A stretch of 64,000 nt of DNA from Rhodanobacter sp. GTDB lineage: Bacteria; Pseudomonadota; Gammaproteobacteria; Xanthomonadales; Rhodanobacteraceae. This document shows, one piece after another, positions 1-64,000 of the stretch. A program made the position numbers and the translations under genes. The stretch is taken from positions 42,473 through 106,472 of the forward strand of contig JANJTA010000019.1 of NCBI GenBank assembly GCA_024711345.1, in the 5' to 3' direction. The notes under the pieces were generated by a model that worked only from the letters and a program-made list of their open reading frames with translations, made no database searches and was not told the origin of the DNA. Position 1 is the stretch's first letter. Each line of letters begins with the position of its first letter.

Positions 1-941
1 CCATAGGCCTGCTGGCCCTCCACCTGGTAGTGCGCGGTGGTGGCGCCCAGCAGGATCTGCGCCAGGAACAGCGCCAGCACGGTCCAGAAGTACTTGCCGG
101 TGGCCTTCATCGACGGCGTCGGCTTCAGCTCGGTGAGCGGGTCGCGCGAGGGGATCGGCGGCAGCGGCTCGTGGCTCGTCTGGCGCGCATGGTGCCAGCC
201 GAGCAGGCCGATGCCAAGGATCAGGAACAGCACGCTGAACACCGACCACATGAAGCTGGCCGGCGTGGCGGTGTTGCCCACGGTGGTGTCGTAGGGCCAG
301 TTCTGGGTATAGCTGATGGTGCTGTCCGGCCGCTCGGCGGCGGCGGCCCAGGCGGTCCACCAGAAGAACGCGGTGACCACGCGGCGATGTTCCATCTCGG
401 CGATGGTGTTCTCGCGCATCGCGTAGCCTTCACGCAGCTTGGCGGTGGCCGGGTCGTTGCTGAACAGGCTCATGTAGTGCGCGGCCACCACTTCCATCGC
501 CTGCGCGCGCAGCGGCGAGACGGTGATGGTGTCCCTGGCGGCGTCGTAGGTGTTGTGGCGCAGCTCGGGCTGGATGCGCGCCTTCAGCGCGGCCTGGCGC
601 TCGGCGTCGAGCGCGTCGAACGAGGCGGCGCCTTCGTCGCGCGCCAGCAGCTCCAGCATGGCGACCGCTTCGCGGTGCAGCCAGTCGGCGCTCCAGTCCG
701 GCGCCAGCAGCGCGCCGTGGCCCCAGATCGAACCGAGCTGCTGGCCGCCGATGCTCTGCCACACCTGGCGGCCTTCCTCCATGTCGGCGCGCGTGTACAA
801 GGTGCGGCCATCGCTGCTGACCACCGCCGAGGGCAGCGGCGGCGCCTGCTGGTGGACCTCGTTGCCGACCCACAGCAACACGGCGAAGGAGGCTACCAGC
901 AAGGCGGCGAGGCCTAGCCAGAGTTTTCGGGTGGTACTCAT
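1..941 (-). CDS. norZ: Quinol-dependent nitric oxide reductase (qNOR) large subunit, N-terminal part, truncated by window edge
   Basis: Reverse-strand reading from cat at 939-941: MSTTRKLWLGLAALLVASFAVLLWVGNEVHQQAPPLPSAVVSSDGRTLYTRADMEEGRQVWQSIGGQQLGSIWGHGALLAPDWSADWLHREA..., typical of the qNOR N-terminal extension. Open at the left edge, so absent from the ORF track. Confidence 0.88.
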   Translation of the reverse strand, partial: MSTTRKLWLGLAALLVASFAVLLWVGNEVHQQAPPLPSAVVSSDGRTLYTRADMEEGRQVWQSIGGQQLGSIWGHGALLAPDWSADWLHREAVAMLELLARDEGAASFDALDAERQAALKARIQPELRHNTYDAARDTITVSPLRAQAMEVVAAHYMSLFSNDPATAKLREGYAMRENTIAEMEHRRVVTAFFWWTAWAAAAERPDSTISYTQNWPYDTTVGNTATPASFMWSVFSVLFLILGIGLLGWHHARQTSHEPLPPIPSRDPLTELKPTPSMKATGKYFWTVLALFLAQILLGATTAHYQVEGQQAY

Positions 942-1103
942 TGCGCGTCTCCCTGAAAGGTGCGCGCATGCTCGGCGAGGCGGTGTCCGTTGCTCTTGAT
1001 GCAGGTCAGACGGTCAGGACGGCACGCCGCGCAAATTGTCGCAGTGGCGTGCGAGCGGCATGGCATGATCGGCACCACGCGCAGCGCTGACGGAACTGCA
1101 GGC

Positions 1104-1769
1104 ATGAACGATCGACACGGGTCACGGCGAGCGCGCTTCCCGTTGCTGCTGCTGGCGGTGTTCCTGGTCGTGGCGGTGGCGCTGGGCATCGCGCCGCGCT
1201 ACCGCCAGGACTGGCTGATGGAGAACGTGCTGGTGCTGCTGGCATTGCCGGCGCTGGTGCTGGGCTTCCGCCGGCTGCGCTTTTCCGACGCCAGCTATGC
1301 GGCGCTGTTCGCGTTCCTGCTGCTGCACGAGATCGGCGCGCACTACACCTACTCGGAAGTGCCGTGGGATCGCTGGTTCGCCGCGCTGGCCGGCTTCTCG
1401 CTGAACGAGGTTCTGGGCCTGTCGCGCAATCACTTCGACCGTGCCATCCATTTTGCCTGGGGCCTGCTGGTGACGCCGGCGATGGTGGAGCTGGTGGCTG
1501 CGCGCACGACCTCGCCCGGCCTCTGGCGCTACCTGGTGCCGGTCAGCCTGATGACCGCCAGCTCGACCCTGTACGAGTTGTTCGAATGGGCCGCGGCGGT
1601 GTGCTTCGGCGGCGATCTCGGCGTGGCCTATCTCGGCACCCAGGGCGATCCGTGGGACGCGCAAAAGGACATGCTGCTCGCCCTGCTCGGCAGCCTGAGC
1701 GCGGTCGCGCTGCTGGCGGCCGCGGCCCGGCGCCGCCGCCGCGCGGCGGCGCCATCGCGCCCGCGCTGA
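1104..1769 (+). CDS. DUF2238/YjdF-family membrane protein
   Basis: Multi-TM protein with HEIGAHYTYSEVPWDRW, ...NHFDRAIHFAWGLL and SSTLYELFEWAAA motifs typical of DUF2238. Confidence 0.75.
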   Translation: MNDRHGSRRARFPLLLLAVFLVVAVALGIAPRYRQDWLMENVLVLLALPALVLGFRRLRFSDASYAALFAFLLLHEIGAHYTYSEVPWDRWFAALAGFSLNEVLGLSRNHFDRAIHFAWGLLVTPAMVELVAARTTSPGLWRYLVPVSLMTASSTLYELFEWAAAVCFGGDLGVAYLGTQGDPWDAQKDMLLALLGSLSAVALLAAAARRRRRAAAPSRPR

Positions 1770-1780
1770 ACGGCTTGCCC

Positions 1781-2629
1781 CTAGTGCTGCATCAGCACCG
1801 GGACGGTGGCTTCTTCCAGCACGCGCCGGGTGGCGCCACCGAACACGCGCTCGCGCATGCGCGAGCGGCCGTAGGCGCCCATCACCAGCAGGTCGGCGTC
1901 GATGTTGTCGACTTCCTTCAGCAGGATCTCGCCGGCCATCGCGGAGGAGGCGCGCACGTAGCTGGGCCGGGCGGTGATGCCATGGCGCAGCAGGTAGACG
2001 AACGGATCGAAGCGCGGCCGCCCCTGGTCGCCGTCGCGCACGTCGCCGTCGACCAGGGTGACTTGCCGCGCCACCTTGAGGAACGGCAGCGCGGCGTGGA
2101 TCGCGCGGATCGCCTCGAGGCTGCCGTTGCAGCCCACCACGATGCGCTCGAAGCGCAGCACGCCCGCCCAGCTCGGCGGCAGCACCAGGCAGGGCATGCG
2201 GCAGTCGAGAATCGCTTCGCCGAGAATGTCGAGCAGGCCGGTCGCCTGCACCATGTCGCGCTCGATCACCGCCAGGTCGTGCCGCGCGCCGAGCCAGCGC
2301 AAGGTGGGCGTGATGCCGGCGCGGGCCACGACCCAGTCGGCGTTGTGCACGCCGGCATGGCGGGCGAACGAGCCGAACGCGGCGTGCTCGTCGGCCAGCT
2401 CGGCCCGCGGTTCGAGCAGCAGGCCGAGCACGGTGGGTTCGCCGCCGGTCTCGTCGCCGGCGAGCCTGCGCAGCGCGGGGTCGACGTAGCAGCCGGTCAG
2501 GTTGCCTTCCCAGCGCGCCGCGATGGCGACGCCGGCCACGGCGGCGGGACTCCACGGGGCGGTGTCGGTCACCAGCGCCAGGATATCGCCCGGGCGCGTC
2601 ACGCGCGGCATGGTTTCGGTACTTGTCAT
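1781..2629 (-). CDS. Universal stress protein (UspA) family, tandem domain
   Basis: Ends ...VDNIDADLLVMGAYGRSRMRERVFGGATRRVLEEATVPVLMQH, a typical UspA nucleotide-binding C-terminus. Confidence 0.8.
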   Translation of the reverse strand: MTSTETMPRVTRPGDILALVTDTAPWSPAAVAGVAIAARWEGNLTGCYVDPALRRLAGDETGGEPTVLGLLLEPRAELADEHAAFGSFARHAGVHNADWVVARAGITPTLRWLGARHDLAVIERDMVQATGLLDILGEAILDCRMPCLVLPPSWAGVLRFERIVVGCNGSLEAIRAIHAALPFLKVARQVTLVDGDVRDGDQGRPRFDPFVYLLRHGITARPSYVRASSAMAGEILLKEVDNIDADLLVMGAYGRSRMRERVFGGATRRVLEEATVPVLMQH

Positions 2630-2654
2630 GGCGGTGGCCCGGCTTCGGCGGCGT

Positions 2655-3233
2655 TCAGAGCTCGAGGGAGTGGATGACCTGGGTGGCGTCATCCGGATCG
2701 AGCCGGCGCTGGAAGCCCAGGAAGTCGGCCAGCTCGCGCATCGGTTCGTTTTCGGCGGCGTCGATCGAGAACATGCGGCGGAAGCCGTTCTTGCGCGCGA
2801 TCTCGATCAGTCGCCGCATCAGCAGCACGCCCAGGCCCCGGTGGCGCCACTCGTCGGCCACGGTCACCGCGCATTCGCACTGCTTGTCGTCGCCGCTGGC
2901 ACCGTAGCGACTGACGCCGACCAGGCGCAGCTCGCCGTCGACGTGGGCGAGCGCGGCGAAGGCCATGCGATCGTGGTAGTCCACGTCCATCAACTGGTCG
3001 AGCAGGTCCGGGCTGGCCTCCTTCAGGTTGCCCAGGAAGCGGAAGCGGCAGGCCTGCTCCGACAGGCGTTCGATGAACTCCGCCTCGCGCTGGCGATCCT
3101 CCGCGCGCAGCGGGCGTACCAGCACCGGGCTGCCGTCGTTGAGGGTCTCGATCCAGTGGGTGCCCTCGATGACACCGAACGGCGCGGCGGAGGCGGAGGG
3201 GGGAGTGGGTTCGGTATGGCGGACATGCGACAT
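2655..3233 (-). CDS. GNAT-family N-acetyltransferase
   Basis: AVTVADEWRHRGLGVLLMRRLIEIARKNGFRRMFSIDAAENEPMRELADFLGF is a GNAT acetyl-CoA motif region. Confidence 0.82.
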   Translation of the reverse strand: MSHVRHTEPTPPSASAAPFGVIEGTHWIETLNDGSPVLVRPLRAEDRQREAEFIERLSEQACRFRFLGNLKEASPDLLDQLMDVDYHDRMAFAALAHVDGELRLVGVSRYGASGDDKQCECAVTVADEWRHRGLGVLLMRRLIEIARKNGFRRMFSIDAAENEPMRELADFLGFQRRLDPDDATQVIHSLEL

Positions 3234-3346
3234 GGTCTGCTCCCGCGGCGAATGAATCGTGGGTGACGCCCCTGCCGAAACGGACGGCGCTCGCGGCATG
3301 GCGCCTTGCGTGACCAAAGTTCTACGCCGGCCCGCGATGGCCCGAG

Positions 3347-3360
3347 TTGATTTCAGTCAA
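3347..3360. promoter_or_regulatory. FNR/ANR-type box TTGATttcaGTCAA
   Basis: Perfect TTGAY-N4-RTCAA; about 114 bp upstream of the GNAT gene. Confidence 0.7.
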
Positions 3361-3468
3361 TCGCCCGAACGCAGGCGCGCACCGCGGGTCGGCAGGCGAC
3401 CGTCGCGCACGGCAGCGGCCGGCGCGGTGCCGGACCGTGCAGGCGGGACAGTGCGATCCGCGGTTTTC

Positions 3469-4233
3469 TCAGCCGGTGTCGTGCCGTTTCGTCGGCGTCG
3501 TGCCGCTGTGGCAGAGGCTGGCGAGCAGGTCGGCGCGAAGTATGCGCACCGCCTTGCGGTTGACTTCGAGCACGCCCATCTCCTCCAGGCGCGAGAACAG
3601 CCGGCTGACCGTCTCCACCGCCAGGCCGAGGTAGTTGGCGATGTCGTAGCGCGACATCGGCAGCGAGAGCGCGATGCCGTCGCGCTGCAGCCGCTGGTAG
3701 CGGTCGGCCAGGCTCTTCAGGAAGATCGCCAGCTGCTCCTGCGCCTGCTGCCGGCCCATCATCACCAGGTGGCGGTGTTCCTCGATCACCTCGCGGCTGA
3801 TCACCCGCATCAGCTGGCGCTGCAGCGCCGGCACCTCGCTGACGACGTGCTGCAGCCGGGCATAGGGCAGCTCGCAGATGCTGCTGCGTTCCAGCGCCTC
3901 GGCCTGGCTGACGTGCCGGTTCAGCGCCAGCGCGTCGAACCCGACGATTTCGCCGGGCAGGTGGAAGCCGAGGATCTGCACGTCGCCGCTCTCGTCCTGC
4001 ACGAAGGTCTTGAGCGAGCCGGAGCGCACCACGTAGAGCGCCTCGAACGGGTCACCGTCGCGGTACAGGGCGCCGCCGCGGTCCAGCGTGCGCCGGTCGC
4101 GCACCGTGGTGTCCAGTCGGTCCAGGTCCGCGCTGCCGATGCCGGCAGGCAGGCAAAGTTCGCCCAGCGCGCAGGAGGAGCAACTGCGCCGCAGCTGATT
4201 GAGGTCGAATACGCTGGCTCCGGAAACCATCAA
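3469..4233 (-). CDS. fnr: CRP/FNR-family oxygen-sensing transcriptional regulator (FNR/ANR type)
   Basis: N-terminal Cys18-x2-Cys21-x5-Cys27 plus internal SSICELPY Cys (FNR [4Fe-4S] ligand pattern); cNMP-like domain; HTH SRYDIANYLGLAVETVSRLFSRLEEMGVLEV. Confidence 0.92.
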   Translation of the reverse strand: MMVSGASVFDLNQLRRSCSSCALGELCLPAGIGSADLDRLDTTVRDRRTLDRGGALYRDGDPFEALYVVRSGSLKTFVQDESGDVQILGFHLPGEIVGFDALALNRHVSQAEALERSSICELPYARLQHVVSEVPALQRQLMRVISREVIEEHRHLVMMGRQQAQEQLAIFLKSLADRYQRLQRDGIALSLPMSRYDIANYLGLAVETVSRLFSRLEEMGVLEVNRKAVRILRADLLASLCHSGTTPTKRHDTG

Positions 4234-4322
4234 CGCCTCGCGAAGCTGGGAAAAAGCGCCTCAACCCGGCTTGCGACCGGGCGAGCCGAACCTTAGCACG
4301 CTGATATGCGAATTCCGCGTAT

Positions 4323-4336
4323 TTGACTGCGGTCAA
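4323..4336. promoter_or_regulatory. FNR/ANR-type box TTGACtgcgGTCAA
   Basis: Perfect palindromic FNR consensus between fnr (minus) and cytochrome b561 (plus). Confidence 0.78.
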
Positions 4337-4429
4337 ATGGCGCACGCGCGCCGCGCCGTAGGCTGTCGGCATGCCCCCGGCCCCCGCGCTGGCGGGCCTG
4401 CGCCGCCCCCTTCACCTGCAGAGGTCACC

Positions 4430-4993
4430 ATGAACTGGAAGAACACTTCGGAGCGTTACGGCGCGTTGATGATCGGCATGCACTGGCTGACGCTGCTGTT
4501 GCTGGTTGCCGTGTATGCCTGCGTCGAGTTGCGCGAGTTCTATCCGCGCGGAAGCGAGCTGCGCGAGGGCCTGAAGAGCTGGCACTTCATGCTGGGGCTC
4601 AGCGTGTTCGTGCTGCTTTTCGTGCGGTTGGCGATTCGTTTCGTGTCCGGGCCCAGGCCGCCGGTACGACCGCCGCTGCCGGCGTGGCAGGAGCACCTGG
4701 CCGCGCTGATGCACCTGGCGCTGTACGCCTTCCTGCTCGTGATGCCGCTGCTCGGCTGGCTGGTGCTCAGCGCGGAGGGCAAGCCGATTCCGTTCTTCGG
4801 CATGCAATGGCCGGCGCTGGTGGGGCCGGACAAGGGGCTCGCCGATTCGCTGGAGGAGATCCACGAGACCATCGGCACGGTGGGCTACTACCTGGTTGGC
4901 CTCCATGCGGCCGCGGCGCTGGTGCATCACTACGTGAGCCGGGACAACACCCTGCTGCGCATGCTGCCGCGGCGCAGCGGGCCGGCCTCGTGA
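4430..4993 (+). CDS. Cytochrome b561 family protein
   Basis: MNWKNTSERYGALMIGMHWLTLLLLVAVYACVELREFYPRGS... IHETIGTVGYYLVGLHAAAALVHHYV. Confidence 0.87.
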   Translation: MNWKNTSERYGALMIGMHWLTLLLLVAVYACVELREFYPRGSELREGLKSWHFMLGLSVFVLLFVRLAIRFVSGPRPPVRPPLPAWQEHLAALMHLALYAFLLVMPLLGWLVLSAEGKPIPFFGMQWPALVGPDKGLADSLEEIHETIGTVGYYLVGLHAAAALVHHYVSRDNTLLRMLPRRSGPAS

Positions 4994-5038
4994 GGGGTGG
5001 CGAGCTTTCCAGCATCACGACAACTTCAAGGGGGCCGT

Positions 5039-6388
5039 ATGCGTAATCTCAGGCGTGCATTCTGGGGCTCGCTCGCCATCCTGGTCCTGCTGTGGCTGGT
5101 TGCCGAGCCGGCCGTTTTCCGGTCGGCCACGTTCTTCGGCCTGCGCGGGGCCATGGTGCAACTGACGGGCTTCGTCGCGATCGGGTGCATGAGCCTGGCG
5201 ATGATCCTGGCGCTCCGGCCGCGGTGGCCCGAGGCGTGGCTGGGTGGCCTCGACAAGATGTATCGCATGCACAAATGGCTCGGCATTTCCGCGCTGGTCG
5301 TCGCCGTCATCCATTGGTTGTGGGCGCAGGGGCCGAAATGGGCGGTGGGTTGGGGCTGGCTGGAGCGTCCGGCGCGCGGCGTGCGGGGCGCTCCGGAAAA
5401 TCCGCTGGCGTCCTTGCTGTCCAGTCAACGCGGCGCCGCGGAGAGTGTGGGCGAATGGGCCTTCTACGCGGTCGTCGTGCTGATCGCACTGGCCCTGATC
5501 CGGCGTTTTCCCTACCACCTGTTCTACAGGACGCACCGCCTGCTTGCCGTCGGCTATCTCGCGCTGGTCTTCCATGCGGTCGTGCTGCTGAAGTTCGACC
5601 ACTGGACGTCGCCGGTCGGCTGGCTGATGGCGGTCCTGCTCGCCGGCGGCAGCTGGGCGGCCATCGTGGTGCTGTTGCGGCGGGTGGGCAGGCGCTCGCA
5701 GGTGGAGGGGAGAATCACCTTGTTGCACCATTTCGACGGGGTGGATGCGCTGGAAATCGAAACCGAGGTGCGCGGCTGGCCCGGCCACCGGCCAGGCCAG
5801 TTCGCTTTCGTCAGCGCGGACGCCGCGGACGGCGCACACCCCTACACCATCGCGTCCGGTTGGCGGGAAGAGACTCCCAGGATCGCCTTCGTGGTCAAGG
5901 ATCTGGGCGATCATACGCACCGCCTGCACGAGAGGCTTCGCGTCGGGCAGGCGGTGCGGGTCGAGGGCCCTTATGGCTGCTTCACGTTCGACGACGGCAG
6001 CCTCCGCCAGATCTGGATCGGCGGCGGCATCGGCATCACGCCCTTCATCGGGCGCATGAAGCAGATGGCGTGGCAGAAGGAAGCGCGCGATTGGCCCGCG
6101 GGCCAGAAGATCGATCTCTTCCACAGCACCGCGGATGTCGACGATGAAGCGCTCGATCGACTGGCGGGCGACGCCCGCTCGGCCGACGTGCGGCTGCACG
6201 TGCTGATCGACGCGCGCGACGGCTACCTGACGGGCGAACGCATCCGCGCGGCCGTACCCGAATGGCGCCAGGCGAGCATCTGGTTCTGCGGGCCGGCGGG
6301 CTTTGGCGAGGCATTGAAGCGCGACCTGGCCAGGCACGGATTTCCGGTGGGGTCGCGTTTCCACCAGGAGCTTTTCACGATGCGCTAG
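5039..6388 (+). CDS. Ferric-reductase-like transmembrane / FAD-NAD(P) oxidoreductase
   Basis: FRE-like TM region with HKWLG and YRTHRLLAV histidines; HPYTIASGW and WIGGGIGITPFIGRMK FNR-type reductase motifs. Confidence 0.85.
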   Translation: MRNLRRAFWGSLAILVLLWLVAEPAVFRSATFFGLRGAMVQLTGFVAIGCMSLAMILALRPRWPEAWLGGLDKMYRMHKWLGISALVVAVIHWLWAQGPKWAVGWGWLERPARGVRGAPENPLASLLSSQRGAAESVGEWAFYAVVVLIALALIRRFPYHLFYRTHRLLAVGYLALVFHAVVLLKFDHWTSPVGWLMAVLLAGGSWAAIVVLLRRVGRRSQVEGRITLLHHFDGVDALEIETEVRGWPGHRPGQFAFVSADAADGAHPYTIASGWREETPRIAFVVKDLGDHTHRLHERLRVGQAVRVEGPYGCFTFDDGSLRQIWIGGGIGITPFIGRMKQMAWQKEARDWPAGQKIDLFHSTADVDDEALDRLAGDARSADVRLHVLIDARDGYLTGERIRAAVPEWRQASIWFCGPAGFGEALKRDLARHGFPVGSRFHQELFTMR

Positions 6389-6442
6389 GCGGTGCCGGCG
6401 CCATCGGCATCGGGTTGTCGTTCGATGAGCGAGGGCCAGCGA

Positions 6443-6471
6443 AAAGGCCGCCGGGGTTTCCCCCGACGGCC
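6443..6471 (-). terminator. Rho-independent terminator of the cNOR-like operon
   Basis: Minus-strand reading GGCCGTCGGGGGAAACCCCGGCGGCCTTTTC: strong hairpin plus T-run just after the NorB-like stop. Confidence 0.75.
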
Positions 6472-6501
6472 TCTCCGTTGCTTCATCTCACCTGCCTGCG
6501 T

Positions 6502-8202
6502 TCAGGCTTGCGCAGGCAGCACCCGCAACAGCGAAGGCGCCGCCACCGCGTTCGCGCGCGCCTCCATCGAGGCGAGGAAGCGCCACACGAACAGCAAGGT
6601 GACCAGCAGCAACCCCGGATAGCCCACGCCGGCCAGCAGGTAGGGCAGGGTCGGATCACCCTCCACGCGTACCCGCGGCAGGTTGAAGCTGAGCAGACCG
6701 AGCGTGATGATGGTGCCGAAGATCCACATGAGCATCAGCCAGATGCCTGCCTCGAAACCGCTCAGCGGGCGGCTCCAGCGGGTGGTGGCGTGCGCTGTGG
6801 CGGCCTCGCCGTGGGCATCCGTGCCGGCTGGCACGGCCACGCGGCGGCCCAGGGTGAGCAGGTCGTAGGCCAGCACGCCGGCGCCCACCGCGAACACCGT
6901 GCCGAACAGCGGCAGCATCAGCTTGAACACGCCCATGGCGCGGGCCACGTCGCCGCCGAACCAGTCCAGGCCCAGGATGCGGTAGACGTAGATCTGCACG
7001 GTGCCGCCGATGGCGAAGGAGAATGCCATGCCGAGCACGCCGGTGAGCACCAGCCAGAAGCCGAGCTTGCCCAGCCGCTGGTCGTAGTTCGGCACCTTGC
7101 GCAGCAGCGGCACGGCGTAATAGGCCGCCGCGATGCCCAGCATGCCGAAGGTGCCGAACAGCGCCAGGTGCGCATGCCCCGGCGTCACCCAGGTGCCGTG
7201 CGACCACACGTTGGTCAGCGCGAAGGTCATGGTGAAGCCCAGGATGCCGGCGCCGATCTGCTCCAGCACCACCGAGCCCAGGATGAAGTAGAACGCGGGC
7301 GCATTCTCCAGCGGGCGCTTGTTGACGTGCGCATCGAGGTAGATGTGCCAGAAGCAGAACACCAGCGGCAGCGGCTCCAGCGCACTGAACAGCGAACCCC
7401 AGAACTGCCAGAACTCCGGCGTGCCGATCCAGAAATAGTGGTGCGCGTTGCCGATCAGTCCGGACAGCCACACCAGCATCACGCCCCAGAACACCGCGAA
7501 GCCCACCGACTTGACGTCGACCTTGAACATCAGCACCAGCAGGAAGCCGACCAGGGTGATGTGGATGACTTCCCACACGCCTTCCACCCAGTAGTGCACC
7601 ACGAACCAGCGGAAGTACTCCTGCAGGTCCAGCCGCGCCACGTAGAACAGGCCGAACACCCACACCGCCATCAGTGCGCTGACGCCGAGGCCGAGGCCCC
7701 AGTGGATCTCGTTCCACTGGCGCACCGGCGGGAACGTGCGCAGCACCACGTAGGCGAGAATCGCGAAGCCGATCAGCACCAGCACGCCGGCAATGCGCCC
7801 CGCCTCCAGGTACTCGAGCCCCTGCTGCAGCCACGGCTGCCCCTGCCACCAGCCGGCGATGCCGAACTGGGCCAGGCGCAGGGTGAAGAAGTTCCACACG
7901 GCGATCACGATCACCGCGTAGAACAGCAGCTTGATCAGCCACGGCGCCACCATCTCGCGCTTGGCCAGCAGCGGCCCGACGAACAGGATCGCGCCGATGA
8001 AGCCGCACAGGATCCACAGGATGCCGAGGTTGAGGTGCTCGGCGCGGGCGACGTTGAAGTTCATCACGCCGGCGAGCACGGTCGGATCGGTCTGTTGCAA
8101 GGACAGCAGCAGGCCGTAGCCGACCTGCAGCACGAACAGCACCAGCATCAGCATGAAGAAACGCATGCTCAGCCGTTGGGTCTGGAATTCGATCTGCATC
8201 AC
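6502..8202 (-). CDS. norB: NorB-like nitric oxide reductase catalytic subunit (heme-copper oxidase superfamily) with extended C-terminus
   Basis: Conserved NorB residues: NFNVARAEHLN, VVHYWVEGVWEVI (His + FeB Glu), GNAHHYFWIGTPEFWQFWGSLFSALEPLP, PGHAHLALFG; 566 aa. Confidence 0.85.
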   Translation of the reverse strand: MMQIEFQTQRLSMRFFMLMLVLFVLQVGYGLLLSLQQTDPTVLAGVMNFNVARAEHLNLGILWILCGFIGAILFVGPLLAKREMVAPWLIKLLFYAVIVIAVWNFFTLRLAQFGIAGWWQGQPWLQQGLEYLEAGRIAGVLVLIGFAILAYVVLRTFPPVRQWNEIHWGLGLGVSALMAVWVFGLFYVARLDLQEYFRWFVVHYWVEGVWEVIHITLVGFLLVLMFKVDVKSVGFAVFWGVMLVWLSGLIGNAHHYFWIGTPEFWQFWGSLFSALEPLPLVFCFWHIYLDAHVNKRPLENAPAFYFILGSVVLEQIGAGILGFTMTFALTNVWSHGTWVTPGHAHLALFGTFGMLGIAAAYYAVPLLRKVPNYDQRLGKLGFWLVLTGVLGMAFSFAIGGTVQIYVYRILGLDWFGGDVARAMGVFKLMLPLFGTVFAVGAGVLAYDLLTLGRRVAVPAGTDAHGEAATAHATTRWSRPLSGFEAGIWLMLMWIFGTIITLGLLSFNLPRVRVEGDPTLPYLLAGVGYPGLLLVTLLFVWRFLASMEARANAVAAPSLLRVLPAQA

Positions 8203-9167
8203 TGCTTCTCCAGGGAGTGGAGGTAGGCCACGATGGCGTTGACTTCGTCGTCCTTGAGCAAGGTCTCGTAGGCGGGCATCACGCCAGTCGGGTAGCCAGC
8301 CACGATCTTGGCGTTGGGCTGGCGGATCGACTCGCGCAGGTAGGCGTCATCGGCGATCACCGTGCTGCCGTCGGAGAGCTTGACCGTCGAGTTGTACAGG
8401 CCGCCCCAGCCGGGCCCGACCAGCTTCTTGTCGTCGGTGGCATGGCAGGCCACGCAGCCGTTGTCCTTGACCAGTTGCGCACCGTGCGCGACGGGATCCA
8501 CCGTCGCGGGCGCGGCAGCCGTCGGCGCCGCCGGCGCAGGCGCCGCCTCGGCGGTCGCGATCACGCCGTGCGCGAGCTGCACGCGGCGGTCGAAGCCCTG
8601 CACTTCCACCTTCGGCGGCCAGCCTTCGGTGTTCATCGCCGAGGTGTACTTGAGGTAGGCGATCAGCTGGCCGATTTCGTCCTTGGTCAGCGGCAGGTTC
8701 GGCATCATCGTGGTGCCGCCGCCGCGCCGTTCGATGCGCTCGGCGGCGCCGGGGAACTTCTTCAGGTAGGCCTCGATCGAGTCGGTGCCGCCATCGGCCT
8801 GCTGGTTCGGATCCAGCAGCTGCGCACGTACCGCCGCCGTGGTCGGCCAGCCGCCGGCCGACGGCAGGAACGCCGCCAGCCACGCCGGTCCGGCGTGCTT
8901 GTACTCCTGGGTGAGGTCCGGGCCCAGATAGGCGCCGTTGCCGACCATGGTGTGGCAGCCCATGCAGTTGTAGGCCTGGAACACGCGCTTGCCGTCAGCG
9001 GCCTGGTAGGGGCCGAAGGACACCGTGTCCGGAGTCACCTGGTTGCGCGACTTCAGGAAGGAGAAGATCGACAACACCACGAAGATCAGGGCCAGGATGG
9101 CCAGTACCACGAAGGCGCCCCGGCGCCGGGGCGTCTCGCAACTGCTACCGCCGGTTCCGCAGCTCAT
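8199..9167 (-). CDS. norC: NorC-like cytochrome c fused to a second CoxB-type cytochrome c domain
   Basis: TM anchor; first heme AYNCMGCHTMVGNGAYLGPDLT (NorC-like); second heme NGCVACHATDDKKLVGPGWGGLY...ADDAYLRESIRQPNAKIVAGYPTGVMPAYE (CoxB-type cytochrome c tail). Confidence 0.85.
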   Translation of the reverse strand: MSCGTGGSSCETPRRRGAFVVLAILALIFVVLSIFSFLKSRNQVTPDTVSFGPYQAADGKRVFQAYNCMGCHTMVGNGAYLGPDLTQEYKHAGPAWLAAFLPSAGGWPTTAAVRAQLLDPNQQADGGTDSIEAYLKKFPGAAERIERRGGGTTMMPNLPLTKDEIGQLIAYLKYTSAMNTEGWPPKVEVQGFDRRVQLAHGVIATAEAAPAPAAPTAAAPATVDPVAHGAQLVKDNGCVACHATDDKKLVGPGWGGLYNSTVKLSDGSTVIADDAYLRESIRQPNAKIVAGYPTGVMPAYETLLKDDEVNAIVAYLHSLEKQ

Positions 9168-9409
9168 GAGAGTTTGTCCTTGGTGATGGCGGTCTGCCCC
9201 TGGGTGTCGTGCACGAACAGGATGCGCAGGCTGCCGATGAAGACGTAGAAGACGTACACCGCCAGCGCGAAGCCGCTCGCGAAGTAGATCCACCAGGCGA
9301 TGTGCGATTCGGGCCAATATTCGAAGTCGCGCCAGAATGGCCAGGACAACAGGACGGCTGCCACGCAGGCCAGCACCGAAAGCGTCAGATCAGTGATCCG
9401 TTGCGTCAT
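9164..9409 (-). CDS. Small membrane protein, first gene of the cNOR-like operon
   Basis: 81 aa, two hydrophobic helices (LTLSVLACVAAVLLSW; YFASGFALAVYVFYVFIG); ATGA overlap with the downstream norC-like gene. Confidence 0.75.
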   Translation of the reverse strand: MTQRITDLTLSVLACVAAVLLSWPFWRDFEYWPESHIAWWIYFASGFALAVYVFYVFIGSLRILFVHDTQGQTAITKDKLS

Positions 9410-9525
9410 GCGGTTTTCCCCTTTGGGTTCGAGCCTCGTCGGATAGCACAGAACCACCGAAACCCTACCCCGAGGGATTCGCGTGCAAGGCGGCTGCATA
9501 CTAGGTGTGGCATTTGCGCGCACGC

Positions 9526-9539
9526 ATGATCCAGGTCAA
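9526..9539. promoter_or_regulatory. Near-consensus FNR box ATGATccagGTCAA
   Basis: One mismatch to TTGAY-N4-RTCAA; about 120 bp upstream of the cNOR-like operon. Confidence 0.5.
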
Positions 9540-9647
9540 GCGTGCGCGTGTTTTCGACGCGCCCGGTTGCGGGGCGTCGACGCTGGCCATCGCCTGCGCG
9601 GGAACGGCAGGCGCCGCCATGCAGGCCATGCGCGGTGGCGGCGGCGG

Positions 9648-10043
9648 TCAGTCGTCCGTGCCGATGCGCAGCTGCAGGATCTTTCGACGCACGCGCTGTT
9701 CCTCGGCCGGACTGACGAGTCCTTCGTCCAGCAGTTCCTGCAGCACCTGCAGTTGGCGCAGCCGCCGCTGCGGCATGGTCGATGGCGGGGCGGCCCGCAG
9801 GCGCGTCGTCGATGACGCCGATGCCGGCGTCGCCGGGCGTGCCGTTGCCGTCGCCGTCGCCGTCGGTGCAGCGGAACAGTCCAGGCCCAGGTGCAGGCTC
9901 TACTGGAGATCGTGCAGCGTGACCCGATGGTGCAGCCGCTCGCAACCGGCGTGGCGCAGCGTGACCGTGCCGTAGCGTTCGGCACGCGCGTCCGGGTAGC
10001 TGTTCGGGTAGATGTCGCGTTCGTTGACGGTCAGCGGCGTCAC
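9648..10043 (-). pseudogene. Possible interrupted small gene with SHOCT-like C-terminus (in-frame TAG)
   Basis: One frame reads (GTG)TPLTVNERDIYPNSYPDARAERYGTVTLRHAGCERLHHRVTLHDLQ*SLHLGLDCSAAPTATATATARPATPASASSTTRLRAAPPSTMPQRRLRQLQVLQELLDEGLVSPAEEQRVRRKILQLRIGTD*; the tail resembles SHOCT domains. Confidence 0.35.
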
Positions 10044-10072
10044 GCCGGTCTATGGCGCCCCCGCTCGCGCGT

Positions 10073-10086
10073 TTGACCTCGATCAA
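10073..10086. promoter_or_regulatory. FNR/ANR-type box TTGACctcgATCAA
   Basis: Perfect TTGAY-N4-RTCAA between the beta-CASP gene and the interrupted SHOCT-like ORF. Confidence 0.65.
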
Positions 10087-10167
10087 TTGCAAGGCATGTC
10101 GTCGGCTGGCCGGCCGCTCGCGTCGCGGCCAGCGGGCGGCGGCGTGCGCCGGCACGCGGCGCCGGCA

Positions 10168-11559
10168 TCAGTCGATCTTGATCGGCTCGTGCAGACCGGG
10201 CAGCTGGACGGTGACGCCGCGCGCTTCCAGCACCTCCTGCATTGCCTGCATGCCGCGGCCGTACTCGCCGTGCACCAGGAACACCTTGCGCCGCGGCGCG
10301 TCGCCCAGCCAGGCCAGCAGCGAAGGCTGGTCGGCGTGGGCGGAGAAGCCGTTGATCGTCCACACCTGCGCGCGCACCGGGATCTCCTCGTTGAACACGC
10401 GCACGCTGGCGGCGCCGTCGATGATCCGCCGCGCCAGCGTGCCTTCCGCGGCGTAGCCGACGAACACCACGCTGCAGCGCTCGCGCCACAGGTTGTGCTT
10501 GAGATGGTGGCGCACGCGGCCGCCGTTGCACATGCCCGAGCCGGCCAGGATGATCGCGCCGCCGTCGACGTTGTTGATCGCCATCGATTCGGCCGTCTCG
10601 CGGGTGAAGTGCAGACCGGGCATGGCGAACGGGTCGCCGTGCCGCAGTTCGTCGAGGAAGCCGTCGTCGAAGCATTCCGGATGGCGGCGGAAGATCTCGG
10701 TGGCGGAGATCGCCATCGGCGAATCGAGGAATACCCGCACGTGCTGCGGGATCGCGCCATCGAGGATGCCGCGATGCAGGTAGTAGAGGATCTCCTGGGT
10801 GCGTTCCAGCGCAAAGGTGGGGACCACCACGTTGCCGCGCCGGTTCACCGTGTCGCGGATGGCCCGGTACATCTCGTCGACCGAGTCGGGCACCGAGCGG
10901 TGCGGGCGATTGCCGTAGGTGCTTTCCATCACCACGTAGTCGGCCGGCGGCGCGCTGGTCGGGTCGCGCAGCAGCGGGCGGCCGGGGTTGCCCAGGTCGC
11001 CCGAGAACAGCATGCGGCGACGCTGCTTGCCGTCGTCCAGTTCGAGCAAAACGGAAGCCGAGCCGAGGATGTGGCCGGCGTCGAGGAAGCAGGCGCTGAC
11101 GCCATCGACGACCGGCACGGCGTCGCCGTAGCCGAGATCCGGGCCGAAGAAGTCCAGCGCATGCAGCGCGTCGTCCAGCGTGTACAGCGGCGGCGCCACC
11201 ACGTCGCCGCGGCGGTTGGTGCGCTGTGCGCGGCGTGCATCCTCTTCCTGCAGGCCGGCGGCGTCCAGCATCACCACCCGCGCCAGTTCGCGGGTGGCGG
11301 CGGTGGTGAGGATGCGGCCGCGGAAACCCCGCCGCACCAGCAGCGGGATGCGCCCGCAATGATCGAGGTGGGCGTGGGTGAGCAGCAGCACGTCGATGCC
11401 GGCCGGATCGAAGCCGAACGGTTCGGCGTTGGCGCGCTCGACCTCCTCGCTGCCCTGGAACATGCCGCAGTCGATCAGCACGCGGCGGTCGTTGCAGGTG
11501 ACCAGATGGCAGGAGCCGGTGACTTGCTTGGCGGCGCCGTGGCAGCTGTAGATGATCAT
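10168..11559 (-). CDS. MBL-fold beta-CASP metallo-hydrolase / RNA-processing exonuclease family
   Basis: LLLTHAHLDHCGRIP (HxHxDH), VVMESTYGNRPH, GSGMCNGGRVRHHLKHNLW, GFSAHADQPSLLAW. Confidence 0.9.
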   Translation of the reverse strand: MIIYSCHGAAKQVTGSCHLVTCNDRRVLIDCGMFQGSEEVERANAEPFGFDPAGIDVLLLTHAHLDHCGRIPLLVRRGFRGRILTTAATRELARVVMLDAAGLQEEDARRAQRTNRRGDVVAPPLYTLDDALHALDFFGPDLGYGDAVPVVDGVSACFLDAGHILGSASVLLELDDGKQRRRMLFSGDLGNPGRPLLRDPTSAPPADYVVMESTYGNRPHRSVPDSVDEMYRAIRDTVNRRGNVVVPTFALERTQEILYYLHRGILDGAIPQHVRVFLDSPMAISATEIFRRHPECFDDGFLDELRHGDPFAMPGLHFTRETAESMAINNVDGGAIILAGSGMCNGGRVRHHLKHNLWRERCSVVFVGYAAEGTLARRIIDGAASVRVFNEEIPVRAQVWTINGFSAHADQPSLLAWLGDAPRRKVFLVHGEYGRGMQAMQEVLEARGVTVQLPGLHEPIKID

Positions 11560-11636
11560 GCATTCCTCGATGGTGCGGGTGGTGGTGGCTGGCGGCGGCC
11601 GGCGGCAGACTCTGGCAGGGTAATCCGGCCGCCGGA

Positions 11637-11650
11637 TTGATCGTCGTCAA
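11637..11650. promoter_or_regulatory. FNR/ANR-type box TTGATcgtcGTCAA
   Basis: Perfect TTGAY-N4-RTCAA between the beta-CASP gene (minus) and the GGDEF gene (plus). Confidence 0.72.
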
Positions 11651-11745
11651 TTTGGGGATCACGCCCACTGTGCCATGGTGGGCCTGTGCCGTTGCACTGC
11701 CGTGCGCGGGTAGCGGCGGGCTTCCCTGGCACGCGCGGGGTCGCC

Positions 11746-13143
11746 ATGGCCATAGTGCCTTTCCATCACGATCTGGGCGTTGTGCAGGGGTTCCTGCGCT
11801 TCTCGCGTGCGGTCGCCCTGCTGGTCTGCGCGGTGGCGCTGGTCGTGCTGGCCGGCTGGTGGTGGGATCGGCCGCTGCTGACCACGGTATGGCCGGGCCA
11901 GGCGGCGATGACGGCAAACGCGGCGATCGGCTTCGTCCTGTCCGGCAGTTCGCTGCTGCTCAGCCAGCACTACCCGCCGGGGCGGTCGAACTTCGGCCGC
12001 GGGCTGTCGCTGGCCGTGCTGGCGATCGGTGCGGTCACGCTGGCGGAATACCTGTGGGTGACCGATCTGGGCATCGACCACCTCATCGGTGGTCCGCCGG
12101 CGAACGGCTCCGGCCGCTGGCCCGGGCGCATGGGCGAACCGGTCGCGGTGGGGTTCGTGCTGCTTGGCGGGCTGGGTCTGCTGCCGGCCCGGCGCTGGCT
12201 GTACCTGCGCGAAGGATTGGCGGTGGGCCTGCTGGCGATCGCCATGAGCGGGCTGGCTTCCTACGGCATCGCACTGGCCGGCAAGAGCGAACTGCTGTTC
12301 GGGCGGATGCCGATCCACACCGCGCTGCTGTTGCTGCTGGCGACACTGGGCTGGCTGTCCGCCACACCCACGCTCGGGCTGACCCGGGTGGCCACGGCGG
12401 ATACGCTGGGTGGTGCGCTGGCGCGTCGCCTGCTGCTGCCGGCCCTGCTGCTGCCGGCCCTGTTTGCGTTCGCGTTCCAGCTGCTGCAGTCGTGGCTGGG
12501 TCTGCCCGACACGCTGGCCTTCGTGTTCATGGCCCTGTTCAGCGGCGGCGTGGCGGCAGGGATGGTGTGGTGGGCGGCGAACCTGTTCGACAAGCTGGAA
12601 CGCCAGCGCCGCGAGAGCATCGCGCTGCGCAACGACGCCGGCACCGACATCCTGACCGGGCTGGCCAACCGGCGCGCGCTCGACGAGGCGCTGGCCGGCC
12701 TGCTGCGCAGCCAGCGCGAACATGACCGGATGTTCTCGCTGCTGATGCTCGACCTGGACCGCTTCAAGACGTTCAACGACGAGTTCGGCCACCTTGCCGG
12801 CGACCAGGTGCTGCGGATCACCGGCCAGCTGCTGCGCGCCGCGCTGCGGCCCTCGGACCTGGCCGCGCGCTACGGCGGCGAGGAGTTCGTGCTGCTGTTG
12901 CCGGAGACCGACGTGGCGGGGGCGAGCGAAGTGGCGACGCGCGTCCTCGATGCATTCCGCGACTTTGCGTGGCCGTACCGCGCGGTGACGGTGAGCATTG
13001 GCGTGGCGCAGGCCGCTTTCAGCGACGGCAGCGAGGATCTGATCCGGCGCGCGGACGCCGCGCTGTACGACGCCAAGCACGCGGGGCGGGACCAGACGGT
13101 GACGGCGGTGGCGCCGCCGACGGTGGCCCGGTCCAAAATCTGA
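11746..13143 (+). CDS. Membrane-anchored GGDEF diguanylate cyclase
   Basis: Multi-TM N-terminus; DILTGLANRRALDEAL, LMLDLDRFKTFNDEFGHLAGD, RYGGEEFVLLLPET active-site motif. Confidence 0.9.
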   Translation: MAIVPFHHDLGVVQGFLRFSRAVALLVCAVALVVLAGWWWDRPLLTTVWPGQAAMTANAAIGFVLSGSSLLLSQHYPPGRSNFGRGLSLAVLAIGAVTLAEYLWVTDLGIDHLIGGPPANGSGRWPGRMGEPVAVGFVLLGGLGLLPARRWLYLREGLAVGLLAIAMSGLASYGIALAGKSELLFGRMPIHTALLLLLATLGWLSATPTLGLTRVATADTLGGALARRLLLPALLLPALFAFAFQLLQSWLGLPDTLAFVFMALFSGGVAAGMVWWAANLFDKLERQRRESIALRNDAGTDILTGLANRRALDEALAGLLRSQREHDRMFSLLMLDLDRFKTFNDEFGHLAGDQVLRITGQLLRAALRPSDLAARYGGEEFVLLLPETDVAGASEVATRVLDAFRDFAWPYRAVTVSIGVAQAAFSDGSEDLIRRADAALYDAKHAGRDQTVTAVAPPTVARSKI

Positions 13144-13162
13144 CGCGCGCCGCCGCGGATTC

Positions 13163-13178
13163 TTAAGACCCACATAAG
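13163..13178. promoter_or_regulatory. Possible QseB/PmrA-type direct repeat TTAAG-N6-ATAAG
   Basis: Hexamer-like repeats with 11-bp period upstream of an operon encoding an OmpR-type response regulator. Confidence 0.4.
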
Positions 13179-13232
13179 CCGTCCCGGTTGCAATGCCGTC
13201 CAAGGCAATCCTGCCGATACCGGAGACGCACC

Positions 13233-13505
13233 ATGAAACGCACCGTCATCATCCCGCTGTTCCTCGCCGCCGCCGCGCTGTCGGCGTCCGCCTTCGCCGC
13301 CCCGCAATGCACCAATGCGCCGCGTGCGCAGTGGCTCACCGAGGCGGCGATGAAGCAGAAAGTGCTCGACCAGGGCTACACCATCAAGGTGTTCCAGGTC
13401 TCGGGCAACTGCTACGAGATCTACGGCAAGAACAAGGCCGGCAAGAACGTGGAGATCTACTTCGATCCCACCGACGGCCGCATCGTCAAGCAGAAGGGCG
13501 GTTGA
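13233..13505 (+). CDS. PepSY-domain periplasmic protein
   Basis: Signal peptide; AAMKQKVLDQGYTIKVFQVSGNCYEIYGKNKAGKNVEIYFDPTDGRIVK. Confidence 0.82.
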   Translation: MKRTVIIPLFLAAAALSASAFAAPQCTNAPRAQWLTEAAMKQKVLDQGYTIKVFQVSGNCYEIYGKNKAGKNVEIYFDPTDGRIVKQKGG

Positions 13506-13531
13506 TCGATCACCCGAGCGAGGACAAGCCC

Positions 13532-14083
13532 ATGAACGCCACGGTCAAGGTATGGGATCCGCTGGTACGCGTGTTTCACTGGTCGCTGGCGGGCTTGTTC
13601 CTCGCCAATTTCTTCACCGAGGACGGCGAGCTGGTCCATCGCGGGATCGGCTACGCCGTGCTGGCCCTGCTCGGCGTGCGCTTCGCGTGGGGCTGGGTCG
13701 GCACGCGGCATGCGCGCTTCAGCGACTGGGTGCCCGGCCCGCGCCGCGTGCGCGATTACCTGCGCGAACGCCTGGCCGGGCGTTCGCGGCGGCAGCTGGG
13801 GCACAACCCGGCCGCCGCGGTGATGATCCTGGCCCTGCTGGCGGGCGTGCTGCTGGTGGGCGTCAGCGGCTGGCTGCAGACCACCGACGCATTCTTCGGC
13901 ACGCCCTGGCTGGAGGAACTGCACGAACTGCTGGCCTATGGCGTGCTGGGGCTGGTGGTGCTGCACGCGCTGGCGGCGGTGGGCGAGAGCGTGCACTACC
14001 GCGAGAACCTGGTCGCCGCGATGATCCACGGCCGCAAGCGCGCGCTGGAGCACGACGATGGTGGCGAGGCGGGCATGCGATGA
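13532..14083 (+). CDS. Cytochrome b561-type membrane cytochrome
   Basis: MNATVKVWDPLVRVFHWSLAGLFLANFF..., ELHELLAYGVLGLVVLHALAAV; paired His TM helices. Confidence 0.87.
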   Translation: MNATVKVWDPLVRVFHWSLAGLFLANFFTEDGELVHRGIGYAVLALLGVRFAWGWVGTRHARFSDWVPGPRRVRDYLRERLAGRSRRQLGHNPAAAVMILALLAGVLLVGVSGWLQTTDAFFGTPWLEELHELLAYGVLGLVVLHALAAVGESVHYRENLVAAMIHGRKRALEHDDGGEAGMR

Positions 14084-14131
14084 ATTGCCTCAGGACCGCC
14101 GCGCGCACGGCCTGCTGACTAGAATCGGTCC

Positions 14132-14806
14132 ATGCGCATCCTGCTAGCCGAGGACGACCGGGCACTGGGGCAGGCGCTGGCCGACGGCCTGCGCCAGCTC
14201 GGCTATGCGGTGGACTGGATCACCGACGGCGCCCAGGCTGCGGCCGCGCTGGCCGATACCAGCTACGCCGCCGCAGTGCTGGACTGGAACCTGCCGCGCA
14301 GCAGCGGGCCGGCGATCATCGCCGGCATGCGCCGGCGCAAGGACGCCACCCCGGTGCTGCTGCTGACCGCCCGCGACGAACTGGCCGACCGCGTCGCCGG
14401 GCTGGACGCCGGCGCCGACGACTACGTGGTCAAGCCGGTGCACCTGGACGAACTGGCCGCCCGCCTGCGCGCGCTGCTGCGCCGCGCCGACGGCCAGCTC
14501 GAGCCGGCGATCCGCGTCGGCGCGCTGGAGGTCACTCCGGCCGCGCGCAGCGCCACGCTGGCCGGCACGGCGCTGGAGCTGACCGCGCGCGAGTACGCGC
14601 TGCTGGAGATGCTGGTGCGGCACCCCGGGCGCGCCTACTCGCGCGAGCAACTGGAGGACGCGCTGTACGGCTGGGATCGCGAGGTGGCCAGCAACGCGGT
14701 GGAGGCGCACATCCATCACCTGCGCCACAAGCTGGGCCCGGGCTGGATCCGCACCCTGCGCGGCATCGGCTACGCGATCAACCCGCCCGCCGGCGAGCCC
14801 GCATGA
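14132..14806 (+). CDS. OmpR-family response regulator (QseB/PmrA-like)
   Basis: MRILLAEDDRALGQALADGLRQLGYAVDW, VLDWNLP, GADDYVVKPVHLDELAARLRALLRR, winged-helix C-terminus. Confidence 0.92.
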   Translation: MRILLAEDDRALGQALADGLRQLGYAVDWITDGAQAAAALADTSYAAAVLDWNLPRSSGPAIIAGMRRRKDATPVLLLTARDELADRVAGLDAGADDYVVKPVHLDELAARLRALLRRADGQLEPAIRVGALEVTPAARSATLAGTALELTAREYALLEMLVRHPGRAYSREQLEDALYGWDREVASNAVEAHIHHLRHKLGPGWIRTLRGIGYAINPPAGEPA

Positions 14807-16182
14807 TCCGCCCCTCGCTCAACCGGCGGCTGGTGCTGCGGCTGGTGGCCGGGATCGTGCTGGTGTGGTGCGCCGCCGCCGGCTGGCTGGCCTGGCGCAG
14901 CCTGCACGAGGTCGACGAGATCTTCGACCAGATGCTGGTGCGCAGCGCCGCCAGCGTGCTGGCGGTGATGCCGGCCGCGCCGCCGTCGGGCGTCGCGGCG
15001 CAGCTGCCGGATCGGCCGCTGCTGGACTCCGATGCCACCGCGCATCGGCCTGCCATCACCGTGCGCGACGCGCGGGGCCGGCTGCTGGTGGCCAGTGCCG
15101 AGCTGCCCGCGCTGGAGTTCGATCCGGGCGATGCGCACCTGCACACGGTCAACCATGCGCAGCGACGCTGGCGGGTGTTCCAGCGCTGGGACGCGCAGCA
15201 GAAATACTGGATCCAGGTCGGCGCGCCGCTGGAGGAGCGCGACGAGCTGGTGCGCAAGCTGCTGGCGCCGGCGCTGCTGTCCCTGCTGGCGTTGCTGGTG
15301 CTGGTGCCGCCGACGGTGTTTGCCGGTTTGCGCGGCGGGCTGCAGCCGCTGCGCCGACTGACCCGGCAGCTGTCCACCGACACCCACCCGGCAGGCGCCT
15401 CGCTCACCGACGCGCGGGTGCCGGTCGAGCTGGCGCCGTTCACCGAGGCGATCGACCGGTTGGTGGCGCGGCTCCAGCGCAGCCTCGAGCACGAGCGCCG
15501 CTTCACCGCCGACGCGGCGCACGAATTGCGCCACCCGCTGGCGGCGCTGCGGCTGGAGCTGGACCTGGCCGGGCGCGACGAGGATGCGGCCGCCCGCGCG
15601 CGGCACCTGCAGCGCGCGCAGGACGCGCTGGACCGCATGCAGCGTCTGGTGGCCCAGCTCTTGATGCTGGCGCGGGTCGAGAAGCTGACCGAGCTGGACG
15701 ACGCCGGGCCGCTGCGGTTGGCCAGCGTCGCCGAAGCCGCCTTGCGCGACGCCAGCGAGCGCGCGGCGGCGCGTTCCATCGAGCTGTCGCTGGACCACGA
15801 CGGCAACGACTTCGTGCTGGGCAGCCGCAGCCTGCTCGGCATCCTGGTGCAGAACCTGCTGGACAATGCGTTGCGCCACACGCCCGAACACGGCCAGGTG
15901 AACGTGCGCGTCGGCGGCCGCGACGAGCGGGTGAGCCTGGAGCTCAGCGACAGCGGCGCCGGTTTTGCGCCAGACGACATGGCGCGGCTGGGCGAGCGCT
16001 TCCACCGCCCCGAGGGCAGCGTGGGCGAGGGCAGCGGGCTGGGCCTGTCGATCGCCCAGGCGATCGCCCAGCTGCACCACGGCGAGCTGAACTTCGGGCG
16101 TTCCGCACTGGGCGGCGCGCGGGTCAGCCTGAGCCTGCCGCGGGTGGCGACCGACGCGCCGCATGCGCCCACCTACACCTGA
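14803..16182 (+). CDS. Sensor histidine kinase (QseC-like)
   Basis: RRFTADAAHELRHPLAALRLELDLA H-box; NLLDNALRHTPEHG N-box; GEGSGLGLSIAQAIAQLH G-box; overlaps the RR by 4 bp. Confidence 0.92.
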   Translation: MIRPSLNRRLVLRLVAGIVLVWCAAAGWLAWRSLHEVDEIFDQMLVRSAASVLAVMPAAPPSGVAAQLPDRPLLDSDATAHRPAITVRDARGRLLVASAELPALEFDPGDAHLHTVNHAQRRWRVFQRWDAQQKYWIQVGAPLEERDELVRKLLAPALLSLLALLVLVPPTVFAGLRGGLQPLRRLTRQLSTDTHPAGASLTDARVPVELAPFTEAIDRLVARLQRSLEHERRFTADAAHELRHPLAALRLELDLAGRDEDAAARARHLQRAQDALDRMQRLVAQLLMLARVEKLTELDDAGPLRLASVAEAALRDASERAAARSIELSLDHDGNDFVLGSRSLLGILVQNLLDNALRHTPEHGQVNVRVGGRDERVSLELSDSGAGFAPDDMARLGERFHRPEGSVGEGSGLGLSIAQAIAQLHHGELNFGRSALGGARVSLSLPRVATDAPHAPTYT

Positions 16183-16220
16183 GCCCAAGCAGCATTCCCC
16201 ACCTCTTCGCGGAGCGAGCC

Positions 16221-16643
16221 ATGAGCGAAACCCCCCGCAAGCTGAGCTTCCAGGTCACCTCCCGCCGAACCGACGCGCACGGCAGCGTCGCCCGCTGCAA
16301 GGGTGCCGAGCTGCAGCTGGATACCGACCTGGCTGGCCGCACGGATGCGTTCAACCCCGCCGAATTGCTGCTGGCCGCGTTGTCGGCGTGCATGATCAAG
16401 AGCATCGAGCGGGTCGCGCCGATCCTCGAGTTCCAGTGGCGCGGGGTCGAGGTGCGCGTGCACGGCGTGCGCCAGGACGTGCCGCCGCGGCTGGAATCGA
16501 TCGACTACGAGATCCTGGTGGACAGCGACGAGAGCGAGCAGCGACTGGCCCTGCTGCACGACAACGTGCGCAAGTACGGCACGGTGTTCAACACGGTGGC
16601 GCCGGGTACCCGCCTCGCCGGCGTGCTGCGGCGGGCCGGCTGA
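16221..16643 (+). CDS. OsmC-family protein
   Basis: FNPAELLLAALSACMIKSIERVAP, typical OsmC/Ohr motif. Confidence 0.85.
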   Translation: MSETPRKLSFQVTSRRTDAHGSVARCKGAELQLDTDLAGRTDAFNPAELLLAALSACMIKSIERVAPILEFQWRGVEVRVHGVRQDVPPRLESIDYEILVDSDESEQRLALLHDNVRKYGTVFNTVAPGTRLAGVLRRAG

Positions 16644-16741
16644 AGCGCAGCCGGCGCCGCGCCGACGGCCGCCGTCGTTGCCGTGCGATCGGCAGCGGTA
16701 TCGCCGGTGCCGGAGGCCTGGCGCCGCGAGGCGCAGGTCGC

Positions 16742-17212
16742 TCAGCGTGGGGCATGGAAGTGCTCGCGGAACGGTTGGCGGAATTGCTGGTGGCAGCCCA
16801 GGCAGGCGCCCTGCACGTTGGCGAACGCGGCGATCGCCGCCGCGCCGTCCTGCCGTTGCGCGGCCTGCGCCAGTTGCTGCGCGGCGTCGTGGGCCTGGCG
16901 GTCGTAGTCGCGGAAGTGGCCGGCGTCCTTGCCCATGAAGGCGAGGATGCGCAGCTTCTCCGCCAGCGGCGGCTGCGGGTGGTCGGCGATGCGCGCGGCC
17001 CGCTGCGCCACCGCGGGCCAGTCCTCGCGCGCGATGCCGTCGGTGACCTCCTGCATGTCCTTGCCCAGATCCCGCATGATCGCGGTCAGCGCCAGCGGCG
17101 TGGCCTGGTCCGGCGGATTGGCCGCGCGGGCCGGCAGCATCGTACCGCCGGCCAGCATCGCCATCAGGGCGAGCGCGACGGGTGGCGTGGTTAGGCGTAG
17201 CGTGAACGACAT
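16742..17212 (-). CDS. Cytochrome c prime-like periplasmic c-type cytochrome
   Basis: Signal peptide; C-terminal NVQGACLGCHQQFR heme motif; helical-bundle pattern. Confidence 0.78.
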   Translation of the reverse strand: MSFTLRLTTPPVALALMAMLAGGTMLPARAANPPDQATPLALTAIMRDLGKDMQEVTDGIAREDWPAVAQRAARIADHPQPPLAEKLRILAFMGKDAGHFRDYDRQAHDAAQQLAQAAQRQDGAAAIAAFANVQGACLGCHQQFRQPFREHFHAPR

Positions 17213-17266
17213 CGGCGATCTCCTTCGGGGCTAGGGATGGACGGCACGTGCAAGGCGCGCTCGCGC

Positions 17267-18121
17267 TCATGCCGGCGGCTCGCCGCCGTAGAACGCATGC
17301 ATGGCGGCAACGGCTTGCTCGGCGGTTTCGACCACGCTGACCAGTTCGGCGTCGCGGGCGTCGAGCATGCCCTGTTCGATCAGGAACTCCAGGTCGCAGG
17401 CGCGGCGCCAGAACGCGCTGCCGACCAGCACGATCGGCAGGCGCGGCATCTTGCCACTCTGCACCAGGGTCAGCACTTCGAACAATTCGTCCAGCGTGCC
17501 GAAGCCGCCGGGAAAGGCCACGAGTGCCTTCGCGCGCATCATGAAATGCATCTTGCGCACGGCGAAATAATGGAAGCGGAAGGCCAGCTCCGGGGTGATC
17601 CAGCTGTTCGGCCGCTGTTCGCGCGGCAGCGTGATGTTGAGCCCGATCGAGCGTGCGCCCGCCTCGTGGGCGCCGCGATTGGCCGCTTCCATGATGCCCG
17701 GGCCGCCACCGGTCACCACCACGAAGTCCCGGCGCCCCTCGCACTGGAAACGGCACGAGACGATTTCCGCGAAGCGGCGCGCTTCCTCGTAGTAGCGGGC
17801 GCTGGCCAGCCGCTGCCGGGCGGCGGCGAGTTCGCGTGCCAGCTCCGGCTGTTCCGGATGGGCCTGCGCGTGCGCCGCCAGTCGCACCACGTCGGCCTGG
17901 GCCTGCTCCGGTGCGCAGGTTCGCGCGCTGCCGAGCACCACCACGGTGGAACGGATGGCGTGTTCATGCAGCGCGATTTCGGGTTTGAGCAGTTCCAGCT
18001 GCAGGCGCACGCCGCGCAGTTCGTCGCTGGCGAGGAACTCGAGGTCCTCCTGCGCCAGCTGGTAGGCCTTGCCATGCATGATCGCTTCCTGCCGCCGCTT
18101 GCTTTCGTCGGTACCGTTCAT
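17267..18121 (-). CDS. LOG-family protein (lysine decarboxylase-like fold)
   Basis: VVTGGGPGIMEAANRGAHEAGA and ALVAFPGGFGTLDELFEVLTLVQ (PGGxGTxxE motif). Confidence 0.9.
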   Translation of the reverse strand: MNGTDESKRRQEAIMHGKAYQLAQEDLEFLASDELRGVRLQLELLKPEIALHEHAIRSTVVVLGSARTCAPEQAQADVVRLAAHAQAHPEQPELARELAAARQRLASARYYEEARRFAEIVSCRFQCEGRRDFVVVTGGGPGIMEAANRGAHEAGARSIGLNITLPREQRPNSWITPELAFRFHYFAVRKMHFMMRAKALVAFPGGFGTLDELFEVLTLVQSGKMPRLPIVLVGSAFWRRACDLEFLIEQGMLDARDAELVSVVETAEQAVAAMHAFYGGEPPA

Positions 18122-19533
18122 GCTGGGACTCCGCTGCCGTGCCAATGCACCTGCTGGCCCGCCGCGGGAACGGTCACGTTCCAACCGGGGCGCGCACGCA
18201 GCCCGCTGGCCAATGCTTGCGCCGCCGTCGCTTCGCCATGCACCACGAAGGTCTGCGCCGGCGGTCGCGCGAAGCCGGCGGTCCAGGCCAGCAACGCGTT
18301 CCGGTCGGCGTGCGCGGACAAGCCGTCGACGCTGTGGATCGAGGCGCGCACCGGAATGTCCTCGCCGAAGAGCCGCACCTGGTCGGCGCCGTCGGCCAGC
18401 CGTCGGCCCAGCGTGCCCTGGGCCTGGAAGCCGGTGATCAGCACGCTGCATTCGGCCCGCCCGAGGTTGTGCCGCAGGTGGTGCCGGATGCGGCCGGCCG
18501 TGCACATGCCGCTGGCGGAGATGATGATGGCGCCGGCGCGGATCCGGTTCAGCGCGATGGATTCCTCCACGCTGGCGGTGAAGTTGAGGTAGGGCAGGTC
18601 CTTGCCGAGCGCGTGCCAGCCGGCGAGGCGCACGGCGTTCTCGTCGAACAGCTCCAGGTGCTGCCGCGTGATCCGGGTGGCCTCTGTGGCCATCGGCGAA
18701 TCGACGAAGATGCGCAGGTCGCGCAGCCACCCTTCCCGGCTCAGGTGGTGCAGGTGGTACAGGACCTCCTGGGTGCGGCCCACCGCGAAGGCCGGCACGA
18801 TCACGTTGCCGCGGGGCAGGGTGCGTTCGACCACGTCGATCAGCTCCTCCTGCGTCGCGGCAAGGTCCTTGTGCAGGCGGTTGCCGTAGGTCGATTCGAC
18901 GAACAGGATGTCCGCCTCGGCGATCGGCGTCGGGTCGCGCAGGATCACCCGGCCCGGTTGTCCGAGGTCGCCGCTGAGCACCAGTTTGGTGGTCCGCTCG
19001 CCTTCGCCGACCCAGACCTCGAGGATCGCCGAGCCCAGGATGTGGCCGGCGTCGCGGAAGCGGCAGCGGATGTCCGCGTGCGGCCGCAACTCGCGTCCGT
19101 AGCCGTGGGGCCGCACCTGGCGCAGGCAGGCGTCGGCGTCGCGCAGGGTGTACAGCGGCGCCGCGGCGGCGCTCGGGTCGCGCGGCCTGCCGGCGCCGCG
19201 CTCTGCGCGCAGCGCGTCCGTCTCCTGGATGTGGGCGCTGTCCGGCAGCATCACCTGCAGCAGGTCGGCGGTGGCGGCGGTGGTGTGGATCGTGCCGCGG
19301 AAGCCGGCGCGCGTCAGTTTCGGCAGCAGGCCGCTGTGGTCGATATGCGCGTGCGTCAGCAGGACGAAATCGATTGCCGACGGGTCGAAGCCGAATGGTT
19401 GCCGGTTGCGCCGGGCCGCTTCGCGTCCGCCCTGGAACATGCCGCAGTCGACCAGGAACCTCGTCGTGGTCGTCTCGATCAGGAAGCAGGAACCGGTGAC
19501 TTCGCCGGCGGCGCCGAGAAAAGTGATTTGCAT
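18118..19533 (-). CDS. MBL-fold beta-CASP metallo-hydrolase / RNA-processing exonuclease family (second paralogue)
   Basis: LLTHAHIDHSGLLPKLTRAGFRG, VESTYGNRLHKDL, SASGMCTAGRIRHHLRHNLG, GLSAHADRNALLAW. Confidence 0.9.
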   Translation of the reverse strand: MQITFLGAAGEVTGSCFLIETTTTRFLVDCGMFQGGREAARRNRQPFGFDPSAIDFVLLTHAHIDHSGLLPKLTRAGFRGTIHTTAATADLLQVMLPDSAHIQETDALRAERGAGRPRDPSAAAAPLYTLRDADACLRQVRPHGYGRELRPHADIRCRFRDAGHILGSAILEVWVGEGERTTKLVLSGDLGQPGRVILRDPTPIAEADILFVESTYGNRLHKDLAATQEELIDVVERTLPRGNVIVPAFAVGRTQEVLYHLHHLSREGWLRDLRIFVDSPMATEATRITRQHLELFDENAVRLAGWHALGKDLPYLNFTASVEESIALNRIRAGAIIISASGMCTAGRIRHHLRHNLGRAECSVLITGFQAQGTLGRRLADGADQVRLFGEDIPVRASIHSVDGLSAHADRNALLAWTAGFARPPAQTFVVHGEATAAQALASGLRARPGWNVTVPAAGQQVHWHGSGVPA

Positions 19534-19602
19534 CGAAGCGTTTCTCCGGGTTCGTTCGGTCGTGCCGGCGACAAGGGCAGCTGCCCGGCGCCCGCCGGAC
19601 GG

Positions 19603-20187
19603 TCAGGGTGGCGTGGTCTGGGGGTCGGGCAATTCATGGCCATCGACCGGGTTGGCGGTCAGCGGCTGCCAGTCCGGGTCCGCGAAATAGCGCGGGTACA
19701 GGTCTAGCGCGTCGAGCAGTTGCGGCAGTCCGTCGGCGGCCAGCACGCGGCCGAGCAGCAGGCGCAGGTTGGCGTCCATGCCGTCGCCGCGGGGTGGGTG
19801 GTCGACGATGGCGGCCACGCTGTCCTCGATCGACGCGGTGGCGGCGCGCGATTGCCGAATCGACAGCGCACCTTCGGCCTGCGCCTGCTGCATCCACAGG
19901 GCGACGGCGCGGATGCGGCGCATGCCTTCGCGCAACGCGGGATCGGCAGGCCAGCGCTGGCCGTGGTCGAGCTGCAGCTGGCGTGGGGCGGCGGCACGGG
20001 GGCGGTGCGTGTCGTCGGCCGCGGCCTGCGCGCGGGACGATGGCGCTCCGGCCAACGCTGCGATCAGCAGGAACACAAACAGGGCCAGGCGCGAGTATCC
20101 GGAACGCGCGCGTCCCGCCGCCGTGCCGGCCCGGCGCGCGCCGACAGCGCACGGGCGGTGTCCCTGCCGGGGCAGCCTTTCACCCAT
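19603..20187 (-). CDS. Secreted/periplasmic protein, possibly DnrO-like
   Basis: TM/signal region then LQLDHGQRWPADPALREGMRRIRAVALWMQQ, which resembles the conserved core of DnrO-annotated proteins from memory only. Confidence 0.5.
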   Translation of the reverse strand: MGERLPRQGHRPCAVGARRAGTAAGRARSGYSRLALFVFLLIAALAGAPSSRAQAAADDTHRPRAAAPRQLQLDHGQRWPADPALREGMRRIRAVALWMQQAQAEGALSIRQSRAATASIEDSVAAIVDHPPRGDGMDANLRLLLGRVLAADGLPQLLDALDLYPRYFADPDWQPLTANPVDGHELPDPQTTPP

Positions 20188-21685
20188 GGCTCGGCCCCGC
20201 GTCTCGTACCGGTGGTTGCGGCTCGGCCGCGCCCTGGCCGCGCGCATCGGCGGCGGAATCCCAGCCGCCGCCCAACGCCTTGTACAGCGCCACCAGGTCG
20301 ATCGCCGCGGCGGTATGCGTGCGGGCGTAGCCGTCCTCGGCATCGCGCAGCACGCGCTCTTCGGCCAGCAGCTCGCTCAGTGCGATGTCGCCGGCGGCGT
20401 AGCGTGCCTGCGCGTGGGCGTAGCTGCGCCGTGCGGCGTCCAGGGCGGCCTGCTGCAGCCGTACCGTGTCCAGGCCCAGCCGGTAGTCGCCCAGTGCACG
20501 CTCCGCGTCGCCCAGCGCGGTCAGCACGGCCTTCTCGTAGGTGAGCGCGGCCTGCTGCTCGCGTGCCTCGCTGGCGCGAATTTCCGCGCGCACGCGGCCG
20601 CCGTCGAACACGCGCCAGGAGATCAGCGGCGTGAGCGAGAAGCGCTGGCTGGCGGAGTCGAACAGCTGGCTCGCATCGAGCGCCTGGAAGCCGCCGCTGG
20701 CGCCGATCGAGAGCTTCGGGAACAGCTCCGCCGTCGCCACGCCGATGTCGGCACTGCGTGCCGCGAGGCGGCGCTCGGCCGCACGCACGTCCGGCCGGCG
20801 GCGCAGCAGGTCGGCGCGCTGGCCGACCGGGATCGGCGCCAGCGTGACCGGGGCGGCGGCGGTGTCGAGCAGGGCCAGCTCGCGCTCCGGCGGCGCGCCC
20901 AGCAGCACGCCCAGGCCCAGCGCCGCGGCACGCGCGCGCGCCTGGATCGCGGGCAGGCCGGCCGAGGCGGCGTCCAGGCGCGCCTGTGCGGCATCGACAT
21001 CGGCCTGCGCCGCGTCGCCCGCGTGGAAGCGCTGACCGACCAGCTCCGCCGTATGCGCGAGCGCCTGCACCGAAGCTTCGCGCGCGGCCAGCTCGCGTTG
21101 CGCGCCGCGCAGGCTGAGGTAGCTGCGAGCCACTTCGGCGGCGATGCTGATGCGCACGCCGGCGGCATCGTCCTGCGCGGCCTGCAGGCGCGCCTCGGCG
21201 CCTTCCACCGCGCGCCGGGTGGCGCCGAACAGGTCGATTTCCCAGCCGGCGTCGAAGCCGGCATCGTGGATGGTCTGGTCGCGCGAGATGCCGGGAATGG
21301 CGCCGATCGGCAGCGGGCCGTTCTCGCTTTGCCGGCGTCGGGTCACGCTGGCGCTGGCGCCGACGGTGGGCGCGTAGCCGCCGGTCGCGCGATCGCGCAG
21401 GGCGCGCTCCTCGGCGATGCGCGATCGCGCCTGGCGCAGGTCGAGATTGTCCGCCATGGCAGTGGTGACCAGCCGGTCCAGCGTCGGGTCGCCCAGCGTG
21501 GTCCACCAGACCGACAGGCCGGCCGGCGTCTGTGTGGCGGTCGGCTGTGCCCAGCCGCTGCCGGTGTCCACCCTCGGTGGTCCGCGGTAGTCGGGGCCTG
21601 CCGCGCACGCGCCGAGCAGCAGCGTGCCCAGCGCGACGGCTGCCGCGCGTGGCGCGCCGCAGCGGCGATTCGATGAGCGGGTCAT
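20180..21685 (-). CDS. NodT-family efflux outer-membrane lipoprotein
   Basis: Lipobox LLLGACAAGPDY; WWTTLGDPTLDRLV, RPDVRAAERRLAA, typical NodT/OprM. Confidence 0.9.
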   Translation of the reverse strand: MTRSSNRRCGAPRAAAVALGTLLLGACAAGPDYRGPPRVDTGSGWAQPTATQTPAGLSVWWTTLGDPTLDRLVTTAMADNLDLRQARSRIAEERALRDRATGGYAPTVGASASVTRRRQSENGPLPIGAIPGISRDQTIHDAGFDAGWEIDLFGATRRAVEGAEARLQAAQDDAAGVRISIAAEVARSYLSLRGAQRELAAREASVQALAHTAELVGQRFHAGDAAQADVDAAQARLDAASAGLPAIQARARAAALGLGVLLGAPPERELALLDTAAAPVTLAPIPVGQRADLLRRRPDVRAAERRLAARSADIGVATAELFPKLSIGASGGFQALDASQLFDSASQRFSLTPLISWRVFDGGRVRAEIRASEAREQQAALTYEKAVLTALGDAERALGDYRLGLDTVRLQQAALDAARRSYAHAQARYAAGDIALSELLAEERVLRDAEDGYARTHTAAAIDLVALYKALGGGWDSAADARGQGAAEPQPPVRDAGPSHG

Positions 21686-21714
21686 GGCAACTCCTTCAGG
21701 CATGGCGTGGATGG

Positions 21715-22839
21715 TCATTGCAGGCGGCTGCGCACCAGCGCCGTGGCCAGGGTCAGCGTGACCAGCGCGATCAGCGCCAGCGGCCACAGGTTGGCGAGGA
21801 TCTCCGCCGCCGGCATCGCCTTGAGGAAGCTGCCTTCGACGATGACCAGGAAGTGGGTGAGCGGGATCGCCTGCGCCAGCCATTGCAGCGCCACCGGCAT
21901 GTTCTCCACCGGCGTGGCGAAGCCGGACATCAGCACCGCCGGCACGCCGATGGCGAAGGCGCCCAGGATGGCCTGCTGCTGCGTCGCGCTGACCGCGGAA
22001 ATCATCAGGCCGATGCCGACTACCGACAGGATGAACAACATCAGGCTGGCCAGCAGCAGGACAAACGAGCCGGTAAAGGGAATGCGGAACAGGAACACGC
22101 CGGCGCTGATCATGAACAGGCCGAGCAGGGTGCCGATCGCCAGCGCCGGCAGCGATTTGGAAATGATGATTTCCGGCGTCGAGGTGGGCGACACCAGCAA
22201 CTGGTCGAAGGTGCCCAGCTCGCGCTCGCGCGCGATCGACAGCGAGGTGATCAGCAGCGCGCTGAACAGCGCCAGGATGCCGGTGAGGCCGGGCACGATG
22301 AACCAGCGGTAGACCAGGTTCGGGTTGAACCAGTGGCGCACGACCACCGGGTTCGGCGCCTGTGCGCCCGGCACCACTTCGGCGCCGACGTCGGCGGCGA
22401 TGGTCGAGAGATAGGCCACGGTGATCTGGCCGGAGTTGCTGCGCCGGCCATCGACCAGCACCTGCGCGCGGCCGCTGCCGCCGGCGGCGATCGTGCGCGA
22501 GAAATCCGCCGGAATGGCCAGCGCGGCGATGACCTGGCCGCGGTCGATCAGTTCGTGCAGCTGCTGCTGGCTGTCCACGTGGCGCACCTCGCTGATGAAG
22601 CGCGCGCTGTCCAGGCGCTGCATCAGCTCGAGCGACCAGCGGCCGGCGTCCTGGTTGTACACGGCGATATCGACATTGCGCACTTCGAGCGTGGCGGCGA
22701 AGGCGAACACCAGCAGCTGCAGGATCGGCGGCACGAACACCACCATGCGGCTGCGCGGGTCGCGCAGGAGGCTCAAGACTTCCTTGACGAACTGCGCGCG
22801 CAGGCGGGTGAAGCTGAGCAGGGAACCGGACACAGGCAC
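21715..22839 (-). CDS. ybhR: ABC-2 type exporter permease (YbhR-like), GTG start
   Basis: FVKEVLSLLRDPRSRMVVFVPPILQLLVFAFAATLEVRNVDIAVYNQDAG; overlaps the upstream permease stop. Confidence 0.85.
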   Translation of the reverse strand: MPVSGSLLSFTRLRAQFVKEVLSLLRDPRSRMVVFVPPILQLLVFAFAATLEVRNVDIAVYNQDAGRWSLELMQRLDSARFISEVRHVDSQQQLHELIDRGQVIAALAIPADFSRTIAAGGSGRAQVLVDGRRSNSGQITVAYLSTIAADVGAEVVPGAQAPNPVVVRHWFNPNLVYRWFIVPGLTGILALFSALLITSLSIARERELGTFDQLLVSPTSTPEIIISKSLPALAIGTLLGLFMISAGVFLFRIPFTGSFVLLLASLMLFILSVVGIGLMISAVSATQQQAILGAFAIGVPAVLMSGFATPVENMPVALQWLAQAIPLTHFLVIVEGSFLKAMPAAEILANLWPLALIALVTLTLATALVRSRLQ

Positions 22840-24001
22840 TACTCCAGGTTCTTGCGCGTGGCGCGCTGGGCCAGCCCGAAGAACACCGCGCCGATCGCCG
22901 CCATGGCCAGCAGGTTGGGCACGAACACCGCCCAGAAGTCGCCGGCCAGGAACACCGTCTTCAGCGACTCGACGAAATAGCGCGCCGGGATCAGGTGGGT
23001 CACGGCGCGGATCGGCGCCGGCATGGCGTCGATCTCGTACAAAAAGCCTGACAGCATGAAGGCCGGCAGGAAGCCGGTGAACAGTGCGATCTGTGCTGCC
23101 AGGAACTGGTTGCGCGCCAGCGACGAGATCAGCAGGCCCTGGCCCAGCGCCGGCACCATGAACACCGCCGACAGCAGCAGCAAAGCCGCCAGCGAGCCGT
23201 GCAGCGGCACGCCGAACACGAACACCGCCAGCGCCGCGGCACCCAGCGTGGACAGCATGCCGAGCACGAAATAGGGCAGCAGCTTGCCGATCAGGATCTC
23301 GGCTACCGACGCGGGCGTGGACAGCACCGCCTCCATCGTGCCGCGCTCCCACTCGCGCGCCACCACCAGCGCGGTGAGCATGGTGCCGATGATGGTCATG
23401 ACGATGGCGATGGCGCCGGGGATCAGCGCGCGGCGGCTTTCCAGTTCCGGGTTGAACCAGTAGCGCGGCTCCAGCACCACGGCCTGCGCGGGCGCGTCGA
23501 TGGCGCGCCCGGCGCGCCAGCTCTGCACCACGCCGCGGGCGTAGTTCTCCACGTAGTTGGCGGTGTTGGGGTAGGAGCCGTCGGTGATGATCTGCACCAG
23601 CGGTTCGCTGCCGTGCCGCGCCAGGCGCTGCTCGAAATCCTGCGGGATCACCACGTAGCCGCGTAGCGCGCCGGAGACCAGCTGGTCGGCCACCTCGCGC
23701 CGGTCGTGCGCAAAATGCACGTCGAGGAAACGGGTGCCCGAGAACGCCGCGGCCAACGACTGCGCCGAGGCGCCGGGCGATTCCAGCACCACGCCGACGC
23801 GCACGTCCCTGGCGTCCAGCGACACGGCATAGGCAAACAGCAACAGCAGCACCACCGGCAGCACGAAGGCGATCAGCAGTGTCGAGGGGTCGCGCAGGGC
23901 CTGGTGGCTTTCCTTGGCCACCAGCGCCATCAGCCGCCGCCGGTCGAAACGCCGCGAGCCGGCCGGCAGCACAGCGTCTGCGTGCTTGCGTGCGGCGGCG
24001 C

Positions 24002-24005
<4 letters not shown>
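22839..24005 (-). CDS. ybhS: ABC-2 type exporter permease (YbhS-like)
   Basis: LVAKESHQALRDPSTLLIAFVLPVVLLLLFAYAVSLDARDVRVGVV; REWERGTMEAVLSTP. Confidence 0.85.
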
Positions 24006-25771
<1,766 letters not shown>

Positions 25772-25772
25772 C

Positions 25773-26798
25773 TCAGTGCCCCCGCGCGGGCTGGCTGGCG
25801 GTGTCGACGTCGACCGTCACCGGCATGCCCTGGCGCAGGCCCTCGTCGGCGTCGGACACCACCACGCGCAGGCGGTAGACCAGATCGGTGCGCAGGTCGG
25901 CGGTCTCCACCGTCTTCGGGGTGAACTCCGCACGCGGCGAGATGAAGCCGATCTGGCCGTGATAGACGGTCGTGGAGGAATCGGTGTGGATGCGTACCTT
26001 GGTGCCCGGTGCAATGCGGCCCAGATCCGCCTCGCCGATGTACGCGCGCAGGTACAGCGGGTCGCGCAGGCTCAGGCTGTACACCGGCGTGCTGCTCGCC
26101 ACCATGCTGCCCGGTTCGCGCACGCGGGCGATCACGATGCCGTTGCTGGGCGCCACCAGCGTGGCGTCGGCCACCGCGGTGCGCGCCTGGGTCACGGCGG
26201 CTTCGGCGGCGGCCACGCGCGCCTGGCCGGCGGCGATGTCCTCGCGACGGAAGCCCGCGCTGGCCAGCGACAGCGCGGCCTGCGCCGCGGCCAGGTTGGC
26301 GGCGGACTGGTCGCGGGCGGCGCGGGCGGCGTCGGCGGCGCGCTGGCTGCTGGCGCCGGACTTGAGCAAGGTGTCCTGGCGCCTGAAGTTGCGCGCGGCT
26401 TCGTCCGCGCTGGCTTGCGCCTGGCGTACCTGCTCGCGGGCCTGGGCGATTTCCTGCGGGCGGTTGCCGCCGTGCAGCTTGTCCAGCTGCGCCTGCGCCG
26501 CCGCCAGTTCGGCTTCGGCCGCGGCCAGCTTCTCGCGGTACGGCGTGGCGTCAAGCTGCGCCATCACCACGCCCTTGGTGACGGCATCGCCTTCGTCGAA
26601 GGCCATGTCCGTCAGACGGCCGGGCTGGCGAAAGGCCAGCTCCACCTCGCGGATGTCGACGTTGCCGTACAGGCGCAGCACGTCCGGGTTGCCGCGGTCG
26701 CGCCACAGCCAGAACGCCAGGAGGCCGCCCAGCGCGATCACCGCGACGGCGATGGCGATCCAGCGGGTTTTTCCAGTGGGAAGGCTCGGGGTTTTCAT
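25773..26798 (-). CDS. ybhG: HlyD-family membrane fusion protein (YbhG-like)
   Basis: N-terminal TM, GNVDIREVELAFRQPGRLTDMAFDEGDAVTKG lipoyl motif, coiled coil, IVIARVREPGSMVA. Confidence 0.88.
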   Translation of the reverse strand: MKTPSLPTGKTRWIAIAVAVIALGGLLAFWLWRDRGNPDVLRLYGNVDIREVELAFRQPGRLTDMAFDEGDAVTKGVVMAQLDATPYREKLAAAEAELAAAQAQLDKLHGGNRPQEIAQAREQVRQAQASADEAARNFRRQDTLLKSGASSQRAADAARAARDQSAANLAAAQAALSLASAGFRREDIAAGQARVAAAEAAVTQARTAVADATLVAPSNGIVIARVREPGSMVASSTPVYSLSLRDPLYLRAYIGEADLGRIAPGTKVRIHTDSSTTVYHGQIGFISPRAEFTPKTVETADLRTDLVYRLRVVVSDADEGLRQGMPVTVDVDTASQPARGH

Positions 26799-26829
26799 CG
26801 CGACGGATTTTCCACGTGAGAGGAGGTGT

Positions 26830-27255
26830 TCAGCGCGCATGCGCCACCGGCCCGGCGCTCGCCGACGAACGCCGGGCCAGGACCGCGATGCCGAGCCACG
26901 CCAGCGTGCGTACCGTCATGGCGATCGGCGTGCGATGCGCCCACGCGCCGCCCAGCGCCACATGCAGGCCGAAGGCGAGGAATACCAGCGCCGTCGTGAG
27001 TGCAATGGCGAGCGCCAGCCAGGCCGCCCAGCGACGGCGCAGCCACAGTCCGACGCCGGCGACGACGTAGGCGAACCCGGCCAGAAAATTGAACCAGAGC
27101 ACGAACGGCACGTAGTGACCGGCGGCCTGGCGCGCGGCGCCGTCCACGAACAGCACCGCGCCGCCTTCCCCGAGGGTCAGCAGGCCGAAGCCGATGGCAA
27201 GCAGCGACATCAGCCGGATCCAGACGCGGTGTTGCGGGTGAGCCGTCATCTTCAT
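26830..27255 (-). CDS. Small integral membrane protein
   Basis: Four hydrophobic helices; ATGA overlap with the TetR gene. Confidence 0.65.
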   Translation of the reverse strand: MKMTAHPQHRVWIRLMSLLAIGFGLLTLGEGGAVLFVDGAARQAAGHYVPFVLWFNFLAGFAYVVAGVGLWLRRRWAAWLALAIALTTALVFLAFGLHVALGGAWAHRTPIAMTVRTLAWLGIAVLARRSSASAGPVAHAR

Positions 27256-27881
27256 GTCCTCGACCGGTGGGCGGCGCGCGCGATGCCGCGGCGGTAGATC
27301 GCGAATGCGCCTGCCGCTTCCTTGCGCATGTGGCGCGTGTCGCCGGCCAGCAGGGCCTGCATCACCAGGCCCTGGATGCTGCCGATGAACAGCGTGGCTG
27401 CCGCGGCCGGGTCCAGCTGCGGGTCCAGTTCGCCGGCGGCCTTGCCCTGCTCGATCAACGCGCGCAGGCGCTCGCCGTAGCGGCGGATCATGGTCTGTGC
27501 CATCTGCTTGGCGGGAGTGGCCTCGGCCCGCTGCAGCTCGCCGAACAGCATGCGCGGTACGCCCGGATGTTCGGCGACGAAGGCGATGTGCGCCATGAAC
27601 ATCGCCTCCAGCGCCGCCAGCGGACCCGCGGCGTCGCGCGCGGCGCGCTCCACCCGTGCCAGCAGGTGGTCGGCGACCCATTCCATCACCGCCTGCCAGA
27701 TCGCGTCCTTGTTCGGGAAGTGGCGGAACAGCGCGCCCTGGGTCAGCTTCATCGAGGTGGCGATCGCCGCGGTGGTGATCTCGCTGGGGTTCTGTTCGGC
27801 GGCGAGCTTGACGACCGCCTCGACGGTGACCGCGCGGCGCTCGTCCGCCGGCAGGTGCTTGCGTGGGATGTCCGTGGTCAT
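27252..27881 (-). CDS. TetR-family transcriptional regulator
   Basis: ITTAAIATSMKLTQGALFRHFPNKDAIWQAVMEWV HTH. Confidence 0.9.
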   Translation of the reverse strand: MTTDIPRKHLPADERRAVTVEAVVKLAAEQNPSEITTAAIATSMKLTQGALFRHFPNKDAIWQAVMEWVADHLLARVERAARDAAGPLAALEAMFMAHIAFVAEHPGVPRMLFGELQRAEATPAKQMAQTMIRRYGERLRALIEQGKAAGELDPQLDPAAAATLFIGSIQGLVMQALLAGDTRHMRKEAAGAFAIYRRGIARAAHRSRT

Positions 27882-27895
27882 GGCTCGTTTCAGTA

Positions 27896-27909
27896 AGTAA
27901 TTAATTACT
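27896..27909. promoter_or_regulatory. Probable TetR operator, perfect palindrome AGTAATTAATTACT
   Basis: 14-bp exact palindrome, AT-rich in GC-rich context, 15 bp upstream of the tetR ATG. Confidence 0.65.
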
Positions 27910-28088
27910 ATCTTATGCATGCCGCAGCGGTTGTCAACGGGAGTGACGCGGCTTTTCAGTGGACAGGTTCTGCCGGTTCGGGCCGCCGCTGCGGTCCGCA
28001 TGCTCGTGCTCCGCGGCAAGTCGGGCGCCCGAATGGGCCGGTGCTGGCGCGCGGGAGCGCGTACCGTCGGCGGCGCGACGTGGCCATC

Positions 28089-30620
28089 TCAGCGCGCCGC
28101 GGCCTTTCGCGCCGCGCCGGGTGCCGCGCGGCGCAGCAGTTCCAGCCAGGCGAGGGCGGCGGCCAGCATGCCGGCGGTGGCGAGCAGGGCGAGCGCGCCC
28201 GGCACCGCCAACCCCATCACCCCGCGCAGGAACGGCAGCCCGACCACGGCGACCAGCATCAGCGCCACCGCGCCGAACATGCGCGGCAGCCAGGGGTTGC
28301 GGTTCGGCAGGCGGGCAAGGGCGGGGCGCGACAGGTCGCGGTTGGCCAGGGTCAGCAGGAACAGCCCGGCGACCAGCGCGATGAATACCGCGCTGCGGCT
28401 TTGCACCGCTTCCAGGCCCTGGCCGAGCAGCAGGCCGTAGCCAAGCAGCAACAGGCCGGCAAAGCCGAGCCCCTGGATCACCGCGTAGCGCAGGTTGGCG
28501 GCGGCGAACGGCGAGTCCGACGGCGCACGCGGCGGGCGCTGCATGATGTCGTCGGCGGCCGGGTCGGCCTCGTATACCACCGAGCAGGCCGGGTCGATCA
28601 GCAGCTCCAGCAGCACGATGTGCACCGGCATCAGCAGCACCGGCCAGTGCAGCAGGGTGGGCACCAGCGCCAGCGCGATGATCGGCATGTGCACGGCGAA
28701 CACGAAGCGGGTGGCCTTGGTGATGTTGTCGTAGATGCGCCGGCCCTGGCGGATCGCGCTGACGATGCTGGCGAAGCTGTCGTCCAGCAGCACCAGCGCG
28801 GCCGCCTCGCGCGCCACGTCGGTGCCGCGCTCGCCCATCGCCACGCCGACGTCGGCGGCCTTCAGCGCGGGGGCGTCGTTGACGCCGTCGCCGGTCATCG
28901 CCACCACCTCGCCGTCCTCGCGCAGCAGCCGCACCAGGCGCAGCTTCTGCTCGGGCTTGAGCCGCGCGCACAGGTCGACATGGCGCAGTCGTTCGCGCAG
29001 CACGGCGTCGTCGAGCGCATCCAGCTCCGCCCCGGTGATCACCTCGGCGCGTTCGCTCAAGCCCACCGCGCGGGCGATCGCCCGCGCGGTGGCGGGATGG
29101 TCGCCGGTCATCATGATGACGCGGATGCCGGCGCTGCGGCATTCGGCGATCGCCGCCGGCACCTCCGCCCGCGGCGGATCGACGAAGCCGAGCAGGCCGA
29201 GGAAACGGAAGTCGAAGTCGTGCTGGCTGCGCGGCCATGTCGAGCCGTGCCATTCGCCGCGCGCAACGCCCAGCACGCGCAGGCCGCGCTCGGCCATGGT
29301 CTCGACCTGGCGCAGGATCGTCGCGGCCTCGGCCTCGCCCAGGTGGCACAGGTCGATCACCGCCTCCGGCGCGCCCTTGGTGGCCAGCAGGTGCGCATGA
29401 CGCACGTCGCCGCGGAACACGTGGGTCATCGCCAGGATGTCCGGCGACAGCGCGTACTCGAACTCGGGCGCCCATTCGGCGTGCACATGCTCGGTGTCGG
29501 TGAGCCAGTGCAGGCCGAACTGCTGGATCGCCTTCTCCATCGGGTCGAACGGGTCGGCCGGCGTGGCCAGCATGGCGAACTCCACCAGCTCGTGGAACGG
29601 CTCGGGCAATTCGGCCGCCTGTTCGTCGTGGCAGCTGTCATCGAGCAGGCGCAGTTCGGCCACCTGCATGCGGTTCTGCGTCAGCGTGCCGGTCTTGTCG
29701 GCCGCCAGCACCGAGATCGCGCCCAGCGCCTCCACCGCCGGCACGCGGCGGGTCAGCACCTTGTGCTTCGAGATGCGCCACGCGCCCAGCGCGAGGAACA
29801 CGGTGAGGATCACCGGGATCTCTTCCGGCAGGATCGCCATGGTCAGCGCGATGCCGGCCAGCACGCTCGCGAGCAGGCCGTGACCGTCCCATAGCCAGCC
29901 GAGCAGCGCGTAGGCCGTGGCCAACAGCAGGCCGCCCATGGTGAGATTGCGGATCAGGCGGCGCGAGGCCAGTTGCAGGCCGGACGCCGGCTCGACGGTC
30001 CCGGCCAGCGCCTGGCCGATGCGGCCAACCGCGGTGGCGCCGGCGATGGCATGGACTTCGGCGACGCCGACGCCCTTGGTCACCACGGTGCTGGCGAACA
30101 GCTGCCCGGCCTCCTTGCCGGCCAGTTTGGTGACCGGCACCGCCTCGCCGGTGAGCAGCGACTCGTTGACGTCCAGGTGGCCGTCCAGCAGCACGGCGTC
30201 GGCGGCGATGCGATCGCCTTCATGCAGCACCAGCAGGTCGCCGACCACCACCTCGCGGCCGGGCACGCGAACTTCCTCGCCGCCGCGGATCACCAGCGCG
30301 CGTGGCGCAGACAGCTCGCGCAACGACTCCAGCGCACGCTGGGTCTTGCGCTCCTGCGCCAGCGTGATGCCGATGACCACGAACACGAACGAGAGCAGGA
30401 ACGCCGCTTCGGCACGGTCGCCCAGCGCCAGGTACAGGCCGCCGGCGGCCAGCAGCATCAGGAACATCGGCTCCAGCAGCGCGCCGGCGACCATCGACCA
30501 CAGCGTGCGCGGCGCGCTGCCCGGCAGCAGGTTCGGTCCACCTTCGGCCAGCCGGCGCGCGGCCTCGGCCGGCTCCAGCCCGGCCAGGCTGGCGGGCTGG
30601 GGCGGACGGACGGCGCTCAT
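28089..30620 (-). CDS. Cation-transporting P-type ATPase (P2-like)
   Basis: LAADKTGTLTQNRM phosphorylation motif, LLTGEAVPVTK, MTGDGVNDAPALKAADVGVAMG. Confidence 0.93.
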   Translation of the reverse strand: MSAVRPPQPASLAGLEPAEAARRLAEGGPNLLPGSAPRTLWSMVAGALLEPMFLMLLAAGGLYLALGDRAEAAFLLSFVFVVIGITLAQERKTQRALESLRELSAPRALVIRGGEEVRVPGREVVVGDLLVLHEGDRIAADAVLLDGHLDVNESLLTGEAVPVTKLAGKEAGQLFASTVVTKGVGVAEVHAIAGATAVGRIGQALAGTVEPASGLQLASRRLIRNLTMGGLLLATAYALLGWLWDGHGLLASVLAGIALTMAILPEEIPVILTVFLALGAWRISKHKVLTRRVPAVEALGAISVLAADKTGTLTQNRMQVAELRLLDDSCHDEQAAELPEPFHELVEFAMLATPADPFDPMEKAIQQFGLHWLTDTEHVHAEWAPEFEYALSPDILAMTHVFRGDVRHAHLLATKGAPEAVIDLCHLGEAEAATILRQVETMAERGLRVLGVARGEWHGSTWPRSQHDFDFRFLGLLGFVDPPRAEVPAAIAECRSAGIRVIMMTGDHPATARAIARAVGLSERAEVITGAELDALDDAVLRERLRHVDLCARLKPEQKLRLVRLLREDGEVVAMTGDGVNDAPALKAADVGVAMGERGTDVAREAAALVLLDDSFASIVSAIRQGRRIYDNITKATRFVFAVHMPIIALALVPTLLHWPVLLMPVHIVLLELLIDPACSVVYEADPAADDIMQRPPRAPSDSPFAAANLRYAVIQGLGFAGLLLLGYGLLLGQGLEAVQSRSAVFIALVAGLFLLTLANRDLSRPALARLPNRNPWLPRMFGAVALMLVAVVGLPFLRGVMGLAVPGALALLATAGMLAAALAWLELLRRAAPGAARKAAAR

Positions 30621-30666
30621 GCGTGCGCGCGCGGCGCGCGCCGGTCAGGGCGCCACGGGTGACGCG

Positions 30667-31104
30667 TCAGCGCCAAACCAGCACCGGCACGTCGCCGTTG
30701 AGGATCACCTTGTGCGTCTCGCTGCCCAGCAGCAGACGGTCGAAACCGCGCCAGCCATGCGAGGCCATCACGATCAGGTCGCACTGCTGTTTGCGGGCGG
30801 CACCGACGATGGCCGAATAGGGGCGCGCATCGATCTCGTGGCTGCTCTCGCAGGGAACGCCGGCGGCCTGCGCGCGCTGGCGCACGTCGGCCAGATAGCG
30901 TTCGGCGTTGGCGATGGCCTCGCGGGTGTAGCTTGGCTCGTTGGCCACCACGAACTCGGCAAAGTAGACCGACGCGGGGAACGGCGCGATGACGTGGAAC
31001 GCGTACACGCGGGCGCCCAGCTTGGCGGCCAGTTCGATGCCGGCGTCGACCGCACGCAGGGACAGCTCGGAACCGTCGGTGGGCAGCAGGATGTGCTTGA
31101 ACAT
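30667..31104 (-). CDS. Universal stress protein UspA family
   Basis: MFKHILLPTDGSELSLRAVDAGIELA; DLIVMASHGWRGFDRLLLGSETHKVILNGDVPVLVWR. Confidence 0.92.
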   Translation of the reverse strand: MFKHILLPTDGSELSLRAVDAGIELAAKLGARVYAFHVIAPFPASVYFAEFVVANEPSYTREAIANAERYLADVRQRAQAAGVPCESSHEIDARPYSAIVGAARKQQCDLIVMASHGWRGFDRLLLGSETHKVILNGDVPVLVWR

Positions 31105-31129
31105 GGGGAGCTCCTCTTGCGCGGGGTGG

Positions 31130-31891
31130 TCAGCGGCAAGTGTAGCCGCCGTCGATGACCAGCTCGCTGCCGGTCACGAATTTCGATTCGTCGGAAGCCA
31201 GATACACCACGCCCCAGGCGATGTCGTCCGGCTCGCCCAGATGGCCCAGCGGATGCAGCGCGCCGATCTCGCGGCGATGCTCGGCGGGGTCGCCGCCCAT
31301 CGAGGCGAGGTGCTGCTCCACCATCGGCGTCCAGATAAAGCCGGGGTGGATCGAGTTGACCCGGATGCGGTCGGCGGCATAAAGCATGGCGTCGGTCTTG
31401 CTCATCAGCCGCACCGCTCCCTTGGAGGCGTGGTAAGGCGGCGAGTCCGCCGCGCCGACCAGTCCGTAGATCGACGACAGGTTGATGATGCTGCCGCCGC
31501 CGGCAGCACGCAACGGCCCGATCGCGTGCTTGGTGCAGAAGAACACGCCCTTCACGTTGATCGCCTGCACCCGGTCCCATTCGGCCTCGGTGAGTTCGTG
31601 AGTCGGCTTGTTCGCGCCGGCGATGCCGGCATTGTTGACCAGGACGTCCAGCCGTCCAAACGCGGCCACCGCGCCGGCCACCGCCGCGGTCACCTCGGCT
31701 TCCACCGAGACGTCGGCATGGAAGTAGCGCGCATCGTCGCCGAACTCCGCTGCCAGCCGTTGTCCTTGTTCGTCGTGCAGGTCGACCAGGGCCACCCGCG
31801 CGCCCGCTTCCAGCAGGCGTCGCGTGCAGGCGGCCCCGATGCCCACGGCGGCGCCCGTCACCAGTGCCACCTTGCCGTTCAACCTGCCCAT
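31130..31891 (-). CDS. SDR-family oxidoreductase
   Basis: KVALVTGAAVGIGAACTRRLLEAGA, NNAGIAG, YHASKGAVRLM. Confidence 0.9.
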   Translation of the reverse strand: MGRLNGKVALVTGAAVGIGAACTRRLLEAGARVALVDLHDEQGQRLAAEFGDDARYFHADVSVEAEVTAAVAGAVAAFGRLDVLVNNAGIAGANKPTHELTEAEWDRVQAINVKGVFFCTKHAIGPLRAAGGGSIINLSSIYGLVGAADSPPYHASKGAVRLMSKTDAMLYAADRIRVNSIHPGFIWTPMVEQHLASMGGDPAEHRREIGALHPLGHLGEPDDIAWGVVYLASDESKFVTGSELVIDGGYTCR

Positions 31892-31948
31892 GGCCGTATC
31901 TCCTCGGGAATCGGGATCTCAGCATGGGTGCAGCAACGCATCCGGGTG

Positions 31949-31962
31949 TTGACCGGAGTCAA
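31949..31962. promoter_or_regulatory. FNR/ANR-type box TTGACcggaGTCAA
   Basis: Perfect consensus about 58 bp upstream of the SDR-uspA-P-ATPase run. Confidence 0.76.
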
Positions 31963-32001
31963 GGGAATGCCATGCCGCCACGCGGACGGCGCTGCCGCGG
32001 C

Positions 32002-32595
32002 TCAGTTCAGCTGCGCGCAGGAAGCGATCTGGGCGGCGTTGGCGGGAGCGCCGCGGACGCGGCCGGCATTGGAGACGACCACGGTAAGCGCATCCTTCGC
32101 GCTGGAGGGCTGACAGAACAGCAGGGTGATGTTGCTGCCCCCGGCAGTGCCGTCCGGGCGAAAGCGCACCAGTTGTCGGCCGCTGCTGCTGCGGACGATC
32201 AGCTTGTCGCCGTAGCCGTTGCCGACGTGCAGGGGGCGACCGTCGGGCTGGTCGTCACCGTCGCCGTCGCGGGCGAGTAGCCAGCCACTCTCCCACTGCG
32301 TACTCTCGCTGCAGCGGCTGCCGTCCACGGTGGGGCAAAACAGCGTGCGCTGGCCGCTCATGACGGCGGTTTCGCGGGCGTAGTGCAGGGCGGCGATGAA
32401 GTCGGTCTGCGCGACCCGCAGCGCATTGCGGCCCAGCAGCTGCCGCAGGGGCGGCGTGGCGATGCCGAGAAGTACCGCGATGATGGCGAGCACCATGATC
32501 TGCTCGATCAGGCTCACGCCGCGCTGCCTGCGCGGCGGACCGGCATGCCTCGAAGTCGACACGGCATCGCTTCCTGCGTGGTCATGAAACTTCAT
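32002..32595 (-). CDS. Type IV pilin-like / GspH-FimT family minor pseudopilin
   Basis: Prepilin motif QRGVSLIEQIMVLAIIAVLLGIATPPL; FIAALHYARETAVMSGQRTLFCP. Confidence 0.85.
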   Translation of the reverse strand: MKFHDHAGSDAVSTSRHAGPPRRQRGVSLIEQIMVLAIIAVLLGIATPPLRQLLGRNALRVAQTDFIAALHYARETAVMSGQRTLFCPTVDGSRCSESTQWESGWLLARDGDGDDQPDGRPLHVGNGYGDKLIVRSSSGRQLVRFRPDGTAGGSNITLLFCQPSSAKDALTVVVSNAGRVRGAPANAAQIASCAQLN

Positions 32596-32715
32596 GCTAG
32601 GGCGCCGCTTTCGCCCGGACTGCCGTCCGCTCGCCCTCCGCATGTCGGTGCCTGCTGACGCTTCCTGTCAGCAGGAGCGATTTAAAATGCCCCCTCCCAC
32701 CCACATCTGTAGCCG

Positions 32716-34740
<2,025 letters not shown>

Positions 34741-34767
34741 GCCGGGACGGGGCGCCTGAGCGGGATA

Positions 34768-34796
34768 TTGTCGAGCGCCGACGGCTCCCGTATACT
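34768..34796 (+). promoter_or_regulatory. Sigma70-type promoter of tRNA-Val (TTGTCG-N17-TATACT)
   Basis: Good -35/-10 with 17-bp spacing just upstream of the tRNA. Confidence 0.6.
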
Positions 34797-34831
34797 GCGC
34801 GGCTCGCGTAGCCGGTACATCGGCGCGAAGC

Positions 34832-34906
34832 GGGCGGTTAGCTCAGCGGTAGAGCACTACCTTGACATGGTAGGGGTCACAAGTTCGATCCTTGTACCGC
34901 CCACCA
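34832..34906 (+). tRNA. tRNA-Val (anticodon GAC), CCA encoded
   Basis: GGGCGGTTAGCTCAGCGGTAGAGCACTACCTTGACATGGTAGGGGTCACAAGTTCGATCCTTGTACCGCCCACCA folds as a cloverleaf. Confidence 0.97.
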
Positions 34907-34956
34907 CTCCATGCGCGGCAACCAGGTTCATCTCCTGGTTGCATGTCGAAAGTCCG

Positions 34957-34985
34957 GAAAGGCCACCCTTCGGGGCGGCCTTTTT
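34957..34985 (+). terminator. Rho-independent terminator after tRNA-Val
   Basis: GAAAGGCCACCCTTCGGGGCGGCCTTTTTG: stem with UUCG-type loop and T-run. Confidence 0.8.
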
Positions 34986-35759
34986 GTTGCGCGGCACAGT
35001 CTAGCCGGGTGGCATGTTCCCGTGCCGGACGTCGCTCGATGCATGGACCGTGAGCTGGATCAGCTGCAGCTTGCAGCCAGGCAGAGACGGCTGTACGTTA
35101 ACAAGCGGGACGGATTAGCCCCGGATCTGGTAGGGGTCGCGAGGGTGAGCGATTACCTCCGAACTTTCCGTCTACGCTTGAGAGTGGTTCGCTAGAGGGC
35201 GACAGTTCGATAGCAGTACGACCGGGCGGGGAGCCGCAGCTGCTCCCGGCGACGGTGGGGCTGCGGCGTCCATCGGATGGGGCTGGCGCGAGTGGCCGGA
35301 CCGCATGGTTCCAGCAGGGCGGGTACGGATGCACCGTATGCCATGTGGAATACAGGGAATGGGGGGATCACGCTTGCTTGCATCTGGTTGCGGCTGCTTT
35401 GACCCACTGACGTGCGGACGCTCGGAGGGGCGCCGAGTGCTGGCGTGCGTGCCGGTCGCCAATGGCTTGCCGCATCCGGGAGGGCATGCCGGATTCCTCG
35501 ACGCGGAGCAGGGCGCCGCAGTGTGGCGATTGGTCGGCGTACTCGATGAGGTGCCGCCGCCGCGCGAGGCGGCAGGGTTCGTCGCCGGCCTGATTTCCGC
35601 CACGGTGGCCACGTCGTCGCTGCTGCAACTTATCCCCGGAAATTCTCGTCCGCCGTCTTGCCCTGCCTTCCTGCGAGGAAGCATGCCCGCGTCTGGCCAC
35701 CGCAGCAGGTTCGGGTTCGGACGCGACCGGGTGCCGCCGGCGGTCATCGGGATTGACGC

Positions 35760-36467
35760 ATGACGATCCGCTACGTCTCCGCCGGGTGCACGGTCACGGG
35801 GAAGGCTCGCAAGCACAACGAGGACGCCATCCTCATCCGTGACGAGGTCGGCCTGTGGGTGGTCGCCGACGGGCTGGGCGGGCATTCGGCCGGCGACTAC
35901 GCCAGCAACCTGATCGTCGAGCGCCTCGGCGCGCTGCCGCGTTCGGGCAGCGCGTTCGACTTCATCGAGGCGATCAAGGATACCCTGGGCCAGATCAACG
36001 CCGACCTACTGCAGACCGCCGCCACCCGCGGCGTCGACCTGATCGGCTCGACCGTGGTGGTGCTGGTGTCCAGCGCGGACTGCATGCTGTGCGGCTGGGT
36101 CGGCGACAGTCGCGCCTACTGCTTCGAGGACGGCCACCTGCGCCAGATCACGCGCGACCACGTGCATGGCGGCGAAGACGACTCCCCCCATTTCGGCGCC
36201 CGGCAGGCCGGCACCGGGGTGCTCACGCGCGCCGTCGGCGCCGAGGAGCATCTGTTCGTCGACTGGGTCGTCGCCGACAATCGCCCCGGCATGACCTTCG
36301 TGCTTTGTTCTGACGGCATCAACAAGGAAATGTCCGACGCTGAGCTGGGTGAGCAATGTCGCCGCCTCGCACAACCGCATGATCTCGTCGCCAGCCTTTT
36401 CGACCTGGCGCTGAGCCGCGCCGGGCGAGACAACATCTCGGCGGTCGTCGTGCGCCTGCAAGAATGA
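35760..36467 (+). CDS. PP2C-family serine/threonine phosphatase
   Basis: KHNEDAILIRDEVGLWVVADGLGGHSAGDYAS, GWVGDSRAY, LCSDGINKEM, GRDNISAVVV. Confidence 0.9.
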   Translation: MTIRYVSAGCTVTGKARKHNEDAILIRDEVGLWVVADGLGGHSAGDYASNLIVERLGALPRSGSAFDFIEAIKDTLGQINADLLQTAATRGVDLIGSTVVVLVSSADCMLCGWVGDSRAYCFEDGHLRQITRDHVHGGEDDSPHFGARQAGTGVLTRAVGAEEHLFVDWVVADNRPGMTFVLCSDGINKEMSDAELGEQCRRLAQPHDLVASLFDLALSRAGRDNISAVVVRLQE

Positions 36468-36483
36468 AGAAGCGCTTTCTGCC

Positions 36484-36633
36484 ATGAATGCCCTGGCCGA
36501 ACTGGTCGCCGCCCATCAGGCCGACAAATTCAAGTTCAAGAGAAGTGGGCGGGATTTTGGCATGTGGTCTCCGGCAACCGGTTGTGCGCCCCGGTCGGGC
36601 GGCGCATGGGCTCAGCCCGCGCGCGACCGCTGA
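36484..36633 (+). CDS. Short hypothetical ORF, possibly a gene remnant
   Basis: ATG...TGA reading MNALAELVAAHQADKFKFKRSGRDFGMWSPATGCAPRSGGAWAQPARDR, following the PP2C gene. Confidence 0.3.
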   Translation: MNALAELVAAHQADKFKFKRSGRDFGMWSPATGCAPRSGGAWAQPARDR

Positions 36634-36938
36634 TGCCGGCGTCGCCGTTTCCTGCGGACCCAGCGGCGCTCCATCCACAGCAGCGTCCGCCGCATCGGGC
36701 GGCGCAGGACGGGCAGGTCCTGCGCCAGCAGCAGCAGCCCGAGCGGCAGCATCCACAGGCCGAGCACGGGCAGGATGCTGAAAATGCCGCCCAGGATGAG
36801 CAGCAACCCCGCGGGAATGCGTATCCAGCGGGCCGACGGTCCGCGCAGCCAGCGCAGGCTGCGCCCGACGCTTCGCGGCAGCTCCCGCTCGAAGCGATCG
36901 AGTCGCCGGTTGAGCCCGTCTACGTCTTTGTCGGTCAT
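36612..36938 (-). CDS. Small membrane protein (PGPGW-like)
   Basis: RIPAGLLLILGGIFSILPVLGLWMLPLGLLLLAQDLPVLRRPMRR, typical two-helix PGPGW-type domain. Confidence 0.65.
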   Translation of the reverse strand: MTDKDVDGLNRRLDRFERELPRSVGRSLRWLRGPSARWIRIPAGLLLILGGIFSILPVLGLWMLPLGLLLLAQDLPVLRRPMRRTLLWMERRWVRRKRRRRHQRSRAG

Positions 36939-37024
36939 GCTGCGCGTGCAAGCCTTCCACGGAAATACCCATCGTATCGGCAAACCCGCGCCTGCCGCCG
37001 CTGGTCGGGCGGCGGATATACGCC

Positions 37025-37303
37025 CTATTCATCCTCCGACGGGGGCGAGGTGTAGGTCGGGTCCTCCGAGTCGCGCGCATGGCGGATGGCATGGCGCAGG
37101 CGCAGGTCGAGGTGGTCGAAATCGAGCACGACCTTGCCGGAATGGACCGCCTTGACCGCCGACATCGGCACCACGAAGTCGCCGGCGTTCTCGATGTAGA
37201 CGAGCAGCTCGGGCAATCCATGCCGGATCTCGCGGACGGAACCGATGCCCTCGCTGCCATCGGCGACGAAAACCAGGGAACCTTCGTTGATCTGTTCGCG
37301 CAT
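37025..37303 (-). CDS. Conserved hypothetical small protein
   Basis: MREQINEGSLVFVADGSEGIGSVREIRHGLPELLVYIENAGDFVVPMSAVKAVHSGKVVLDFDHLDLRLRHAIRHA... Confidence 0.65.
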   Translation of the reverse strand: MREQINEGSLVFVADGSEGIGSVREIRHGLPELLVYIENAGDFVVPMSAVKAVHSGKVVLDFDHLDLRLRHAIRHARDSEDPTYTSPPSEDE

Positions 37304-37577
37304 GTCACGATTCCCCACGGCGGGTTGGCGGAGGGGCCGCGCCCGGCGACGCATGGCGGGCCGTGGCGCATGATGGGCACAGCCATCGTCTCGAAGCGGT
37401 GAAAAGAATCCCTCCTGCGCCAGGCCGATTGCGACGTGATTCACAGCTTTCGGGCGGGCTGTGGAAGAATGGAGGGCCTGTCGCCGCGGACGGCCGAATC
37501 CCGCCGCGGCCATCGCCATTGCGGCGCCTGTTGCCGGCCGCCGCATCCGGCGGCCGCCCCCGATCGAACGAGTCCTC

Positions 37578-38405
37578 ATGCAAGCCATCGAAACCCTGAT
37601 CGACGACGCCTTCGAACGCCGCAACGCGTTGACCCAAGCCGAGATCGAAACCCGCCTGCAGCCGGCCATCGAGCAGGTGCTCGACCTGCTCGAAGCCGGC
37701 GAGCGCCGCGTCGCCGAGCCGGATGGCCACGGCGGCTGGACGGTGCACCAGTGGATCAAGAAGGCGGTGCTGCTGTACTTCCGCCTCAGCGACAACCGCG
37801 TGGTCGACGGCGGCCCGGCGCAGGCCTTCGACAAGGTGCCGCTGCGCTTCGCCCACGGCAACGATGCCGAACTGCAGCAACTCGGTGCGCGGGTGGTGCC
37901 CGGCGCGCTGGTGCGCCGCGGCGCGCACATCGCCAGGGATGCGGTGCTGATGCCGAGCTACGTCAACATCGGCGCATACGTCGGCGCCGGCACGATGGTC
38001 GATACCTGGGCCACGGTCGGCTCCTGCGCGCAGATCGGTGCCGGCGTGCACCTGTCCGGCGGCGTCGGCATCGGCGGCGTGCTGGAGCCACTGCAGGCCA
38101 ACCCCACCATCATCGAGGACGGCTGCTTCATCGGCGCGCGCTCCGAGGTGGTCGAGGGCGTGGTGGTGGAACGCGGCAGCGTGATCGGCATGGGCGTGTT
38201 CCTCGGCCAGTCCACCCGCATCTACAACCGCGCCACCGGTGAGGTGAGCTACGGCCGCGTGCCTGCCGGCAGCGTGGTGGTGGCCGGCAGCCTGCCGGCG
38301 AAGGACGGCTCGCACGGCCTGTACGCGGCGGTGATCGTCAAGCAGGTGGACGAGAAGACCCGCGGCAAGACCAGCATCAACGAACTGCTCCGGAGCGGCG
38401 AATGA
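37578..38405 (+). CDS. dapD: 2,3,4,5-tetrahydropyridine-2,6-dicarboxylate N-succinyltransferase
   Basis: [71 protein letters not shown] left-handed beta-helix. Confidence 0.96.
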
Positions 38406-38758
38406 ACCCCGTGCTGTATGGACTCCCGAATTGCGACACCTGCAGGAAGGCGCGCAACTGGCTTGCCCGTTTCAACGTGGCGCACGATTTCGTCGACTAC
38501 CGCGCCAATCCGGTACCGGCGGCGACGCTGAAGGACTGGGCGGCGCAGCTCGGCGGCTGGGAAAAACTGGTCAACAAGTCCTCCACCACCTGGCGCAACC
38601 TGCTGCCGCAGCGCAAGAACCCCGGCAGCGATCCGGAGTGGACGTTGCTGCTGAAGGAATATCCCGCGCTGATCCGCCGTCCGGTGGTGGTGCAGGGCGA
38701 CGGCACGGTGAGCGTGGGCTTCACCGACAACGGCTTCAAGAAACTGTTCGGGCGCTGA
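38402..38758 (+). CDS. ArsC/Spx-family protein
   Basis: [38 protein letters not shown]. Confidence 0.9.
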
Positions 38759-38765
38759 CCTGCCG

Positions 38766-39257
38766 ATGCGCCTGTCGAAGGTTGTGCTCGTGGCGACGAT
38801 CGCGCTGTGGCTGGCGCTGGTCGCGTTCGGCAACCTCACCGACTACGGCAGCAACCTCGCCTTCGTGCAGCACGTGCTGGCGATGGATTCGATCTTCCCC
38901 GACGCCGCCATCCACTACCGCGCGATCCATGCGCCGCTGCTGCAGCATGCCGCGTACGTGCTGATCATCGCCGCCGAAACGCTGGCCGCCGTGCTGTGCG
39001 GCGCCGGTGCCTGGCGCATGTGGTGCGCACGCCGCACGCCGGCGGCGACGTTCCAGCGTGCCATGCGGCCTGCCGTGGCCGGACTCACGCTCGGCGTGTT
39101 GCTGTGGCTGGGCGGCTTCATGGCGATCGGCGGCGAATGGTTCGGCATGTGGATGTCCACGCAATGGAATGGCCTGGCCGGCGCCTTCCGCTTCGTGGTG
39201 GTGCTGCTGGCCGCGCTGCTCTACCTGGGCCAGCGCGACGCGGAAGGCGACCGCTGA
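38766..39257 (+). CDS. DUF2165-family small membrane protein
   Basis: Four TM helices; [48 protein letters not shown]. Confidence 0.85.
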
Positions 39258-39321
39258 AGGCGCTGCTGCGTGGCGCGCTTGCTATGCTGCGCCGGCGCCT
39301 ACCGACCGTTTCGTGAAGCCC

Positions 39322-40452
39322 ATGTCCGACGTGCTCGAACTCGCCCGTGACCTGATCCGCCGCCGCTCGGTGACGCCCGAGGATGCCGGCTGTCTGCCGC
39401 TGATCGGCGAGCGGCTGGCGCGTGCCGGCTTTGCCGTCGAATCCCTGCGCTACGGCGAGGTGGGCAACCTGTGGGCTACCCACGGCGCGGGCAGCCCCGC
39501 GCTGATCTTCCTCGGCCATACCGACGTGGTGCCGAGTGGGCCGGAGGCGGCCTGGCAGAGCCCACCGTTCGAACCGACCTTGCGCGATGGCCGTCTATAC
39601 GGCCGCGGCGCCGCCGACATGAAAGGCTCGGTGGCGGCGATGGTGGTGGCGCTGGAGCAGTTCGTGGCGATGTATCCGGATCATCGCGGCCGGGTCGGAC
39701 TGCTGCTGACCAGCGACGAGGAAGGTCCGACCAATCTCGATGGCGTGCGCAAGGTGGCGGAACGCTTCCGCGCCACCGGCGAGCGCATCGACTGGTGCGT
39801 GGTGGGCGAACCGTCGGCGAAGGAAAAACTCGGCGACCTGATCCGCGTGGGCCGCCGCGGCTCGCTGTCCGGAACGCTCAGCGTGCGCGGCGTGCAAGGC
39901 CACGTGGCCTATCCGGAGAAGGCGCTGAACCCGATCCACGCGTTCGCGCCGGCGCTGGCCGAACTGGCCACCGAGCGCTGGGACGAGGGCAATGACGACT
40001 TCCCGCCCACCTCGTTCCAGGTGTCTAACCTCAATGCCGGCACCGGCGCCAACAACGTGATCCCGGGTGCGCTGGTCGCGGCGATCAATTTCCGCTACTG
40101 CACCGCCAGCCGTGCCGACGACCTGCGCGCGCGCACCGAGACGATCCTGCAGCGGCACGGCCTTGACTACGTGCTGGACTGGAACTTGAGCGGCATGCCT
40201 TTCCTCACGCCGCCCGGTGGCGTGCTGCGCGAAACCGTGGTGGCCGTATGCCGCGAGCTGTGTGGGATCGAGCCCGAACAGAGCACTGGCGGCGGCACCT
40301 CGGACGGCCGCTTCATCGCGCCGCTTGGCGCCGAGGTGGTGGAGCTGGGTCCGGTCAACGCCAGCATCCACAAGGTGGACGAGTGGGTGGACGTGGCCGA
40401 GCTGGAACGCTTGCCGCAGCTGTACCGCGCGATCTGCGAGCGCCTGCTCTGA
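39322..40452 (+). CDS. dapE: Succinyl-diaminopimelate desuccinylase
   Basis: [62 protein letters not shown]. Confidence 0.96.
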
Positions 40453-40567
40453 GTGCACTGGCCTCCCGACGGAGGCTCGCCTACAGTGGGGCGCGTTGTT
40501 GTCGACCGGGCGCCTGCGAGGGTGCCCGCACGGGAAGCCGCTGTATTCATCCACCAAGGAGAATCGC

Positions 40568-42595
40568 ATGCGCAAGTTCGTGCTCGCCGTGGCGCTCGTC
40601 GCCGCCGGCTTGTCCAGCGCCGCCTGGGCCGCCACTGCTCCCACCGCTCCCCTGATCGAACGCGCCGCCTTGTTCGGCAATCCCAGCCGGGTGGCCGGCC
40701 GGCTCAGTCCCGATGGGCACTGGCTGGCGTGGATCGCGCCACGCGACGGCGTGCTCAACGTCTGGGTGGCGCCGATCGACCACCCCGACCAGGCGCGCGC
40801 GCTGACCGACGAGAAGACGCGCCCCATCCGCCAGTATTTCTGGGCGCCCGATTCCTCGTCCATCCTTTACGTCAACGACAAGGGCGGCGACGAGAACTTC
40901 CTGCTCTACAAGGTCGCGGTGAAGGGCGGCAAGGCCCAGTCGCTGACCGCATTCCAGAAGACGCGCGTGGAAGTGATCGGCACCAGCGTGCACATCAAGG
41001 ACCGCATCCTGATCGGCGTGAACAACCGCGACCCGCGCTGGCACGACGTGTACAGCGTGGACCTGAAGAACGGCAAGCTCACCCCGGTGTTCGAGAACAC
41101 CGGCGACTACGCGGGCTTCACTGCCGACGACACGCTGACCCTGCGCCTGGCATCGAAGTCGCGCGCCGACGGTGGCACCGACTTCTACCGCTTCGCTGAC
41201 GGCAAGGTGGAAGCCAAGCCGTTCGCCAGCGTCGGGCTGGACGATTCGCTGACCACCGCGCCGCTGGGTTTCACCACGGACGGCAAGACGCTGTACTGGC
41301 TCGATTCGCGCGGTCGCGACACCGCCGCGCTGGTCGCCCAGGACGTGGCCAGCGGCAAGACCACGATGCTGGCGGAAAACCCCAGGGCCGACATCGGCGA
41401 GGTGCTCACCGACCCGCAGACGGGCCGCGCGCAGGCCTATGCCGCGGAGTACCTGAAGACCGAGTGGAAGGCGATCGATCCGGCCATCCAGGGCGACCTC
41501 GAGTTCCTCACGTCCCGGCTCAAGGGCAACCTCGGCATCGGCTCGCGCACCGACGCGGACGACGCCTGGACGGTGACGGTGGACCCGGTCACCGCGCCGG
41601 CCACCACCTACCTGTACCGGCGCAAGGCGAAGCAGCTGGTGAAGCTGTTCGTGAACCGACCGGAGCTGGAGAAGGCCACCTTGTCGCCGATGTATCCGCA
41701 GGAGATCCGCACCCGCGATGGCCTCACCGAAGTCTCGTACCTGACCCTGCCGGCCGGCAGCGACCAGGCGCATGCAGGACGGCCCGACCGGCCGCTGCCG
41801 ATGGTGCTGTTCGTGCACGGCGGGCCGTGGGCGCGCGACGAGTACGGCTACCACAGCTACCACCAGTGGCTGGCCAACCGCGGCTATGCCGTGCTGTCGG
41901 TGAACTACCGCGGTTCCACCGGGTTCGGCAAGCAGTACATCGCCGCGGGCGACCTGCAGTGGGCCGGCAAGATGCACGACGACCTGATCGACGCCGTGCA
42001 GTGGGCGGTGCACAACCGCATTGCCGAGGCGGACAAGGTGGCCATCATGGGCGGCTCCTACGGCGGTTATGCCACCCTGGTTGGCCTCACCTTCACGCCC
42101 GACGCCTTCGCCTGCGGCGTGGACATCGTCGGCCCGTCCAATCTCGCCACCTTGCTGACGACCATTCCGCCGTACTGGGAGGCGATCAAGCAGCAGTTCT
42201 ACAAGCGCATGGGCGACCCCACCACCGAGGCCGGCCGGCAACTGCTGCACGACCGCTCGCCGGTGTTCAGGGCCGCGGCGATCAAGCGGCCGCTGTTGAT
42301 CGGGCAGGGCGCCAACGACCCGCGCGTGAACCAGGCCGAGTCGGACCAGATCGTGACGGCGATGCAGGCCAGGCACATCCCGGTCACCTACGTGCTGTTC
42401 CCCGACGAGGGCCACGGCTTCGCGCGGCCCGAGAACAGCATCGCCTTCAACGCGGTGGCCGAGCAGTTCCTGGGCAAGTGCCTGGGCGGGCGGGTGGAGC
42501 CGATTGGCGGCGCGCTCGGGCCTTCCAGCGCCACCGTGCCGCACGGCAAGGAGTACGTGCCCGGCCTGTCGCAGGCGCTCGACGCGAAGCATTGA
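40568..42595 (+). CDS. S9-family prolyl oligopeptidase
   Basis: Signal peptide, beta-propeller, MGGSYGGYATLVGLTFTPD catalytic Ser, GANDPRVNQAESDQ, PDEGHGFARPEN. Confidence 0.93.
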   Translation: MRKFVLAVALVAAGLSSAAWAATAPTAPLIERAALFGNPSRVAGRLSPDGHWLAWIAPRDGVLNVWVAPIDHPDQARALTDEKTRPIRQYFWAPDSSSILYVNDKGGDENFLLYKVAVKGGKAQSLTAFQKTRVEVIGTSVHIKDRILIGVNNRDPRWHDVYSVDLKNGKLTPVFENTGDYAGFTADDTLTLRLASKSRADGGTDFYRFADGKVEAKPFASVGLDDSLTTAPLGFTTDGKTLYWLDSRGRDTAALVAQDVASGKTTMLAENPRADIGEVLTDPQTGRAQAYAAEYLKTEWKAIDPAIQGDLEFLTSRLKGNLGIGSRTDADDAWTVTVDPVTAPATTYLYRRKAKQLVKLFVNRPELEKATLSPMYPQEIRTRDGLTEVSYLTLPAGSDQAHAGRPDRPLPMVLFVHGGPWARDEYGYHSYHQWLANRGYAVLSVNYRGSTGFGKQYIAAGDLQWAGKMHDDLIDAVQWAVHNRIAEADKVAIMGGSYGGYATLVGLTFTPDAFACGVDIVGPSNLATLLTTIPPYWEAIKQQFYKRMGDPTTEAGRQLLHDRSPVFRAAAIKRPLLIGQGANDPRVNQAESDQIVTAMQARHIPVTYVLFPDEGHGFARPENSIAFNAVAEQFLGKCLGGRVEPIGGALGPSSATVPHGKEYVPGLSQALDAKH

Positions 42596-42604
42596 ACGCG
42601 TAAC

Positions 42605-42643
42605 GCCGCCGCAGGCGTCGCTCCTCGCGGCGCCTGCGGCGGC
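42605..42643. terminator. Bidirectional hairpin between convergent S9 peptidase and the nos operon
   Basis: Perfect 13-bp inverted repeat GCCGCCGCAGGCG / CGCCTGCGGCGGC, no T-run. Confidence 0.5.
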
Positions 42644-42682
42644 GGTCTCGCCGGGCGCCGCCTCGTCGGCGTGCGCCGCGGG

Positions 42683-42877
42683 TCAGGGCTGCCGTTCGTC
42701 CGCGCGGATCGCTGGCGGCGTGGCCTCGTCCGGCGCGGTGCCGCGCAGCCCCTTGCGGAAATCGGCGATGGCGCCGCCGAGGTCGCGGCCGACGTTGCGC
42801 AGCTTGCCGGTGCCGAACACCAGCAGCACCAGCACCAGCAGCACGATCCAGTGCGAAAAACTGTTCAGTCCGAGCAT
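42683..42877 (-). CDS. tatA: Sec-independent translocase TatA/TatE-like protein
   Basis: [39 protein letters not shown]. Confidence 0.9.
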
Positions 42878-42890
42878 GGGTGGATTCTCG

Positions 42891-43535
42891 TCAGGGAAGA
42901 GGATGGGCTGGCGTCGCCGGCGAGGCAGATGCAGCCGGCGAGTGCGGCGTGGCCGGCAGGGCGGAGGATGCCGCGGCTGCGGCCAGGCACTGCAACGGGC
43001 CATGTGCGCCGGCGGCCTGCGCAGGGCAGCGGTAATCCAGCGTGGCCACCAGCGCGGGCGTGACTTCGTCGAAAGCGAGCACGGCGCCGCCGTGCTGGTG
43101 CACGAAGGCTTCCGCCGCTGCGCGGGTAGCGAACGGCGCCAGCGTCGGTCCCATCGATCCGGGCAGCGGCTGCCAGGCCACGTAGTAGGCGCGGCGCGCG
43201 TCGATGAAGCTGGCTGCGGCGTGGCTGGGCTGGCGCCAGTCGATATGCGCGCTGTCCTGCACGTACAGCTCCTGCAGCGCGGCCTGGTTCTCCGGCTGCA
43301 GCACGTAGGCAAAGAAGTCGCGGGTGGAATCGAACACCAGCGGCTTGGTGCGGCCGTTCACCCAGGCTTCCGCGCGCGGGCCGGGCGAGCCGTCCAGGTA
43401 CATGCCGCACACGGCGCAGGCGTCGTCCGGGTGGGTGTCGACCGCGTGCTGGGCGGGTGCGTGGCCACCGCCGCAGCCGGCGAGCAGGGCCAGCGCCAGG
43501 ACCAGCGCGGCCGGGCGGGTGCAGTGGATGCGCAT
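42891..43535 (-). CDS. nosL: NosL copper chaperone lipoprotein
   Basis: Lipobox [52 protein letters not shown]. Confidence 0.9.
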
Positions 43536-43545
43536 GCGATTCTCC

Positions 43546-44379
43546 TCAGACTTCCTTGCGCCGGAACGCGAACAGCGCCCACGCGAACGGCAGCACCGCC
43601 CAGGCCAGCATCACCAGGCCCAGCAGCAGCGGCGGGTAGCCGTGGTGGGCGGTCATCCCGGTGAGCAGGTCATTGCCGGCGCCGTCGCCCAGCGCGGTGA
43701 GGTTGACCAGCCGGAACACATCGACCGGGTTGAGCAGCAGCAGGTACGGATACACCGCCCGCTCCACCGGGTTGCCGCCACTGACCACCAGCAGCGCCAG
43801 CAGCGCGAGGTCGAACAGCACCACGCTGGCGAGCCAGCCGATCAGCGCCAGGCCGGCGGCGCGCGACTTGTCGGCAGTCTGCACGCTGATCAGGCAGGCC
43901 AGCCCGACGAAGCAGGCGCCCAGCAACGAGGCGCTGAGGATGAAGCGGCCGATGTGCAGCCACGCCTGCAGCGTCTGCGCGGGCGGCTGCATCCACTGCA
44001 TGATCGCCACCGCCAGGCCGAAGCCGACCAACGTGGCGGCGGCCAGCGCGCCGCAGTGGCCGAGGAACTTGCCGGCCACCAGCTGGCCGCGCGAGAGCGG
44101 GTAGCTCAGCATCAGCAGCAGGGTGCCGTCGTCGCGCTCGCCGACGATGGCGTCGTAGGCGATCAGCAGGCCGATCAGCGGGATCACGAACGCGCCCAGC
44201 GTGGTCAGGCTGGCCAGCGTGGCGTCGAACGAGGTGAAGCCCACGCGGCCGGCGGCGGCGCTGCCGAACCAGGCAATGCCCAGCGCCAGCAATGCGAACA
44301 GGATGGTCAGCGCGACCGTCCAGCGGTTGCGGAAGTCGTCGCGGAACTCTTTCCCGGCGACGGTCAGCACGGCGTTCAT
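43546..44379 (-). CDS. nosY: ABC-2 permease NosY
   Basis: MNAVLTVAGKEFRDDFRNRWTVALTILFALLALGIAWFGSAAAG, 6 TM. Confidence 0.92.
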   Translation of the reverse strand: MNAVLTVAGKEFRDDFRNRWTVALTILFALLALGIAWFGSAAAGRVGFTSFDATLASLTTLGAFVIPLIGLLIAYDAIVGERDDGTLLLMLSYPLSRGQLVAGKFLGHCGALAAATLVGFGLAVAIMQWMQPPAQTLQAWLHIGRFILSASLLGACFVGLACLISVQTADKSRAAGLALIGWLASVVLFDLALLALLVVSGGNPVERAVYPYLLLLNPVDVFRLVNLTALGDGAGNDLLTGMTAHHGYPPLLLGLVMLAWAVLPFAWALFAFRRKEV

Positions 44380-45305
44380 GCGCAGGCCTCCGCCATGCTG
44401 TGCTGGCCGGCGCCCAGCCAGTCGTAGAGCTGCGCCAGGGTAGGCTCGCGCACGTCGAGGTCGGCCACCGCGGGGTCGGCGAGCAGTTCACGCAGCACCG
44501 GCAGCTTGCCGGCGCGCGGCACCTGCAGTTCCAGCAGGCCGTCCGGGCGCAGCAGGGCAGGCAGGCCGCGCGCGTCCAGCCGGACCAGCAGCCCGCTGGC
44601 GGCGTCCTCGCGCGGGCGCAGCAGCAGGCGCGCGGGCAGCGCAGCCTGTTCGCCCAGCGCGTCGAGGCTGCCGGCGGCGAGCAGGCGGCCCTGGCGCAGG
44701 ATCAGCGCGCCGTCGATGTGTGGCTCCAGCTCGGCCAGCAGGTGCGAGGAGAGCAGCACGCTGCGCCCGTCCGCGCGCAGCTCGCCGACGATGCGGTACA
44801 GCTCGCGCGAGGCCTGCGGGTCGAGCCCGGTGGTCGGCTCGTCCAGCAGGACCAGTTCCGGCGAGCCCAGCAATGCCTGGGCCAGGCCGAGGCGCTGGCG
44901 CATGCCCTTGGAATAGGTGCCGATGCGCCGGTCGGCGGCGTGCGCCAGGCCCACGCGCTCCAGCAGCGCCGCGACCTGGCCGCGCGGCGCCTGCTTCAGC
45001 CGGGCCAGGTAGTCGAGCAGTTCGCGCCCGCTGAGGCTGGCGTAGAAGGTGGCGTTCTCGGGCAGGTAGCCGATGCGCCGGCGCAGCGCGTGCGCGCGCC
45101 ACGGCGACTGACCGAGCACCTCGAGGCGGCCGCCGCTGGGCGCGATCAGACCCAGAATGAGCTTGATCAGGGTGGACTTGCCGGCGCCATTGTGGCCGAG
45201 CAGGCCGATCACCCGGCCGCGCGGCACGCAGGCGCTGATGCCGTCGAGCGCGGCGAGCGCGCCGTAGCGCTTGGCCAGCGCCTCGAATTCAATCGCGTGG
45301 TTCAT
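44376..45305 (-). CDS. nosF: ABC transporter ATP-binding protein NosF
   Basis: LLGHNGAGKSTLIKLILGLIAPSGG, YSKGMRQRLGLAQALLGSPELVLLDEPTTGLDP. Confidence 0.93.
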   Translation of the reverse strand: MNHAIEFEALAKRYGALAALDGISACVPRGRVIGLLGHNGAGKSTLIKLILGLIAPSGGRLEVLGQSPWRAHALRRRIGYLPENATFYASLSGRELLDYLARLKQAPRGQVAALLERVGLAHAADRRIGTYSKGMRQRLGLAQALLGSPELVLLDEPTTGLDPQASRELYRIVGELRADGRSVLLSSHLLAELEPHIDGALILRQGRLLAAGSLDALGEQAALPARLLLRPREDAASGLLVRLDARGLPALLRPDGLLELQVPRAGKLPVLRELLADPAVADLDVREPTLAQLYDWLGAGQHSMAEACA

Positions 45306-46575
45306 GGTCGGGCCGGAAGGAGGAGGGGGCTTGCATCAGCGGGCGGCTGTCCTGCACCGACGGCGGCGTGAACACCGGGAACGCGCGCTGCACGTAGCGC
45401 AGCAGCAGCACCGAGGGGCTGGACATCAGGTTGCGCGCGGTGGGGTATTTCCACAGCAGCACGTCGACACCGTCGTTGGGACGGAACGGCACGTCGCCGA
45501 TGCCGTCGGCGTCCAGGTCCCAGCCGAGGTAGTCGCTCCAGAAATTGCCGCGGCCGTGCGCCGACCACTCCTGGGCGAGGTTCTGCACGTATTTCACCTG
45601 GATGCGGTTGTCCACGAAGCGGTTGCGCCACAGGCGGTTGTTCTCCGAGCCGGCGGTCACGTGGATGCCGATCTGCGAGTCGGCGACGAGGTTGTCGTGG
45701 AAGTCGTTGAACTGCGACAGGTAGACGAACAGGCCCTTGCCCTCGGTGCCCTCGACGGTGCCGCCGGCGTCGTCGCGCTGGCCGTCGATGCGGTGCACGC
45801 GGTTGCCGGCGATCTCGCTGTGCGCGATGTAGTTGAGCAGGAAGCCGTAGGATTGCTCGTCCTCGGAGCTGTTGCCGATCACCTTCAGGTGGTGCGAGGA
45901 CATCAGCGCGTAGCCGGCCAGGTTGCCGCGGCTGACGTTGTCCAGCAGCAGGTTGTCCTGGGAATACATGTAGTGGATGCCGTAGCGCACGCCGTGCACC
46001 ACGTTGCGCGCGATGGTGTTGTGCGGGCTGACGTAGACGTAGATGCCGTCGCGCGTGCCGGCGATGTCGTTGTCCTCGATGCTGCAGCCGGCGTCGTTCC
46101 ACAGGTGGATGCCGTCGCCGCGATCGGCCACGCGCAGCGAGCGCATGCCGCGGATCACGTTGTGCGCCACGCGCACGTTGGCGGCCCCGTCGAGGTAGAC
46201 GCCGAACAGGCTTTCCTCGATGCGGTTGCCTTCGAGCGTGACCTCGCGCGCCCGGCGCTCGACGAAGATGCCGGCGTTCATCGCGGTGAGGTCGGTGCCG
46301 CTGCGGCGCACGGTGAGGCCGCGCACGGTGACGTTGGCGGCGGCGATGCGCACGACGTCGCCCGAGCCGCCGCCATCGAGGATCGCGCCGGGCTCACCGA
46401 GCAGGGTGACGGGTTTGTCCAGCTTGAGGTGCACCGCGTGCACGCCGGCCGGCACGCGGACGGTGGCGCCCGGCGCCGCGTCGGCCACGGCCTGTTCCAG
46501 CGGCTCGCGCGCATGCGCCGGCAGCGCCGGCGACAGCGCCAGCAGCAGGGCCGCAAGGATGCGAAGCATGTTCAT
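45289..46575 (-). CDS. nosD: NosD copper-processing periplasmic protein
   Basis: Right-handed beta-helix repeats, GDGIHLWNDAGCSIEDNDIAGTRDGIYVYVSPHNTIARNVVHGVRYGIHYMYSQDN. Confidence 0.93.
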   Translation of the reverse strand: MNMLRILAALLLALSPALPAHAREPLEQAVADAAPGATVRVPAGVHAVHLKLDKPVTLLGEPGAILDGGGSGDVVRIAAANVTVRGLTVRRSGTDLTAMNAGIFVERRAREVTLEGNRIEESLFGVYLDGAANVRVAHNVIRGMRSLRVADRGDGIHLWNDAGCSIEDNDIAGTRDGIYVYVSPHNTIARNVVHGVRYGIHYMYSQDNLLLDNVSRGNLAGYALMSSHHLKVIGNSSEDEQSYGFLLNYIAHSEIAGNRVHRIDGQRDDAGGTVEGTEGKGLFVYLSQFNDFHDNLVADSQIGIHVTAGSENNRLWRNRFVDNRIQVKYVQNLAQEWSAHGRGNFWSDYLGWDLDADGIGDVPFRPNDGVDVLLWKYPTARNLMSSPSVLLLRYVQRAFPVFTPPSVQDSRPLMQAPSSFRPDHEPRD

Positions 46576-46627
46576 GGCAGCGGAAGACCCGGCCGTACCG
46601 CCGCGTGGTGCGGCGGCACGGCGCGGC

Positions 46628-48568
46628 TCAGGCCTCGACCAGCATCCGCCCGCTCATCTCCATGTGCATCGCATGGCAGAAGAACGTGCAGTAGTACCAG
46701 AACACCCCCGCCTTGTCGGCGGTGAAGGTGGCCGAGGCGGTGGCGCCGGGGCTGATCTCCATGTTGACGCCGTAGTTGACGATGCAGAAGCCGTGGCTGA
46801 CGTCCTCCACCGCGTCGATGTTGGTCACCACCACGGTCACCTCGTCGCCCTTCTTCACCTTGAAGCTGCCCATGCTGAAGATCGGCGCGGCCGAGGTCAT
46901 GTACACGAACACCTTGCGGCCTTCGCGGATGACCTTGCTGTCGGACAGCACGTTGACGCCGTGGCGCTTGGCCATGGCCACCGTCTCGGCGAAGAACGGG
47001 TCGTCGCGTTCCCAGCTCTTCTTCACCTTGTCGATCAGCAGCCGGCGGTGCAGCAGGATCACGTCGTGCGGCTCGGCGTAGACCGGGCCGTCGGCGACCA
47101 GCTTCATGGTCTCGCCGGAGATGTCGATCAGCTGGTCGTTGTCCGGATGCAGCGGGCCGGTGGGCAGGAAGCGGTCCTTGGAGAACTTGTTGAGCGATAC
47201 CAGCCACTTGCCGTCGGCGTCGCGCGTCTCGCCCATCGAGGTGTGGCAGTGGCCCGGCTGGTAGGCCACGTCGATCTTCTGGCGCAGGTAGTTGACCTTC
47301 TTGCCGTCGTGGGCGGCGATCGCGTCGGCGATGTTCCACTTGGCGATCTGGCTGTCGATGAACAGCGTGGTGTAGGCGTTGCCGCGGCCGTCGTAGGCGG
47401 TGTGCAGCGGGCCCAGGCCCAGCTCGGGCTCGGCCACCACCACGTCACGCGGGTCCTTCAGCTTGCCGGCGAACCAGTCGTCGATGCGGCTCCACTCCAT
47501 CACGGTGACGGTGGGCGACAGCTTGCCGTTGGCCACCACGTACTTGCCGTCGGGGCTGGCGTTGATGCCGTGCGGGTTCTTCGGGATCGGGATGTACAGG
47601 GTGAACGGCGAGCCGTGGCGGCCGTCCAGCACCGGCACCTTCGAGCTGCCGATAGTCTTGAAGTCGCCCTTCTTCACCGCCGCCTCGATGCGCGCGATGT
47701 CGAACACCACCACCCAGTCGCGCTCGGCCTGCATCGTGCCGGGCAGGTCCATGCCGCCTTCGCTGTTGTAGCAGGTGGAGATGGCGTACTTGCCGGCGTA
47801 GTCGGCCTCGGTGTTGTCCAGGTTGCCGTCCACCAGTACCTGCCAGGCGACTTCCATGGTGTCGCCGTCGATGGCGCTGAACATGGTCTGGTACTTGTCC
47901 GGGTCGTCCAGGTCGCGGCCGTCGTTCGGCGCCGGGATCAGGAACTCGCCGTTGGCGAACACGTAGCCGGTGCGCGGCGCGCGCTGCACGCGCAGGCCGT
48001 GGATCGCCTGCACGTTGGGTACGTCGATGATGCGGTCGGTGCGCATCACGTCGCAGCGGATGCGCGCGACGCGGGTGTGCGCCTTGTCGTTGATGAAGAT
48101 GTAGCGGCCGTCGTAGTGGCCGTCGGTCTGGCTCATGTGCGGGTGGTGGCAGTCGCCGCCGGGCGGGAAGTTCGGCCCCAGCACGCGCTTGCTCTCGTTG
48201 GTGACGCCCCAGCCGATGGTGAAGTCGGGGTTGAACACCGGGATGCGCATCAGCTCGCGCATCGAGGGCACGCCGACCAGGCGCACCTCGCCGGACTGGC
48301 CGCCGCTCCAGAAGCCGTAGTACTCGTCGAGCTGGCCGGGTGGCACGTGGTCGGACGCTTCGCCGGCGGTGGAGGCTCCCTTGGCCGGACCGGCGGCGCC
48401 GGCCGCGCCGGCGGGTTCACCGCTGCGGCCGCAGCCCGCCAGCGCCAGCCCCGCCGCGCCGGCGAGGCCAGCCAGTGCGCTGTTCTTCATGAAATTGCGG
48501 CGTGCGGGGTTGCCCGGTTCCGCGGCATGGCCGGACTGGCCGGGTTGGTTGCTCGATTCGTCGTGCAT
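46628..48568 (-). CDS. nosZ: Nitrous-oxide reductase
   Basis: Tat-like RRNFMKNSALAG; CHHPHMSQTDGHYDGRY; C-terminal CuA motif WYYCTFFCHAMHMEMSGRMLVEA. Confidence 0.97.
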   Translation of the reverse strand: MHDESSNQPGQSGHAAEPGNPARRNFMKNSALAGLAGAAGLALAGCGRSGEPAGAAGAAGPAKGASTAGEASDHVPPGQLDEYYGFWSGGQSGEVRLVGVPSMRELMRIPVFNPDFTIGWGVTNESKRVLGPNFPPGGDCHHPHMSQTDGHYDGRYIFINDKAHTRVARIRCDVMRTDRIIDVPNVQAIHGLRVQRAPRTGYVFANGEFLIPAPNDGRDLDDPDKYQTMFSAIDGDTMEVAWQVLVDGNLDNTEADYAGKYAISTCYNSEGGMDLPGTMQAERDWVVVFDIARIEAAVKKGDFKTIGSSKVPVLDGRHGSPFTLYIPIPKNPHGINASPDGKYVVANGKLSPTVTVMEWSRIDDWFAGKLKDPRDVVVAEPELGLGPLHTAYDGRGNAYTTLFIDSQIAKWNIADAIAAHDGKKVNYLRQKIDVAYQPGHCHTSMGETRDADGKWLVSLNKFSKDRFLPTGPLHPDNDQLIDISGETMKLVADGPVYAEPHDVILLHRRLLIDKVKKSWERDDPFFAETVAMAKRHGVNVLSDSKVIREGRKVFVYMTSAAPIFSMGSFKVKKGDEVTVVVTNIDAVEDVSHGFCIVNYGVNMEISPGATASATFTADKAGVFWYYCTFFCHAMHMEMSGRMLVEA

Positions 48569-48597
48569 GGCATTCCATCCGTTCGGATCGTGGTGGT

Positions 48598-50787
48598 TCA
48601 GTCGGCGATCTTCGCCGGCTCGCGGGTTTCCGGCGTCGCCGCCGGGGTAATCGTCAGCACCGGGGTGGGCAGCGGCCGCGCGGCGCGCTCGCGCTTCTTG
48701 CGGCGCTCCACCAGCGGCGGGCACTTCTGGTCGTTGGCGTAGGTGACCTGGCAGTCCAGGCAGTAGTGGCATTCGTTGAAATTGATCTGGCCGATCGCGT
48801 TGATCGCCTTCACTTCGCATTCGTTGGCGCAGATCTGGCAGGGACGGCCGCATTCCTTGCGCCGGCGCAGCCACTCGAACAGGTGCCAGCGACCGGACAC
48901 CGCCAGACCGGCGCCCAGCGGACACACGTAGCGGCAGTAGAACTTGTTGTTGAACGCCGCCACCGCCACCAGCGCCAGTGCGTAGAGCACGTAGCCCCAG
49001 GAGCGGGCGAAGTGCAGCGTGATGGCGGTCTTGAACGGCTCGATCTCGGCGTAGTGCTCGGCCAGGTTGAGCGACTGCAGCGACATCCCGAACAGCACCA
49101 GCAGCACGATGTACTTGATCGCCCACAGCCGCTCGTGCAGGTACTGCGGCACCTCGAACTGCGGCACGTGCAGCCGGCGCGCCAGCTTGTTCACCAGCAC
49201 CTGCAGCGCGCCGAACGGGCACAGCCAGCCGCAGTAGATGCCACGCCCGAGCAGCAGCAACGTGGCGGCCACGAACACCCACAGGATGAACACCAGCGGA
49301 TCCATCAGGAAGGTGGACCAGTGGAAGCCGTGCAGCACCGCCTGGATGAAGGTGAGGATGTTCACCACCGACAGCTGCGCCAGCCCGTACCAGCCGATGA
49401 ACACCAGCGTGTAGATCAGGAAGCCCACGCGCAGGCGTTCGAGCAGGTGCGGGCGCGTCACGATCCAGTCCTGGAACATCAGGATCAGGGTGAGCACGGT
49501 GAGCCCCGCCACCAGCAGCGCGATGTCGACGCGCCGCCCGTGCCACACCTTCTGCCACAGCGGCGCGTCGGCCGGCAGTGCGTCGGCGTCCGCCGCGGCC
49601 GCCGCTTCCGGGCGCGTGGTGTAGGCCGGCGGCATGCGGTAGTCGCGGGTGAAGGTGTGGTAGATGCTCTGCAGCGGGCCGACCTGGCGATTCACCAGCA
49701 GCTGCAGCGTCCACGGCCGGGTGGCGTCGAAGCCGCTGCCGCCGCCACGCACGATGAAGATCGCCTGCTCGGCGAACGCCGGCTTGCCGCGCAGCGGGGT
49801 GTCGTTCAACGGCACCAGGTCGGTGTCCTTGAACAGCGCCAGCTTGCCGTCCTGCAGCAGGTGCACGCGGTCGAAGATGCCGCCGCGCACGTAGCCCACG
49901 CCCTTGAACGAGTAGATGCCGTTGGCCATCACCGCGATCGCCGAGTCGCCGGGCTTGAGCAGCTTCATCAGGTCGGCGTGCGCGGCGGCGCCGAGCAGGT
50001 TGCGGCCCACCGTCGGCGGGGTGACGTCGGCGAAGTACAGATCGATGAAGCTGTCCGCGCCGTGGCCGGGCGCCGGCGCGGTAGGGTCGTCGACCAGGCC
50101 GCTCTCCGGCTGGCCCTTGAAGGCGTCGATCACCTCCTGCCGGGTCAGCTGCAGGTGGCCGATCGCGCCGTTGCCGGTCAGCGCCTGCCAGTCGGCCGGC
50201 ACGAAGTAGTCGGCGCGCACCTGCGCGGCGGCCGCGTCGGTGTCGACGACGCCGGCGATCAGCTTGCGCGAGGCGGCCACCTTCAGCGCCGAGTTCATGA
50301 TGGTCTCGTTGGCCACCATCGAGGTCACCGTGGCGCTGCTGATCGCGTCGATGCGCACGCTGCCGCTGCCGCCGCCGCCGACCACGATCCGGTCGTCCAC
50401 GCGGTGACCGATGTAGCGAGCCACGAAGTCGTACAGCTTCTGTACCGGGATGCCGACCAGGAGGATCGGCTCGTGCTGCTCCAGCACGCGGACGTCGCGG
50501 ATGCTGCCGTCAGTGCCGATCGACACCAGCATGTTGATCGGCGCGCCGGAGTAGGCCGGCACCGGCGCCACCATCGCCGTCTCGAACACGTAACCGATCA
50601 CCTGGTCGCCGTGGTACACGGCCGCGGCGGGCGGATTGCCCTCGACGTCGCCGAAGCGGTCGGCCTGCGGGAACACCTGGTGCAGCGGCGGATACTTCGC
50701 GTCGATGCCGGCCAGCGCCGCGGAGGCGGGCAGCAGCAACGCCAGCGCGAGCAGCAGCCGGGCGATGAGTGGGCGTGCGTCGCGCAT
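48598..50787 (-). CDS. nosR: NosR regulatory/electron-transfer flavoprotein
   Basis: FMN-binding domain, IYCGWLCPFGALQVLVNKLAR, FNECHYCLDCQVTYANDQKCPPL. Confidence 0.95.
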   Translation of the reverse strand: MRDARPLIARLLLALALLLPASAALAGIDAKYPPLHQVFPQADRFGDVEGNPPAAAVYHGDQVIGYVFETAMVAPVPAYSGAPINMLVSIGTDGSIRDVRVLEQHEPILLVGIPVQKLYDFVARYIGHRVDDRIVVGGGGSGSVRIDAISSATVTSMVANETIMNSALKVAASRKLIAGVVDTDAAAAQVRADYFVPADWQALTGNGAIGHLQLTRQEVIDAFKGQPESGLVDDPTAPAPGHGADSFIDLYFADVTPPTVGRNLLGAAAHADLMKLLKPGDSAIAVMANGIYSFKGVGYVRGGIFDRVHLLQDGKLALFKDTDLVPLNDTPLRGKPAFAEQAIFIVRGGGSGFDATRPWTLQLLVNRQVGPLQSIYHTFTRDYRMPPAYTTRPEAAAAADADALPADAPLWQKVWHGRRVDIALLVAGLTVLTLILMFQDWIVTRPHLLERLRVGFLIYTLVFIGWYGLAQLSVVNILTFIQAVLHGFHWSTFLMDPLVFILWVFVAATLLLLGRGIYCGWLCPFGALQVLVNKLARRLHVPQFEVPQYLHERLWAIKYIVLLVLFGMSLQSLNLAEHYAEIEPFKTAITLHFARSWGYVLYALALVAVAAFNNKFYCRYVCPLGAGLAVSGRWHLFEWLRRRKECGRPCQICANECEVKAINAIGQINFNECHYCLDCQVTYANDQKCPPLVERRKKRERAARPLPTPVLTITPAATPETREPAKIAD

Positions 50788-51863
50788 CAGGCCAGCTCCG
50801 CCGTGCCGGCGACCAGCGGCAGGTCGCGCGAACGCCAGCGTTGCTCGCCGGTACGCGAGAACGCCAGCCACTGGTGGTCGCGCGCCGCCATCAGCGCGGA
50901 CAGCTGCGGCCGCTCCAGCGAAAACGCCGCCGTGCTCATGCCGTCGGCCAGCACCGAACGTTGCGCCATCACGGTCACGCTGGAATAGCTTTGCGGCGAC
51001 CAGCCGGTGCGCGGGTTGACGATGTGGAACAGCCGCCGGTCGGCGGAGAAGAACACGCGGTAGTTGCCCGAGGTCGAGAGCGCCGCGTTGCGCAGCTGCA
51101 GCACCGCCGCCACCCGGCTCACGTCGCGCGGGTCGACGATGCCGACGTTCCAGTGCCGCGCCGGGTCGTTGCCGCAGATCGCGTGGATGTCGCCACCGGC
51201 GTCGATCAGGCCGTACTCGATGCCGGCGCCGCGCAGCGCCGCGATGCCCTGGTCGACCACGTGGCCCTTGGCGATGCCGTCCAGGGTGATCGCCATGCCG
51301 GGGCGCAGCAGCCGCGCGCCGCGCGCGTCCAGCACGAGGTCGCGGTAGCCGACCAGCGTGTCGCGACCTTCGGCCAGGTGCTGCTCGTGCGCGTCGGTGC
51401 GGCTCGCGCCGCGCAGCGTTTCGAGGTAGCGCAGCACCGGCAACACGGTGACGTCGAACGCGCCGCCGGTCAGCGCCGACAGCGCCAACGCCTCGCGCAG
51501 CACCGCGTGCAGGTTCGCCGGCACCAGCGCCAGCCGGCCGTCGCGGTTCAGCCGCGACAGCGGGCTGGCGGGTTCGAAGCGGGTCAGCTCGGCCGCCGTC
51601 GTCGCCATCCGTGCGAACGCCGTCTCGATCGCCTCACCCGCCGCCTGCACGTCGTCAGACAGGCAGGTCACCGAAACGGAGGTCTGCATCAGCGTGCGCT
51701 CGCGGCGCAGCTGCCACAGGTTCTGCTTGCGCTTGAGCACCGCCCAGCCGCCGCCGGCGAGCAGGCCGCCGGTGATGGCGAGTTGGCCGGCCTGCCTGAG
51801 CAGGCGCCGCCGCGCGGGCGAGCGCAGGTCGTCGGAGTCGCTGGAATCGGTGGAGCGGCGCAT
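50787..51863 (-). CDS. apbE: ApbE-family FAD:protein FMN transferase (NosX-like)
   Basis: DGIAKGHVVDQGIAALRGAGIEYGLIDAGGDIHAICG; Tat-like ARRRLLRQAGQLA; ATGA overlap with nosR. Confidence 0.9.
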   Translation of the reverse strand: MRRSTDSSDSDDLRSPARRRLLRQAGQLAITGGLLAGGGWAVLKRKQNLWQLRRERTLMQTSVSVTCLSDDVQAAGEAIETAFARMATTAAELTRFEPASPLSRLNRDGRLALVPANLHAVLREALALSALTGGAFDVTVLPVLRYLETLRGASRTDAHEQHLAEGRDTLVGYRDLVLDARGARLLRPGMAITLDGIAKGHVVDQGIAALRGAGIEYGLIDAGGDIHAICGNDPARHWNVGIVDPRDVSRVAAVLQLRNAALSTSGNYRVFFSADRRLFHIVNPRTGWSPQSYSSVTVMAQRSVLADGMSTAAFSLERPQLSALMAARDHQWLAFSRTGEQRWRSRDLPLVAGTAELA

Positions 51864-51912
51864 GGGATGGCTCCCGTGGCGATGGGTGGGTGGCGTGATG
51901 CGGTGCGAGGGT

Positions 51913-52107
51913 TCAGGCCGCACTGGCGGCCATGCGTGACGGAGGGTGCGCGGCATGCCCGCGCGTGGTCTCCTGCGCGCCGAAGCGGCGCGGCAAGGTC
52001 GTGTCCGGATGAGTGTGGTCGACGCTGGCGGCGTGCGGGCTCGGCCATGCCCGCCCGGCAGCCCGGGACGGGCATGTGCCGACGATGACGGTGTCGCAGC
52101 TGACCAT
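51913..52107 (-). CDS. Possible short ORF in the nos operon leader
   Basis: MVSCDTVIVGTCPSRAAGRAWPSPHAAS...MAASAA; ORF only, no family recognised. Confidence 0.25.
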   Translation of the reverse strand: MVSCDTVIVGTCPSRAAGRAWPSPHAASVDHTHPDTTLPRRFGAQETTRGHAAHPPSRMAASAA

Positions 52108-52163
52108 GGGGGAATCCGCCCTGTGAACGGTGCGGATCATGCACGTGCATGGGCACGGCGATT

Positions 52164-52177
52164 TTGATTTCGATCAG
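52164..52177. promoter_or_regulatory. FNR-type box TTGATttcgATCAG upstream of the nos operon
   Basis: One mismatch to TTGAY-N4-RTCAA, between penicillin acylase and the apbE-nos operon. Confidence 0.65.
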
Positions 52178-52238
52178 CTACACCCGGATGGCCCGTGCGG
52201 TCGAATGCCACATGGGCCGATCGACGCCGGGCGGCGCG

Positions 52239-54665
52239 TCAGCGTGCGGCGGGCTGCAGCAGCAGCGTGTGTTGCGTCGGCCCGGGCAGCAGCGGCGTCG
52301 GCCGGCCTTCGACCCAGTCCTCGTGTCCTGCGCCGAAGTACGGCGACAGCGGGTGGTCGCTCTGGCCGCCGGGCATGTTGAGGATGCCGCGGGCCTCCTG
52401 GCCGGGCGCCACCGCCAGGTGTTCGGAGGCGCCGAAGCCGGGCGCGGCGACGTGCGGCATGTTGTTGTCGCCGGGGATCGGCTGCTCGGGCATGTCGATG
52501 AAGCGGCCCAGCCACGACGGCAGCGCGGCGGACAACGGGTGGCGGATGCCGGCACGGTTGCGTTCACCCCAGCTGCGTGCGGCGAGGCCGCCGGGTTGCC
52601 GGCCGAGCTCGTCCGCCACCTGCTTCGCCGCGTCGACGAGCAGGGCGTGCCAGTCCGGATACTTCGGATCGAGCCATGCCATCGGCTGCCGGTGGACCAG
52701 CGCCCATACCGCCGCCTCGGCGCTGTTCTCGCCCGGCCAGCTGAAATCCGCGTAGCGCTGCTGCACCCGTGCCGCGAACGGGGCCAGCACCGCTTTGCCG
52801 ACCTGGTCGCGGAAGGCGCGCACCAGCCGGTAGTCGACGCTGTCGACTGCGGCGCGGCCGCCCCAGGTGGCGGTGAGCCGGCGCAACGCCTGCAGTGCGG
52901 GATCGCGGTTGTCGGCCAGGGTGTCCTGCAGCAGGCGCTGCCAGCGGGTGAGGAACAGCGCACGGTCGTCCAACTGGATGTCGAGCAGGGCGCCGGGGGT
53001 GAAGCTGGCGCGGGCCCGCAGGTCGTCGCGGATCTGCTGGGCCCGGGCGCCGAGGTCGTGGCCACCGTTGCCGAGCAGGGCCAGCGCGTCGCCATCGACG
53101 GTACGGTTGTTCGCCGTCCACAGGCGGCCGTCGGCGGGGTTCTCGATGCGCGGGTACTGCGCGGGCGCGGCCCAGCCCTGCCAGCCGCTGCCGGGCGTCG
53201 ACCAGTCCGACGGCAGCCGCGGGTCGATGCCGGCGCGCAGCGGGATGCTGTTGCCGGCAATGGTCCAGCCGATGTGGCCGGCGCGGTCGGCGACCAGCAG
53301 GTTCTGCGGCGGGATGCCGAGCCGCGGCGCCAGGTCGAGTGCCGCAGCCACGTCGGGCGCGCGCTCCAGTTGCAGCAGGTCGAGGTTGTAGCCGTGCGCG
53401 CGGCCGCCGATCCAGGCCAACGCCAGCGGCGTGCCGTCGGTGTCGGCGGCCATGATCGGACCCCAGCGGGTGTCCTCGACCTTGAGCACGGCGTCGGGCT
53501 GGCCCTTGATCCGGATGTGCTCCTGATGGGTCTCGATGCTGGCCCAGCCGTCCGCCACCTGGTAGCGGGAAGCGTCGGCCGGATCGCGCCGCACGCGCAC
53601 CCAGTCCTGCCAGTCGCCGTAGCTGTTGGTGAAGCCCCAGGCGATCTGGCCGTTGGAGCCGACGATGATCGCCGGCGTGCCGGGCAGGCTGACGCCGTTG
53701 ATGTCGCGCCGGCCGCCCGGCGCGCTGGCGTCGGGGTAGCGCAGGCGGGTGCGGAACCAGATGTTCGGCACGCGCAGGCCCAGGTGCATGTCGTTCGCCA
53801 GCAGCGCGGCGCCGTTGCCGGAGAGCCTGCCGGCCACGGCGAAGTTGTTGCTGCCGGGGCGCGGCGCGTCCAGTGCCGGCGCCAGTGCGGCCGCCAGCGC
53901 GGTGGAGGCGGTATCCGGTGCGCGCTGGCGCAAGTCGAATGTGCCGGCGGCGGGAATCACCGGTGCGCGCGACAGGCGGCCGCTCAACGGCGCTTCCCAG
54001 TCGGGGTCAGGCGCCAGCAGGAAGTCCACCACCGGGCCGGGCAGCACCGCGCGCATCTGCGCGATGCGCCGTTCGCGCTCGTTGCGGCCGCCGCCATTCA
54101 GGTCCAGGTACATCGCGGCGATCACCAGCAGGCTGTCTTCCGTGCGCCACGGTTGCGGCCGGCTGCCCAGCAGCAGGTATTCCCACGGCGACACGCGCAG
54201 GTCGGCGAGGCCGGCGTTGACGCCGTCGCGGTAGCGCTCGAGCTGGCGCTGCTCGGCGGGCGGCAACTGCGCATAGGCGGCTGCGGCCACGGCGCGCAGG
54301 CGATGGCGGCGATGGTCCAGGTCGGCCTTCAGCGCGGCCGGCCCGACCAGCGCGGACAACTCGCCGGCGCTCGCGCGGCGCATCAGGTCCATCGCGAAGA
54401 AGCGCTCCTGCGCATGCGCGTAACCCAGCGCATAGCTGATGTCGGTGCGGTTCGCGCCCTCGATGGTGACCGTGCCCAGCGCGTCGCGGCCAATGCTGAC
54501 CGGCGCCGCCAGGCCGGCGACCGGGCGCGTGCCGTCGAGTCGCGCGCGGCTGCCGGCGAGCAGCCACCACAACACCACGAAGGCAACCGCCAGCAGCGCC
54601 AGCAAGGCCAGCGACAGGGCACGCAGGACGCGCCAGCGGGATTTCCTCGTCGAGGTTGCCGTCAT
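52239..54665 (-). CDS. Penicillin acylase family (Ntn hydrolase)
   Basis: SYALGYAHAQERFFAMDLMRRASAGELSAL; catalytic-Ser motif PGSNNFAVAG; GSNGQIAWGFTNSYGD. Confidence 0.93.
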   Translation of the reverse strand: MTATSTRKSRWRVLRALSLALLALLAVAFVVLWWLLAGSRARLDGTRPVAGLAAPVSIGRDALGTVTIEGANRTDISYALGYAHAQERFFAMDLMRRASAGELSALVGPAALKADLDHRRHRLRAVAAAAYAQLPPAEQRQLERYRDGVNAGLADLRVSPWEYLLLGSRPQPWRTEDSLLVIAAMYLDLNGGGRNERERRIAQMRAVLPGPVVDFLLAPDPDWEAPLSGRLSRAPVIPAAGTFDLRQRAPDTASTALAAALAPALDAPRPGSNNFAVAGRLSGNGAALLANDMHLGLRVPNIWFRTRLRYPDASAPGGRRDINGVSLPGTPAIIVGSNGQIAWGFTNSYGDWQDWVRVRRDPADASRYQVADGWASIETHQEHIRIKGQPDAVLKVEDTRWGPIMAADTDGTPLALAWIGGRAHGYNLDLLQLERAPDVAAALDLAPRLGIPPQNLLVADRAGHIGWTIAGNSIPLRAGIDPRLPSDWSTPGSGWQGWAAPAQYPRIENPADGRLWTANNRTVDGDALALLGNGGHDLGARAQQIRDDLRARASFTPGALLDIQLDDRALFLTRWQRLLQDTLADNRDPALQALRRLTATWGGRAAVDSVDYRLVRAFRDQVGKAVLAPFAARVQQRYADFSWPGENSAEAAVWALVHRQPMAWLDPKYPDWHALLVDAAKQVADELGRQPGGLAARSWGERNRAGIRHPLSAALPSWLGRFIDMPEQPIPGDNNMPHVAAPGFGASEHLAVAPGQEARGILNMPGGQSDHPLSPYFGAGHEDWVEGRPTPLLPGPTQHTLLLQPAAR

Positions 54666-55480
54666 GGCTTGGCGAACACCGCGAAGATGCCTGCGTACGG
54701 CTTGACCATGAACGCCGGCGCGCCGGCATAGCCTTCGCCGTCGACGTACAGCTGCGAGATGCTGCCGTCCAGGTAAAGCGCGTCGCGGCAGCCCAGCTTG
54801 TCGCGGAACAGCCGTCCGAACGCGTGGAAGTTCACCGGCGTCTCGCTTACCGCGAACACCACTTCGGTGGGCGTGCGCGCGCACACGCCGCTGCGCCACT
54901 TCATGCTGGCGGAGTCGTCGACGAACTGCTCGTTGAGCTTGCCGTCGATCAGCAGCATCGGCCCGGACTGGGTCGCCCACTGCACGCTCTTGCCATCGGC
55001 CTTGAACGCGGCGCTGGTGCGCACCGCGGCATGGCCGTCCGGATACACCGCGAACACGCCGTTCGGCAGCAGCGAGAAATTGCCCGCGGCCGGGTTGCCA
55101 TGCGCCAGGTTCAGCGGCACCACCGTCTTGCCGTTCTCCACGTGCAGGCCCAGCGGCGCGAACTTGTGGTCGTAGATGCCCGCGTTGGCCGCGAACAGCA
55201 AGCGCCGGCCGTGGGCTGCGCCCCACTGGCGCAAGGCCTCGATGCTGCCGAACGGCTGGCCGCTGCCCGCCTCGCGCCAGTGCAGACTGAGCTGCTCGCG
55301 CTTCAGGTTGATGTGCACCACGCGGTAATTCTGCCCTTCGAACGCCAGCTCGCGGCTGTCCAGCGCCGACGAACCCGGGGCGCAGCCGGCCGTGCCGGCA
55401 AGCAGCAGGAACGCCAGCGCGTGCAGCAGCACGCGTGGCCGGAGCGGAAGCGGTCGGGACGGGAAAACGGAGGCGCGCAT
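54662..55480 (-). CDS. Phosphodiester glycosidase-like (NAGPA/YcdF) lipoprotein
   Basis: LFAANAGIYDHKFAPLGLHVENGK, GVFAVYPDG, ALYLDGSISQLYVDGEG; lipobox GTAGCAPG. Confidence 0.8.
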   Translation of the reverse strand: MRASVFPSRPLPLRPRVLLHALAFLLLAGTAGCAPGSSALDSRELAFEGQNYRVVHINLKREQLSLHWREAGSGQPFGSIEALRQWGAAHGRRLLFAANAGIYDHKFAPLGLHVENGKTVVPLNLAHGNPAAGNFSLLPNGVFAVYPDGHAAVRTSAAFKADGKSVQWATQSGPMLLIDGKLNEQFVDDSASMKWRSGVCARTPTEVVFAVSETPVNFHAFGRLFRDKLGCRDALYLDGSISQLYVDGEGYAGAPAFMVKPYAGIFAVFAKP

Positions 55481-55576
55481 CCGTCGATGGTCGCCGCCCG
55501 GCCGTGCCGGTGCAAGCCCGTCCCTGCGTCGCGCGGCGGCTGTCGTTAAACTGGTCTCTTTTCGCGGTGCCCGCCC

Positions 55577-56065
55577 ATGCCCTATACCCCGATAGTGGCG
55601 ACGCTCGGTTACGTGCTGTCGCCCGACCGCGGCAACGTGCTGATGATCCATCGCAACGCCCGCCCGGACGACCTGCACCTGGGCAAGTACAACGGCCTGG
55701 GCGGCAAGATGGAGCCGGGCGAGGACATTGCCGCGTGCATGCGCCGGGAGATCCGCGAAGAGGCCGGCATCGAGTGCACCTCAATGCAGCTGCGCGGCAC
55801 CCTGAACTGGCCGGGTTTCGGCAAGCAGGGCGAGGACTGGCTCGGCTTCATCTTCCTGATCGACGGCTTCAGCGGCGAGCCGCACCAGGGCAACCACGAG
55901 GGCACGCTGGAATGGGTGCCGCGCGCGCGCCTGCTGGAGCTGCCGATGTGGGAGGGCGATCGCCACTTCCTGCCGCTGGTGTTCGACGCCGACCCGCGCC
56001 CGTTCCACGGCGTGATGCCGTATCAGGGCGGCCGCATGCAGTCGTGGTCGTTCAGCCGGTTGTGA
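55577..56065 (+). CDS. NUDIX hydrolase (MutT/8-oxo-dGTPase-like)
   Basis: GLGGKMEPGEDIAACMRREIREEAGIE Nudix box. Confidence 0.93.
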   Translation: MPYTPIVATLGYVLSPDRGNVLMIHRNARPDDLHLGKYNGLGGKMEPGEDIAACMRREIREEAGIECTSMQLRGTLNWPGFGKQGEDWLGFIFLIDGFSGEPHQGNHEGTLEWVPRARLLELPMWEGDRHFLPLVFDADPRPFHGVMPYQGGRMQSWSFSRL

Positions 56066-56092
56066 GCGCCGCGTCGGGTCTGTCGCCCGCGC

Positions 56093-56869
56093 TCACGCCA
56101 CGTCGGCGAGCCACGCCGGGCTGCCGAACTTGCCCAGGGCGAGCGCTTCGGCCTGGGCCAGTTCCTCGGCGCTGAGGTCGTCGTCGCTGAGGCCGTGCAG
56201 GCGGCGGAAGGTGGCGACCATGCGCTCGATCACCGCCTCGCGCGGCAGGCCGGTCTGGCTGCGCAGCGGGTCGACCCGCTTGGCCGCGCTGACGGTGCCC
56301 TTGTCGGAGAGTTTCTCGCGGCCGATGCGCAGCACGTCCAGCATCTTCGCCGCGTCGATGTCGTAGGCCATGGTGACGTGGTGCAGCACCGCGCCGCCGC
56401 GGTGCACCTGGGCGGCGCCGGCGATCTTGCCGCCTTCGGAGGTGATGTCGTTGAGCGGCTGGTACCACGCCTTGATGCCCAGTTCGCCGAGCGCTTCGAG
56501 CACCCACGCGTCGAAGAACGCATAGGCTTCCTGGAACGACAGCCCCTTGACCAGCGACTGCGGCGCGTAGATCGAGTAGGTGATGGTGTTGCCCGGCTCG
56601 ATGAACATCGCGCCGCCGCCAGAGACCCGGCGCACCACCTCGATGCCGTGGCGCTGCGCCGCCGCGCCGTCCACCTCGTTGCGCAACGACTGGAAGCGGC
56701 CGATCACCACCGCCGGCGCGGCCCATTCCCAGATGCGCAGCGTGGGCGCGCGGCGGCCGGCGCCGACCTCGTGGGTCAGCACGTCGTCCAGCGCCATGTG
56801 CAGGGTAGGCGATTGCGGCGCGGTGTGGATCAGCTGCCAGTCGTGGTCGCGCCAGTCGGTGCGCATCAT
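56093..56869 (-). CDS. lplA: Lipoate-protein ligase A catalytic domain protein
   Basis: VVIGRFQSLRNEVDGAAAQRHGIEVVRRVSGGGAMFIEPGNTITYSIY. Confidence 0.88.
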   Translation of the reverse strand: MMRTDWRDHDWQLIHTAPQSPTLHMALDDVLTHEVGAGRRAPTLRIWEWAAPAVVIGRFQSLRNEVDGAAAQRHGIEVVRRVSGGGAMFIEPGNTITYSIYAPQSLVKGLSFQEAYAFFDAWVLEALGELGIKAWYQPLNDITSEGGKIAGAAQVHRGGAVLHHVTMAYDIDAAKMLDVLRIGREKLSDKGTVSAAKRVDPLRSQTGLPREAVIERMVATFRRLHGLSDDDLSAEELAQAEALALGKFGSPAWLADVA

Positions 56870-57156
56870 GCGGCGGGTTCCTTGTGCAGGGCGCGGCGCA
56901 CCGCGACCGCGATCGCTTCCGGCGAAATGCCGTACATCATCACGTCGGTGGCGAGGGCATCGCGCACGCTGGCGGCGAGCGCGGCTTCGTCGGCATGTTC
57001 GCTCTGGCCTTCCAGCGCGCGGTTGATCGCCTCCAGCGCGCTGTCCGGCTCCAGGAAGAAGTCGCCGCTCAGCTGCACGTCGGCAAAGCGGCCGTCGCGA
57101 ACCTCCAGGTCGACCACCACCAGCTTGCCTCCGGGCATCTTGTATTCGCCGTGCAT
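56866..57156 (-). CDS. Lipoate-protein ligase accessory (C-terminal, LplB-like) domain protein
   Basis: EYKMPGGKLVVVDLEVRDGRFADVQLSGDFFLEPDSALEAINRALEGQ; ATGA overlap with the lplA-like gene. Confidence 0.8.
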   Translation of the reverse strand: MHGEYKMPGGKLVVVDLEVRDGRFADVQLSGDFFLEPDSALEAINRALEGQSEHADEAALAASVRDALATDVMMYGISPEAIAVAVRRALHKEPAA

Positions 57157-57171
57157 GGGCGCGTTCCGCGT

Positions 57172-57187
57172 ATCTGTCTGGACAGAT
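57172..57187. promoter_or_regulatory. Inverted repeat ATCTGTC-TG-GACAGAT upstream of the split lipoate ligase operon
   Basis: Perfect 7-bp arms, 15 bp upstream of the LplB-like ATG. Confidence 0.45.
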
Positions 57188-57510
57188 GCGCAGTTTGCCT
57201 CGTTGTCGGCACCAATGCCAAAGACGGCGACTTCAGCCCGTCGTCTTGGTGAGTTTCAGCGTATTTCCAGCCTAGTGCCCGGGCGATCGATTCCCGGGGA
57301 ACGCATTTGCGGTTCCGGTTCTGCGTGAGCAGCACGTTGCGGCCGTCCTGGGCGATCATCGCGCCGTGCTTGAAGCCGGGGCCCGGTGGACGTGCATGGC
57401 GGCAGTGCCTGTGTCTCCAACGGGCATGTCCAGGCCGCGCCTTGGGATCGGCTCAATCGGACGCCGGAAGAACCCGCTTCGTGAGTCGCGGTCCAGGGTT
57501 TGGACGTTGG

Positions 57511-58398
57511 CTACGACCCCGGCCACACCAGCGAGCGGTGAATCTGCGCGCCCGCCCAGGCACCGTCGCCCACTGCAAGCGAGACCGAGTGCGGGATCCT
57601 GGCGGCGTCACCGCAGGCGAACACGCCCGGCACGGTGGTCTCCTTCGTTTCGCCGGTCGATATCTGCAGGCCCATCGGCGTCTCGACCAGTTCACAACCG
57701 ACCTGTGCCGCGATCGGCGTCGAGGGCTCGTTCCGTGGCGCGGTAAACAGGCCGGCGAAGCTCATGCGTCGTCCGTCGGTGAGCACGGCATCAGCGTCTC
57801 CGTCGATCCGCTCGATTCGCGTCGTTTCGACCGTCACGCCGCGGCGGCTCAGTTCTTCCGCGGCAGCCTCGTCGAGTTCGAACGTGCCGTTGGGGAAGAA
57901 CGTGGTGCTTCCCCACTCCGACAGCAGCTGTGCCTGATGGATCGACATCGGGCCCGTCGCGACGACCCCGATGCAGCCCCGATCCAGTTCATAGCCGTGA
58001 CAATACGGACAGTGGAAGATGCTCTTGCCCCAGCGCTCGGCCACGCCGGGGATCCCGGGCAGCCGATCCGACACGCCGATCGCCAGCAGCAAACGCCTGG
58101 CTGAATACGTGGTGCCGCCACAGACCACCTGGAAGTCGTCCCTCGTGCCCGTTGCTTGCTCGGCCTCGCCATCCAGCCAGGTCAGCGTGGGATACGCGTG
58201 CAGTTGCTCGCGGGCAACGCCGGTCAGTACGGCGGGATCGACGCCGTCATGGCCCAGGAATCCGTGGGAATGGCTGGCGCTGCGATTGCGTCGCTTGCCG
58301 CCGTCGATGATGAGCACGCTGCGCCGCGCCCGCAGCAACTGCAGAGCCGCGGCCATGCCCGAGTAGCTGCCGCCGATGATGATCACGTCATGCTTCAT
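57511..58398 (-). CDS. Thioredoxin-reductase-like FAD-dependent oxidoreductase
   Basis: DVIIIGGSYSGMAAALQLLRARRSVLIIDGG; FHCPYCHGYE; GVFACGDAARIPHSVSLAVGDGAWAG. Confidence 0.88.
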   Translation of the reverse strand: MKHDVIIIGGSYSGMAAALQLLRARRSVLIIDGGKRRNRSASHSHGFLGHDGVDPAVLTGVAREQLHAYPTLTWLDGEAEQATGTRDDFQVVCGGTTYSARRLLLAIGVSDRLPGIPGVAERWGKSIFHCPYCHGYELDRGCIGVVATGPMSIHQAQLLSEWGSTTFFPNGTFELDEAAAEELSRRGVTVETTRIERIDGDADAVLTDGRRMSFAGLFTAPRNEPSTPIAAQVGCELVETPMGLQISTGETKETTVPGVFACGDAARIPHSVSLAVGDGAWAGAQIHRSLVWPGS

Positions 58399-58840
58399 GC
58401 CGGCGCCTCGATCGATGGACGCCGTGGCGGCGCGCGAAATCCGCGGCCAGCGCGGCCAGGGTGACCGACTCGAACCGCTGCAGCAGCAGTGCTTCGGCGT
58501 CGGCAAAAGCGGTGTCCAGCGCCGCATTGATCGCCTGCTCGACGAGGCATTCGGGATGTTCGTTGCGGTTGCCCACGGCGAACAGTGCAGGCTCGCCCAG
58601 CGCTTCGTGCAACTGGCGCAACGTGACCTTGTCGAGATCCGCCGAAATGCGCCAGCCGCCGGCGTGACCGCGATCCGCCGTGACCAGGCCGGCCTCGCGC
58701 AGCAGGCCCATGGTGCGGCGGACCACCACCGGATGCGTACCCAGGCACTGCGCCAGCGCATCGGACGTCATCGGTGCATCGCGCTCGGCCATGTGCAGCA
58801 GAGCATGGAGAACGGCGGAAAGTCGGCTGTCTCGTTTCAT
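58388..58840 (-). CDS. Rrf2-family transcriptional regulator
   Basis: SAVLHALLHMAERDAPMTSDALAQCLGTHPVVVRRTMGLLREAGLVTADRGHAGGWRIS. Confidence 0.88.
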   Translation of the reverse strand: MKRDSRLSAVLHALLHMAERDAPMTSDALAQCLGTHPVVVRRTMGLLREAGLVTADRGHAGGWRISADLDKVTLRQLHEALGEPALFAVGNRNEHPECLVEQAINAALDTAFADAEALLLQRFESVTLAALAADFARRHGVHRSRRRHEA

Positions 58841-58857
58841 GTAACAAACGATGTTAC
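58841..58857. promoter_or_regulatory. Probable Rrf2 operator GTAACA-N5-TGTTAC
   Basis: Perfect 6-bp inverted repeat between divergent Rrf2 and methyltransferase genes. Confidence 0.6.
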
Positions 58858-58869
58858 GTTACCGCCTCC

Positions 58870-59568
58870 ATGTCAAGCGGCGAGGGCAGCATGTCTTCTT
58901 TCAATGATCCCCAGGCGGTGGCGCGATACACGGACGGGCCGCTGCGCCAGGTGCCCGGATTGCATGCGCTCCACCAGATGACCGGCCTGCTCCTGCACGA
59001 GCACGTGCCGTCCGATGGGCGCGTGCTGGTGCTGGGCGCCGGTGGAGGTCTGGAGCTCAAGGCCTTCGCCGAGGCTTACCCGCGCTGGCGTCTGCTCGGC
59101 GTCGACCCGTCGGCGCCGATGCTGGAATTGGCCGTCCAGACGCTGGGGCCGCTGGCGCCGAGAGTGGAGTTGCTGGAGGGCTACATCGATGCGGCTCCGG
59201 CCATCGAATTCGACGGCGCGGTTTGCCTGCTGACCATGCACTTCCTGTCCGTCACGGAGCGCTTGCAGGCGCTCCTCGAGCTGAGGCGCCGATTGAAGCC
59301 GGGCGCCCCGCTCGTGGTTGCCCATCACAGCGTTCCCGATGCTCCCCATGCAAGGAAGCGCTGGCTGCAAAGGCACGTGGCCTTCATGGCTTCCAACGGC
59401 ATGCTGGTTGCGAACACGGCCAGGACGATCGAGGCAATGGCCAGCCGTCTCCCGCTGCTTTCTCCCGAAGCCGAGGTCGACTTGCTGGAGCAGGCCGGTT
59501 TCGAGGGGCATGAGCTGTTCTATGCGGCTTTCACGTTCAAGGGGTGGGTTGCGTATGCGGCTTGGTAA
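58870..59568 (+). CDS. Class I SAM-dependent methyltransferase
   Basis: RVLVLGAGGGLELKAFAEAYPRWRLLGVDPSAPMLELA. Confidence 0.88.
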   Translation: MSSGEGSMSSFNDPQAVARYTDGPLRQVPGLHALHQMTGLLLHEHVPSDGRVLVLGAGGGLELKAFAEAYPRWRLLGVDPSAPMLELAVQTLGPLAPRVELLEGYIDAAPAIEFDGAVCLLTMHFLSVTERLQALLELRRRLKPGAPLVVAHHSVPDAPHARKRWLQRHVAFMASNGMLVANTARTIEAMASRLPLLSPEAEVDLLEQAGFEGHELFYAAFTFKGWVAYAAW

Positions 59569-59712
59569 AAATCCCCCAACCTCACGCCTTGATCGGCAAA
59601 TGCTTGCGCGACAGATAGACCGCGTGGATGCCGAGCGTCATCGTCTTGCAGGCCGGCAGCAAGTCGACCGAGTCGCCGCGGGCGCACCGAATCCGGCTGG
59701 AAGCCACACGCT

Positions 59713-60468
59713 TCAGCGCGCGGTCATTCCGCCGTCGACGCGGTAGTTCGCGCCGGCCAGGAACTTGCCGCGATCCGACACGAGCAGCGCCACGACTTCG
59801 GCGATGTCCTCGGTGGCGCCGATGCGGCCCAGCGGCAGATGCTGCAGCCAGGCCTCGGTGGAGAATCCAGGGGTCGTCCTGGCGAACTCGTCGGAGCCCG
59901 GCGTGGCGATGACGCCGGGCGACACGACGTTCACGCGGATCGCCGGCGCCACTTCCAGGGCGAGCGTGCGCGAGTAGTACTCGAGCGCCGCCTTGGCGGC
60001 GCCGTAGTGCGCAAAGGGGCCGAACGGCATCGTCGCCGCCGCCGAGGATATGTTCACGACGGCTGCAACCTTCGAGTCCCGAAGCGCGGGGAGGACGGCG
60101 TTGGTGAGGCGGATCGCGGCGAAAAGGTTGAGCTCGAGGCTGTCGTGCCATGCCTCGTCGGGAATCGCCGATGACCCTTCCAGAAAAGCGCGCGCACCGC
60201 CCGCGTTGTTCACGAGGATGTCGAGGCCGCCGAGCGCTGCGATCGCCTGTGTCGCGATCGCCTCCACGCCTCCGCTGGTGGCGACGTCGCCGGATACGAA
60301 CGTTGCCCCGGCGGGCATGTCGTCGTCGGGCTTGCGTGCGGCGACCACGACCTTGGCGCCGGCATCGAGAAGGCGCTGCGCGATCGCCGCGCCGATGCCG
60401 CGCGTGCCTCCGGTGACCAGGGCTCGGCGGCCAGTGAGTTCTTTCGGGAAATCGGATGGGGTGGACAT
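59713..60468 (-). CDS. SDR-family oxidoreductase
   Basis: RRALVTGGTRGIGAAIAQRLLDAGA, NNAGGA, YGAAKAALEYYSRTLALE. Confidence 0.9.
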   Translation of the reverse strand: MSTPSDFPKELTGRRALVTGGTRGIGAAIAQRLLDAGAKVVVAARKPDDDMPAGATFVSGDVATSGGVEAIATQAIAALGGLDILVNNAGGARAFLEGSSAIPDEAWHDSLELNLFAAIRLTNAVLPALRDSKVAAVVNISSAAATMPFGPFAHYGAAKAALEYYSRTLALEVAPAIRVNVVSPGVIATPGSDEFARTTPGFSTEAWLQHLPLGRIGATEDIAEVVALLVSDRGKFLAGANYRVDGGMTAR

Positions 60469-60667
60469 GGGGTGTTCCTTGGTAGAGGGGCGATGTTCAT
60501 GGCGCCGTGATCCGGCCTGCAGGGCGATCGCGATCGTGTCGTGATCGCCCCGCATCGCTCACGGCTCCTTCTTGAATTTCGAATAGGGCGTGGAAGATCA
60601 GTGGGGCAGATGACTCGCGTCAGCACTTCCGAAAAGCTCGTGGCGGATGCCGGCCGGACGTGCCCCG

Positions 60668-61402
60668 TCAGATTTGCGCCAGGCCGCCGTCGACCGCGAC
60701 TTCGCTGGCGGTCATGAAGCTGCTGTCCGACGACGCCAGGAACGCGGCGGCCGCGCCGATCTCCGCTGGCTCGGCCATGCGCTGGAGTGGATTCATCGCG
60801 GCGAAAACCTTCAGGCCTTCCTCGCCCAATGCTTCCTTCGCCAGTTCGGTCGCCGTCGGACCGGGCGACAGCACGTTGACGCGGATGCCGGTGCCCTTCA
60901 GGTCCTCTGCCCAGGTCTTGGCGAGGTTGCGCACGGCCGCCTTGCTCGCGCTGTAGGCGCCGAATGCCGGGGCGCCGGTGGTGCCGGCGCTCGATCCGGT
61001 CAGGATGATCGAGCCGCCCGGGCCCATCAGCGGCAGCGCCTTCTGCACGGTGAAGATCGTGCCCTTCACGTTGGTGTCGAAGGTTTCGTCGATGTGCTCG
61101 GCGGTGATCTCGCCGAGCGCAAGCAGGCTTCCCGTCCCGGCATTGGCGAAGACGACGTCGAGGGTGCCGCGCTCGGCCTTCACCGCCGCGTAGAGGCGGT
61201 CCAGGTCGGCCTCGTCGGACACCGAGCCCCGCACCGCGCGGGCGTTGGGCCCGAGGTCAGCCACGGCAGCGTCAAGCGCTTCCTGGCGGCGGCCGAAGAT
61301 GAAGACGAAGGCGCCTTCCTCGATGAAACGCTTTGCCGCCGCGCGGCCGATGCCGGTGGCGCCGCCGGTGATCACGGCGGTCTTTCCATTCAGTCTGGTC
61401 AT
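60668..61402 (-). CDS. SDR-family oxidoreductase
   Basis: KTAVITGGATGIGRAAAKRFIEEGA, FANAGTGS, YSASKAAVRNLAKTW. Confidence 0.92.
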   Translation of the reverse strand: MTRLNGKTAVITGGATGIGRAAAKRFIEEGAFVFIFGRRQEALDAAVADLGPNARAVRGSVSDEADLDRLYAAVKAERGTLDVVFANAGTGSLLALGEITAEHIDETFDTNVKGTIFTVQKALPLMGPGGSIILTGSSAGTTGAPAFGAYSASKAAVRNLAKTWAEDLKGTGIRVNVLSPGPTATELAKEALGEEGLKVFAAMNPLQRMAEPAEIGAAAAFLASSDSSFMTASEVAVDGGLAQI

Positions 61403-61439
61403 GTCGTTGATCCTTGGTCGGGATGGCACAAATAGGTGA

Positions 61440-62048
61440 TTACGATGCGACGCCGGCGGTCGCCGGTCGCTCGGGTTCGTTCTTGAACAGGTCCTGGAAG
61501 ATCAGCGGCGCCCAGCTCTTGTCGAGCACCTGTACCAGCGCGCCGCCTTCTGCAAGCTTCCCCAGATTGACGGGGGCGAAACCCAGTTGTTCGGCGAGGT
61601 CCGCCACCTGCGCTGCGGCGGCCTGGTCGTCGCTCGACAGGAACACGACGCGGCGGCTGCCGTTGACGTGCGGATCGGCGGCCAGCGTCCTCGCGGGCAG
61701 ATGGTTGAAGCCCTTCACGAAGCGGGCGCCGGGGAATGCCTTGGCGACGTCGGCGGTCGACAGACCCTCGAAACCGTTCATCGCGTCCACGACCGTCTTG
61801 CCCTGCCAGTTCGGCAGCATCCTGGCGACTTCGCGATGCCCGTCGAAGAGAACGGCCAGGAAAATCACGTCCGCCTTGAGCGCTTCCTGCAGCGTCCGGG
61901 GAACGACCGTGGAGCCGATCGCCTGCGCCTGCGGCCGCAGGGCTTCGGGCGCCCGCCGGCTGGCGACGGAGACTTCGATGTGGTTGCGGGCGAAAGCGCG
62001 GGCGAGGGCCTGGCCGATGGCGCCGAAACCGATGATGGCGTAGCTCAT
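61440..62048 (-). CDS. NADPH-dependent F420-reductase-like NAD(P)-binding protein
   Basis: MSYAIIGFGAIGQALARAFARNHIEVSVASRR; VVDAMNGFEG; FVKGFNHLPA. Confidence 0.85.
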   Translation of the reverse strand: MSYAIIGFGAIGQALARAFARNHIEVSVASRRAPEALRPQAQAIGSTVVPRTLQEALKADVIFLAVLFDGHREVARMLPNWQGKTVVDAMNGFEGLSTADVAKAFPGARFVKGFNHLPARTLAADPHVNGSRRVVFLSSDDQAAAAQVADLAEQLGFAPVNLGKLAEGGALVQVLDKSWAPLIFQDLFKNEPERPATAGVAS

Positions 62049-62127
62049 GGAGATGATCCTTTTCAGTACGGGGATGGAGTGGGCTGGCCCGTTCGGGCCG
62101 GTTGCCCCATCAATCTGGGTCGCTTGA

Positions 62128-62163
62128 CGTATCAACACAATTGACGAAAGATCGCTTGATACG
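62128..62163. promoter_or_regulatory. LysR-type operator candidate CGTATCAA-N20-TTGATACG
   Basis: Perfect 8-bp inverted repeat in the divergent intergenic region. Confidence 0.5.
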
Positions 62164-62183
62164 ATCTATTTTCTGGATGATTC

Positions 62184-63080
62184 GTGCTCGACAACGTCAC
62201 CATCAACCAGCTGCGTGCGTTCGTTGCGGTGTGCGACCAGGGCAGCTTCTCGGGTGCGGCGCGGAAACTCGCACGCGCGCAGTCGGCCATCAGCCACGCG
62301 ATCAAGGCGCTGGAAAGCGCGTTCGACGTCGAGTTGTTCGAGCGCAATACGCGCAAGGCGCAGCTCACCGCGGCGGGGCGCAGCCTGCTGCCGGATGCGC
62401 GTGCGGTGATCTCGCGCACCGAGGAAATGAAGAACCGCGCCGGCGCGATCGCCAAGGTGGGGGTGCCGCAGGTGTCGGTGGCGGTGGATGCCTACTTTCC
62501 ACGCACCCACCTGATCGACTGCTTGCGCACGCTGCAGCAGGAGTTCCCGACCGCCGCGATCAACCTGCGCATCACCACCATGCAGGGCGGCGAGCAACTG
62601 GTGCTCGAAAAGCTGTGCGCCCTGGCCGTCACGATCCAGAACGTGCCGGAGGTGAACCCGGACGCCGTCGAACGCCACTGGTTGCGCGAGGAGGAAATGG
62701 TGACGGCATGCGCGCCTTCCCATGCGCTCGCTTCGGCACCCAGACCCATCCCCGTGGACGAGTTCGGCCGACACACCCAGATCGTTGTCACCGACAACCA
62801 GCCCGGCGCAGAAAAGACCCAGCAGGGCGTTGCCGGCAAGCGCCAGTGGCTGGTCAACGACCTCGGCGCCAAACGCGACCTGCTCAAGGCCGGCCTCGGC
62901 TGGGGCCACTTGCCGCGGCACCTCGTCAGCGAGGATCTGGCCAGTGGAGAGCTCGTCGAACTCGAGCGTCGCGCATGGCACATGGGGACGCTCACGTTCA
63001 TGGTCTCGCAGCGTCGGGGCTACGATCTTTCGGCATGCGAGTCGCGGCTGGTCGCGCTGCTTGGGGGCCTTGGCGTCTAG
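62184..63080 (+). CDS. LysR-family transcriptional regulator (GTG start)
   Basis: TINQLRAFVAVCDQGSFSGAARKLARAQSAISHAIKALESAFDVELFERNTRKAQLTAAGRSLL. Confidence 0.93.
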   Translation: MLDNVTINQLRAFVAVCDQGSFSGAARKLARAQSAISHAIKALESAFDVELFERNTRKAQLTAAGRSLLPDARAVISRTEEMKNRAGAIAKVGVPQVSVAVDAYFPRTHLIDCLRTLQQEFPTAAINLRITTMQGGEQLVLEKLCALAVTIQNVPEVNPDAVERHWLREEEMVTACAPSHALASAPRPIPVDEFGRHTQIVVTDNQPGAEKTQQGVAGKRQWLVNDLGAKRDLLKAGLGWGHLPRHLVSEDLASGELVELERRAWHMGTLTFMVSQRRGYDLSACESRLVALLGGLGV

Positions 63081-63336
63081 CGGTCGCAGCGGCGCGCATG
63101 CGTTGCCGCTCATGGCCGCTCGCAGCCTGAAGCAGACAGTCAACGCTGGAATTGAGCAGGCGACCTGGCGGTGCTGTCAGACACCATTGCGATCAACGAC
63201 GCGCGACCGCGACGTGGCCCGCACGACCTCCAGGAATTTTCGGCGCGGTAGCGGAAAACGCCGTGCGTTACGCGCGCCGCCGGGTTCGCGTCTGCGCCAT
63301 GGCCGGCCCCGAGTCCGAGTGGATGCGGTTCCTGCT

Positions 63337-63765
63337 TCAGTGGCCGCGGCGGCCGTTGAAATGGCCGGTGCCGCCACCAATCGAAATGCTGACGCCGCCG
63401 GTGGGATGGTCGCAGCTGCCGAACGCCTGGCTGAGGTTCACCGTGCCGGTCTGGTAATTGCCGCTCATGTGGTTGCCGCCGACCACGCCCATGCCGACGC
63501 TGCCGTGCAGCTGCGGCTGGTTGTAGGTGGAGTCGTCGCAGTCGGGGCGTTCGCTGCTGGCGACCTCGGTATTGCCCATGCGCCCGCTGGTGTCGCCGTA
63601 GTACGTGCCGGGTGCGTCGCGCGCGGGTGTCGCAGCGGTGGAGCTCGCGGCCGGGAGGTCGCCGGGCGGCAGTTTCAGATTCAGCGGCTTGCTGGCGCTC
63701 TGCGCCGCGGCCGGCGCGGCGATCAGGATGGCCAGCAGGGCGGGAAGGAACCGTGGGATGTTCAT
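63337..63765 (-). CDS. Secreted hypothetical protein, Gly/Ser-rich C-terminus
   Basis: Signal peptide MNIPRFLPALLAILIAAPAAAQSA; ends GGVSISIGGGTGHFNGRRGH. Confidence 0.6.
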   Translation of the reverse strand: MNIPRFLPALLAILIAAPAAAQSASKPLNLKLPPGDLPAASSTAATPARDAPGTYYGDTSGRMGNTEVASSERPDCDDSTYNQPQLHGSVGMGVVGGNHMSGNYQTGTVNLSQAFGSCDHPTGGVSISIGGGTGHFNGRRGH

Positions 63766-63883
63766 GCGTGCTCCGGGGTTGTCACGTATCCAACGCGCGA
63801 GGCTGCGTCGGCGTGTACATCCGTGTTGGAAAGGCGCAACGACGGCAAGTTCCTTTCCACCGTAGATACCGTCTTGGCTCTCG

Positions 63884-64000
63884 TCAGGCAAGTGCGGTTT
63901 TGGGATCAAAAAGTTTGCCGGAACGGATGACGCCCCAGGCGATGTGGAGCAGCTTGCGCATGGCCGCACCCAAGGCGAGCTTGCGCGGCTTGCCGCGGGC
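63884..64000 (-). mobile_element. IS110-like transposase, C-terminal fragment truncated by window edge
   Basis: Reverse-strand reading ...ARGKPRKLALGAAMRKLLHIAWGVIRSGKLFDPKTALA*, resembling IS110 transposase C-termini. Confidence 0.72.

Follow-up and report, generated by a model that had tools for sequence, protein, structure and literature searches.

Three ORFs on the minus strand of the window (the whole 64,000-nucleotide stretch of Rhodanobacter sp. DNA analysed here) form a compact operon in which consecutive genes overlap by 4 nt. They run head to tail in the order small protein, NorC-CoxB-tail fusion and NorB, and the coordinates of the genes and their features are given in Table 1. All the motifs quoted in the original prediction were found in the translations. 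An assembly or frameshift artefact was ruled out, the unit being conserved in 10 Rhodanobacter-group genomes and in 58 named loci. Downstream of the operon, on the opposite strand and convergent with it, lie genes for a cytochrome b561 and for a flavin-reductase-like membrane protein (window 4199-6388). A qNOR gene is located about 6-8 kb from the operon, to the left of the window (G000:C35:41212-42576; L003, L037), several Rhodanobacter genomes likewise have a qNOR a few kb from the operon, and a second qNOR-like gene of the window's genome lies on contig C38 (L005).

Table 1. Genes and features of the operon, with positions in the window
Feature	Position	Strand	Size or basis
NorB-like catalytic subunit	6502..8202	-	566 aa from GTG, 565 from adjacent ATG; 14 predicted transmembrane helices
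NorB C-terminal extension with two extra helices, from about residue 450	6505..6852	-	model and alignment
NorC-CoxB-tail fusion, di-haem cytochrome c	8199..9167	-	322 aa
CoxB/caa3-type cytochrome c tail, residues 224-320	8208..8498	-	match to 1w2l
NorC-like haem domain, residues 56-187	8607..9002	-	match to 3o0r_C, 4xyd_B
Membrane anchor helix of the fusion, about residues 18-37	9057..9116	-	model helix 11-37
Small two-helix protein, third gene of the unit	9164..9409	-	81 aa
Candidate FNR/DNR-type box, TTGACCTGGATCAT	9526..9539	-	130 nt upstream of small gene; 8/10 consensus positions

The NorB-like protein gave a Pfam COX1 match (E 4e-48), and its best solved structures were the NorB subunits of cNOR, 4xyd (2e-60) and 3o0r (4e-54). 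In an AlphaFold model of moderate confidence (mean pLDDT 76) it contained 14 long helices versus 12 in cNOR, the two extra helices corresponding to residues 481-506 and 517-551, and the closest fold was again that of 4xyd (TM-score 0.86, normalised to 4xyd). The C-terminal extension has no counterpart columns in canonical cNOR in the alignment. This agrees with the earlier description of a NorB with cNOR catalytic motifs and additional C-terminal transmembrane helices. The active-site residues H55, H202, E206, E210, H253, H254, E275, H342 and H344 are invariant across the family of homologues described below, as is E129 of the Ca site; the His ligands of FeB, haem b and haem b3 and the catalytic Glu, by which cNOR membership was assessed, all proved invariant. 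A further group of invariant residues (N103, H213, C282, H285, Y287, D289, H291 and E313) is different, and mostly apolar, in canonical cNOR; H285 and D289 are also present in the Thermus clade. H213 (helix 6), residues 285-291 (helix 8) and E313 (helix 9), located by helix order in the model and not by measured distances, lie on the cytoplasmic side of the active site, and the corresponding region of cNOR has been described as hydrophobic (PMC5826923).

The N-terminal half of the fusion matched NorC (3o0r_C, 2e-10, and also 4xyd_B) and the C-terminal half matched the cytochrome domain of subunit II of the Rhodothermus marinus caa3 oxidase (1w2l, 1e-22), confirming the predicted order of a NorC-like domain followed by a CoxB-like tail. 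Only cytochrome domains were detected by Pfam in the fusion; the CuA cupredoxin domain was not found. The NorC-like domain contains a CxxCH motif at residues 68-72 and Met155 as candidate axial ligand (C68, C71, H72 and M155 are invariant in 45 homologues), and the tail contains CxxCH at residues 238-242 and candidate axial Met297. Since both haem motifs and one candidate axial Met per domain are invariant in the 45 fusion sequences, a redox function is suggested for both domains. The two CxxCH motifs depart from the mono-haem NorC of canonical cNOR; every NorC examined beside a canonical or Thermus-type NorB was mono-haem. The two haem domains are joined by a linker (residues 204-221) that is Ala/Pro-rich and of low confidence in the model, so the tail may be mobile. 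At the N-terminus of the fusion (window 9138-9161) a cytoplasmic Cys pair, MSC-x5/6-C-x-E-x2-K/R-R, precedes the membrane helix and is kept in about 40 of the 45 aligned homologues.

The upstream, translationally coupled gene for an 81-aa two-TM protein, put forward earlier as a possible third subunit, turned out to be conserved: of the 58 named loci, 55 contain it and the remainder are cut by contig ends. The core of the protein, LSWPYWRDFEYWPES..YF..GFVLAVYVFYVF.GSLRTLFEHD, is kept across phyla. No convincing known family was found for it, its Pfam matches being scattered and weak, and profile comparison gave no signal either for identity with NorH or for a relationship to the C-terminal extension of NorB; both candidates were rejected. 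Some of the small subunits (L115, L120, L122, L102) have Cys-rich C-termini, such as TCSCGETTG or ACGCGESGC.

Distribution of the family and its place among NO reductases

The scan of named genomes yielded 58 loci with NorB identities of 67-91%. The fusion was present in all of them (in three as contig-edge fragments only), with the three genes in the same order at essentially every complete locus. Because all three genes recur together across phyla, their arrangement is not due to chance. The original prediction of a NOR variant stands as regards an atypical enzyme, but the enzyme is not a one-off; it belongs to a conserved family found in several phyla. Carriers among the named genomes include Rhodanobacter, Luteimonas, Lysobacter, Alcaligenaceae, Castellaniella, Mesorhizobium, Roseovarius and gammaproteobacterium HdN1, together with MAGs labelled Verrucomicrobiota, Kiritimatiellae, Gemmatimonadaceae, Phycisphaerales, Trueperaceae and Bacteroidetes. 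The family spans alpha-, beta- and gammaproteobacteria as well as Deinococcota and Verrucomicrobiota, and other phyla are represented by one MAG each, for which a binning error is possible; Deinococcota (6 of 111 genomes) and Verrucomicrobiota were found repeatedly. In Rhodanobacter the distribution is patchy, the fusion occurring in 10 of 36 genomes, the window's own included. Outside this genus, synteny beyond the three genes is weakly kept, and most of the recurrent neighbouring "genes" were shadow frames.

At the sequence level the family is sharply bounded, since the best other NorB among 369 gammaproteobacterial genomes had 35% identity. The high NorB identity across phyla points to horizontal transfer as the probable origin of this spread. 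Spread by plasmids was rejected on a search of 72,556 plasmid records, in which there were no matches at 60% identity or more. In plasmid records H1-H12, NorB-like proteins were annotated as 'cbb3-type cytochrome c oxidase subunit I', a label that hides NORs from annotation-based surveys.

The NorB tree contained rows of the family, qNOR, canonical cNOR, Thermus-type cNOR and a second clade with di-haem NorC, with two distant oxidase-type rows serving as the outgroup. The family formed one clade (support 100/99). Forcing it together with canonical cNOR was rejected (AU p=0.0027), as had been expected of an atypical NOR outside ordinary cNOR, and forcing it together with the other di-haem clade was also rejected (p=0.019), which rules out a single clade for both di-haem NorC types. 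qNOR was placed as a possible sister branch of the family (support 94/83), and a position of the family as sister to all cNORs together was not rejected (AU p=0.174, with long-branch warnings); by these sequence comparisons, the family may lie closer either to qNOR or to the cNORs as a group. NorB matched cNOR and qNOR far above other families, and subunit II has cytochrome domains only. As cNOR and qNOR are related to C-family oxidases and bNOR, eNOR, sNOR, gNOR and nNOR are B-related (PMC11388526), the family belongs with the C-family-related NORs, the B-related families being set apart by search ranks, domains and description and not by tree rows. Judged from the sequences, it plausibly represents a third type of C-family NOR in addition to cNOR and qNOR. 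The fusion is neither described nor named in the papers found by a literature search outside which the 2024 PNAS NOR survey lay.

Comparison with known systems places the family as follows. Canonical cNOR (P. aeruginosa NorCB, 3o0r; Roseobacter denitrificans, 4xyd) shares with it the NorB fold, the residues for haem b, haem b3, FeB and the catalytic Glu, the Ca-site Glu and the membrane-anchored NorC haem domain. However, NorB identity to canonical cNOR is about 32% and the family, a separate clade, adds two NorB helices, a CoxB-type second haem domain and the small gene, and nearly always lacks NorQ. Thermus-type cNOR (NorCBH), described as heterotrimeric (PMC5748679), also has a third small membrane protein and has H285 and D289 of helix 8 in common with the family, but its NorC is mono-haem, its NorB falls in a separate clade and its NorH, encoded downstream, is unrelated to the small protein by profile comparison. 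qNOR resembles the family in being a C-family-related NOR with a conserved catalytic Glu, but in qNOR, at about 27% identity, a NorC-like N-terminal domain that binds no haem c is fused to NorB in one chain, whereas the family encodes NorC separately and with two haem c motifs.

A di-haem NorC is ruled out as a unique hallmark, since in the other di-haem clade (L050, L068, L200, L201, L212, L218-L221, L256) NorC is also extended by a second haem c domain. That clade is nevertheless sister to canonical cNOR, has a tail of another type and has NorQ in the three genomes tested (3/3). The tail profile scored 75-109 bits on the tails of CuA-bearing subunit II proteins, and 40 bits or less on those of the other di-haem clade; tail identity to the nearest caa3-type CoxB tails is about 41-46%. 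Because the profile separates the two, the CoxB-type tail, rather than di-haem NorC as such, marks the family in sequence terms. Of the feature first singled out as distinctive, the tail is retained as a hallmark and the presence of two haem motifs is not. In caa3-type subunit II (CoxB) the homologous C-terminal cytochrome domain is carried by a CuA cupredoxin domain, whereas in the family it is carried by NorC.

Association with denitrification genes and regulators

Among 39 carrier genomes, 29 had NirK above the curated cut-off and 10 a strong NirS match, so that 34 of the 39 have one or the other. The NirK background, determined in gammaproteobacteria only, was 17 of 339 sampled genomes, the window's own included. 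This co-occurrence with nitrite reductases is an association and not a proof of function. In 11 of 13 carriers examined, no other convincing NOR of the cNOR or qNOR type was found, the count covering these two types and not, systematically, B-family enzymes. Seven of those 11, Mesorhizobium denitrificans LA-28 among them, have NirK or NirS. NO reductases are a main source of biological N2O, a greenhouse gas. None of the NCBIfam models was matched by this NOR, and a widespread NOR of this kind would be undercounted in surveys of N2O sources; some denitrifiers would seem to lack a NOR.

Of 15 carriers without a cNOR, 14 gave no NorQ (CbbQ_C) match; all seven control genomes with a cNOR-clade NorB had NorQ. 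The exception among the carriers was M. denitrificans, with a strong match on another contig. In qNOR, no NorQ is expected; in canonical cNOR, the genes for NorQ and NorD usually lie beside norCB. The family departs from cNOR in three characters: the mono-haem NorC, the placement with canonical cNOR and NorQ. NorQ and NorD are essential for FeB insertion into cNOR (PMC9976466).

The candidate FNR/DNR-type box upstream of the operon was identified by consensus match only. Of 55 loci, 24 have a box scoring at least 8/10, usually 105-140 nt upstream, and an FNR-like regulator is encoded at 3469..4233 of the window. An NsrR-like Rrf2 regulator was found close to the operon in seven loci, and a RIC/YtfE iron-sulfur repair gene in six.

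Proposed mechanism and competing explanations

We consider it quite probable that the operon encodes a genuine three-subunit NO reductase, its activity being deduced from sequence and context. The evidence consists of the invariant catalytic residues, the cNOR-closest fold, the genes kept together and the invariant haem sites, and further of the caa3-homologous tail, the co-occurrence with NirK/NirS, the FNR-type boxes, the NsrR-like and RIC neighbours and the absence of NorQ. The active site should work like that of cNOR, 2 NO being converted into N2O at a haem b3/FeB site of the same construction. Electrons would enter at the CoxB-like cytochrome c tail and pass through the NorC haem and the low-spin haem b to the active site; this route, like the joining of the three products into one complex, is inferred. 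The tail may receive electrons from the different donor proposed earlier or, just as plausibly, give the same bc1/cytochrome c pool a shorter route. The small two-helix protein would be a structural or assembly subunit, and FeB would be inserted without NorQD. More speculatively, protons might be taken up from the cytoplasm along a path made by H213, H285, Y287, D289, H291 and E313, all placed on the cytoplasmic side in the model, which would make the enzyme electrogenic. A third C-family NOR class that combines a caa3-style entry arm, NorQD-free FeB insertion and proton uptake from the cytoplasm along a family-specific His/Asp/Glu path, and thereby conserves energy, is a tentative and rather doubtful proposal. 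The family would offer a natural test of why characterised cNORs do not conserve energy, of FeB insertion without NorQD and of a possible exchange of cytochrome tails between O2 and NO reductases.

An alternative is that the family is just a divergent cNOR subfamily that works mechanistically like cNOR, with periplasmic protons and a soluble cytochrome c donor, and in which the added tail, small subunit and helices would be no more than lineage decoration. We give this explanation somewhat less than an even chance. The identical active-site residues and Ca-site Glu agree with it, as does the non-rejected position as sister to all cNORs together, but the rejected grouping with canonical cNOR and the missing NorQ do not, nor do the polar residues invariant in the family at positions, on the cytoplasmic side, that are mostly apolar in canonical cNOR. 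Moreover, every lineage retains the extra parts, which would not be expected of decoration. A second explanation concerns the tail, which might be a structural or regulatory appendage, the donor docking on the NorC haem as in cNOR. A mobile tail on its Ala/Pro-rich, low-confidence linker would suit such a role, which we nonetheless think unlikely: the haem sites and candidate axial Mets of both domains are invariant in the 45 sequences, implying a redox function, and the homologous caa3 tails accept electrons. An NorB-like oxygen reductase or NO dismutase-like enzyme is very improbable; two-haem c subunits and caa3-type tails do occur in oxygen reductases, and the carrier HdN1 (L126) is known for NO dismutase, but all three NOR glutamates, the FeB-ligand Glu among them, are invariant, the nearest structures are cNORs, and the link with nitrite reductases and NO-responsive genes is strong.

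Distant NorH-like ORFs were also observed near gammaproteobacterial cNOR genes (L019, L064, L213, L214, L215). The NorBs of L064 and L213-L215 group with the Thermus type and, since these ORFs adjoin Thermus-type NorBs, NorCBH-like sets may exist beyond Thermus.
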